From Bacilli bacterium (GTDB lineage: Bacteria; Bacillota; Bacilli; Bacillales; Amphibacillaceae): 51,655 nt of DNA. The stretch spans positions 1 to 51,655 of the forward strand of contig JAAYTF010000141.1 in NCBI GenBank assembly GCA_012518125.1, given 5' to 3'. A model generated the notes under the pieces. It had not been told where the DNA came from, made no database searches, and saw only the letters and a program-made list of their open reading frames with translations. The position numbers were made by a program, and so were the translations under genes. Of this stretch, positions 1-51,655 are shown piece after piece. Every line of letters starts with the position of its first letter. Positions within the stretch are counted from its first letter, which is position 1.

Positions 1-935
1 CATCATTCAAACCTTTTGGCGTCGGAAATGAACAACCGCTTTTTTTATTGGAAGCGACCCCACAGCAAATTCGCCGCATCGGCGCAGACGGACAGCATTT
101 GAAATTGCAATTTTACCAACATGGGGAAATGGTCGAAGCGATCGGCTTCGATTTTGGCAAATTCGCCCCTTTTATATCGCAAGGCGCCGCCGTTTCTGTC
201 GTCGGTGAATTGCAATTGAATGAATGGAACGGAAACGTGACCGTACAATTGAATGTGAAAGATTTGGCCGTCGCCGAATGGCAGTTGTTTGATTACCGGG
301 GAAAAAGGCATCTTTCAAATGTTTTGCCATACATACAACATTACAAACATAACGTGATTGTCAGCAACTCTTTGGAGGACGTAAAAGAAATTGCCTCATT
401 GGAAAATGTTGAAGTCATAACATATGATGACGATGAGCATTTCTTCAACAAAACCGAAGTGTTATATATTTATGATTTACCACCGGATTTGGAACGATTG
501 GAGACGATTCTTGCATGCACAAAACCGGAATCGGTGCACGTGAATTTTCAGGCGACTGAAGACGCTTTTTTAGAACCGGTGCCTTCAAGGGAAAAGTTTA
601 AGAAAGTGTATGCATATTTGGCGCAATACGACACGATTACCTTTAACCGCCATTTGCCACACATGATGAAGCTGACGAAACTCACTAAGGAAGAAATCTC
701 GTTCATTTTGCGCGTTTTCTATGAGTTGGAATTTATATCGGTGAAACATGACGTGATCACACTGAACCGACATGCAGAAAAACGTGATTTGGCTATGTCG
801 AAAACGTACCAAAAACGATTGACACAAAGCGAAGTCGAACGTGTGCTCTACTATTCTACCTATGATGAACTGAAAAACTGGTTGAAGGACCGTCTTTCGC
901 AATCGAGTAAGGAGGAAATTTCCCATGGATTATAA
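1..935 (+). CDS. recJ: Single-stranded-DNA-specific exonuclease RecJ, C-terminal part (5' end outside window)
   Basis: Frame stays open upstream of the listed ORF start to the window edge (..[27 protein letters not shown].., the RecJ PFGxGNxxP motif); followed by apt-relA as in Bacillus. Confidence 0.93.
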
Positions 936-1440
936 ACAATACATTAAAATCGTAAAAGATTGGCCGCAAAAAGGGATCATGTTCAAAGATATCACACCGC
1001 TTATGGCGGATGGAAAAGCGTTCAAGGCCGCCATCAGTGAAATCGTCGCATACGCCAAAGAGAAAGAAGTAGACGTCATCGTCGGACCTGAAGCGAGAGG
1101 TTTCATGATCGGGACCCCGGTCGCTTATGAACTCGGCGTCGGTTTCGTCCCCGTCCGGAAGAAAGGCAAATTGCCCCGTGAAGTGATCGAAGTCGATTAT
1201 GGACTCGAATACGGCAAAAATACGTTGACGATCCATAAAGATGCGATACAACCGGGACAGCGCGTATTGGTGACAGATGATTTGTTGGCAACAGGCGGAA
1301 CGATCGATGCGACGATCAAGCTGGTCGAAAAATTGGGAGGGGTCGTCGCCGGCTGTGCGTTTCTCATCGAGCTTGCATATCTCGATGGTAGAAAAATGAT
1401 TGAAAATTATGATATGTTAACATTGATGAAGTTTGATTAA
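925..1440 (+). CDS. apt: Adenine phosphoribosyltransferase
   Basis: 171 aa; [31 protein letters not shown] motif [16 protein letters not shown] aaggagg; overlaps recJ end. Confidence 0.97.
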
Positions 1441-1464
1441 ATTTATCGTAAAAGGTGAGAACTT

Positions 1465-3678
1465 GTGGCAAAAGATAGAAATGTAACATTTGAAGAATTG
1501 ATCTCCTTATTAAAAACATATTTATCGGATGAAGACATCGCTTTCATTACGAAAGCGTACGAGTATGCCAAAAAGGCCCATGAAGGCCAATACCGCAAAT
1601 CAGGCGAACCGTACATCATTCATCCGATTCAAGTCGCCCATATATTAGCTGAATTGCAAATGGATAAAGTAACGATTGCAGCCGGTCTTTTGCACGATGT
1701 CGTTGAGGATACGGAGGTCGATTTGGAACATATTCAACAACAATTCGGTGAACAAGTGGCGATGCTCGTCGACGGCGTAACAAAATTGGGCAAAATTAAA
1801 TACGAATCAAAAGAAACGATTCAAGCCGAAAACCATCGCAAAATGTTCATCGCGATGGCAAAAGACATCCGCGTCATTTTGATCAAACTCGCAGACCGCT
1901 TGCACAATATGCGGACGCTGCGCCATTTGCCACCGGAAAAACAACGCCGCATCTCTAACGAAACGTTGGAGATTTTTGCGCCGCTTGCGCATCGCCTCGG
2001 TATGTCGCAGATTAAATGGGAATTGGAAGATACGGCTTTCCGTTATTTGAACCCGCAACAATATTACCGCATCGTCCAATTGATGCGTCAAAAGCGGGAA
2101 CAACGCGAAAAAAACATCGAAGTCGCCATCCAAGCGATCCGCGAAGAATTGAAAAAAGTGAACATCGAAGCGGAAATTTCCGGCCGCCCGAAACATATTT
2201 ACAGTACGTATCGCAAAATGAAAACTCAAAACTTGCAATTCAACGAAATATATGATTTGTTAGCAGTGCGCGTCATCGTCAACAGCATCAAAGACTGCTA
2301 TGCTGTCTTGGGGATCATCCATACTCATTGGAAGCCGATGCCCGGAAGGTTCAAAGACTATATCGCGATGCCGAAAGCTAACCTTTACCAATCATTGCAT
2401 ACGACGGTGATCGGCCCGCAAGGTGAACCGCTCGAGGTGCAAATCCGCACGAAAGAAATGCACCAAATCGCTGAATTCGGAATCGCCGCCCATTGGGCAT
2501 ACAAAGAAGGGAAAGAAATAAAAGGCAAAGACAAAGAATTGCAGAAAAAACTTTCATGGTTCCGGGAAATTTTGGATTGGCAGCAAGATACGCACGATGC
2601 AAAAGAATTCGTCGAATCGTTGAAAATCGATCTGTTTTCTGACATGGTGTACGTCTTCACACCGAAAGGCGATGTCATCGAATTGCCGAAAGGATCGGTT
2701 CCGATCGATTTTGCATACCGCATCCATACCGAAATCGGCAACAAAACGGTCGGCGCAAGAGTAAACGGCAAAATGGAACCGTTGGATTATGAATTAAAAA
2801 CGGGCGATATCGTCGAAATCATCACGTCACGTCATTCTTACGGCCCTTCGCAAGACTGGTTGAAAATCGCCAAGTCGTCTCAAGCAAAAAGCAAGATAAA
2901 AAGCTTTTTCAAAAAACAACGCAAAGAGCAAAATATCGAACAAGGGAAACGCGAATTGGAAAAAGAGATCCTCGAACTCGGCTTCTCTCCGAAAGAAGTG
3001 TTGACGCCGGAAAACATCAAACAAGCTTGCAAAAAATACAACTTCGTCGATGAAAACGAACTGTTTGCAGCCATCGGATACCAGGGCATATCAAGTTCGC
3101 TCGTCGCATCCCGCCTGACGGAAAAATTGCGCAAGGAAAAAGCGCAAGAAAAAGATTTGACGGAAAAAATCTCCGAAGTGAAAACGGCCGTCCAAGACCG
3201 GTCGAAAGGTTCCATGTTGACGAAAGCCGATTCGGGCGTCGAAGTGGAAGGGGTCGACAACATTTTGATCCGTTTGGCGCGGTGTTGCAATCCGGTGCCG
3301 TTTGATGAAATCATCGGTTATATCACAAAAGGCCGGGGCGTTTCGGTCCATCGGAAAGACTGTCCAAACATCCGTGAAGAAATCGACCGCGACCGCTTCT
3401 TGAAAGTTCGCTGGAAAGATATTTCATACAGCATGAAATATTATCATGTCGATCTGGAAATATCCGGCTACGACCGGCATGGCATTTTGAACGATGTGTT
3501 GCATGTCGTCAATGAAACGAACGTGCAAATCTCCTCCGTAAGCGGCCGTGCCGACCAAAATAAAATTGCACACATCCATTTGTCGGTATTAATCCGGAAT
3601 ACCGATCATTTGGAACATCTCGTCAACCGCATCAAACAAGTAAAAGACATATACGCTGTCACGCGGATGATCAACTAA
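1465..3678 (+). CDS. relA: Bifunctional (p)ppGpp synthetase/hydrolase Rel (RelA/SpoT family)
   Basis: 737 aa, GTG start; HD motif LLHDVVEDTE, synthetase region, TGS and ACT domains. Confidence 0.97.
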   Translation: MAKDRNVTFEELISLLKTYLSDEDIAFITKAYEYAKKAHEGQYRKSGEPYIIHPIQVAHILAELQMDKVTIAAGLLHDVVEDTEVDLEHIQQQFGEQVAMLVDGVTKLGKIKYESKETIQAENHRKMFIAMAKDIRVILIKLADRLHNMRTLRHLPPEKQRRISNETLEIFAPLAHRLGMSQIKWELEDTAFRYLNPQQYYRIVQLMRQKREQREKNIEVAIQAIREELKKVNIEAEISGRPKHIYSTYRKMKTQNLQFNEIYDLLAVRVIVNSIKDCYAVLGIIHTHWKPMPGRFKDYIAMPKANLYQSLHTTVIGPQGEPLEVQIRTKEMHQIAEFGIAAHWAYKEGKEIKGKDKELQKKLSWFREILDWQQDTHDAKEFVESLKIDLFSDMVYVFTPKGDVIELPKGSVPIDFAYRIHTEIGNKTVGARVNGKMEPLDYELKTGDIVEIITSRHSYGPSQDWLKIAKSSQAKSKIKSFFKKQRKEQNIEQGKRELEKEILELGFSPKEVLTPENIKQACKKYNFVDENELFAAIGYQGISSSLVASRLTEKLRKEKAQEKDLTEKISEVKTAVQDRSKGSMLTKADSGVEVEGVDNILIRLARCCNPVPFDEIIGYITKGRGVSVHRKDCPNIREEIDRDRFLKVRWKDISYSMKYYHVDLEISGYDRHGILNDVLHVVNETNVQISSVSGRADQNKIAHIHLSVLIRNTDHLEHLVNRIKQVKDIYAVTRMIN

Positions 3679-3702
3679 CGTTTTTGAAAGGAGTCCGAAT
3701 CG

Positions 3703-4158
3703 TTGAAAGCAGTTGTCCAACGTGTAAAAGAAGCAAATGTTACGGTAAATGGTGAAATTGTCGGAAAAATTGACAAAGGCTTGCTCGTTCTATTGGGCGT
3801 AACGCACGGCGATACTGAACAAGATATCGACGTCATTGCCAATAAGCTCGTCAACTTGCGCATTTTTGAAGATGATGAACAGAAAATGAACTTGTCGCTT
3901 CTCGATGTCGGCGGAAGCGTCTTGTCAGTATCGCAATTCACGTTATACGGCGATATACGCAAAGGGAGACGGCCGAGTTTTGTCAATGCCGCAGAACCGA
4001 CATTTGCGGAAGAAATGTATGAGAAATTCAATGAAAAAGTCCGTTCATATGATATCCACGTCGAAACCGGTTCATTCGGCGCAATGATGGAAGTGTCGCT
4101 CATCAACGATGGACCCGTCACGTTCGTCATCGAGACAATTGATGGCAAATTGGTTTAG
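3703..4158 (+). CDS. dtd: D-aminoacyl-tRNA deacylase
   Basis: TTG start; [23 protein letters not shown].., [10 protein letters not shown] motif; follows relA as in Bacillus. Confidence 0.95.
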
Positions 4159-4192
4159 TAAAGACCGAATACCTAGTTGCTCATATTTCAGC

Positions 4193-4221
4193 TTGACTTT
4201 TTAAAATGAAAAATTTATCAT
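4193..4221 (+). promoter_or_regulatory. Putative sigma-A promoter of the hisS-aspS leader
   Basis: TTGACT (4193-4198), 17-nt spacer, TATCAT (4216-4221). Confidence 0.7.
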
Positions 4222-4227
4222 AAACGT

Positions 4228-4490
4228 TAACAATGCACGAAACAAGATTTAGGCACACGGTCGACCGGAAAGAGATAAGCGCGCCTGGAACGATGTTTAT
4301 GCGACGTTTTAGCGAAGGACAGTTCTTGATTAGTTTGCGTCGTAACAGAGGCGTTGACTGTTTCAAGTGGTTTTTTTGGCGAAAAACGTGAAAAAGGGTG
4401 ACAACGCGGGTGCATCTCGTCCCTTTGATTCCGTAACGGAATGAAGGTGATGGGATTTTTATTTGTTTTAACGCTTTGAATGGAGGTAAA
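4228..4490 (+). promoter_or_regulatory. T-box-like leader upstream of hisS-aspS
   Basis: ~260-nt leader before aminoacyl-tRNA synthetase genes; antiterminator core AGGGTGACAACGCGGG...CTCGTCCCTT (4395-4425) resembles the T-box AGGGTGGNACCGCG motif; overlapping competing terminator hairpin and T-run at 4416-4460. Confidence 0.72.
4416..4460 (+). terminator. Intrinsic terminator of the T-box-like leader
   Basis: ctcgtccctttgATTCCGtaaCGGAATgaaggtgatgggattttt; stem with T-run, mutually exclusive with the antiterminator helix. Confidence 0.75.
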
Positions 4491-4493
4491 ATG

Positions 4494-5780
4494 ATGAAAA
4501 TTGAATCTCCCCGAGGAACGGATGATTTGTTGCCAAAAGAGACGCGAGTTTGGCAATATATCGAAAATACGATAAGAGAATTGTGTGAAACATACAATTA
4601 CCGGGAAATACGCACACCGATTTTTGAACATACGGAAGTGTTTCAACGCGGCGTCGGTGAAACGACGGATATCGTGCAAAAAGAAATGTACACGTTTTTC
4701 GATAAAGGCGGCCGCAGCATCACGCTGCGCCCGGAAGGAACAGCCGGGGTTGCGCGGGCTTTCATCCAAAATAAATTGTATGGAGACGTCAATCAACCGG
4801 TCAAAGTTTATTACAACGGCCCGATGTTTCGTTATGAACGGCAACAAGAAGGCAGACGCCGGCAATTCCATCAATTTGGTGTCGAAGTGTTGGGCAGCGA
4901 AGACCCTGCGGTCGATGCTGAAGTGATCGCACTTGCGGTAAGCATTTATAAACGCCTCGGTTTAAAAAAGACGAAATTGGTCATTAATAGTTTAGGCGAC
5001 CCGGAAAGCAGAAAAGAGCATCGCGAAGCATTGATTAAACATTTCACACCGTACAAAGGAGAATTGTGTTCGGATTGCAAGACGCGCCTCGAACAAAATC
5101 CATTAAGGGTGCTTGATTGCAAAGTCGATATGGACCATCCGGCGATGAAAACCGCACCGAGCATTTTAGATTATTTGAATGAAAGTTCAAAACAACATTT
5201 TGAAAAAGTGAAACAATATTTAGACGCTATGGGAATCGAATATGAAGTAGACCCTAACTTGGTGCGCGGTTTGGATTATTACTACCATACGACGTTTGAA
5301 ATCATGAGCGTCCAAGAAGGGTTTGGCGCACAAGCGACGCTGCTTGGCGGCGGTCGCTACGATGGTTTGATCGAGCAATTCGGCGGACCGCGCACACCTG
5401 GCGTCGGTTTCGCTCTTGGCATGGAACGGCTGCTTCTCGCATTGGAACACGAAAACATCGAATTGCCGATTAGAGATGCGTTGGATGTATACGTTGTTGC
5501 CATCGGCGATGACGTCATCACGGATGCGGTCCGTCTCGTGTACGACTTGCGCAACGAAGGGTTCATCGTCGACAAAGACTATCAAAATCGCAGTGTAAAA
5601 GCTCAATTCAAAGCGGCAAACCGATTGGATGCGAAGTATGTCGTCATCATCGGCGAAGACGAGAAGGAAAAAGGCACGGTGAAGCTTCGTTCCATGGAGG
5701 ACCGGGAAGAAATCGAAGTAGGGAAAGACGATTTAATCGATATTTTACATGATAAACTTGGAGGTAAAGAAAATGGGTAA
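4494..5780 (+). CDS. hisS: Histidyl-tRNA synthetase
   Basis: [20 protein letters not shown]; class II aaRS motifs; RBS ggagg upstream of ATGATG. Confidence 0.97.
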
Positions 5781-7542
5781 ACGAATCGGAGCAGGCACGT
5801 TAACGAAAGAACATGTCGGGAAAGAAGTCGTGTTGAAAGGCTGGGTGCATCGCCGCCGTGATTTAGGGGAACTGATTTTCATCGACTTGCGCGATCAATC
5901 CGGCATCGTGCAACTCGTCTTCAATCCGGATTATTCCCGCGAAGCGCTTGAAATTGCCGATAAATTGCGCAGCGAATTTGTCATCGAAGTGCACGGAAAA
6001 GTGATCGAACGCGATCCGGAGACGGTGAACCCAAATTTGAAAACCGGGGATATCGAAGTCACCGTTTCCGAGGTCAACATTTTAAACCGGTCAAAACCGA
6101 TTCCTTTCCTCATTCATGAAGCGGAAGACGTTTCCGAAGATTTGCGTTTAAAGTATCGCTATCTCGATTTGCGCCGCGAGGATATGCAAAACACGTTCAA
6201 AAAACGGCACCAAATTACGCAATCGGTGCGCAATTTCTTGAATGAACAAAACTTTTTGGAATTGGAGACGCCGATTTTGACGAAAAGCACGCCTGAAGGG
6301 GCGCGCGACTATTTGGTGCCGAGCCGCATCCATGAAGGGGAATTTTATGCATTGCCGCAATCGCCGCAATTGTTCAAACAGTTGCTCATGATGAGCGGTT
6401 TTGAAAAATATTACCAAATCGCGCGTTGTTTCCGCGATGAAGATTTGCGTGCCGACCGGCAACCTGAATTTACGCAAATCGACATCGAAATGGCGTTTCC
6501 GACGAGAGAAGACATCATGGAGCTGACGGAAAATATGTTAAAGCGCGTCATGAAAGAGGTGTTGGATGTCGAGATTGAAACACCTTTCCCGCGCATGACG
6601 TACCATGAAGCGATGGAACGCTATGGAACGGACAAACCGGATACACGGTTCGGGATGGAATTGATCGACATTACCGATATCGTCAAAGACTGTGACTTTA
6701 AAGTGTTCAGCGGTCCGGCAAACAGCGGCGGAAAAGTCGCCTTGATCAACGTTGAAGGAAACGCCGACAAATTTACGCGCAACGACATCGACGGCGAACT
6801 GACGAATTTTGCAAAAGGCTATGGTGCAAAAGGACTTGCATGGATCAAAGTCACCGACGGCAAATTGACCGGGCCGATCGCGAAATTTTTCACGGAAGAA
6901 GAAACGAAAGCGCTCATGGAACGAGCAAATGCAACAGACGGCGATTTATTGTTGTTTGGCGCGGATAAAGCGGAAGTCGTCCACCAAGTGTTGGGCGCAC
7001 TGCGCTTAAAAATTGCAAAACAACTCGAATTGATCGATGAAACAAAATTCAACTTTTTATGGATCATTGATTGGCCGCTCGTCGAATACGACGAAGACGA
7101 AAAGCGTTATGTCGCACTGCACCATCCGTTTACATCGCCGGTTCCGGAAGACATTGAAAAATTGACGACGGATCCTTTAAGCGTCCGTGCAAATGCGTAC
7201 GATGTCGTCTTGAACGGCTATGAACTCGGCGGGGGCTCGATCCGTATCCACGATTACGAAGTGCAAAAGAAAATGTTTGAAGTGCTTGGTTTTACGGAAG
7301 AAGAAGCGCATGAACAGTTCGGTTTTTTGATCGAAGCCTTGCAGTATGGCGCTCCTCCGCATGGCGGAATCGCTTTGGGCCTCGATCGCATCGTCATGTT
7401 GTTGACCGGGAAAGAAAATATCCGCGACGTCATATTATTCCCGAAAACACAGACGGCAACCGATCTGCTCATGCAAGCGCCTAGTCGCGTATCCGAAAAA
7501 CAATTGGACGAGCTATCGATCAAAATCGTCGAAGAAGAATGA
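5773..7542 (+). CDS. aspS: Aspartyl-tRNA synthetase
   Basis: [32 protein letters not shown]; 8-nt overlap with hisS; listed upstream ATG at 5749 is unlikely. Confidence 0.97.
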
Positions 7543-7579
7543 AAAAATCATCTGCTGTCTTTCAGCAGATGATTTTTTT
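7543..7579 (+). terminator. aspS terminator
   Basis: aaaaatcatctgctg-tcttt-cagcagatgattttttt. Confidence 0.9.
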
Positions 7580-7613
7580 GACAAAATAGTAGAAAAGTTT
7601 TCAACATTTGCTA

Positions 7614-7642
7614 TTTACGAAAGCGTTTCCATGGTGTATGAT
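7614..7642 (+). promoter_or_regulatory. Putative promoter of the 6S RNA with an embedded cre-like palindrome
   Basis: -10 TATGAT (7637-7642), weak -35 TTTACG (7614-7619); CGAAAGCGTTTCCA (7618-7631) resembles the CcpA cre consensus TGWAANCGNTNWCA. Confidence 0.5.
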
Positions 7643-7649
7643 ATTACTA

Positions 7650-7848
7650 AGAAAAAGATTTATCCTGATTTGTTCGTTTCATCATTTATTTTGACCCAAC
7701 ACCAACAAAAAAGGAATCTCGGGTTTTCATGTAAAACTTTCATTCTTACTTCGTTTCGAGTGAAAGTCTGCATGAAGCAGAGATCATCCACCGTAGTGAG
7801 CATGCGGTCATAAAAAATAATGAAACGGCATGATTGGGATAAATGCAA
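7650..7848 (+). ncRNA. ssrS: 6S RNA (BsrA/SsrS-like)
   Basis: No credible ORF; one long hairpin: ATTTATCC (7658-7665)/GGATAAAT (7837-7844); a 22-nt arm CGTTTCATCATTTATTTTGACC (7675-7696)/GGTCATAAAAAATAATGAAACG (7806-7827) with 19/22 pairing; central unpaired region; then ATCTC/GAGAT, TTCATG/CATGAA and ACTTTCA/TGAAAGT. B. subtilis bsrA also lies directly downstream of aspS. Confidence 0.88.
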
Positions 7849-7900
7849 AAATTTTCGACCGCCATATGAGCGGGCGGTCCTGTCAAAACAGCGGTAAATA

Positions 7901-7945
7901 AAAAATGGATGAATACGGTTGAATCGTATTTCATCCATTTTTTTG
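7901..7945. terminator. Bidirectional-looking terminator between the 6S RNA region and rsfA
   Basis: aaaaaatggatga-atacg-gttgaat-cgtatttcatccatttttt, A/T-runs on both sides. Confidence 0.8.
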
Positions 7946-7948
7946 CCT

Positions 7949-8575
7949 TTAATTTTGGGTAATCTGTTCCAAATTGCCGTTTTTATCCATGCGGAAAGCC
8001 GGTGCTTTGATCGGCTCTTGATCTTCCAACAAGGTGAGTTTCCTTGCCCGTTCCATGATTTGGATGAATGTTTTGTAGTCTTCCTCGACCGTCTCCAACC
8101 GTTTTTTCACTTTCTCCAATTCTTTGTTCAACTTATCATTCGTTTCTTTCAATTGTTTATTCTCTTCTTCCAATTTCACGAATTTGCTTTTCGTTTCTTG
8201 CACCGATGCAACGTCCGTCTCTAACGTTTGGAGGAATTGGATCACTTTGCTTAAAGTCAAATCTCCTTCCAAGATGAGCTGGTTATCCACGTTTCCTTGA
8301 TAAACAGGTGTATATAATTGTTTTTTCGAACGCTTCGCTTCCAGACGTTTTTTCTCTTTCCGCTGCCGTTTTGCCAGCTCAATCGCTTCGGTATAACGAT
8401 TCCTTACTTCGGCATTCCACCTGAAGCCGCAAGCAGCGGCGGTGCGATTCAATTTATCACCGACTTCTTCAAATGCATTCAATTGCGTGCTGCCTTCGCG
8501 GATATGACGTAAAACGGTCTCGGCCAGTAATAAGTCGTCTTCGTGCGTCCAAGCGTCTTGTCTTACTTTTGCCAA
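7949..8575 (-). CDS. rsfA: RsfA-family (Myb/SANT-like) prespore transcription regulator
   Basis: MAKVRQDAWTHEDDLLLAETVLRHIREGSTQLNAFEEVGDKLNRTAAACGFRWNAEVRNRY, typical RsfA N-terminus; coiled-coil C-terminal part. Confidence 0.85.
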   Translation of the reverse strand: MAKVRQDAWTHEDDLLLAETVLRHIREGSTQLNAFEEVGDKLNRTAAACGFRWNAEVRNRYTEAIELAKRQRKEKKRLEAKRSKKQLYTPVYQGNVDNQLILEGDLTLSKVIQFLQTLETDVASVQETKSKFVKLEEENKQLKETNDKLNKELEKVKKRLETVEEDYKTFIQIMERARKLTLLEDQEPIKAPAFRMDKNGNLEQITQN

Positions 8576-8770
8576 TAGTCTTCAACTCCTTTATCGTATA
8601 TACTTTTTTTCGTGGACGAAAAAATATTGTTTCGAGGCAGATAGTCTATTAAAATGTTCCTCGAACGCCTTGTTTTACGAGATTTATGGTCCAATCAAGT
8701 CATCGATGAACTTGCTTTTTATTCATTATGGCCTGAAAATAACGAATTATACTTTTCTCTTAAATAAAAG

Positions 8771-8808
8771 CAAAAAAAACAGGACGTCTATGCTCTTTTC
8801 GTCCTGTT
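8771..8808 (-). terminator. rarA terminator overlapping the rarA 3' coding end
   Basis: Minus strand AACAGGACG..CGTCCTGTTTTTTTT; the left arm (8800-8808) encodes the last rarA codons. Confidence 0.8.
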
Positions 8809-10068
8809 CAAAATATTTTCATACACTTGTTTTAAAGCGCGCTCGAACTTGCCGTGGCCTTTCGGCTCAAAGTAGATGCGGTCTTTTATTTCATCGGGCA
8901 AATATTGTTGTTCGACCCAAGCACCTTCATAATCGTGCGGATATTTGTAGCCGACGCCCCTGCCGAGCGCTTTTGCCCCTTTGTAATGGGCATCCTTCAA
9001 ATGCGGCGGCACCTCGCCGGTATATCTCCTGCGCAGATCTTCCAACGCACGGTCGATTGCTTTATAAGCGCTGTTCGATTTAGGTGAGAGGGCCAGTTCG
9101 ACGACAGCGACGCTCAGAGGGATCCTTGCTTCGGGAAAACCGAGCCGTTCGGCCGTTTCAACTGCCGCCAGCGTCCTCGGCCCGGCTTGCGGGTTTGCCA
9201 ACCCGATATCTTCGTAAGCGATGACAAGCAGCCTCCGGGCGATGCTGTCAAGATCGCCCGCTTCAATCAAACGGGCCAAATAGTGGAGCGCGGCGTTGAC
9301 GTCGCTGCCGCGGATCGATTTTTGAAAGGCGGAAAGTACATCGTAATGCGCATCTTCCCCCTTATCGTGGGAAAAGCTTTTTTTCTGCAGCGAAGCTTCG
9401 GCGATTTCCAATGTGATGACGATTTCATCCTTTTCATTTGGCGGTGTTGATATGACGGCAAGTTCAAAGCCGTTCAGCAACGAACGCAAGTCGCCGTTGG
9501 TGCTCATTAGAAAATGTTCCATCGCATCTTCGTTGACGACGATCTTTTTCTTGCCGTAGCCGTTCTCTTCATCTTCCAAGACCCGTTTTATTGCAAGTTT
9601 CATATCTTCTTTCGACAATGGGTATAATTCGAATAAATGACAGCGGCTGCGAATGGCCGGATTGATGGCATGGTAAGGGTTGCTCGTCGTCGTTCCGATC
9701 AACGTGACTAAATTATCTTCCAAATGCGGCAGCAAAAAGTCTTGTTTCGCTTTATCGAGACGGTGGACTTCATCCAAGATGAGCACGAGATGGCCCGTCA
9801 TTTTCGCTTCTTCGATGACAATTTCCACATCCTTTTTCTTATGGATGACCGCATTCAACTTGCGGACAGGCAAATCCAACGTTTTGGCGATGGCAAATGC
9901 CAACGAAGTTTTTCCCGTTCCGGGAGGTCCGTACAGGATCATCGATGAAATGTGGCCGGCTTCGACCATCCGGCGAATCATCTTATCTTTGCCGAGCAGA
10001 TGCGATTGCCCGATGATTTCATCGATATGATTCGGACGCATTCGTAAAGCAAGTGGTTTTTTGACCAT
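8788..10068 (-). CDS. rarA: Replication-associated recombination protein A (AAA+ ATPase)
   Basis: LRMRPNHIDEIIGQSHLLG, Walker A YGPPGTGKTS, DEVHRLDKAKQD; start at the second ATG for RBS spacing (aggaag). Confidence 0.95.
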   Translation of the reverse strand: MVKKPLALRMRPNHIDEIIGQSHLLGKDKMIRRMVEAGHISSMILYGPPGTGKTSLAFAIAKTLDLPVRKLNAVIHKKKDVEIVIEEAKMTGHLVLILDEVHRLDKAKQDFLLPHLEDNLVTLIGTTTSNPYHAINPAIRSRCHLFELYPLSKEDMKLAIKRVLEDEENGYGKKKIVVNEDAMEHFLMSTNGDLRSLLNGFELAVISTPPNEKDEIVITLEIAEASLQKKSFSHDKGEDAHYDVLSAFQKSIRGSDVNAALHYLARLIEAGDLDSIARRLLVIAYEDIGLANPQAGPRTLAAVETAERLGFPEARIPLSVAVVELALSPKSNSAYKAIDRALEDLRRRYTGEVPPHLKDAHYKGAKALGRGVGYKYPHDYEGAWVEQQYLPDEIKDRIYFEPKGHGKFERALKQVYENILNRTKRA

Positions 10069-10210
10069 GATCATCTTCCTTTAATGTTTCGGTTGTCTTT
10101 AGCGTAAACGTATATTTGATAAAATGCAAGATTGAGCACGTTCATGCTATAATAGATGGGTAAGTACTAGGGAAAAGAATAAAATCGGAAATATATACGG
10201 GGTGCTGAAT

Positions 10211-10630
10211 GTGAAAATTTCAACGAAAGGTCGTTATGGTTTGACATTGATGATTGAACTAGCTAGAAATTACGGTTCTGGTCCCATTTCATTAAAATCG
10301 ATCGCGGAACAGAAGGAATTGTCGAATCATTATTTGGAACAACTTGCAACGCCATTGCGCAATGCTGGCCTCATTCGCAGTGTCCGAGGGCCGTACGGCG
10401 GATATACGCTCGCGAAAGAGCCGAAAGAAATCACCGCCGGCGATGTCATCCGTGTGTTGGAAGGGCCGATTACATTGGTTGAAGGCATGGAAAATGAAGA
10501 AGCGGCGCAACGGAAATTATGGAAGCAAATCCGCGACGTCATCAAAGAAGTGCTCGATACGACGACGTTGGAAGATTTACTGCAATATGACGATGATGAA
10601 CCGCAAGATGACTATATGTTTTACATTTAG
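10211..10630 (+). CDS. cymR: Rrf2-family transcriptional regulator CymR
   Basis: MKISTKGRYGLTLMIELARNYGSGPISLKSIAEQKELSNHYLEQL..; located directly before cysteine desulfurase and mnmA; GTG start. Confidence 0.92.
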   Translation: MKISTKGRYGLTLMIELARNYGSGPISLKSIAEQKELSNHYLEQLATPLRNAGLIRSVRGPYGGYTLAKEPKEITAGDVIRVLEGPITLVEGMENEEAAQRKLWKQIRDVIKEVLDTTTLEDLLQYDDDEPQDDYMFYI

Positions 10631-10648
10631 TCGGAGAGGAGGATTCGA

Positions 10649-11791
10649 TTGATCTATTTGGATCATGCAGCGACGACGCCAGTGCATGATGAAATCATCG
10701 ACGAAATGTATCAAGTTGAAAGGGAAGTGTTCGGCAATCCTTCCAGTCTGCATGCATTCGGGCGCAAGGCGAAGGCTTACTTGAACAGGGCGCGGCAATT
10801 TCTTGCCGAATCGATCAACGCGAATGAAAATGAAATCATTTTTACAAGCGGCGGAACGGAAGCGAACAACTTGGCGGTCATTGGCACGGCGCTCAGAAAC
10901 CAACACCGCGGCAATCACATCATCACTTCGGCGCAGGAACACCATGCGATCATCCATATCATGAACTATTTGCAAAAGCTCGGATTCCACGTGACGTATT
11001 TGCGCGTCAACGAAGACGGGCGAGTCGATGTCAATGATGTGAAGCGCGCGCTCACCAATCAAACGATATTGGTATCCATCATGACGGTGAACAATGAAAC
11101 GGGCGTAAAGCAGCCGATCGAAGAAATCGCGGAATTGTTGCAAGATCATCAAGCCTATTTTCATACCGATGCCGTTCAAGCCTACAGCCTCCTTGACATC
11201 GATGTGAAAAAAACCGGTATCGACCTTCTGACAGCCTCTGCGCATAAACTGAATGGACCGAAAGGAATCGGTTTTTTATACGTGAGCGAAAATACGCCTA
11301 TTCAGCAAATTCAATTCGGTGGCCTCCAAGAACGCAAAAAACGCCCCGGAACGGAAAACGTCGTCGGAGCGTATGGGTTCTATTTGGCAGCAAAAAAAGC
11401 GCTTGAAAACAGAAAAGCAAATTTCGCTCGCTATGTACGATTAAACCGGTTATTTTTACAAACATTAGAAGATGAAACGATCGAGTTTTCCGTGAACGGT
11501 TCACGTGAACACGCCATTCCCACCATTTTGAACATCAGTTTCCCTGGCACGAGAACGGACGTCATGCTTACGAATTTGGATTTGGAAGGCGTCGCTGCAT
11601 CAAGCGGTAGCGCCTGCACGGCCGGAACGTTGGAACCTTCGCACGTACTTGAAGCGATGTATGGAAAACGCGATGAACGAATCCACAATTCCGTCCGTTT
11701 CAGCTTCGGTTCATTAAATGACGAAGAAAATGTCGTCGAGGCGGCAAAACGGATTGCCATAGTCGTCAAACGATTAACGAAACAAGATTGA
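10649..11791 (+). CDS. iscS: Cysteine desulfurase (IscS/NifS family)
   Basis: MIYLDHAATTPVHDEII.., PLP lysine TASAHKLNGPKG, SSGSACTAG loop; TTG start. Confidence 0.94.
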   Translation: MIYLDHAATTPVHDEIIDEMYQVEREVFGNPSSLHAFGRKAKAYLNRARQFLAESINANENEIIFTSGGTEANNLAVIGTALRNQHRGNHIITSAQEHHAIIHIMNYLQKLGFHVTYLRVNEDGRVDVNDVKRALTNQTILVSIMTVNNETGVKQPIEEIAELLQDHQAYFHTDAVQAYSLLDIDVKKTGIDLLTASAHKLNGPKGIGFLYVSENTPIQQIQFGGLQERKKRPGTENVVGAYGFYLAAKKALENRKANFARYVRLNRLFLQTLEDETIEFSVNGSREHAIPTILNISFPGTRTDVMLTNLDLEGVAASSGSACTAGTLEPSHVLEAMYGKRDERIHNSVRFSFGSLNDEENVVEAAKRIAIVVKRLTKQD

Positions 11792-11798
11792 GGGGTGA

Positions 11799-12905
<1,107 letters not shown>

Positions 12906-12935
12906 AGACTATGCGAAACTTTGAGCATAGTCTTT
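12906..12935 (+). terminator. Putative mnmA terminator
   Basis: GACTATGC-gaaactttga-GCATAGTC followed by ttt. Confidence 0.6.
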
Positions 12936-12990
12936 CCATCATTCAGAGCATATTTGCGTAGATGAATTTGAACAAGTAGGTGAGTTTAGA

Positions 12991-15324
12991 TTGCTGGAAC
13001 AAACGAGAAACAGGGGCTTCATCCGCGGCGAAATCGTCTTTACGATTTATGAAAACAACCGCGATCCTTTTACGATCGCGAAAATTAAAATCCACGATAC
13101 GAACGAAGACTATGAAGAAAAAGAAATCGTCGGCAAAGGGAACTTTTTTGATTTGCCGAAAGGAATCGTATACGAGTTCTACGGCAAATTGACGAAACAC
13201 CCAAAATTTGGCGTGCAATACGATATCGATTCGTATCAGACGTTTGTTCCAGAAACGCGTGAGGCGATCATCGCATATTTGGCGAGCGATCTTTTCCCCG
13301 GCGTCGGCCGAAAAACCGCACAAAAAATCGTTGATCATTTAGGGGAACAAGCCATCGAAAAAATTTTGGAAGACCCGAAGTCGCTTGACGGCATACCCGG
13401 CGTGAGCAAAAAAGTGAAACGAAACCTTCATGAACAGTTGGAGGAAAACCAAGGGTTTGAACGCGTCGCCTTAGAAGCGACGAAATACGGCATCGGATTG
13501 AAGACGGCGCAAAAACTTTACCAAATGTACAAACATGAAGCGTTGACGATCATGCGGGAAAATCCGTACCGTTTCGTCTTCGAAGTCGAAGGGTTCGGCT
13601 TTTTAACCGCCGATAAAATCGGACAGATGAACGAGATTGAAAAGACGAACGAAGAGCGGATTCGCGCAAGCTGTTATTATGCTTTAGAGCTTGGCGCTTC
13701 GGAAGGGCACGTCTATTTGCCGCAATCCGAATGCATCGAACGGATGAAACAGATTTTAAAGACGGATGACATCACCGATGAACGAATCGAAGCACAAATC
13801 GATGCCCTTGCGGAAGAAAAGAAGATTGTCAAAACAGATGGAAGGCTTTATTTGCCAAGTTTATATTATGCCGAAGTCAAATTCAGTGAAAACGTGTTGG
13901 ATATGATCAAACAAACGGAAGAAATGGAAGCGAGCGAAGCCGAGCTCTTGAAAATAATCGGCGAAATCGAAGAAGAAGAGTCGTTGCATTACGGTGCGGA
14001 ACAGTATGAAGCGATCAAAAAAGCGATTACCTCCAAATTGATGATCTTGACTGGCGGCCCTGGCACGGGGAAAACGACGGTCATTAAAGGGATCGTAAAG
14101 ACATATGCCAAATTGAAAGGTTTGTCGGTGCACCGCCACGATTACGATAGTGAAAATGATTATCCGTTCATCTTGACGGCACCGACCGGCCGTGCGGCAA
14201 AACGCCTCGAAGAATCGACCGGAATCCGGGCGATGACGATTCATCGTCTCCTCGGTTGGGACGGGCATACGTACTTTGAAAAAAACGAATACGAGCCGCT
14301 TTCGGGGGAACTGATCGTCATCGATGAGTTTTCCATGGTCGATACGTGGCTCGCCCATCATTTATTCAAAGCGATTCCGAAAGAAATGAAAGTGTTGATT
14401 GTCGGCGATGAAGACCAGCTTCCTTCCGTCGGCCCGGGCCAAGTGCTTTCCGATTTATTGAAAAGTGGACTAATTCCTACGGTGCAATTAAACGAAGTGT
14501 ACCGGCAAAAAGAAGGATCGAAAATTATCGATTTGGCGCACGATATTAAACACGACAGGTTGAAAGCGGAACAGATCAAAAAAGCCGAAGATTTCAGTTT
14601 CATCCCTTGTGAAGGGAGCCAAGTCGTTTCCGTCATCGAAACGATTTTCAAAAAAGCGAAAGAAAAAGGGATCGACGTAAAAGATATTCAAGTATTGGCC
14701 CCGATGTACAAAACGGAAGCCGGCATCGACAACATCAATTTCCATTTGCAGCAATTGATCAATCCGAAGCGTCAGGGTAAACGTGAACGGAAAATCAACG
14801 ATGTCACATACCGCGTCGGCGACCGCGTCTTGCAACTTGTCAACCAGCCGGAAGACGGCGTATATAACGGCGATATCGGCGAAATCGTCCATATTTTGTC
14901 CGCCAAAGACGCGGAAGATGACGAAGAAAAAATCATCGTGCGATTTGACGACAAAGAAGTCGAGTATACACGCAATGAATATATGAACTTCACGCTTGCA
15001 TACTGCATTTCGATCCATAAAGCGCAAGGAAGCGAGTTTCCCAATGTCGTATTGCCGGTCGTATCGCTTTACCGCCGCATGCTGCGCAAAAATTTGTTGT
15101 ATACGGCAATCACGCGCAGCCAACGTTCGCTCATCATCTGCGGCGAAATCGACGCGTTTATGAAAGGGATCGAAACGGTCGATGCGAACAAACGATATAC
15201 TACTTTGGTTTATTACTTGCTGAAACATGAAACGAATGAATCCGAAAAGCTCGACGCTGGTGAAAAAGAGGCGATGCTTGGCGAAGGAAGCGTCGACGAG
15301 CTTACCCCTTACGATTTTCTTTGA
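12991..15324 (+). CDS. recD2: ATP-dependent RecD2 DNA helicase
   Basis: 777 aa; LTGGPGTGKTTVIKGIV Walker A, VIDEFSMVD, HhH repeats, C-terminal AYCISIHKAQGSEFP. Confidence 0.95.
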   Translation: MLEQTRNRGFIRGEIVFTIYENNRDPFTIAKIKIHDTNEDYEEKEIVGKGNFFDLPKGIVYEFYGKLTKHPKFGVQYDIDSYQTFVPETREAIIAYLASDLFPGVGRKTAQKIVDHLGEQAIEKILEDPKSLDGIPGVSKKVKRNLHEQLEENQGFERVALEATKYGIGLKTAQKLYQMYKHEALTIMRENPYRFVFEVEGFGFLTADKIGQMNEIEKTNEERIRASCYYALELGASEGHVYLPQSECIERMKQILKTDDITDERIEAQIDALAEEKKIVKTDGRLYLPSLYYAEVKFSENVLDMIKQTEEMEASEAELLKIIGEIEEEESLHYGAEQYEAIKKAITSKLMILTGGPGTGKTTVIKGIVKTYAKLKGLSVHRHDYDSENDYPFILTAPTGRAAKRLEESTGIRAMTIHRLLGWDGHTYFEKNEYEPLSGELIVIDEFSMVDTWLAHHLFKAIPKEMKVLIVGDEDQLPSVGPGQVLSDLLKSGLIPTVQLNEVYRQKEGSKIIDLAHDIKHDRLKAEQIKKAEDFSFIPCEGSQVVSVIETIFKKAKEKGIDVKDIQVLAPMYKTEAGIDNINFHLQQLINPKRQGKRERKINDVTYRVGDRVLQLVNQPEDGVYNGDIGEIVHILSAKDAEDDEEKIIVRFDDKEVEYTRNEYMNFTLAYCISIHKAQGSEFPNVVLPVVSLYRRMLRKNLLYTAITRSQRSLIICGEIDAFMKGIETVDANKRYTTLVYYLLKHETNESEKLDAGEKEAMLGEGSVDELTPYDFL

Positions 15325-15331
15325 CGTATAT

Positions 15332-15368
15332 CCTTCTTTCATTCTTCCATACTAAGAATGAAAGAAGG
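15332..15368 (+). repeat. Perfect 15-bp inverted repeat (7-nt loop) overlapping the RBS of the AI-2E transporter gene
   Basis: CCTTCTTTCATTCTT-ccatact-AAGAATGAAAGAAGG; the right arm contains the SD-like AGAAGG upstream of ATG 15378. Confidence 0.9.
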
Positions 15369-15377
15369 TTAGCAAAA

Positions 15378-16445
15378 ATGAGAAGATTTTTATTAAAAAG
15401 ATGGTTTTTCATCATTATCGGTCTGATCGTGTTCTTTTTGGTGGTTAAAGCATTCATGCCATATTTAAAACCGTTCTTTAGTTTTTCATGGCGCATCGCG
15501 TTTCCGTTTTTGGCGGCGATATTGATCAGTTACCTGCTTTATCCACTGTTAAATAAATTGACCGATGCATTGAACATGCACCGTTCGAGTGCCATCGTCG
15601 TCATTTTTTTAAGTTTTTTCGGGACGGGGTCATTTCTCATATATAAAAGTTTCCCTGTTTTTTTTAGAGAGTTGCAAGAATTCAGTGCGCAAATTCCCGA
15701 ACTTATCGAAATGTATGAAGCGATCATTTTTTCGGTATATGAATCAACTTCGTATTTGCCGGAAGGCGTGCAACAGCAAATCGACCGGATCATCGATGAA
15801 ATCGAATTGACGTTGGAGCATTACATCCAACAAATCATCGATTCGTTTGTCCATTCTTTCGACTATATGGTCAGCTTCATCATGATTCCGATTCTCGTTT
15901 TTTATTTATTGAAAGATTTTCCGAAAATAAAAGATTATTGTTTGACTTTCTTACCGAAAAAACATAAAACGACGTTCGAACGGATATTGTTCGCCATTCA
16001 CGAAGCATTCGCTACCTACATTCGCGGTCAATTAATCTTGTCCTTTTTTATTTTTTTATTGACGTTTCTGTTATACAATTTTATTGATTTGAATTATGCA
16101 TTTTTGCTGTCGATGTTTTCGGGGATCATGAACATCATCCCGTATTTCGGGCCGATTATCGGGACGACACCGGCCGTCGTGGTCGCCATGGCCACATCGT
16201 GGAACTCGGTCATCTACGTCATCATCATCGGCATCATCGTCCAAATCGCCGAAGGGACGCTCTTATCCCCTTACATAATGGGAAAGACGGCAAAACTGCA
16301 TCCGATTGCAATCATTTTTATTCTGTTGGTAAGCAGCGAATTAGGCGGGATTGCCGCCATGATCATCTCGATCCCGCTCGTTATGATCATCCGTTCGGTT
16401 TATCAAAAACTGTCTGAAGAAAAACAGCAATGCGTTGACAATTAA
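15378..16445 (+). CDS. yrrI: AI-2E family transporter (YrrI/PerM-like)
   Basis: Polytopic membrane protein; GIMNIIPYFGPIIGTTPAVVVA motif typical of the AI-2E transporter family. Confidence 0.9.
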   Translation: MRRFLLKRWFFIIIGLIVFFLVVKAFMPYLKPFFSFSWRIAFPFLAAILISYLLYPLLNKLTDALNMHRSSAIVVIFLSFFGTGSFLIYKSFPVFFRELQEFSAQIPELIEMYEAIIFSVYESTSYLPEGVQQQIDRIIDEIELTLEHYIQQIIDSFVHSFDYMVSFIMIPILVFYLLKDFPKIKDYCLTFLPKKHKTTFERILFAIHEAFATYIRGQLILSFFIFLLTFLLYNFIDLNYAFLLSMFSGIMNIIPYFGPIIGTTPAVVVAMATSWNSVIYVIIIGIIVQIAEGTLLSPYIMGKTAKLHPIAIIFILLVSSELGGIAAMIISIPLVMIIRSVYQKLSEEKQQCVDN

Positions 16446-16530
16446 GAAACAGTTTCATATACTAACCTTAACCTTTATGCGTACATACGTTGTTGCGTTA
16501 TCTTCCTATGATGACCACACATTTTTCTGG

Positions 16531-16556
16531 CTCGGCAACTTCAGCTGAGTTTTCTT
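16531..16556 (+). terminator. Putative terminator before alaS
   Basis: CTCGGC-aacttca-GCTGAG followed by ttttcttt. Confidence 0.55.
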
Positions 16557-16589
16557 TATTGTTATTTCCATACATAAAACGGAGGGTCG

Positions 16590-19232
16590 ATGATGAAAAA
16601 ACTTACATCAGCCGAAGTACGAGAAATGTATTTGCGCTTTTTTGAACAAAAAGGGCATGAAGTTTATCACAGTGTATCATTGATTCCGAAAGATGACCCG
16701 AGTTTGCTTTGGATCAACAGCGGGGTGGCGACTTTAAAAAAATATTTTGATGGAACGCTAACGCCGAAAAACCCGCGCATCGTCAACGTCCAAAAGTCGA
16801 TCCGTACAAACGATATTGAAAACGTCGGGTTTACGGCTAGACACCATACGTTTTTTGAAATGTTGGGCAACTTTTCGATCGGGGACTATTTTAAACGCGA
16901 AGCCATCCATTATGCTTGGGAATTTTTGACGAGCGACGAATGGATCGGATTTGATCCCGACCGCTTATCGGTGACGGTGCACCCTGAAGACGACGAAGCG
17001 TATGATATTTGGTTGAACGAAATCAAATTGCCGAAAGAGCGCATCATCCGCATCGAAGAAAACTTCTGGGACATCGGGGAAGGGCCAAGCGGACCGAACA
17101 CGGAAATTTTTTACGATCGCGGTCCCGAATTCGGCGATGACCCGAACGACCCTGAACTGTTCCCAGGGGGAGAAAATGAACGATATTTGGAAATTTGGAA
17201 TTTGGTGTTTTCCCAATTCAACCATAATCCGGACGATACGTACACGCTCTTGCCGAAGAAAAACATCGACACGGGAATGGGCCTTGAGCGGATCGTATCG
17301 ATCTTGCAAGATGCCGAAACAAACTTCGATACGGATTTGTTCTTGCCAATTATTCATAAAGTCGAAGAATTCGCCAACGTCAAATACCGTGAAAATAGGG
17401 AGACCGACGTCGTCTTCCGTATCATCGCCGACCATATCCGTACGGTGACGTTTGCCATCGGCGACCATGCGCTGCCGTCGAACGAAGGAAGAGGCTACAT
17501 TTTGCGCCGCCTCATCCGCCGTGCGGTCCGTTACGCGAAAAAAATCGGTATTGAAAAACCTTTTATGTATGAACTCGTCCCTACCGTCGGGGAAATTATG
17601 CAGTCGTATTATCCGGAAATTTTGGAACGTAAAGATCACATCATGAACATCATCAAAGTGGAAGAAGAACGATTCATCGAAACGTTGAATGATGGTTTGG
17701 AGCGTTTAAATGAGATCATCGAACGGGAGAAACAATTAAACCGTAGTGTCATTCCTGGCGAAGAAGTGTTTCGGTTGTACGATACGTACGGATTCCCTAA
17801 AGAGTTGACCGAAGAGTACGTTCAGGAATTCGGATTTTCGATTGATGAAGCCGGATTCGAAAAAGAGATGGAAAAACAACGGAAAAGAGCACGCGAAGCA
17901 AGAGACAAAACCGATTCGATGAAAGTGCAAGACGAGTTGTTGACGAACATCAAAGACGAAAGCGTGTTTGTCGGCTACGATCAATTTTCCGTCGAAGCCG
18001 AAATATGGTACATCATCAAAGACCAACAATTGAAAGATGAAGCGCATGAAGGCGATGAAGTGACCGTCATTTTGTCGAAAACGCCGTTTTATGCGGAAAG
18101 CGGCGGACAGGTCGCCGACAGCGGCTATTTGTTTACGGAAGACTTTAAAGCGAAAGTCCTCGACGTCCAAAAAGCGCCGAATGGCCAACATCTTCACAAA
18201 ATCAAGATCGAGGCGGGCTCATTGAAGCTTCGCGATCGCATCACCGCGATGATCGACGATGTGTACCGCAACGAAGTCATAAAAAACCATACGGCAACCC
18301 ATTTATTGCATCAAGCATTGCGCGATGTGTTCGGCGACCATATCCATCAGGCCGGCTCGCTCGTCACACCAAAACGGCTCCGTTTCGACTTTTCGCATTT
18401 TGAAGCGCCAAGCGATGATGAATTGAAAAAGGTCGAGCGGATCGTCAATGAAAAAATTTGGGAAAAATTGAACGTCCACATTCAAGAAATGCCGCTTGAG
18501 GAAGCGAAGGCGATGGGGGCGATGGCTTTATTCGGCGAAAAATACGATGACATCGTCCGCGTCGTGCAAATCGGCGATTACAGCACGGAGCTTTGCGGCG
18601 GCTGCCACGTACGCAACAGTTCGGAAATCGGCATTTTCAAAATCGTTCAAGAAACCGGAATCGGCGCCGGAGTAAGACGAATCGAAGCGGTGACGAGCAA
18701 TTATGCGTATGAATATATCGAGTCCGAGTTAAACAAATTAACAGAGATAGCTGGATTGTTGAAAACCGAACCACACAACGTCGTCCAGCGCGTTCACTCG
18801 TTGGTCGATGAATTAAACGAGCTCGAAAGACAAAATGAATCGCTCCTTGCCAAATTGGCAAACCAAGAAATTGCTAGTTTGGTCAACCAAGTCGAGAAAG
18901 TGAACGGCATCAACGTAGTTGCCGCCAAAGTGGAAGCGAGCAACATGAACCAGATGCGCAATATGGTCGATCAATTGAAACAGAAATTGAACACCGCCGT
19001 CATATTGTTGGCTGCGGAAAACAAAGGGAAAGTCCAACTCATCGCAGGTGTCACCGCAGATTTGGTGAAACGCAATTTGCACGCAGGTCATTTGATCAAG
19101 GAAGCGGCAAAAGTTTGCGGCGGCGGCGGCGGAGGCCGTCCGGACATGGCGCAGGCCGGAGGAAAGGATGCCACGAAAATCGATGAAGCTTTAACCACAG
19201 TGTATGCGTACGTGAAGGAACATGCGGAGTAG
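16590..19232 (+). CDS. alaS: Alanyl-tRNA synthetase
   Basis: 880 aa; [22 protein letters not shown]-terminal [20 protein letters not shown]. Confidence 0.97.
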
Positions 19233-19300
19233 AAATGTTATTCATAATAGGACAAACGTGGTAAAATGTAGTAAGAATCGTAAATGAGCGAGGTGATAGA

Positions 19301-19573
19301 ATGAGTTCAGTCGACAAGACGATGAAATACAACTTTCCCGAGGATTCGTTTAACGAAGACATAAAAGTGACGCTCATCAAAATTTACGAAGCGTTAAAAG
19401 AAAAAGGCTATAATCCGATCAACCAGATCGTCGGTTATTTGCTCTCGGGAGATCCAGCATATATTCCGCGTTATAAAGATGCTCGTAATTTAATCCGGAA
19501 AATTGAGCGCGATGAACTCATTGAAGAACTGGTCAAATATTACATCAACGACATACAGAAGGAGCTTAAATGA
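19301..19573 (+). CDS. yrzL: IreB family regulatory phosphoprotein (DUF965, YrzL)
   Basis: 90 aa; [82 protein letters not shown]. Confidence 0.95.
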
Positions 19574-19995
19574 GGATTTTATGTCTCGATGTCGGCTCAA
19601 AAACGATCGGTGTTGCAATCAGTGACCCATTTAAGATAACCGCCCAAGCGTTAAAGACGATTCAGTGGGATGAAAATGACATGTCTTCCGCTGATGAAGT
19701 GCTTCGGCAAATCATCGATGAGTATGCCGTAGAAAAAATCATCGTCGGTTTGCCGAAAAATATGGACGGTTCGATGGGTGAGCGGGCAGAAATGACGCAA
19801 ATATATGCCAATCGCCTCGCTCGTCAATTTGCAATGCCTGTCGAACTTTACGATGAACGTTTGTCGACGATTTCCGCAGAACGGACGCTTCTTGAAGCAG
19901 ATTTGAGCAGAAAAAAGCGAAAGAAAGTGATCGACCAATTGTCCGCGGTGATCATCCTGCAAAATTATTTGGACCAATTAAACAGAGGGAGGTAA
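19570..19995 (+). CDS. ruvX: Putative pre-16S rRNA nuclease / Holliday junction resolvase YqgF (RuvX)
   Basis: [32 protein letters not shown] motif. Confidence 0.95.
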
Positions 19996-19999
19996 TTAA

Positions 20000-20281
20000 A
20001 TGGGTCACGAAGAGTTTGATCAAGAAGTCATCATCATACCTGATGGTTTTGGCAATGAACATCGGTTCATCGTCATATACCGTTTTGAAGTCGACGAAAC
20101 CGATTCGACATATGTTGCATTAGTGCCAGAAGAGCAAGAAAAGGAAGAAGTGCAAGACTTGTACGTTTTTCGCATCGAGGAAAACGGCGACGACTTGCGA
20201 TTATTCCAAATCGAAGACGATGACGAATGGGAAATCATCGAAGAAACGATTGCAACTTTAGAAGAGGATGGTATCATATAA
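20000..20281 (+). CDS. yrzB: DUF1292 domain-containing protein (YrzB)
   Basis: Acidic 93-aa protein between yqgF and mltG, as in Bacillus. Confidence 0.9.
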   Translation: MGHEEFDQEVIIIPDGFGNEHRFIVIYRFEVDETDSTYVALVPEEQEKEEVQDLYVFRIEENGDDLRLFQIEDDDEWEIIEETIATLEEDGII

Positions 20282-20317
20282 CGAGATTGGAGTTTCCGAC
20301 AAAAGGGAGCATGACAT

Positions 20318-21472
20318 ATGGAAAAAGAGCAAGCGAAAGAACAATTGGAACAAGACTTGTCCTCGAGGGCGAGTGAAGCACGGATCGTCCGCAAAGTCGT
20401 CTTTTACGTCATCAGTTTTTTATTGCTCTTTTTTGCGATCACGATCTTTTTCGGTTATTCGTACGTCAAATCAGCTTTAGGTCCGGTTGATGAAGACAGT
20501 GAGGAACAAATTGAAGTCGAAATCCCTTTGGGGTCTACTAGCACTGATATCGCGAATATTTTGGAAGAACACGGATTGATCAAAGATGCCCGCATCTTCC
20601 GTTTTTACATCAAATTCAAAAATGAAGTGAACTTCCAAGCGGGGCAATATACGTTGTCGCCTTCGATGACTTTGGCGGAAACGGTTAAAGAGTTGCAGAC
20701 CGGAAAACTCATCGAGGAACCGATTTTCCGTATCACGATTCCGGAAGGCAAAACGTTGGAAGAAATCGCGCAACTTTTTTCGAAAAAGCTGTCTTTTTCA
20801 CCTGAAGAATTTATCGAAACGGCTGATGATGAAAAATTCGTCAAACAATTGATCGAATCTTATCCGAATTTGTTGTCTGAGGAAATATTGAATGACGACA
20901 TTTACCATCCGTTGGAAGGTTATTTATTTGCGGCGACGTACGACATTTTTGATGAAGCGATGACCCCTGAAGCTGTCATTACGATGATGGTGGAAAAAAC
21001 GAACGAATTGATCGAGCAAAGGATGGACGAAATTGAAGCGAGCGATTTCTCCGTTCATGAAATTTTGACGTTGGCTTCCATCATCGAACGCGAAGCGAAG
21101 TTTTCTGAAGACCGGCCGAAAGTGTCGCAAGTTTATTTGAATCGCTTGAAGAAGAATATGAAATTGCAAAGCGACATCACCGCTTTTTACGGTTTGCCGC
21201 ATAAAGCGGTCGTGACGTACGAAGACTTGGAAGTCAAAACGCCGTATAACACGTACATCATCAACGGGCTCCCGGTCGGACCGATCAGTTCGCCGAGCAT
21301 CGAATCGATCGATGCGGTGCTCCATCCGGAAGGCGAAGATTTTACGAAATTGTATTATTTTTCCCGACCATCCGGTGAAACGTTCTATTCCGATACGTTG
21401 GAGGAACATAACGCAATCAAAGAACAATACCGCCACGAGTGGTACGAATTGGAAAACGAATCAAAAAATTGA
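20318..21472 (+). CDS. mltG: Endolytic transglycosylase MltG (YceG-like)
   Basis: Single TM; SIIEREAKFSEDRPKVSQVYLNRLKKNMKLQSD, PYNTYIINGLPVGPISSPS. Confidence 0.95.
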   Translation: MEKEQAKEQLEQDLSSRASEARIVRKVVFYVISFLLLFFAITIFFGYSYVKSALGPVDEDSEEQIEVEIPLGSTSTDIANILEEHGLIKDARIFRFYIKFKNEVNFQAGQYTLSPSMTLAETVKELQTGKLIEEPIFRITIPEGKTLEEIAQLFSKKLSFSPEEFIETADDEKFVKQLIESYPNLLSEEILNDDIYHPLEGYLFAATYDIFDEAMTPEAVITMMVEKTNELIEQRMDEIEASDFSVHEILTLASIIEREAKFSEDRPKVSQVYLNRLKKNMKLQSDITAFYGLPHKAVVTYEDLEVKTPYNTYIINGLPVGPISSPSIESIDAVLHPEGEDFTKLYYFSRPSGETFYSDTLEEHNAIKEQYRHEWYELENESKN

Positions 21473-21498
21473 TATCGTATAGGAAAAGTGAGCGTAAG

Positions 21499-22131
21499 AT
21501 GGATTCTTTACAATATATCGCATCGCTCATTGCGAAATCACCCGCATGGGCACAAGATTTGGAGAAGTTCGCACGGGAACATCGTGTTCCCATCATCGAT
21601 CAAATCAGTTTGCAGTTATTGTTGCAGCTTGTCCGCTTAAAACGGCCTGAACGAATTTTGGAAATCGGGACGGCGATCGCATACTCGACGCTGCACATGC
21701 ATGAAGCCGTTCCAGACGCTTACATCACGACGATTGAAAAAAACGAAAAGATGTATGCCATCGCCGCCAAAAATATCGCCCGGTTCAAAAAAAGCGAGCG
21801 CATTGAGCTCATACATGGTGACGCGGCGGAAGTGATTGAACGTTTTCCACCTGAGAAGACGTTCGACTTTGTTTTTATTGATGCGGCGAAAAGCCAATAT
21901 TTGCGGTATTTCCAATCGATTGCCCCCCATGTGCTGAAAGGGGGAGTGATCGTTGCGGACAATGTGCTGTTCAAACAATTCGTCGCACAACCGGAGGAAG
22001 CGCCGAAACGTTTTAAAACGATCGTAAAAAATTTGCGGATGTTCAATGAATACGTCATGAAAAACGAAGATTTCCATTCGTCGCTCGCCCCGGTCGGCGA
22101 CGGACTCATGATCAGTATAAAACGAACATAA
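21499..22131 (+). CDS. yrrM: O-methyltransferase (YrrM / TrmR family)
   Basis: SAM motif ILEIGTAIAYSTLHM; DFVFIDAAKSQY; internal ATG preferred over the ORF-track start. Confidence 0.88.
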   Translation: MDSLQYIASLIAKSPAWAQDLEKFAREHRVPIIDQISLQLLLQLVRLKRPERILEIGTAIAYSTLHMHEAVPDAYITTIEKNEKMYAIAAKNIARFKKSERIELIHGDAAEVIERFPPEKTFDFVFIDAAKSQYLRYFQSIAPHVLKGGVIVADNVLFKQFVAQPEEAPKRFKTIVKNLRMFNEYVMKNEDFHSSLAPVGDGLMISIKRT

Positions 22132-22144
22132 ATGCTTATTTGTC

Positions 22145-22180
22145 GACGTACCTATATTATTATAGGTGTGTCATTTTTAT
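22145..22180 (+). terminator. Putative yrrM terminator
   Basis: gacgtACCTATA-ttat-TATAGGTgtgtc followed by atttttat. Confidence 0.6.
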
Positions 22181-22217
22181 ATTTAGAAATAAATTTTAAT
22201 AGAGGAGTGTCGTCAAC

Positions 22218-22691
22218 ATGTCAGATGAAAAAAGTTATTACATGACCGAAGAAGGAAAAGCAAAACTAGAAGAAGAATTGCATAATCTCAAAACGGTGAA
22301 ACGACATGAAGTAGTGGAACGTATTAAAATCGCACGCGATTTTGGCGATTTATCGGAAAACTCCGAGTATGACTCGGCAAAAGAAGAACAAGCTTTCGTC
22401 GAATCACGCATCGCACAACTTGAAAAAATGATCCGCAACGCTGTCATCATTGAAAACAACGCCGACAACGATGTCGTTTCACTCGGCAAAAAAGTCACAT
22501 TCAAAGAGCTGCCTGACGGGGAAGAAGAAACGTACACCATTGTCGGAAGCGCCGAAGCCGACCCGTTTGAGGGAAAAATATCCAACGATTCTCCGATGGC
22601 AAAAGCGCTTCTCGGCAAAGCAAAAGGCGATGAAGTGACGGTTCCGACCCCGGGCGGGGAAATGCAAGTCAAAATCATCGATATAGAATGA
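22218..22691 (+). CDS. greA: Transcription elongation factor GreA
   Basis: [52 protein letters not shown]. Confidence 0.97.
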
Positions 22692-22721
22692 TGCAAACCT
22701 TTAGAAAGGTGGCAACGTCAT

Positions 22722-23351
22722 TTGGATGATAAACAAATTCAATTGTCACGCAGCTATCGGCAAAAAAAGCGAAAGCGGAACAAACAGATCATCTACTCTT
22801 TCGTTTTATTGGCATTGTTATTTTTCATCATCTTGTTATATTTAATATTTAATGGTGCAGGCGACGACGCAAAAACTGAAAACGATGCAAAAGCGAATGA
22901 GCAAGAAACCGTGGAAACGACGGAAACAGGTGACAATGCTGCTTTTGACAATGAAACGGAAAACGAAAACGAAGCAGGCGAATCGAACGGCGCAAATCAA
23001 CTTGAACAAGAAATCGTCATCCAACATATCGAAAGCGATGATCCGAACGTCATTGAAGCGTACGTCGGCAATTGGCCACCAGTCGGCACCGTTCAGAAAG
23101 AGCCGCACGTGACGGACTTTAAAAGAGACAGCACCGATTGGAACGAAATGAAAAAAGCGGTCATGCTGGCGACGAATATTGAAGAGGAAAATTTAATCGA
23201 GCTCTGGTTTGGCAACGGTGGAGAGCAAAAAGTGATTGCCACGGTGAAAGACCGTTCCACCGATGAAATTTTTCGCGTCCATATCGAGTGGGTTGAATCC
23301 CAAGGTTGGCAACCAACGCTCGTGGAAAAACTGAAAGAATACATCCAATAA
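22722..23351 (+). CDS. yrrS: YrrS family (DUF1510) membrane-anchored protein
   Basis: TTG start; single N-terminal TM, acidic linker, C-terminal DUF1510-like domain; follows greA as in Bacillus. Confidence 0.85.
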   Translation: MDDKQIQLSRSYRQKKRKRNKQIIYSFVLLALLFFIILLYLIFNGAGDDAKTENDAKANEQETVETTETGDNAAFDNETENENEAGESNGANQLEQEIVIQHIESDDPNVIEAYVGNWPPVGTVQKEPHVTDFKRDSTDWNEMKKAVMLATNIEEENLIELWFGNGGEQKVIATVKDRSTDEIFRVHIEWVESQGWQPTLVEKLKEYIQ

Positions 23352-23364
23352 GTGGAGGAATCAA

Positions 23365-24051
23365 ATGAAATACGGATTGATTGGAGCGATGGATGAAGAA
23401 ATCGCCTTTTTGCAAGAACAAATGAACGATAAAACGGAGCATCATATTGCCAATCGATTGTTTATCGAAGGCAACTTAAACGGCCGCGATGTCGTTTTAT
23501 TGCAATCCGGCATCGGCAAAGTGAATGCGGCAATGGCCACGACCATCTTGATGGAACGATTTCAGCCGGATGCCGTCATTAACACCGGAACGGCTGGCGG
23601 ATTTTCTGATACGCTATCCGTCGGTGATATCGTCATCAGCGATGAAGTCGTCCATCACGACGTCGATGCGACGGCATTCGGCTATGAACACGGACAAGTG
23701 CCGCGAATGCCCGCCAGATTCAAAGCCGACGCAACGCTGATGGAACGGACGAAACGGGTCGTGGAACAAATCGATCTTTATTATGAAATCGGCTTGATTG
23801 CCACCGGCGATTCGTTTATGAGTGATGAGACGAAAATCAAACAAGTTAAAGCGTTGTTCCCGGAAATGTTGGCCGCTGAAATGGAAGGAGCGGCGATTGC
23901 GCAAGTTTGCCATCAATACGAAACGCCTTTTATCATCATACGCGCCATCTCCGACGTGGCCGGAAAAGATTCACCGGTGACGTTTGAACAATTTTTGCAA
24001 CAATCAGCCAAAAACGCTGCGGAGATGATTCTTCGTTTATTGGATTCATAA
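23365..24051 (+). CDS. mtnN: 5'-methylthioadenosine/S-adenosylhomocysteine nucleosidase
   Basis: MKYGLIGAMDEEIAFLQEQM; NTGTAGGFSDTLSVGDIVIS; AEMEGAAIAQVC. Confidence 0.96.
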   Translation: MKYGLIGAMDEEIAFLQEQMNDKTEHHIANRLFIEGNLNGRDVVLLQSGIGKVNAAMATTILMERFQPDAVINTGTAGGFSDTLSVGDIVISDEVVHHDVDATAFGYEHGQVPRMPARFKADATLMERTKRVVEQIDLYYEIGLIATGDSFMSDETKIKQVKALFPEMLAAEMEGAAIAQVCHQYETPFIIIRAISDVAGKDSPVTFEQFLQQSAKNAAEMILRLLDS

Positions 24052-24093
24052 AAAAGACGTTAGTATGGCGAAAAGCGATACTAACGTCTTTTT
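24051..24093. terminator. Bidirectional terminator between mtnN and sigK
   Basis: AAAAAGACGTTAGTAT-ggcgaaaagcg-ATACTAACGTCTTTTT. Confidence 0.9.
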
Positions 24094-24098
24094 ACGTA

Positions 24099-24806
24099 TC
24101 ATCCATTTCGTTTTTGCATTTGTTTCTCATCGTTGTAATAGGCACGAAACACTTTCAACAATGCACGTTTTTCGATTCGGGAAACGTAACTCCTTGAAAT
24201 GCCGAGCATATCGGCTATTTCCTTCTGCGTCAATTCTCGGTTGTTGTTTAATCCGTAGCGGTAAATTAACACCGTTTTTTCCCGTTCATCTAATACATCT
24301 AAATGTTTTTTCAACTTCGCCAACTGCATATTCAATTGCAAGTACTCCATAATATCTTCATTTTCCGCTTCGATGACGTCAAATAAACTGATTTCATTGC
24401 CTTCTTGGTCTTGGCCGATGGGACTATGTAGCGATACATCTTTGCTCGATTTTTTCAACGTCCGCAAAAACATCAAAATTTCATTTTCGATGCAACGCGC
24501 CGCATACGTCGCGAGTTTCGTCCCTTTGCCGGTTTTAAAACTTTCAACCCCTTTTATTAAACCGATCGTTCCAATTGATATTAAATCTTCGGTCGATTCC
24601 GTATGGCTGTTGAATTTTTTCACGATGTGGGCGACGAGGCGCAAATTGTGTTCGATCAATTTATTTCGCGCATATTCGCTTCCTTTTTTCATTTGTTCAA
24701 TGTAATATTCTTCTTCTTCCGGCGACAATGGCTGCGGGAAAGTGTTGTTTTTTACGTAAGAGGCAAAAAAAAGCGCATCTTTGACAAGCAGTGAAAGTAG
24801 TGACAT
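24099..24806 (-). CDS. sigK: Pro-sigma-K, RNA polymerase sporulation sigma factor, uninterrupted
   Basis: [50 protein letters not shown]..; hydrophobic pro-sequence [21 protein letters not shown]. Start is either the second ATG (chosen) or the one at 24818. Confidence 0.93.
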
Positions 24807-25029
24807 GAACAACGACATGAATGTCCCCTCCGATTTTGAAGCTATTAATAAGTTTATGAATGGGAAGGGAATTTGTGCCTGTCTTCCTTTGAAAAAAGAA
24901 TTCCATAAAACTTTGAAAGGTAATATTTTTTATATGCCCTCGTATGAAGACATCCACATAAACGGACGAAAACGTTTTGAAGTGAAATGAAGGAAAAAAA
25001 TCGTCGTTTCTGAGCGCTGAGCAAATTAA

Positions 25030-25065
25030 TTGTTAAACTTTCCATATATTTTATAATTATTATTA
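25030..25065 (+). promoter_or_regulatory. gpx promoter with overlapping PerR-type box
   Basis: TTGTTA (25030-25035)-N16-TATAAT (25052-25057); TTATAATTATTATTA (25051-25065) matches PerR box TTATAATNATTATAA at 14/15 positions. Confidence 0.75.
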
Positions 25066-25109
25066 GATAATAATTAATACATCATCATTTAACAAAGGAC
25101 GGAGGAAAG

Positions 25110-25664
25110 ATGTCAGTATACGAAAAATTTGTTGTCGAGAATGTCAAAGGAGAAAAGGTGCCATTATCAAACTACAAAGGGAAAGTGTCGTTGATCGTCA
25201 ACACAGCGAGCAAATGTCAATTCACGTATCAATATGAACAGTTGCAAGAGCTGTATGAAAAATACAAAGCACATGGGTTAGCAATTTTAGGCTTTCCTTG
25301 CAACCAATTTGACAATCAGGAGCCCGGTACAAGTGAAGAAGCGCAACAATTTTGCCAAGTCAACTATGGCGTGACGTTTGACATGTTCAAAAAAATCAAC
25401 GTGAACGGCCCGGACGCCGATCCTTTGTTCAAATATTTAAAAGCGGAAGCCCCGTTTAAAGGTTTTGACGAAACGGAGATTGAACAAAAACTGTTGAAAA
25501 TGAAATTGGCGGCATTGTATCCGCAATGGGTGATAGGCGATGCCATCAAATGGAATTTCACGAAGTTTTTAATTGATCGCGAAGGCAACGTGATCAATCG
25601 ATTCGAGCCGTTTGAAGAACCGGATTCGTTCAAAAAAGAAATAGAACTCGCGCTCGTCGCTTAA
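25110..25664 (+). CDS. bsaA: Glutathione peroxidase (Cys-type thiol peroxidase)
   Basis: MSVYEKFVVENVKGEKVPLSNYKGKVSLIVNTASKCQFTYQYEQL; FPCNQF; WNFTKFLIDREG. Confidence 0.94.
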   Translation: MSVYEKFVVENVKGEKVPLSNYKGKVSLIVNTASKCQFTYQYEQLQELYEKYKAHGLAILGFPCNQFDNQEPGTSEEAQQFCQVNYGVTFDMFKKINVNGPDADPLFKYLKAEAPFKGFDETEIEQKLLKMKLAALYPQWVIGDAIKWNFTKFLIDREGNVINRFEPFEEPDSFKKEIELALVA

Positions 25665-25670
25665 AAAAGA

Positions 25671-25708
25671 AACGCATTCGCTTTTCATGCAGGCGAATGC
25701 GTTTTTTA
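25671..25708 (+). terminator. gpx terminator
   Basis: AACGCATTCGC-ttttcatgcag-GCGAATGCGTTttttt. Confidence 0.9.
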
Positions 25709-25827
25709 ATCTTGCAACTGAAACTCGTTTTATATAAGTATTTTATGATGATTCGGTTGGACGGTAAACGGGACTCGTCGCGGTGACATTCCCTCGTTGA
25801 ACTGTTTGCAAATTTAAAGTCGTTCCA

Positions 25828-25983
25828 TTATGAAGTCCTCATATGCCAGTCGGCCAAAAGCTGCTTTTTTAAATTGCGTCGGTAAATTTCCAGCTCGATC
25901 AATTCGATGAACGCTTCATCCAAATTTAATTGTTTCGCTTTTTCGAACGTTTCAAGTAACAGTCGGTTCGATAAAGATTCCAT
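25828..25983 (-). CDS. sda: Sda-like sporulation histidine kinase inhibitor (51 aa; below the ORF-track cutoff)
   Basis: Reverse-strand translation MESLSNRLLLETFEKAKQLNLDEAFIELIELEIYRRNLKKQLLADWHMRTS, like Sda ([35 protein letters not shown]); RBS aaagggg; adjacent to yqeG as in B. subtilis. Confidence 0.9.
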   Translation of the reverse strand: MESLSNRLLLETFEKAKQLNLDEAFIELIELEIYRRNLKKQLLADWHMRTS

Positions 25984-26074
25984 TTTGAATACCCCTTTAA
26001 ACACTTAAAACTCTTTTTTAATAAAATACTAAAGATAATTTAACACGAATAGAGTCATCGTACAAGTGCGGCAC

Positions 26075-26185
26075 TTATGCACATATTATTCACACTACAC
26101 GTGGATAACCGTTGAACAATGCTTGTAAACGTGATGGTAGAAAGAATTTGTTTGTATATAAAGTTATCCACAAGGTTGTGGATGT
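26075..26185. promoter_or_regulatory. Cluster of five DnaA-box-like 9-mers between sda and yqeG
   Basis: TTATGCACA (26075-26083), TTATTCACA (26086-26094), CGTGGATAA (26100-26108, reverse), TTATCCACA (26164-26172, perfect), TGTGGATGT (26177-26185, reverse). Confidence 0.85.
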
Positions 26186-26298
26186 GCGAAATTTGTCGAA
26201 AGGTTTTAACAAGATTTACACTTTCGCTATTATTAAACAAGTTTTGCGATTATAATATAATAGAGATTGATGAAGGAAATAATTGGGGTGAATCATGG

Positions 26299-26823
26299 TT
26301 GCGATTATTTTTGCCTAAACGATATGTACGATCCATCTTTGAATTGAAGCCAGATTGGTTTAAACAAGAGGGCATCAAAGGAATTGTCATTGATTTAGAT
26401 AATACATTGATTCCGTGGGATGTCGAGGAAGTTCCCGACGAAGTGAAAGCGTGGCTGTCATCCTTAACCGAACAAGGTTTGAAAGTCGCGATCATTTCGA
26501 ACAACAGCCGCGCCCGCGTGAGCCATTTCGCCAAACCGATCAACATTCCGTACATTCACCGTGCAAAAAAACCGTTCAATTTCGGTTTTAAACGCGCCGC
26601 CAAAATGATGGGAACATCCCCGGGGGAAATGGCGGTCATCGGCGATCAGTTGGTTACGGACGTGTTTGGCGGGAACTATTTCGGAGCATACACGATTTTA
26701 GTGCGACCTCTCGTCGATTCGGATGCTCCGGCAACGAAAATCAATCGATTGATCGAATCGTATATAAAAAGACACTTATACCGTACAGGAAAATGGTCAA
26801 GGAGTGTAATCGATGAAAGCTGA
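26299..26823 (+). CDS. yqeG: YqeG family HAD IIIA-type phosphatase
   Basis: LRLFLPKRYVRSIFELKPDWFKQEGIKGIVIDLDNTLIPWD; TTG start preferred (RBS ggggtga); the ORF-track start at 26119 would place coding sequence over the DnaA boxes. Confidence 0.92.
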   Translation: MRLFLPKRYVRSIFELKPDWFKQEGIKGIVIDLDNTLIPWDVEEVPDEVKAWLSSLTEQGLKVAIISNNSRARVSHFAKPINIPYIHRAKKPFNFGFKRAAKMMGTSPGEMAVIGDQLVTDVFGGNYFGAYTILVRPLVDSDAPATKINRLIESYIKRHLYRTGKWSRSVIDES

Positions 26824-27916
26824 TTTGATATGCAGCGGATGCGGCGCCACTTTGCAATCGGAAAACGAAGAAGCGGTCGGTTATATACCGAAATCGGCAT
26901 TGGATCGGGAACAATTGCTTTGCCAAAGATGTTTTCAGCTGCGGCATTACAATAAAAACGTCACCGTTTCCATCGACAGCGACGATTTTTTGAAAATGGT
27001 CAGTTCCATTTACGATAAAGAAGGGATCGTCGTCCATTTAATCGATATTTTCGATGTCAACGGTACGTTGCTTTCGAATTTACGACGCATCGTCGGGGAT
27101 AAAAAAGTGTTTCTCGTCGTCAATAAAATCGATGTTTTGCCGAAATCAACGAATTTCAACAAATTGATGGATTGGTTGGAACGTGAAGTAAAACAACATG
27201 GATTAGATGTCGAAAAAATATTTCTCATCTCCGCGGAAAAAGGTTGGTATGTCAACGATTTGGCGATGGCGTTGGAAAAAGAGCGCAATAAACAAGACAT
27301 TTACGTCGTCGGTGTGACAAATGTCGGCAAATCAACGTTTATCAATCAGCTCATCGAGCGTTCGACACAGATGAAAGATGCGATCACAACTTCATATTTT
27401 CCGGGAACCACGTTGAATTTTATCCGCATTCCTTTGGACAAAAACAGCTCGATGATCGATACGCCTGGTATCGTCAATAAAAAGCAAATAACACATTACG
27501 TTTCGAACAAAGACTTAAAAATCATCGTTCCGAAAAAAGAAATCAAACCGCGAAATTACCAGTTAAATGCGGAACAAACGTTGTTTTTCGGAGGGCTGGC
27601 TCGCCTCGATTACATCAAAGGAAAGCGGCAAACGTTCGTCGGTTATTTTTCCAACGACTTAATGATCCACCGGACGAAATGGAAAAATGCGGACACTTTA
27701 TACGAACGTCATGTTGGAAAGATGTTGTCGCCGCCTAATGAAGAAACGTTGAAAACATTGCCGAAATTGGTGAAACAATCTTTCCGGATCACCGAACCGG
27801 ACACCGACATCGTCTTTTCCGGCTTGGGCTGGGTGACGGTCGTTGACGGCAACGCCACCGTCGACGTGTATTACCCGCAAGGTTTATCCGTTTCGCTTAG
27901 ACGTTCTTTTTATTAA
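26813..27916 (+). CDS. yqeH: Ribosome biogenesis GTPase YqeH
   Basis: N-terminal Cys4 zinc finger (CSGCGATL..CQRCFQLRHYN), circularly permuted G motifs NKID..GVTNVGKST..DTPG. Confidence 0.96.
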   Translation: MKADLICSGCGATLQSENEEAVGYIPKSALDREQLLCQRCFQLRHYNKNVTVSIDSDDFLKMVSSIYDKEGIVVHLIDIFDVNGTLLSNLRRIVGDKKVFLVVNKIDVLPKSTNFNKLMDWLEREVKQHGLDVEKIFLISAEKGWYVNDLAMALEKERNKQDIYVVGVTNVGKSTFINQLIERSTQMKDAITTSYFPGTTLNFIRIPLDKNSSMIDTPGIVNKKQITHYVSNKDLKIIVPKKEIKPRNYQLNAEQTLFFGGLARLDYIKGKRQTFVGYFSNDLMIHRTKWKNADTLYERHVGKMLSPPNEETLKTLPKLVKQSFRITEPDTDIVFSGLGWVTVVDGNATVDVYYPQGLSVSLRRSFY

Positions 27917-27933
27917 AATAAGGAGTGGCTACG

Positions 27934-28764
27934 TTGAACTTTCAATTAGGATTGATCGGCTATCCAATCAAACATTCATTATCTCCGTGGATTCATGAAA
28001 CGTTTTTGGAAAAAACAAACTTGAAAGGGACGTATTCGATCATCGAAATCGAAGAACGTTCCTTTGCAGAAGAAATCGAAAAACTGAAGAAACGTGATAT
28101 CGACGGTTTTAACGTCACCGTTCCGTACAAAGAGAAAATTATCCCATTTTTAGATGAAATTGATCCGCAAGCGTCCGCGATAGGCGCCGTCAATACCGTG
28201 CAAAATAAAGATGGAAAGTGGATCGGCTACAATACGGACGGCATCGGTTATATGCGCTCGCTCATCTCAAAATACCCCGAGTTGAAGAAAGACAAAAACA
28301 TTGCGATTTTGCTTTTAGGGGCAGGCGGGGCGGCAAAAGGCATCTTGCACGCTTTAGTCGAAAACGGTTATACGAACATAACGATTGCGAATCGTTCGCT
28401 CGATCGCGCTAGCGAATTGGCGAAAGCAAACGGACAAATCGAAATCTTACCGTTAAACGATGCGGAAGCGAATTTGGCCGCCTATTCACTCATCATCCAG
28501 ACGACGTCCGTCGGCATGAAACCGAACGCCGATCGTTCGATCATTTCATTGACGAACGTTCGCAAAGGCGCCATTGTAAGTGACATCGTCTATCAACCGT
28601 TGGTGACGAATTTTTTAAAAGAGGCAAGTTTCCATGGCGCCCGCATCCACTTCGGGCACACGATGCTGTTGTACCAAGCCCAATATGCGTTTGAAATTTG
28701 GACGGGGATCAAACCGGAAATTGGTACGATGGATGACGAATTAAAAACGATTTTGGAAGGTTGA
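27934..28764 (+). CDS. aroE: Shikimate dehydrogenase
   Basis: LGLIGYPIKHSLSPWIHETF; LLGAGGAAKGILHAL; start TTG 27934 from RBS spacing. Confidence 0.95.
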   Translation: MNFQLGLIGYPIKHSLSPWIHETFLEKTNLKGTYSIIEIEERSFAEEIEKLKKRDIDGFNVTVPYKEKIIPFLDEIDPQASAIGAVNTVQNKDGKWIGYNTDGIGYMRSLISKYPELKKDKNIAILLLGAGGAAKGILHALVENGYTNITIANRSLDRASELAKANGQIEILPLNDAEANLAAYSLIIQTTSVGMKPNADRSIISLTNVRKGAIVSDIVYQPLVTNFLKEASFHGARIHFGHTMLLYQAQYAFEIWTGIKPEIGTMDDELKTILEG

Positions 28765-28770
28765 TTCAAT

Positions 28771-29064
28771 TTGCTTACGGGAAAACAGAAACGATTTTTG
28801 CGTTCAAAAGCCCATCATTTAAAAGCGATTTTTCAAGTCGGAAAAGATGGGGTTAATGAAAACATGATCAATCAGTTGAATGATGTACTTGAAAAGCGTG
28901 AATTGATCAAAGTTCGCGTCTTAAAAAACTGCCTATTGGACAAGGAAACGATTGCCGAACAGCTTGCCGAAGGAACAGGTGCCGAAGTCGTGCAAATGAT
29001 CGGCAGTCATATCGTTTTATATAAAGAGTCGAAAGAAAATAAGCAAATCATCTTGCCTGAGTGA
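28771..29064 (+). CDS. yqeI: YhbY/YqeI family CRM-domain ribosome assembly RNA-binding protein
   Basis: LTGKQKRFLRSKAHHLKAIFQVGKDGVNENM; 97 aa. Confidence 0.95.
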   Translation: MLTGKQKRFLRSKAHHLKAIFQVGKDGVNENMINQLNDVLEKRELIKVRVLKNCLLDKETIAEQLAEGTGAEVVQMIGSHIVLYKESKENKQIILPE

Positions 29065-29081
29065 GCGAAAAAGGTGTACGT

Positions 29082-29660
29082 ATGAAACGTGTTTGTTTAT
29101 TTGGCGGCACATTCGACCCGCCGCACATCGGACATTTGCACATCGCAGAAAAAGTGTTGGAAATGTTGGATTTGGATGAAGTATGGTTTATCCCGACTTA
29201 TCATCCGCCCCATAAAGATAAAGCAGAAACCGCAAGCCACCATCGGCTGCAAATGGTTTCCTTGATGATTGAAGGGCAAGAAAGATTCCGTGTCGAAGCG
29301 ATCGAATTGGAACGGAAAGGAAAATCGTATACGATTGATACGATCGCCCAATTGAAGCGAAAATACCCGAACACGGAATTTTATTTTTTGATCGGGGGCG
29401 ACCAAGTACAAGAATTGAGCACCTGGAAACGGTTCGACGAACTCGTTGACATCGTTCAGTTTATCGGCGTTGAACGGCCCGGTTATCAGTGGAAAGATGC
29501 TCCGTACGTAAAAAAACTATCGATTCCGCTCATCGATGTATCCTCGACGGAAATAAGACAGCGCATCAAAACGGGGCGGCCGTTTTGCCATTTGTTGCAC
29601 GAAAAAGTGTTTCATTATATAAAGGAGAACGGGCTTTATGGATATCGAAAAAGCGATTGA
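29082..29660 (+). CDS. nadD: Nicotinate-nucleotide adenylyltransferase
   Basis: MKRVCLFGGTFDPPHIGHLHIAE; VSSTEIRQRIKTG. Confidence 0.96.
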   Translation: MKRVCLFGGTFDPPHIGHLHIAEKVLEMLDLDEVWFIPTYHPPHKDKAETASHHRLQMVSLMIEGQERFRVEAIELERKGKSYTIDTIAQLKRKYPNTEFYFLIGGDQVQELSTWKRFDELVDIVQFIGVERPGYQWKDAPYVKKLSIPLIDVSSTEIRQRIKTGRPFCHLLHEKVFHYIKENGLYGYRKSD

Positions 29661-30213
29661 ACTCGTTGAAGCGAACTTGACGAAAGGACGTTTTGAACAT
29701 ACATTAAGGGTGAAAGACACCGCGATTCAATTAGCTGAACAATACGGAGCGCCAATCGACCTTGTGACGATTGCTGCTCTGTTTCACGACTATGCAAAAG
29801 ATATGGACAAAAACGAATTGAGACGACTTATTATATCTTACGCGTTGCCGGATGATTTATTGGAATATCACCATGAACTGTGGCACGGGCCGGTGGCGGC
29901 GAAAATCGTTGAAGATCAACTGCAAATTACAAACGAGGACGTGTTAAACGCCATTTATTATCATACGACCGGCCGGGCCAACATGAGCTTGGTTGAAACG
30001 ATCATCTTTGTCGCAGATTACATTGAGCCGAAAAGGAGCTTCCCCGGCGTCGAGGATGTCCGTAAAGAAGCAAAACAAGATCTTCACAATGCCGCAAGGC
30101 GCGCGCTGAAAAATACGATCCATCATTTGCTCGACAAGGATGCGACGATTCATCCGAATACGTTTTTTGCCTACAATCACTTAACTAAAACAATAGGAGT
30201 GAAAGAAGTTTGA
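29638..30213 (+). CDS. yqeK: HD-domain hydrolase YqeK (bis(5'-nucleosyl)-tetraphosphatase, symmetrical)
   Basis: RFEHTLRVKDTAIQLAEQYG; LFHDYAKDMD HD motif. Confidence 0.95.
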   Translation: MDIEKAIELVEANLTKGRFEHTLRVKDTAIQLAEQYGAPIDLVTIAALFHDYAKDMDKNELRRLIISYALPDDLLEYHHELWHGPVAAKIVEDQLQITNEDVLNAIYYHTTGRANMSLVETIIFVADYIEPKRSFPGVEDVRKEAKQDLHNAARRALKNTIHHLLDKDATIHPNTFFAYNHLTKTIGVKEV

Positions 30214-30563
30214 AAGATAAAGAAGAATTGCTGAAACTAATCGTATCTGCCTGTGAAGAACGAAAAGCCGAAAATTGCATCGTCTTAAACATGGAAAATT
30301 TGACGCCAATTGCCAGCTATTTTCTCATTTGCCATGGAAACAGCGAACGGCAAGTGCAAGCGATCGCCCGCGCCATCAAAGAGGCCGCCTTGGAAAATGG
30401 CTTTGATGTCGCAAGCATGGAAGGCTACGAACAAGCCCGTTGGATTTTAATTGATTTGAACGAAATCGTCTGCCACGTGTTCCATCGCGACGAACGGCTC
30501 TATTACAATTTGGAGCGGTTATGGGGCGATGCGGAGCAAATTCAAGTTGGGGAAAACAACTGA
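30210..30563 (+). CDS. rsfS: Ribosomal silencing factor RsfS
   Basis: KAENCIVLNMENLTPIASYFLICHGNSERQVQAIARAI; WILIDLNEIVCHVFHRDERLYYNLERLW. Confidence 0.96.
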   Translation: MKDKEELLKLIVSACEERKAENCIVLNMENLTPIASYFLICHGNSERQVQAIARAIKEAALENGFDVASMEGYEQARWILIDLNEIVCHVFHRDERLYYNLERLWGDAEQIQVGENN

Positions 30564-31312
30564 TGGCGCTTTATCAAAATTTCGCTCTTTTATACGACGA
30601 TTTGATGAAAGACGCGCCTTATGATCAATGGATCGATTTTACGGAACATTTCATCAAAGGCAAACATGTTGGCAAAATCGTCGATTTAGGGTGCGGCACG
30701 GGCGAGATCACCGTCCGCTTGGCGCAAAAATATCGACATGTTTACGGCGTCGATCTGTCGGATGCGATGCTTGCCATCGCTGAGCAAAAAGCGCTGGAAC
30801 GTAACGTTCCGCACATCATGTGGGTGAAACAAGACATTCGACATTTGTCCGGCTTTGAAAACGTCGATCTGTGCATCAGTTATTGCGACGTCATCAATTA
30901 CATTGTCGAATTAAAAGATATACAGTCCGTATTCATCAACGTGCATCGTAGCCTGAACGATGGGGGACTTTTTATTTTTGACGTCCATAGTTTAAATTAC
31001 GTAGAAAGTTCCTTGGTCAATCGTACGTTTGCGTACAAAGATGATGAAATCGTCTATATATGGAATTGCGAAGAGGGCGATGTGGAAGGGGAAATGTTCC
31101 ACGACATGACTTTTTTTTATAAAAAAGATGATGGACCGAAATACGAACGATTTGACGAATTGCACCATCAACGGACGTACGATGTGGAAACATACGCGAA
31201 CTTGTTAAGGAAGGCGAAATTTTCAAAAATTGCCTTTTACAGCGACTTTTCCGTCGAAAAACCTTTTTCCGAAACAGATAGTGAACGAATTTTTATCGTT
31301 GCACAAAAATGA
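30563..31312 (+). CDS. yqeM: Class I SAM-dependent methyltransferase YqeM
   Basis: MALYQNFALLYDDLMKDAPYDQW; IVDLGCGTGEITVRLA. Confidence 0.93.
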   Translation: MALYQNFALLYDDLMKDAPYDQWIDFTEHFIKGKHVGKIVDLGCGTGEITVRLAQKYRHVYGVDLSDAMLAIAEQKALERNVPHIMWVKQDIRHLSGFENVDLCISYCDVINYIVELKDIQSVFINVHRSLNDGGLFIFDVHSLNYVESSLVNRTFAYKDDEIVYIWNCEEGDVEGEMFHDMTFFYKKDDGPKYERFDELHHQRTYDVETYANLLRKAKFSKIAFYSDFSVEKPFSETDSERIFIVAQK

Positions 31313-31337
31313 CCTGCTACTTTTTTCAATTTGGCGA

Positions 31338-31376
31338 TTTTACAAACGCTCTCGTCTTCACTATGATAAAGACGAG
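31338..31376 (+). promoter_or_regulatory. Putative comEA promoter with inverted repeat flanking the -10
   Basis: TTTACA-N17-TATGAT (31362-31367); CTCGTCTT (31351-31358)...AAGACGAG (31369-31376). Confidence 0.55.
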
Positions 31377-31437
31377 ATGGGTGTATAACATCGTACCATT
31401 CGTCAGCTGAATTTCGACGGAAAGGGTTCGAAGACAA

Positions 31438-32058
31438 TTGTACGAGTTGGTTCGTAAATACGGTCTGTTCATCATTGCCGTTTGTGGGGCCGTCTTCGTT
31501 TATTATTTGACGAATGAAAACGACAAACAGGTTGACGACGAAGTAATCATTAACGAAATGGATCATAACGACCTGTTGGAACGGTTTCAGGCATTTGAAG
31601 CTGAAGATGAAGAAAATGGAGAAGATCGATGGTTCGTCGATGTCAAAGGTGAAGTGAAAAAACCAGGTTTGTACGAAGTGGATAAAGACGCACGTGTAAA
31701 ACACGTCATTGATTTGGCAGGCGGATTCACGGATGAAGCCGCAAGCGAACATGTCAATTTGGCGCAAAAAGTAAGCGATGAAATGGTCATCTATGTACCG
31801 AAAAATGGCGAAGAAGACGGATTTTTAAACGAAATGCCGACAGCTACTAACGGTCAATCGATGCAAAAGATAAACGTGAATAAAGCAAGCGCCGAAGAAT
31901 TGACGCAGCTAAACGGCATCGGACCGGCCAAAGCGGAAGCGATCATCAGTTATCGGGAAGAACACGGACCGTTTAAAAGCGTCGAAGAATTGCTGCAAGT
32001 AAATGGCATCGGTGAAAAAACGTTGGAAAACATTCGGGACGACATCACCATTCAATAA
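31438..32058 (+). CDS. comEA: ComEA, DNA-binding competence protein (SLBB + HhH)
   Basis: TM + VDVKGEVKKPGLYEVDKDARVKHVIDLAGGF; INVNKASAEELTQLNGIGPAKAEAIISYR; TTG start. Confidence 0.95.
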   Translation: MYELVRKYGLFIIAVCGAVFVYYLTNENDKQVDDEVIINEMDHNDLLERFQAFEAEDEENGEDRWFVDVKGEVKKPGLYEVDKDARVKHVIDLAGGFTDEAASEHVNLAQKVSDEMVIYVPKNGEEDGFLNEMPTATNGQSMQKINVNKASAEELTQLNGIGPAKAEAIISYREEHGPFKSVEELLQVNGIGEKTLENIRDDITIQ

Positions 32059-32079
32059 AAGAAAGTAGGGTTATCGAAA

Positions 32080-32535
32080 GTGAAGCGCATCTCTTGGCAA
32101 CAATATTTCATGGCGATGGCAAAAGTCGTATCGTTAAGAAGCACGTGTACACGGTTAAATGTAGGTGCCATCATTGTCCGCGACAATCGAATCATCGCTA
32201 GCGGCTACAACGGTAGTGTCGAAGACAGCGCCCATTGCATTGACGAAGGATGTTACATCGTAAACAACCATTGTGTAAGGACCGTCCATGCGGAAATGAA
32301 TGCGCTTTTGCAATGTGCCCGGTTCGGCGTAAGAACGGAAGGGACGGAAATGTACGTCACCCACTTTCCGTGTTTGCAATGTTCGAAACATATCATTCAA
32401 GCCGGGATTAAGAAGATTTATTACGAATTCGATTATAAAAACGATCCTTTAGCGCTTGAACTTTTGAACGAAGCAAATGTCGCAGTCGAACAAGTGAAAT
32501 TGAGCGACGTCATCGTGGAACAAAAGCTTTCGTAA
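32080..32535 (+). CDS. comEB: ComEB / dCMP deaminase family protein
   Basis: Zn deaminase motifs TVHAEMNALLQ and FPCLQCSKHII. Confidence 0.94.
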   Translation: MKRISWQQYFMAMAKVVSLRSTCTRLNVGAIIVRDNRIIASGYNGSVEDSAHCIDEGCYIVNNHCVRTVHAEMNALLQCARFGVRTEGTEMYVTHFPCLQCSKHIIQAGIKKIYYEFDYKNDPLALELLNEANVAVEQVKLSDVIVEQKLS

Positions 32536-32577
32536 ATACGATTCGCTGCATGAGGGGGTGAGCGGCCCTATTTTCAC

Positions 32578-34869
32578 ATGAAAGGCCATTTCCATCTTTT
32601 CGCACTGAGTGCGGCTTTCAGCGTCATCGCCATCAACACGGGCAAATTTTCCCTTTTCCTCGGTGCATGGTTTTTATGGCTCGTTTATTTGTATTTCTCC
32701 AAACGGATCAACTTCGTACTATTCGTTTCTGCTTTCTTCAGTTTCTTCTTTTTCCATCACTATTTCCCCGCGTATGACCCCGCAGCTGTCTCTAGACCTT
32801 TTCCTGAAAACAAAACGTATACTTTTACCGGAACGATCGTAAGTGACATTGAACGTTCCGAAGAAAAACTGTCATTTACGTTTCTGGAAAACCAAACGGA
32901 AACGAAATTAAACGTCGTTTTATTCGATGACGATGAACGAAACAAACGTTTTCCATATACATATTATGCAGTTTGTTCGATCAAAGGAAAATTTTTGACA
33001 CCGCCTGAAGCGACGAACCCTTTTCAATTTGATATGAGACGTTATTGGTTTGAACAAGGCATAGCGGGACAAATCATCGTCGAATCTGCTGAAGACATCG
33101 TATGTACAAACCGCAACCACGTGTTAGGCGCTATTTATACGTTCCGCAAGAACATGCTGCAAAAAGCAAAGGAAACGTTGCACCCGGAATTAAGCGGCTG
33201 GCAGCAGGCGTTAATCTTCGGAGATAAGAGCGGGATTGATGAAGGAACGGAAATGCTGTTTCAACGATGGGGTTTGTCGCATCTGTTAGCGATTTCCGGA
33301 CTGCATGTCGGAATCATCTTGACGATCGTTTACTTCTTTATCATTCGCATTTTTCAATGGACGAAGGAAAAAGCCCGGTTATTCGTTCTCATGTTTTTGC
33401 CGGTGTATGCTTTATTGGCGGGCGGTCAGCCTTCCGTATGGCGTGCTTCGTTGATGGCCGTCGTCGTGTTAATCATGCAATGGAAGAAGTGGAAATTGTC
33501 GCATGTCGACATGTTAAGCATCGTCTTTTTGACGTTGATTATCGGCGATCGGCATATAATCTTCCATGTCGGTTTTCAATTTTCTTTCCTTGTGACGCTC
33601 GGGCTCATCCTTTCCCATGAATGGTTCAAACAAGCGGAAAATCGGTTCGATTTAGGTTTAAAAATCAGTTTTATCGCGCAAATGATGATCGTCCCGCTGC
33701 AAATGCACTACTTTTTTTATTTCCAACCGTTGGCGATTTTGCTGAACGTCTTTGTCGTGCCGTATTTTTCGTTGTTTGTCATACCGTTTTGTTTTGTCAG
33801 TTTGACGTTCTCTTATTTGCCAAAATATATGGTGACATTTTTGGAAACGTTCTTTTTGAAGCTAAACCAATTCTTCATCGATTTCATCAAAGCGATTGAC
33901 AAAATGGTGAACGTACCTTTCGTCTCAGGTGAAATTTCACTATTTACGGCTTGTTGCTATTATTTTTTCCTTGTCATGATGATGATTGCGCTGAACAAAA
34001 AACGGCACCGCAATGCATTGCTGTATGGTCTAATGCTTACTGCGACATTGACGTTCATCATCGTCAAACCGTACATTTCAAGCGAAGGTTTAGTGACGAT
34101 GCTCGATATTGGCCAAGGGGACGCTTTTGTCATTGAACTTCCATATCGTAAAGGCGTCTTCCTCATCGATGGCGGGGCGACGTTTGATTTCCAAACGTTT
34201 GAACCGAAAGACAACGTCTTTCAACATGTCATTCGTCCGTACTTGATGGGGAGGGGCATCGAAACAATCGACGCCATTTTTGTCACGCATGCCGACTTGG
34301 ACCACCACGGAAGCATCCGCTACATTTTGGAACATTTTGACGTCAAGGAAGTGATCGTCCATCCGTATTTCAACCTGGAAGATAAAGAGTTCAAAACGTG
34401 GAGGCAATTAGGCGCAAAAATTACAAAAGCGAACGTATTCGATGAAATCACGCGGAACGGCCACTCGTTTTACGTTTTAGGGCCGTTAGATGACAAACGG
34501 GATGAAAACGACAATTCACTCGTATTATATACGGAAATAGGCAAGGCGCATTGGCTGTTCACCGGGGACATCGGAAAGGAAGTGGAGCGGGAAATCGCAT
34601 CGCTGTTTCATTTTCTCGATGTCGATATCGTAAAAGTGGCGCATCACGGCAGCGACACGTCGACCGATGAACAATTCTTAAAGACGTTTCGCCCAAAATA
34701 CGGCTGGATATCGGTGGGAAGAAACAATCGATATGGCCATCCGAAAGAGGAAGTGCTTGAAACATTGGAAACATACGGTGTTACCATTTTCCGAACCGAC
34801 GAACAAGGGGCCGTCCAATTTATTTTTGACGATGAGAAGGCTTACATCAAACCGTTTTTGAACCAATAA
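32578..34869 (+). CDS. comEC: ComEC/Rec2 DNA internalization channel protein
   Basis: Competence domain HLLAISGLHVGIIL; C-terminal MBL domain THADLDHHGSIRYIL, VAHHGSDTSTDEQFL. Confidence 0.95.
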   Translation: MKGHFHLFALSAAFSVIAINTGKFSLFLGAWFLWLVYLYFSKRINFVLFVSAFFSFFFFHHYFPAYDPAAVSRPFPENKTYTFTGTIVSDIERSEEKLSFTFLENQTETKLNVVLFDDDERNKRFPYTYYAVCSIKGKFLTPPEATNPFQFDMRRYWFEQGIAGQIIVESAEDIVCTNRNHVLGAIYTFRKNMLQKAKETLHPELSGWQQALIFGDKSGIDEGTEMLFQRWGLSHLLAISGLHVGIILTIVYFFIIRIFQWTKEKARLFVLMFLPVYALLAGGQPSVWRASLMAVVVLIMQWKKWKLSHVDMLSIVFLTLIIGDRHIIFHVGFQFSFLVTLGLILSHEWFKQAENRFDLGLKISFIAQMMIVPLQMHYFFYFQPLAILLNVFVVPYFSLFVIPFCFVSLTFSYLPKYMVTFLETFFLKLNQFFIDFIKAIDKMVNVPFVSGEISLFTACCYYFFLVMMMIALNKKRHRNALLYGLMLTATLTFIIVKPYISSEGLVTMLDIGQGDAFVIELPYRKGVFLIDGGATFDFQTFEPKDNVFQHVIRPYLMGRGIETIDAIFVTHADLDHHGSIRYILEHFDVKEVIVHPYFNLEDKEFKTWRQLGAKITKANVFDEITRNGHSFYVLGPLDDKRDENDNSLVLYTEIGKAHWLFTGDIGKEVEREIASLFHFLDVDIVKVAHHGSDTSTDEQFLKTFRPKYGWISVGRNNRYGHPKEEVLETLETYGVTIFRTDEQGAVQFIFDDEKAYIKPFLNQ

Positions 34870-34906
34870 AAAAATGCTGCTCATTCAATGTTGCAGCATT
34901 TTTGTT
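34868..34906. terminator. comEC terminator (likely shared with yqzM)
   Basis: aaaaaATGCTGC-tcattcaatgtt-GCAGCATttttg. Confidence 0.85.
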
Positions 34907-34912
34907 TTTCAT

Positions 34913-35044
34913 TCAGTTCATCACGCTGATGGCCGTCCCTAAGAAGAAAATGAACAAGAAAAATAGGAATGAATAAATAAACCCACTAACGGCGAAAGGA
35001 ATGTCACTTGTCTTCTCTTGTGGATCTTTTTCGAATTCGTTCAT
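34913..35044 (-). CDS. yqzM: YqzM family protein (43 aa; below the ORF-track cutoff)
   Basis: Reverse strand MNEFEKDPQEKTSDIPFAVSGFIYSFLFFLFIFFLGTAISVMN; RBS ggagg; located between comEC and holA as in B. subtilis. Confidence 0.88.
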   Translation of the reverse strand: MNEFEKDPQEKTSDIPFAVSGFIYSFLFFLFIFFLGTAISVMN

Positions 35045-35240
35045 ATGTATCCCTCCTATGTATCTGTAGTTAGTATAAGCCAAATGAGGAAAAAATGCCA
35101 GTTAAATGTGAAAACTCACGGCATATTCATAGTATAGATCGCCAACGATGAAATATGTTAATATAATGATAAATGATTTTTGCGAGAAATCGTTCATTTT
35201 CATCGACTTGTCACAAAATTTTCGGAAAGCAGGTAACGAA

Positions 35241-36275
35241 ATGATCGCTTTTCAAGAAGCAGTGAAACGATTGAAAACGGGCGAGTTGGCGCCTCTTTAT
35301 TTGCTGTTGGGCACGGAGTATTATTTCATGGAACAATTCAAACGGGCGTTGTTCGAACGATTAGGCGATGATAGCGAAAACATCAACGAGTTTGATTTGC
35401 GGGAAATTTCGATCCAACAAGTCATCAACGACCTTGAGACGTTGCCGTTCTTTACGGACAGGAATGTATCGATTGGAGAAAACCCGGTATTTTTGCTCGG
35501 CACGAACGAAAAAATTCCCGTTTCGCACGACTTGGCGACGTTCGAAGCGTATATCAAAAATCCTGCTCCGTACAGTACGTTCATATTGCTTGCACCATAT
35601 GAAAAGCTCGATAAAAGGAAAAAAATCGTCAAATTGTTGTTAAAACACGCGCAAGTTATCGATTGTCAACCGATTAAAGGGCACACATTGCGGAAATGGG
35701 TGGAGCAACTGTTAAAAGCGCAAAACATTCAGATGACGGAAAAAGCGCTTCTTCGTTTTGAAGCGGAATTCGGACCGAATTTACATTTGTTGCAAAAAGA
35801 AATTGAAAAAATGGCCCATTATATTGGTGAAGGTGGCACGATCGACGAAGAACAATTGATGGAAATCATGTCGAGTTCCGTTGAACAAACGGCAATCGAA
35901 CTGGCAGACAGCGTTCTGAACAACAATTTGCCAAAGGCGATTAAAATTTACCAACAATTGATCAAATTGAACGAAGATCCGATCGCTATGATCGCATTGC
36001 TTAGCTATCAATTCAGGACGATTTTGCAAGTGAAATTGCTCGCGGAAAAAGGGGTGTCTCAGCAACAGATGGCGCGGATGATGAAAGCACATCCATTTGT
36101 GATAAAAAAAGCAGCTGAACGGATGCATCGATATGATAAAGAAACGTTATATACGATCATGAATGAACTTGCCGAAACCGATCACTTGATCAAACGCGGG
36201 AAAATGCAAAAAGAGATCGCTTTTGAAATTTTGCTTTATCGGCTCGTGAAACATTCGCAAAGCACACCGTCATGA
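35241..36275 (+). CDS. holA: DNA polymerase III delta subunit
   Basis: MIAFQEAVKRLKTGELAPLYLLLGTEYYFMEQFKRAL; internal ATG with RBS aggtaa. Confidence 0.95.
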   Translation: MIAFQEAVKRLKTGELAPLYLLLGTEYYFMEQFKRALFERLGDDSENINEFDLREISIQQVINDLETLPFFTDRNVSIGENPVFLLGTNEKIPVSHDLATFEAYIKNPAPYSTFILLAPYEKLDKRKKIVKLLLKHAQVIDCQPIKGHTLRKWVEQLLKAQNIQMTEKALLRFEAEFGPNLHLLQKEIEKMAHYIGEGGTIDEEQLMEIMSSSVEQTAIELADSVLNNNLPKAIKIYQQLIKLNEDPIAMIALLSYQFRTILQVKLLAEKGVSQQQMARMMKAHPFVIKKAAERMHRYDKETLYTIMNELAETDHLIKRGKMQKEIAFEILLYRLVKHSQSTPS

Positions 36276-36280
36276 AATGT

Positions 36281-36319
36281 AAAAAGACGTTAGGCCCCGA
36301 GCAGCCTAACGTCTTTTTT
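36281..36319 (+). terminator. holA terminator
   Basis: AAAAAGACGTTAGGC-cccgagca-GCCTAACGTCTTTTTT. Confidence 0.9.
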
Positions 36320-36327
36320 CATCAAAA

Positions 36328-36364
36328 TAAAAAATGGCTTCATTCAATATGAAACCATTTTTTT
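36328..36364 (-). terminator. rpsT terminator
   Basis: aaaaaatggcttcat-tcaat-atgaaaccattttttt; reads on the minus strand downstream of rpsT. Confidence 0.8.
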
Positions 36365-36375
36365 ATGAACATACA

Positions 36376-36642
36376 TCAACCGCTGATTTTACGAATTTTT
36401 TTCGCAAGGCGCGCTTTTTGGCGGTTGCCGTTGTTGCGGTGGATGACGCCTTTTTGCACCGCTTTATCAATCACTCGGCAAGCTTGTTGGTAAGCAAGCT
36501 TGGCATTTTCCAAATCGTTAGCCTCTACGTATTGTTCCACCTTTTTGATCTGGTTGCGCATGTGCGTCTTAACCGGCTTATTACGTAGACGGCGCGTTTC
36601 ATTGATTCTTACTCGTTTAATGGCAGATTTCAAGTTAGCCAT
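36376..36642 (-). CDS. rpsT: 30S ribosomal protein S20
   Basis: MANLKSAIKRVRINETRRLRNKPVKTHMRNQIKKVEQYVEA; RBS ggaggtg. Confidence 0.97.
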   Translation of the reverse strand: MANLKSAIKRVRINETRRLRNKPVKTHMRNQIKKVEQYVEANDLENAKLAYQQACRVIDKAVQKGVIHRNNGNRQKARLAKKIRKISG

Positions 36643-36773
36643 CTTTTCACCTCCAACTATGTTATGCCGCTTATGTTGCCGTTTCTTCAAATATAAAGGC
36701 GATATGTAAAACTCGCTATGAAATGGACAAAGTTATTTTATCAAATAACGAATTCGATTTCAACATCATTAAC

Positions 36774-36802
36774 GCATGTTTCCCCTGAAACGTTGAATAC
36801 TA
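36774..36802 (+). promoter_or_regulatory. Putative sigma-F/sigma-G-type promoter of gpr
   Basis: GCATG (36774-36778)-N17-AATACTA (36796-36802), near the forespore consensus gHATR / CATWHTA. Confidence 0.5.
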
Positions 36803-36834
36803 AAAAGGAATACAAGGTGGAAAGGGAGTTTCAA

Positions 36835-37932
36835 ATGGAACGAGATAGAGGAAACCAATATACCGTACGGACCGATTTAGCGTTTGAAGCGAAAGAAATG
36901 TATGTGCAAGAAAAAGCGAAAACGAAAGAAATCAAAGGCGTCCTCTCAAAAGAAGTTGACATCGACGGCATCAAAGTGAGCCACATCGAAATCACGAAAG
37001 AAGGGGAAAGAAGAATCCAAAAAAAGGCAGGTACATATATAACGATTTTCACTGACAGCGTCATCGAACAAGATACGAACCGGCAAGCGAAAGTGATCAA
37101 AGTGTTGGCCGAAAAGATACGGGAACTATTAAAACTAAACGGCGTAAAAGAAAAGAGCAAAGGTTTGATCGTCGGACTCGGCAACTGGAATGTGACGCCT
37201 GACGCGTTGGGGCCGCTTGTCGTCGACAAAATATTAGTGACGAACCATTTGTTTGAACTTCATTATGAAACGGTCAGCGAAGGCTACCGGCCCGTTGCCT
37301 CGCTGACGCCGGGCGTCATGGGCGTGACCGGCATGGAAACGAGCGATATCATTTTAAGCGTCATCGACAGATTCCAGCCTGATTTTGTCATCGTCATCGA
37401 CGCGCTTGCTTCCCGGTCGATTGAACGGATCAACGAAACGATCCAATTGACCGATACGGGAATCCATCCAGGTTCAGGTGTCGGAAACAGGCGGAAAGAA
37501 GTGAGCAAAGAAACGTTGGGAGTCCCGGTCATTGCCATCGGGGTGCCGACCGTCGTCGATGCGGTGACGATCGCCAGCGACGCATTCGATTATTTGTTGA
37601 AACATCTCGGCAGGGAGTGGCAAGAGAAAGATGCCCCGAGAAAATCGCTTCTGCCGGAAGCAATGCCGATTACACACAAGGATCTTTCCGAAAAGGATTT
37701 GCCTTCGCAAAAAGGGAGGGAAACGTTTTTAGGGTTGTTTGGAAATTTGTCAGACGAAGAAAAACGGACGCTATTGCGCGAAGTATTGACACCATTAGGA
37801 AAAAACTTGATCGTCACGCCGAAAGAAGTCGATCAATTCATGAAAGACATGGCGCATGTTTTGGCAAGTGGAATCAATGAAGCATTGCACGAATCCGTCC
37901 GCGAAGGAAACAGTGGATATTACACGAGATGA
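36835..37932 (+). CDS. gpr: Germination protease (spore protease)
   Basis: YTVRTDLAFEAKEM; LIVGLGNWNVTPDALGPLVVDKILVTNHLF; VIVIDALASRSIERINETIQLTDTGIHPGSGVGNRR; ATG 36835 has RBS aaagggag. Confidence 0.94.
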   Translation: MERDRGNQYTVRTDLAFEAKEMYVQEKAKTKEIKGVLSKEVDIDGIKVSHIEITKEGERRIQKKAGTYITIFTDSVIEQDTNRQAKVIKVLAEKIRELLKLNGVKEKSKGLIVGLGNWNVTPDALGPLVVDKILVTNHLFELHYETVSEGYRPVASLTPGVMGVTGMETSDIILSVIDRFQPDFVIVIDALASRSIERINETIQLTDTGIHPGSGVGNRRKEVSKETLGVPVIAIGVPTVVDAVTIASDAFDYLLKHLGREWQEKDAPRKSLLPEAMPITHKDLSEKDLPSQKGRETFLGLFGNLSDEEKRTLLREVLTPLGKNLIVTPKEVDQFMKDMAHVLASGINEALHESVREGNSGYYTR

Positions 37933-37974
37933 AGCCAGTGCGGCAAACGTTAGATGATAGAAGTGAATTTGGTT

Positions 37975-38001
37975 CTATTGGAAACATACGGCGCATACAT
38001 T
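37975..38001 (+). promoter_or_regulatory. Putative sigma-E-type promoter of spoIIP
   Basis: CATACATT (37994-38001) close to sigma-E -10 CATACAAT; weak -35 CTATTG at 37975-37980. Confidence 0.4.
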
Positions 38002-38047
38002 GTAGTAAATGGAAGTTGCGATCGTTATTGTAAAAGTTGGTGTAGCC

Positions 38048-39184
38048 ATGTTGCGTAAAAAAACGTTTCATGCCCGTTTCCTCTTCAATATTTTAATCAT
38101 TTGCGCTTCTATCATCGTTTTATTTATTGCCATTGGTTTCATGACGACTGCAAAACCTTCTTCAAGGCTCTCGAATGTCTTTTTCGCTAATTGGACAAGC
38201 AATCTCGATCAATCCGTCTTTTCTTATTTGTACAGCGTCGAAAACAAACCGTATGCGATTTTCGAAGAAACGGCGATCAACCCGTTTTATCACTCGAAAA
38301 TATCCTTGGAAATGTTTACGAATATTCGCCTTACGGAATTTACCACGTTGATCTCTAAGGAGCTCCCTGGTTTATCGACATATGAACAAAACGTCATCGT
38401 AGCTAGCGGCAAACATTTCGATCTCGCTAGCTATGTTCATGAGTCAGGCCCGCCAATTGAAGATATTTTGGAAGAAAGAGAAGCGATTGATGATGCGGAA
38501 AATGATGAGACGGAAAATGTCGAGCGCGAGGAAATAGACAAAAAAGTCGTTTTTCTATACAGCAGCCACAATCGCGAATCGTTTTTGCCGCATTTGCCGA
38601 AAGAGACCGATCCGAATCGAGCTTACCATAAAGAAGTAAATATTACGAAAGTAAGCGGCCGTTTGGCGGAAAAATTGGCGGAATACAACATCGGCGCCGA
38701 AGTGGACGATACCGATTTTATGAACATCTTGCATGAAAAAGGGTGGACGTACGGAAAGTCTTACGATGCATCGCGCACCGTCGTCGAAGCGGTGGTGAAA
38801 GAGAACCAAGATATAAAATATATGTTTGATATTCACCGCGACAGCCTTCCTTATGAAAAAACGACGATTAAAAAGGACGGAAAATCATACGCTACGCTGC
38901 TTTTTGTCATCGGCGCCGAAAATAAAAATTATGAAAAAAATCTTAAACTGGCGACGACATTGCATTACATGTTGGAAGAGAAGATGCCGGGACTGAGCCG
39001 TGGCGTGATCACGAAAGAAGGTCCGCGATCAAACGGCGTCTATAATCAGGATTTGTTGGAGACTGCATTGCTCATCGAAGTCGGCGGCTATGATAATCAT
39101 TTGGAAGAATTGTACCGGACGATCGATATTTTCGCGGAAGTGTTCAGCGATTATTATTGGGGTGCGGAAAAAGTAAGCAAATAG
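38048..39184 (+). CDS. spoIIP: Stage II sporulation protein P
   Basis: N-terminal TM; VVFLYSSHNRESFLPHL; FDIHRDSLP; downstream of gpr. Confidence 0.95.
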   Translation: MLRKKTFHARFLFNILIICASIIVLFIAIGFMTTAKPSSRLSNVFFANWTSNLDQSVFSYLYSVENKPYAIFEETAINPFYHSKISLEMFTNIRLTEFTTLISKELPGLSTYEQNVIVASGKHFDLASYVHESGPPIEDILEEREAIDDAENDETENVEREEIDKKVVFLYSSHNRESFLPHLPKETDPNRAYHKEVNITKVSGRLAEKLAEYNIGAEVDDTDFMNILHEKGWTYGKSYDASRTVVEAVVKENQDIKYMFDIHRDSLPYEKTTIKKDGKSYATLLFVIGAENKNYEKNLKLATTLHYMLEEKMPGLSRGVITKEGPRSNGVYNQDLLETALLIEVGGYDNHLEELYRTIDIFAEVFSDYYWGAEKVSK

Positions 39185-39191
39185 GAGGTCT

Positions 39192-39491
39192 ATGATGCGT
39201 CTTATTGTCAGGTTGCTCATTTTGGTCATCTGCTTTGCTTTCGGCGTCGTTTTCGGTTTGATGCTTCAACCGAATGATACGGATGAAGCGTTTTTAGATG
39301 ATGAACAAATCAGAGAAACGACCGTGTTAACCGTAGATGAATGGGCTGAAGCCGAGCTTGCCACCTTGCCCGATGATCGCAGTACCCATCCGATTGAAAA
39401 AATGGCCGACGCTTTTGAAAAAATAACGGACGGATTTTTTGAAAGTGTCGTCCATGTCCTTTCCGCCATCTCGGAAAAAGTATTGTCGTAA
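39192..39491 (+). CDS. yqxA: YqxA family (DUF3679-like) protein
   Basis: Small N-terminal TM protein between spoIIP and lepA, the position of yqxA. Confidence 0.75.
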   Translation: MMRLIVRLLILVICFAFGVVFGLMLQPNDTDEAFLDDEQIRETTVLTVDEWAEAELATLPDDRSTHPIEKMADAFEKITDGFFESVVHVLSAISEKVLS

Positions 39492-39628
39492 CGAAAGAAA
39501 TCGGGCCGACTTCTGCACTGTTACGCATTCATGTGAAAATTGCAACAATTTTTCTGAATTGATATAATCATGTAAGCTAAACTATTATATTTTAAGATTG
39601 TTCGCAGTGTAGGAGTTGAACACGGTTT

Positions 39629-41437
39629 ATGACGAAACGTAAAAATGTACGCAATTTTTCCATCATCGCGCATATCGACCACGGAAAATCGACTTTGGCC
39701 GATCGCATCTTGGAAAATACAGGGGCGATTAGCGAACGGGAAATGAAAGAACAGTTTTTGGATGCGATGGATTTGGAACGTGAACGCGGCATCACGATCA
39801 AATTGAATGCCGTGCGTTTGAATTATAAAAGCAAAAATGGCGAATCGTATGTGTTCCATTTGATCGACACACCTGGTCACGTCGATTTTGCTTACGAGGT
39901 GTCCCGCAGTCTTGCGGCATGCGAAGGAGCGATTTTGGTCGTCGATGCCGCGCAAGGGATCGAGGCGCAGACGTTGGCAAACGTCTATTTAGCGTTGGAC
40001 AATGATCTTGAAATTATCCCCGTCATCAATAAAATCGATTTGCCAAACGCAGACCCTGAGCGTGTTACCGAAGAACTCATCGATGTGTTGGGCATCGATC
40101 CCGATGAAGTGATCTTAGCTTCCGCAAAAGAAAATATCGGCATCGATGAAATTTTAGAGGCGGTTGTGGAACGGATCCCGCCACCGGAAGGCGATCCGGA
40201 AAAGCCGTTGAAAGCGTTGATATTCGATTCGTTGTACGATCCGTATCGCGGCGTGATCGCCTACATTTCCATCAAAGAAGGAACGCTCTGCGTCGGCGAT
40301 AAAATTAAAATGATGTCCACGGGCAAAGAATTTGAAGTCGTCGAGCTTGGGGTCAATACGCCGAAAGAAGAGAAAAGGGAATTTTTGACCGTAGGCGACG
40401 TCGGCTACTTGACGGCATCGATCAAAGATGTGAAAGATACAAATGTCGGGGATACGATCACCCATGCGGAAAATGGCGCCGACGAACCTTTGCCGGGATA
40501 CCGAAAACTGAACCCGATGGTATTTTGCGGTTTATACCCCGTCAGTTCGGATGATTACACTGCATTGAAAGAAGCACTGGAAAAATTGCAGCTGAACGAT
40601 TCATCGCTTCATTTTGAGCCGGAAACTTCACAAGCGTTAGGCTACGGGTTCCGCACCGGCTTTTTAGGATTGTTGCATATGGAAATCATTCAAGAACGGA
40701 TCGAACGTGAATTCAACATCGAAATCATCACGACCGCTCCAAGCGTCGTCTACGAAGTGAGAAAAACGAACGGTGAAGTCCTCTTCATCGACAACCCGTC
40801 GTTCATGCCGGAACGTCAAGAAATCGAAGAAATATTGGAACCATACGTGAAAGCTTCGATCATGGTGCCGCACGAATTTGTCGGTGCCGTCATGGAGCTT
40901 TGCCAACGGAAACGCGGACAATACATTGACATGCAATATTTGGACGATATTCGCGTCAACATCACATACGAACTTCCGCTTTCGGAAATCGTATTCGACT
41001 TTTTCGACCAATTGAAGTCCAACACAAAAGGGTATGCTTCGCTCGATTATGAATTCATCGGCAACCGCCCGTCCGACCTCGTGAAAATGGACATTTTGCT
41101 GCATGGCGATCCAATCGATGCGTTATCGACGATTGTCCATCGCGATTTCGCCTACAATCGTGGCAAACAGATGGTAGAAAAATTGAAAGATTTGATTCCA
41201 CGGCAACAATTTGAAGTGCCGGTCCAAGCTGCGATCGGCAACAAAATCATCGCCCGTTCAACCATTAAAGCCGTGCGTAAAGACGTAACCGCAAAACTGT
41301 ATGGCGGGGACGTGACCCGTAAACGGAAATTGCTTGAAAAGCAAAAGGAAGGGAAAAAACGGATGAAGATGGTCGGATCGGTCGAAATTCCACAAGAAGC
41401 ATTCATGGCCGTCTTGAAATTGGATGATGAAAAATAA
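39629..41437 (+). CDS. lepA: Translation elongation factor 4 (LepA)
   Basis: [29 protein letters not shown]. Confidence 0.98.
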
Positions 41438-41449
41438 TAAATTTTTTTG

Positions 41450-41480
41450 AAAACATAGTATGCCAAATACTATGTTTTTC
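41450..41480 (+). terminator. lepA terminator
   Basis: AAAACATAGTA-tgccaaa-TACTATGTTTTT. Confidence 0.88.
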
Positions 41481-41504
41481 GCTATTTAGCACGGTTCATG
41501 TTGA

Positions 41505-41533
41505 TTGACAAAAAAATGGCTTTTTGTTAAGTT
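41505..41533 (+). promoter_or_regulatory. Putative sigma-A promoter of the hrcA-grpE-dnaK operon
   Basis: TTGACA (41505-41510) with a weak -10 about 16-18 nt downstream (TTAAGT/TTAAT), just ahead of CIRCE. Confidence 0.55.
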
Positions 41534-41543
41534 AATAGTAGCA

Positions 41544-41570
41544 TTAGCACTCTACACCGACGAGTGCTAA
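41544..41570 (+). promoter_or_regulatory. CIRCE operator (HrcA binding site)
   Basis: Perfect TTAGCACTC-N9-GAGTGCTAA. Confidence 0.99.
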
Positions 41571-41584
41571 CAGGGGTGTTTTTC

Positions 41585-42607
41585 ATGCTTACAGAGCGAG
41601 AAAGTTTAATTCTGCAAATCATTATCGATGATTTCGTCAAGACGGCGCATCCCGTAGGTTCGAGGAAACTCGCCAAAAACGAACGGATCAACTTGAGTGC
41701 TGCCACGATCCGCAATGTGATGGCCGATTTGGAAGAGAAGGAATTGTTGGAAAAAACCCATACGTCATCTGGGAGAATTCCATCCGAAAAAGGCTACCGT
41801 TATTATGTCGACCATTTCATCTCACCGGCGATCAACGACAATTTGAATGTCATCACGCATGTCATTCAGGACAACATTATTGAACTCGAACGCGTCGTAC
41901 AATTATCTGCGGAAATTTTGTCGCAGTTGACGAATTATACAGCCATCATCCTGGGACCGGATGAAACGGATGCAACGTTGAAACAAGTGCAGCTTTTGCC
42001 GTTGTCATCGAACACCGTCGTCGCCATTTTGGTGACGAGCACGGGTCATGTCGAACATAAATCATTTACGATACCACACGAAATTAGCGTAAGCGATTTG
42101 GAAAAAACGGTTAATATATTAAATGAACGGCTCGTCGGCATTCCGATCGTCAAGCTGACGCACGCGCTTGAAACCGAAGTTTACGACATCATGCGCAAAC
42201 ATATCAAAAATTACAAATTGATGTTTGAATACATCAAAAACGTCTTGACGTACGAAGAATCCGTCAAAGTATACATCGACGGACAGGCGAATTTGTTGAT
42301 GCAGCCGGAATTTAAAGATGTTGAAAAAGTATATGATTTTTATTGTTTTTTGGAACAAGAGGAAGCGATTATTGATTTGTTGAAGGATATCCAGGACGGA
42401 TTGCAAGTGAGAATCGGCCAGGAAAACGAAGTCGAAGCGGTGAAAGATTTGTCATTGATCGCATCGACGTACCGGCTTTCGACCGATCGACTAGGAACGA
42501 TCGCGTTGATCGGGCCGACGCGCATGGATTATCGAAAAGTGATCGCACTGTTAAAATCGCTGTCGCGTGAATTGACGACTTTGTTTGCCGAAGGCCAAAC
42601 CACTTGA
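41585..42607 (+). CDS. hrcA: Heat-inducible transcription repressor HrcA
   Basis: MLTERESLILQIIIDDFVKTAHPVGSRKLAK; CIRCE upstream. Confidence 0.97.
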   Translation: MLTERESLILQIIIDDFVKTAHPVGSRKLAKNERINLSAATIRNVMADLEEKELLEKTHTSSGRIPSEKGYRYYVDHFISPAINDNLNVITHVIQDNIIELERVVQLSAEILSQLTNYTAIILGPDETDATLKQVQLLPLSSNTVVAILVTSTGHVEHKSFTIPHEISVSDLEKTVNILNERLVGIPIVKLTHALETEVYDIMRKHIKNYKLMFEYIKNVLTYEESVKVYIDGQANLLMQPEFKDVEKVYDFYCFLEQEEAIIDLLKDIQDGLQVRIGQENEVEAVKDLSLIASTYRLSTDRLGTIALIGPTRMDYRKVIALLKSLSRELTTLFAEGQTT

Positions 42608-42681
42608 TGTGAAATTGGTTTATTTTGTGGTCGATTCATGTTATCGTGTAACGTGGGGATAAATTGTTGGAGGTACTTACA

Positions 42682-45260
<2,579 letters not shown>

Positions 45261-45290
45261 GCTGACAACAAATATGCGTATATCGTCTTG

Positions 45291-45329
45291 GAAGTCAAAG
45301 TCAGGTTTAACTTGACTTTGACTTTTTTT
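45291..45329 (+). terminator. Terminator between dnaK and dnaJ
   Basis: AAGTCAAAGTCA-ggtttaact-TGACTTTGACTTttttt. Confidence 0.9.
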
Positions 45330-45436
45330 AAGACCGATTTAAGCATAAGCAACCTTACACGAATCTATTTGCGAACATACACTGATTAATGATAAGATAA
45401 ATTAATTGAAGAAATGCTATCGGGAGAGTGAACGAT

Positions 45437-46561
45437 TTGAGTAAGCGTGATTATTACGAAGTTCTCGGGGTTGATCGCAACGCTACCAAACAAGAAATAA
45501 AAAAAGCGTATCGAAGACTGGCACGTAAATATCATCCCGATGTCAATAAATCGCCGGATGCCGAAGAAAAATTTAAAGAAGTAAAAGAAGCGTACGAAGT
45601 ATTAAGCAACGATGAAAAACGCGCGCAATACGACCGCTTCGGCCACGCCGGCCCGCAAACAGGAACCGATGGATTCGGCGGATTTGGCGCTGAAGATTTC
45701 ACTGGTTTCGGTGACATATTTGATATGTTCTTTGGCGGCGGCAGAAGAAAAGATCCGAATGCGCCGCGCCAAGGCGCCGATATTCAATATACGATGACGT
45801 TGGAATTTGAAGAAGCGATCTTTGGCAAAGAAACGGAAATTTCGGTTCCGCAAGAGGAAACATGTCAAACATGTAACGGCTCGGGGGCCAAACCGGGCAC
45901 TTCGCCGCAAACGTGCCATTATTGCCATGGCACCGGTCAAATCAACACGGAACAAACGACCCCTTTCGGCAGAATCGTCAATCGGCGCGTATGCCACCAT
46001 TGCCACGGTACGGGTAAAATCATTTTAGAAAAATGTCAAACTTGCCACGGTACGGGCAAAGTGAAGAAACATAAGCGGATCAAAATCTCCATCCCGGCTG
46101 GAATCGATGACGGTCAACAAATACGCATCGCCGGAAAAGGCGAACCTGGCATCAATGGTGGCCCACCTGGTGATTTGTACGTCATCATCCGCGTCAAAGA
46201 GCATGAATTTTTCAAACGCGATGGCGATGATATTTTCCTAGAAATACCGATCACCTTTTCCCAGGCGGCGTTGGGGGATGAAATCGAAGTTCCGACGGTG
46301 CACGGGAAAGTGGCTTTTAAAATCCCGGCCGGTACGCAAACGGGAAAAACGTTCCGCCTGCGCAACAAAGGTGTGCCGAATGTGCGCGGTTATGGCCAAG
46401 GTGACCAATATGTGAAAGTTCGCGTCGTCACACCGACGAATTTGACGGAAGAACAGAAAGAGTTGTTCCGCAAATTGCACGAGTTAAGCGATAAAGAGCC
46501 GTTGAATGAAAATGAAGATTCATTTTTTGCACGGTTTAAAAAAGCGTTCAAGTTAGACTAA
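45437..46561 (+). CDS. dnaJ: Molecular chaperone DnaJ
   Basis: [37 protein letters not shown]; four CxxCxGxG repeats; TTG start. Confidence 0.98.
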
Positions 46562-46588
46562 TTTATGCTGAAGGTCCGGTGGTCAATC

Positions 46589-47539
46589 ATGGAATGGAAT
46601 GAAGTTATCATTGATACGACGCAAGAGGCGAAAGAAGCGGTTGCAAACATCTTGAATGAATTCGGAGCAAACGGCGTCGTCATCGATGAACCAATTGCTT
46701 TTTCTGAAAAAGAACTGAGATTCGGCGAAATATATGAATTGGAAAAAAAGCACGAATCAAAAAACGGCGTCATCATTAAAGCTTATTTTTTGGATGATGA
46801 AAATTGGGAGAGTTTGAACGAAAAAATCATTGCGCGAATCAACGAATTAGCGACATATCAAATCGATATCGGCGCATGGTCCATTTCTGTCAAACGCGTC
46901 AAACAATCGGATTGGGAAAATGAATGGAAAAAATATTTTAAACCGCTACGAGCAACCGAGCGTTTTACGATCGTTCCGACGTGGGAAAACTATCAAAAAG
47001 AATCCGACGACGAAATGCTCATTTTCATGGATCCCGGGATGGCATTCGGCACAGGTTCACATGCGACGACGAAGCTGAGTCTAGAAGCGCTGCAAAAAGT
47101 CATCCGACAAAATGATACGGTCGTCGATGTCGGCTCGGGTTCCGGCATATTAAGCATTGCAGCCTGCCATTTAAAAGCCGGGCGCGTTTATAGCTTCGAT
47201 CTTGATCCGGTTGCGGTAAGCAGCACAAAACGGAATCGCGATTTAAACGGGTTTACGAAGCAAATTATCGTGCAAAAAAACGATTTGTTAAAAGGGGTTC
47301 AATTTGCTGAACCGGTGGACGTGATCGTCGCCAATATTCTCGCGCATATCATTTTAAATTTGATTGTTGATGCGAATCGTGTGCTCAAAACGAACGGTTA
47401 TTTCATCGTCTCCGGGATCATCCAAAAAGAAACGGAAACGGTTAAAAAGAGATTGAAAGAACATGGTTTTGCCATCGTCGAAACATTGAGGGAAGGCCAT
47501 TGGACGACCATGATCGCCCAAAAACGAGATAGTAGGTGA
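46589..47539 (+). CDS. prmA: Ribosomal protein L11 methyltransferase
   Basis: MEWNEVIIDTTQEAKEAVANIL; MDPGMAFGTGSHATTKLSLEAL; VVDVGSGSGILSIAA. Confidence 0.96.
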   Translation: MEWNEVIIDTTQEAKEAVANILNEFGANGVVIDEPIAFSEKELRFGEIYELEKKHESKNGVIIKAYFLDDENWESLNEKIIARINELATYQIDIGAWSISVKRVKQSDWENEWKKYFKPLRATERFTIVPTWENYQKESDDEMLIFMDPGMAFGTGSHATTKLSLEALQKVIRQNDTVVDVGSGSGILSIAACHLKAGRVYSFDLDPVAVSSTKRNRDLNGFTKQIIVQKNDLLKGVQFAEPVDVIVANILAHIILNLIVDANRVLKTNGYFIVSGIIQKETETVKKRLKEHGFAIVETLREGHWTTMIAQKRDSR

Positions 47540-47544
47540 CAAGA

Positions 47545-48303
47545 TTGCAAACTTATTTTGTCGCGGAAGAAAATTGGCGGGAAAATGAAGTGTCCATCAC
47601 CGAAGATGCGCATCACATCATCCGTGTCATGCGTTACAACATCGGGGATCAAATCATTTGTGTACATCCTGACAGGAAGATGGCCAAATGTGCCATTACC
47701 GAATTAAACAAGCAAGACGGTATCGTTCGGGCAACGATTATCGAATGGCTCGATGTCGATAACGAATTGCCAGTGAACGTCACCATTTTGCAAAGTTTGC
47801 CAAAAGGAAACAAATTGGAATTCATCATCCAAAAAGGTACCGAGCTCGGTGCAAGTCGGTTTTTTTTATTTGCATCCGAGCGGTCGATCGTAAAATGGGA
47901 CGAAAAAAAAATAAAAAATCGTCTTGAACGATATGAAAAAATCGCCAAAGAAGCGAGTGAACAAGCGAAACGCAACATGATCCCCGAAATTCTATATGTT
48001 GAAAATTTGCATGATTTGCTAGATAATTTAAATGACGTAAAAGGAAGCAAATTAATCGCTTATGAAGATGAAGCAAAACGGGAACCTGCGACATCTTTGG
48101 CAACGCAATTGAAAAACGTTGAAACAAACGGGGAAATCCTCGTTGCAATCGGACCTGAAGGCGGTTTTTCCGAAGAGGAAGTGAAACTGTTTCAAAACAA
48201 CGGTTTTGTTCCCGTCCGTTTGGGCAAACGGATCCTACGTACGGAGACGGCTCCGTTATACGTATTAAGCGCGATTTCGTATCATTTTGAAGAATTGGAG
48301 TGA
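47545..48303 (+). CDS. rsmE: 16S rRNA (uracil(1498)-N(3))-methyltransferase
   Basis: GTELGASRFFLFASERSIVKW; IGPEGGFSEEEVKLF; LRTETAPLYVLSAI; start TTG 47545. Confidence 0.95.
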   Translation: MQTYFVAEENWRENEVSITEDAHHIIRVMRYNIGDQIICVHPDRKMAKCAITELNKQDGIVRATIIEWLDVDNELPVNVTILQSLPKGNKLEFIIQKGTELGASRFFLFASERSIVKWDEKKIKNRLERYEKIAKEASEQAKRNMIPEILYVENLHDLLDNLNDVKGSKLIAYEDEAKREPATSLATQLKNVETNGEILVAIGPEGGFSEEEVKLFQNNGFVPVRLGKRILRTETAPLYVLSAISYHFEELE

Positions 48304-48308
48304 ACAAG

Positions 48309-49646
48309 ATGCCGACAGTGGCTTTTCATACACTAGGTTGTAAAGTGAATTTTTACGAAACAGAAGGCATATGGAACATGTTTAAAGAGCACGGTTATGA
48401 ACGCGTCGATTTTGACGAGACCGCCGACGTCTACGTCATCAATACGTGCACCGTCACAAACACCGGTGACCGAAAAAGCAGACAAATGATTCGTCGCGCC
48501 GTAAGGAAAAATCCCGACGCGATCATTTGCGTTACTGGCTGTTACGCGCAAACTTCCCCGGGTGAAGTAATGGAAATAGACGGCGTCGACATCGTCGTCG
48601 GCACGCAAAACCGCAAAAAAATGCTCGAACTAATCGAAGAGCATAAAAAGACGCGGTTGCCGATCAATGGCGTGGAAAACATCATGAAAACGCGCGTGTT
48701 TGAAGAAATGGACGTTCCGACTTTCGCCGACCGGACCCGCGCTTCTTTGAAAATTCAAGAAGGGTGCAACAATTTCTGTACATTTTGCATCATTCCGTGG
48801 TCGAGAGGACTGTTGCGTTCACGAGATCCCGAAAAAGTGATCGAACAAGCCCAAAAGTTGGTCGATGCAGGTTATAAAGAGATCGTCTTGACGGGCATTC
48901 ATACTGCAGGCTACGGCGAAGATTTGCCTGATTACAGTTTTGCCGACCTTTTATGTGATTTGGAAACAAAAGTGGACGGTTTAAAACGAATCCGCATCTC
49001 ATCCATCGAAGCAAGCCAAATCACCGACGAGGTCATCGACGTCTTGAAAAATTCGACGAAAATCGTCCGTCATTTGCATATACCATTGCAATCCGGATCG
49101 CAATCTGTACTTGCCCGCATGCGCCGCAAATATTCGCCTTCCTTCTACAGAGAACGTGTGGAAAAAATACGCGAAGTGTTGCCGGGGCTTGCGATCACAT
49201 CCGATGTCATCGTCGGCTTCCCTGGCGAAACGGAAGAAGAATTTCAAGAAACTTACGATTTCGTCAAACAAATCGGCTATGCGGAGCTTCACGTCTTCCC
49301 ATATTCAAAACGGACCGGTACACCGGCAGCGCGCATGCCAAATCAAGTCGAAGAAGAGACGAAGGAAAAGCGTGTGCAAAAAATGATTGAACTTTCCAAT
49401 GAATTGGCGTTGACGTATGCAAAACAGTTCGAAGGGGACGTACTGGAAGTCATACCGGAAGAAGAAAGCAAAGAACGTGAAGGATATTTGGTCGGTTATA
49501 CGGACAACTATTTGAAAGTCGAATTTTTGGCACCGAAAGATTTGATCGGATCGATCGTTCGCGTAAAAATTCTAAAAGCCGATTACCCGTTGAATGAAGG
49601 GACGTTCGTCAAAGTCGTCGATCCCGCTCAAGTCGCGCAAGTTTGA
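48309..49646 (+). CDS. mtaB: tRNA (N(6)-L-threonylcarbamoyladenosine(37)-C(2))-methylthiotransferase MtaB
   Basis: FHTLGCKVNFYETEGIW; radical SAM motif CNNFCTFCIIPWSRG. Confidence 0.96.
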   Translation: MPTVAFHTLGCKVNFYETEGIWNMFKEHGYERVDFDETADVYVINTCTVTNTGDRKSRQMIRRAVRKNPDAIICVTGCYAQTSPGEVMEIDGVDIVVGTQNRKKMLELIEEHKKTRLPINGVENIMKTRVFEEMDVPTFADRTRASLKIQEGCNNFCTFCIIPWSRGLLRSRDPEKVIEQAQKLVDAGYKEIVLTGIHTAGYGEDLPDYSFADLLCDLETKVDGLKRIRISSIEASQITDEVIDVLKNSTKIVRHLHIPLQSGSQSVLARMRRKYSPSFYRERVEKIREVLPGLAITSDVIVGFPGETEEEFQETYDFVKQIGYAELHVFPYSKRTGTPAARMPNQVEEETKEKRVQKMIELSNELALTYAKQFEGDVLEVIPEEESKEREGYLVGYTDNYLKVEFLAPKDLIGSIVRVKILKADYPLNEGTFVKVVDPAQVAQV

Positions 49647-49662
49647 TTCGATAAAATTAATG

Positions 49663-49691
49663 TTGACCGGAGTTTCGCATTGTACTATAAT
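49663..49691 (+). promoter_or_regulatory. Putative sigma-A promoter upstream of rpsU
   Basis: TTGACC (49663-49668)-N17-TATAAT (49686-49691). Confidence 0.85.
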
Positions 49692-49694
49692 TGA

Positions 49695-49735
49695 AACAAG
49701 CATAAACTTTTTATGCTTGTTTTCTTTTTTTATTT
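49695..49735 (+). terminator. Terminator-like hairpin in the rpsU 5' leader
   Basis: AACAAGCATAAA-ctt-TTTATGCTTGTT followed by ttctttttttattttttttt, starting only ~4 nt after the -10. Confidence 0.75.
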
Positions 49736-49765
49736 TTTTTTGTTCTCCGGAGGGAGGGAAATTTC

Positions 49766-49942
49766 GTGTCAAATACTACTCGAATCCGTGAAAACGAATC
49801 GCTTGAAGATGCTTTAAGACGTTTTAAACGAAATGTGTCTAAAAGTGGGACGTTGGCTGAATATCGTAAACGTGAATATTACGAAAAGCCTAGCGTACGC
49901 CGCAAGAAAAAATCGGAGGCGGCAAGACGTAAGCATCGTTAA
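49766..49942 (+). CDS. rpsU: 30S ribosomal protein S21 (58 aa; below the ORF-track cutoff)
   Basis: GTG start; [61 protein letters not shown] ggagggaggg. Confidence 0.97.
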
Positions 49943-49959
49943 GAAATTGAGGGTTCTTT

Positions 49960-50406
49960 ATGTCATTGAATGAAACATTAACCGAACATATGAAAGAAGC
50001 GATGAAAACGAAAGATAAAGTGCGTCTCAGCGTCATTCGTATGATTCGAGCGGCTTTGCAAAATGAAGCGATCAACAAAGGTGTAAAAACGTTGTCCGAA
50101 GTGGATGAACTGTCCGTGCTTGCTCGCGAAGTGAAACAACGCAACGATTCGCTCGAACAATTCAAAAAAGCTGGACGCGATGATTTAGTCAAGCAAGTTG
50201 AAAAAGAGCTGGAAATCTTAAAAGCTTACATGCCCGAGCCATTGAGCGACGAAGAATTGGAAGACTTGATCAAACAAGCAATCGAACAAACGGGGGCGAC
50301 GGACAAAAAAGATTTCGGCAAAGTGATGGGCGTTGTCATGCCGCAAGTGAAAGGCAAAGCGGATGGCGCGCGCGTCCAAAAGCTTGTACAAAAACTGCTT
50401 TCGTAA
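49960..50406 (+). CDS. yqeY: GatB/YqeY domain-containing protein
   Basis: SLNETLTEHMKEAMKTKDKVRLSVIRMIRAALQNEAI; follows rpsU. Confidence 0.95.
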   Translation: MSLNETLTEHMKEAMKTKDKVRLSVIRMIRAALQNEAINKGVKTLSEVDELSVLAREVKQRNDSLEQFKKAGRDDLVKQVEKELEILKAYMPEPLSDEELEDLIKQAIEQTGATDKKDFGKVMGVVMPQVKGKADGARVQKLVQKLLS

Positions 50407-50411
50407 ACAAC

Positions 50412-50447
50412 AACCTTCATCAATCTTTACATTGATGAAGGTTTTTT
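50412..50447 (+). terminator. yqeY terminator
   Basis: AACCTTCATCAAT-ctttac-ATTGATGAAGGTTtttt. Confidence 0.9.
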
Positions 50448-50546
50448 AATGTTTTCTGGCGAAAAATAAGTGCTTAAAGAAACCGTTTATGTTACGATGT
50501 TGTTATCAATATCCAATCTTCGCCCAAAAGAGGATGGTGATTCAGG

Positions 50547-51655
50547 ATGGTTCGTTTCCGAAATCCATCGATGTTCGTATTATCGGCCTTCTTCGTTTTT
50601 CTGTTGATGTTTCCGGCTTCCTTGTTTGGCCAAGAAGGCGAAGGAAAATTGGTTTATGTCATACCAGTTGAAAAAGAAGTGGAACGAGGGCTGGAAGCAT
50701 TTTTGAAACGGGCGGTCGACGAAGCGATGGAAGAAGGCGCTAACCACATCATTTTTGAAATCGACACCCCGGGTGGGCGGGTCGATTCGGCAGGCCAAAT
50801 CGGCAAATTGCTTAAAGACATTGACGTACCGACTACCGCATTCATCGTCAACAACGCACTGTCAGCCGGTTCGTATATCGCGCTCAATTTGGATACGATA
50901 TACATGAAACCGAATGCAACGATGGGGGCAAGCGGGGTCATCACCGCCGACGGCAACGCCGCCGACAAAAAAGCGCAGTCGGCATGGATCGCTGCGATGA
51001 AAAGCGCCGCCGAAGCAAGCGGTCGTGACCCGATTTATGCGATTGCTATGGCTGATGAATCGATCGACCTTCCTGAATTGAATAAACCTCCGGGCGAATT
51101 TTTGACGCTTACGGCAAACGATGCGCTAAAGGTGGGGTATGCCGAAGGAATTGTGAATAATCGCGAAGAACTTTTACACGCGTTACAACTCACCGGGGCA
51201 AAAGTCGTTGAAGCGGAAACGACGTTGGCGGAAGAAATCGCCAGGTTTGTGACGAATCCGATCGTCATCCCGATCTTGCTTTCCATCGCGAGCATCGGCT
51301 TGATCGCTGAATTGTACACCCCTGGGTTCGGCATCGCCGGAACGATGAGTCTCATCGCTTTATTTTTATTCTTTTACGGCCACATCATCGCTGGTCTCGC
51401 TGGATTAGAAGCGATCGTTTTATTTATCATTGGCCTGATACTAGTCATCTTGGAACTGTTCGTTCCCGGCGGCATTTTAGGGATCATCGGGGGAATAGCC
51501 ATCGTCGCTTCGGTCTTTATTGCCGGCTACGATTTTACGTTCATGGCGATCAGTATATTGATCGCCTTTATGGCGGCACTTGTCACCTTTATCATTTTCT
51601 ACCGCTCGGTCGGATTGGAAAAAGGGCTGTTTCGAAAGCTCATTTTGCGTGATCG
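50547..51655 (+). CDS. yqeZ: NfeD-like membrane-bound ClpP-class serine protease (YqeZ), 3' end outside window
   Basis: Open frame to window edge: MVRFRNPSMFVLSAFFVFLLMFPASLFGQEGEGKLVYVIPVEKEVERGLEAFLKRAVDEAMEEGANHIIFEIDTPGGRVDSAGQIG..NNALSAGSYIALNLD.., then C-terminal TM segments; absent from the ORF track because it runs off the edge. Confidence 0.92.
   Translation, partial: MVRFRNPSMFVLSAFFVFLLMFPASLFGQEGEGKLVYVIPVEKEVERGLEAFLKRAVDEAMEEGANHIIFEIDTPGGRVDSAGQIGKLLKDIDVPTTAFIVNNALSAGSYIALNLDTIYMKPNATMGASGVITADGNAADKKAQSAWIAAMKSAAEASGRDPIYAIAMADESIDLPELNKPPGEFLTLTANDALKVGYAEGIVNNREELLHALQLTGAKVVEAETTLAEEIARFVTNPIVIPILLSIASIGLIAELYTPGFGIAGTMSLIALFLFFYGHIIAGLAGLEAIVLFIIGLILVILELFVPGGILGIIGGIAIVASVFIAGYDFTFMAISILIAFMAALVTFIIFYRSVGLEKGLFRKLILRD

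Follow-up and report, generated by a model that had tools for sequence, protein, structure and literature searches.

A DnaA-box array and a predicted Spo0A box accompany the sda promoter in a Bacilli genome and its relatives

Results

The sda-yqeG region

The DNA analysed here (the window) is a stretch of 51,655 nucleotides from a member of the Amphibacillaceae (contig JAAYTF010000141.1, assembly GCA_012518125.1), in which sda and yqeG lie divergently on either side of a region with the following features.

25828-25983, minus strand: sda coding sequence, 51 aa, ATG start at 25983, match to Pfam PF08970
26037-26065, minus strand: sda promoter, with -35 TTGTAC (26065-26060), extended TGn (26045-26043) and -10 TAAATT (26042-26037)
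26075-26083, plus strand: DnaA box 1, TTATGCACA, adjoining the sda -35, conserved in position
26086-26094, plus strand: DnaA box 2, TTATTCACA, 2 nt from box 1, in the orientation opposite to that usual in relatives
26100-26108, minus strand: DnaA box 3, TTATCCACG, conserved at -64/-65 from the distal box
26153-26161, minus strand: DnaA box 4, TTATATACA, one mismatch, 2 nt from box 5 and divergent from it
26164-26172, plus strand: DnaA box 5, exact TTATCCACA, the distal anchor of the array
26177-26185, minus strand: weak DnaA-like 9-mer ACATCCACA, two mismatches, not a conserved box
26192-26200, plus strand: Spo0A box (0A box) TTTGTCGAA, core TGTCGAA at 26194-26200, 135 bp from the -35
26299-26823, plus strand: yqeG, HAD-family phosphatase, divergent neighbour of sda, probable TTG start

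The sda product matches the Pfam Sda family (PF08970) with an E-value of 2.2e-16 and 59.7 bits against a cut-off of 22.6, and it is also matched by the PDB Sda chains 3d36_C and 1pv0_A. Sda blocks the sporulation kinases and the activation of Spo0A. The sda promoter, from which transcription is predicted to start near 26030, follows a pattern present in 107 of 111 orthologous sda promoters. In a column profile of 82 genomes, aligned in the direction of sda, the TG, T, A and T of an extended -10 of the form TGnTAnnnT are 99-100% invariant; the TTGT letters of the -35, which is usually TTGTTC or TTGTCC in this set, are invariant by construction of the alignment. Downstream of the 0A box no conserved -10 was found that would mark a yqeG promoter at a fixed position. 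A longer yqeG frame of 234 aa, opening at an ATG at 26119, crosses the DnaA boxes and its upstream part is spurious.

A dense cluster of DnaA boxes

An earlier note on this DNA had described five DnaA-box-like 9-mers between sda and yqeG, 92-202 bp from the sda start, with the first two separated by only 2 nt. Re-reading the sequence recovers all five at the positions given there, confirms the distances to the ATG at 25983 and places the closely spaced pair at 26075-26083 and 26086-26094. Three of the five are exact TTATNCACA boxes within 98 bp, one carries a single mismatch, and the last, ACATCCACA, carries two and was rejected as a conserved DnaA box because relatives have no conserved box at its offset. 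The note had overlooked box 4 (26153-26161), the conserved partner of the box at 26164, and also the Spo0A box, the rigid coupling to the promoter and the missing LexA operator that are described below.

Boxes with at most one mismatch occur 38 times in the whole window against 42 expected, which is background, so that scattered boxes of this kind carry no meaning. The genome-wide scan of box density that the earlier note had proposed gives a different picture for the exact boxes, whose triplet stands far above chance: pattern searches found 58 exact boxes in the 2.24 Mb genome, and Poisson arithmetic gives an expectation of about 2e-4 per genome for an exact triplet within 98 bp. Elsewhere in the genome, at least three close exact boxes are found only in the dnaA/oriC region (contig C43) and at a site at the end of contig C180. 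Over the 700 bp upstream of yqeG the cluster score is 11, compared with a maximum of 2 in 60 dinucleotide shuffles.

The site on C180 (L002:3045-3207, G000) lies upstream of a metA-like gene, a homoserine O-succinyltransferase by resemblance; it comprises three exact boxes and two near ones, and nothing equivalent is listed among the top DnaA regions of B. subtilis. Two further exact boxes lie just downstream of tsaD (gcp) on contig C33 (L003:1408-1496, G000); in B. subtilis, too, gcp is followed by a strong DnaA cluster (PMC4447404), so that this cluster may be conserved in place.

The cluster follows sda

Of 130 non-redundant yqeG upstream regions, drawn from relatives and named species, 91 have a divergent sda according to an HMM search and 39 have none; these genomes are related, and counts across them overstate independence. 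The mean cluster score is 9.1 with sda (n=91) and 0.67 without it (n=39), and not one of the 39 sda-less yqeG upstream regions reaches a score of 5. A strong cluster is present in 88 of the 91 regions with sda, while in the remaining three (L041, L068 and L114) it lies beside a displaced sda, about 80 bp from that gene, which is itself 858-1314 bp away from yqeG. One of these records, L041, is titled Roseburia sp. 1XD42-34 and has a Bacillaceae sda-yqeG arrangement with Bacillaceae-like YqeG and Sda; it appears to be misnamed.

Searching whole genomes for members of the Sda family also recovered sda genes at sites distant from yqeG, for example in Sporosarcina, Bhargavaea and Psychrobacillus; these relocated genes share the array and the promoter, and in most cases the Spo0A box as well. 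Neither array, promoter nor Spo0A box was found at distant Sda paralogues; divergent members of the Sda family of this kind occur at other loci in several genomes (L172-L177). The DnaA cluster and the 0A box keep a fixed distance to the sda -35 and a variable one, of about 100-1110 bp, to yqeG. Several losses of sda coincide with a missing or degenerate spo0A (G013, G003, L059 and L105). Judged by these patterns of inheritance, the DnaA cluster belongs to sda and not to yqeG.

The array is locked to the promoter

Conservation of box spacing, which had likewise been suggested as a check, proved to be strict, with the array locked to the sda promoter across relatives. In the 82 aligned promoters box 1 starts some 16-18 nt ahead of the -35; its far end is mostly 17-18 nt from the -35, with a spacing that varies within about 1 bp. 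In the window it covers about -45 to -53 from the predicted start site and so occupies an activator position beside the -35. At the other end, distal box 5 is exact in 100 of 107 sda promoters and usually falls at -106 to -109 from the -35, with its start at about -107, and its divergent partner, 2 nt away at the offset of box 4, is present with at most one mismatch in 69 of 88 genomes. Box 2 of the window is inverted with respect to most relatives and therefore forms a head-to-tail pair with box 1 across the 2-nt gap.

The genome encodes a DnaA close to that of B. subtilis, which aligns to 8btg including the GGRDHTTVIHA of the DNA-binding domain, which is thus conserved. With an Sda gene, an above-chance array, a box adjacent to the -35 and DnaA itself, the window has the sequence features of a B. 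subtilis-type sda promoter, and its activation by DnaA is predicted on that basis.

The LexA operator is absent from one family

An exact LexA core, GAACN4GTTC, overlaps the -35 in 49 of 107 sda promoters and occurs at no other offset within the scanned stretch. Its distribution is uneven: 34 of 40 promoters of other families have it, compared with none of 21 in the family of the window, and the -35 of the window departs from the core at four positions. LexA is nevertheless encoded in this genome, and lexA is kept in all 16 tested genomes of the family. Two of the three most distant sda promoters that were read (L163 and L167) have the GAAC...GTTC arrangement on the -35, which makes loss in the family of the window more likely than gain elsewhere.

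A conserved, predicted Spo0A box flanks the DnaA array

An exact match to the published 0A-box consensus TGTCGAA (PMC10134886) stands about 20 bp past the distal DnaA box. The exact core is found in 102 of 107 orthologous sda promoters, in 98 of these 102 at -131 to -138 from the -35, and in none of five Sda paralogues; arithmetic over the 30 scanned positions puts its chance occurrence at about 0.2% per promoter. B. subtilis-like genomes (L121, L124 and L125) have it as well, and it accompanies sda where that gene is displaced or relocated. In the direction of the DnaA array, degenerate 0A boxes recur at offsets of exactly 10 bp (19 of 82 genomes; null maximum 5) and 20 bp (25 of 82; null maximum 6); in the window itself the tandem copies are degenerate only. 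Spacing of boxes by one helical turn is expected for Spo0A from the Spo0A-DNA structure 1LQ1. The genome encodes Spo0A, whose DNA-binding domain aligns over its length to 1fc3 and 1lq1 and matches 1fc3 closely.

The 0A box is absent at its usual spacing from the most distant sda promoters (L162, L163 and L167) and from L161, which indicates that it is not essential for DnaA control. Its distribution probably points to a later origin than that of the DnaA array, or else to loss from the most distant promoters. Upstream of yqeG in L137 and L138, which have Spo0A and no sda, TTTGTCGAA stands at -108 without DnaA boxes, as a remnant or by chance.

TGTCGAA is short, and Spo0A is its best but not its sole conceivable reader. 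LexA was rejected in this role, since the base after the core is A in 53 promoters and C in 48, there is no second half-site, and the LexA core has its own place on the -35. CodY, considered for the AATTT...AAATT flanks, was rejected on the TGTCGAA core by reasoning from a sequence profile.

Discussion

Activation of sda by DnaA is known and has been demonstrated only in B. subtilis, so that the DnaA part of the present locus is one more case of a known control. The B. subtilis promoter with its DnaA boxes was reportedly described by Burkholder in 2001. In vitro, the B. subtilis sda/yqeG region (region 7, with 8 boxes) is among the strongest DnaA binding regions, with a Kd of 0.15 uM for ATP-DnaA and 0.51 for ADP-DnaA, and full activation of sda needs boxes 1 and 2 (PMC4447404). 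What is new here is that the cluster follows sda, that it is locked to the promoter, that a Spo0A box stands at its far end and that the LexA operator is absent from the family of the window. For the Spo0A box the claim of novelty is provisional, since most subscription papers lay outside the literature search: the accessible literature on sda control, which deals with DnaA, LexA, proteolysis and codon effects, yielded no report of a Spo0A site at sda, and the original Spo0A regulon studies were beyond its reach.

Box positions, promoter geometry, co-inheritance with sda and the genes for DnaA, Spo0A and LexA are read directly from the sequence, from which we infer binding, activation by DnaA and occupancy by Spo0A. 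We consider it likely that the sda control region of the window is activated by the DnaA array and modulated by Spo0A~P, and that it lacks the SOS/LexA input. DnaA, probably as ATP-DnaA, would assemble cooperatively, starting from the distal pair at 26153/26164 and reaching the boxes beside the -35 (26075-26108), and would activate the sda promoter during initiation or disturbance of replication. Spo0A~P would bind at 26192-26200, flanking the distal DnaA anchor, and modulate the same nucleoprotein assembly. That its site keeps a constant distance to the array and is remote from the promoter suggests action of Spo0A via the DnaA assembly and not directly on RNA polymerase.

Several other explanations can be weighed against this proposal. 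The best of them, which we nonetheless think unlikely, is that sda is controlled by DnaA only, with TGTCGAA read by a factor other than Spo0A or forming a structural part of the DnaA array. The 0A and DnaA motifs do resemble each other at the B. subtilis oriC (PMC5295017), and DnaA boxes and promoter persist without the 0A box in the three most distant promoters. The element is, however, TGTCGAA and not TGTGGATAA, with the exact core in nearly all promoters and in full agreement with the published consensus (PMC10134886), and the degenerate copies phased at 10 bp resemble the 0A box rather than a DnaA box.

Much less probable is a reading in which the cluster and the Spo0A box serve the yqeG operon and sda is a bystander. 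The earlier note had allowed for action on yqeG as well as on sda, and one review does list yqeG-M among the direct DnaA targets of B. subtilis (PMC8203912), with which such action would fit, as would the position of the 0A box on the yqeG side. Yet the cluster is absent from 39 of 39 sda-less yqeG upstream regions, and both elements stay with a displaced or relocated sda, keeping their distance to its -35 while that to yqeG varies. A cluster that vanishes without sda and moves with it implies that control of yqeG is not what selection preserves, whereas the other half of the suggestion, that the boxes serve sda, is strongly supported by DnaA binding in B. subtilis and by the fixed spacing to the sda promoter in relatives.

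Similarly improbable is a DnaA-titration site, of the kind proposed for box clusters near oriC, that lies beside sda by accident, although the two roles are not exclusive. The density of exact boxes here and the further clusters at oriC, downstream of tsaD and upstream of the metA-like gene fit titration, but a titration site has no need of promoter spacing precise to 1 bp or of following one gene, and the sda array shows both. That DnaA-like 9-mers cluster by chance in AT-rich intergenic DNA, a view which draws on the background frequency of isolated one-mismatch boxes in the window, is refuted almost beyond doubt by the margin over the shuffled sequences and by conservation at fixed spacing beside sda, the three displaced genes included.

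Returning to joint control by DnaA and Spo0A, the arrangement suggests that Spo0A probably acts back on the gene of its own inhibitor. The sign of this effect is a guess at repression, by analogy with oriC (PMC5295017): high Spo0A~P would most likely weaken activation by DnaA, and a cell committed to sporulation would stop making Sda. Because Sda blocks the activation of Spo0A, repression of sda by Spo0A would create a double-negative loop by which sporulation is locked in; with activation, the loop would instead be negative and could limit pulses of Spo0A~P. In its broadest form the proposal, towards which we lean with some reserve, is that an ancient 0A box, fixed in place with respect to the DnaA array, gives Spo0A~P direct control of the gene of its upstream inhibitor. 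The promoter would then be a conserved point at which signals of replication through DnaA, of commitment to sporulation through Spo0A and, in certain families only, of DNA damage through LexA are integrated, and the family of the window would have lost the damage input.

It has long been asked how cells couple the decision to sporulate to their replication state, and Sda and DnaA are the known link. The combined DnaA and Spo0A arrangement accompanies sda in roughly one hundred spore-former genomes; if the proposal is right, a fixed Spo0A site at sda closes a loop between the master regulator and its inhibitor, and this feedback could shape Spo0A pulses and commitment. With its missing LexA site, one family lends itself to a natural comparison of how checkpoints are wired.

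Compared with the B. subtilis sda promoter, the window has the same divergent sda/yqeG arrangement, an array of DnaA boxes with some adjacent to the promoter and a gene of the Sda family, but fewer boxes than the 8 reported there and no LexA operator on the -35. Control of B. subtilis sda by LexA has been reported (PMC11925247, PMC5445613); the gene is the same and relatives carry the operator core at the -35, in keeping with this control, whereas the core is absent from the window and its family despite an encoded LexA. The closest parallel for the Spo0A site is the B. subtilis oriC, whose DnaA boxes are interspersed with Spo0A boxes (PMC5295017). There the target is an origin, while in the window it is a promoter, with a separate 0A site that does not overlap a DnaA box; in both, Spo0A and DnaA sites share one nucleoprotein region through which commitment to sporulation would be linked to the action of DnaA.
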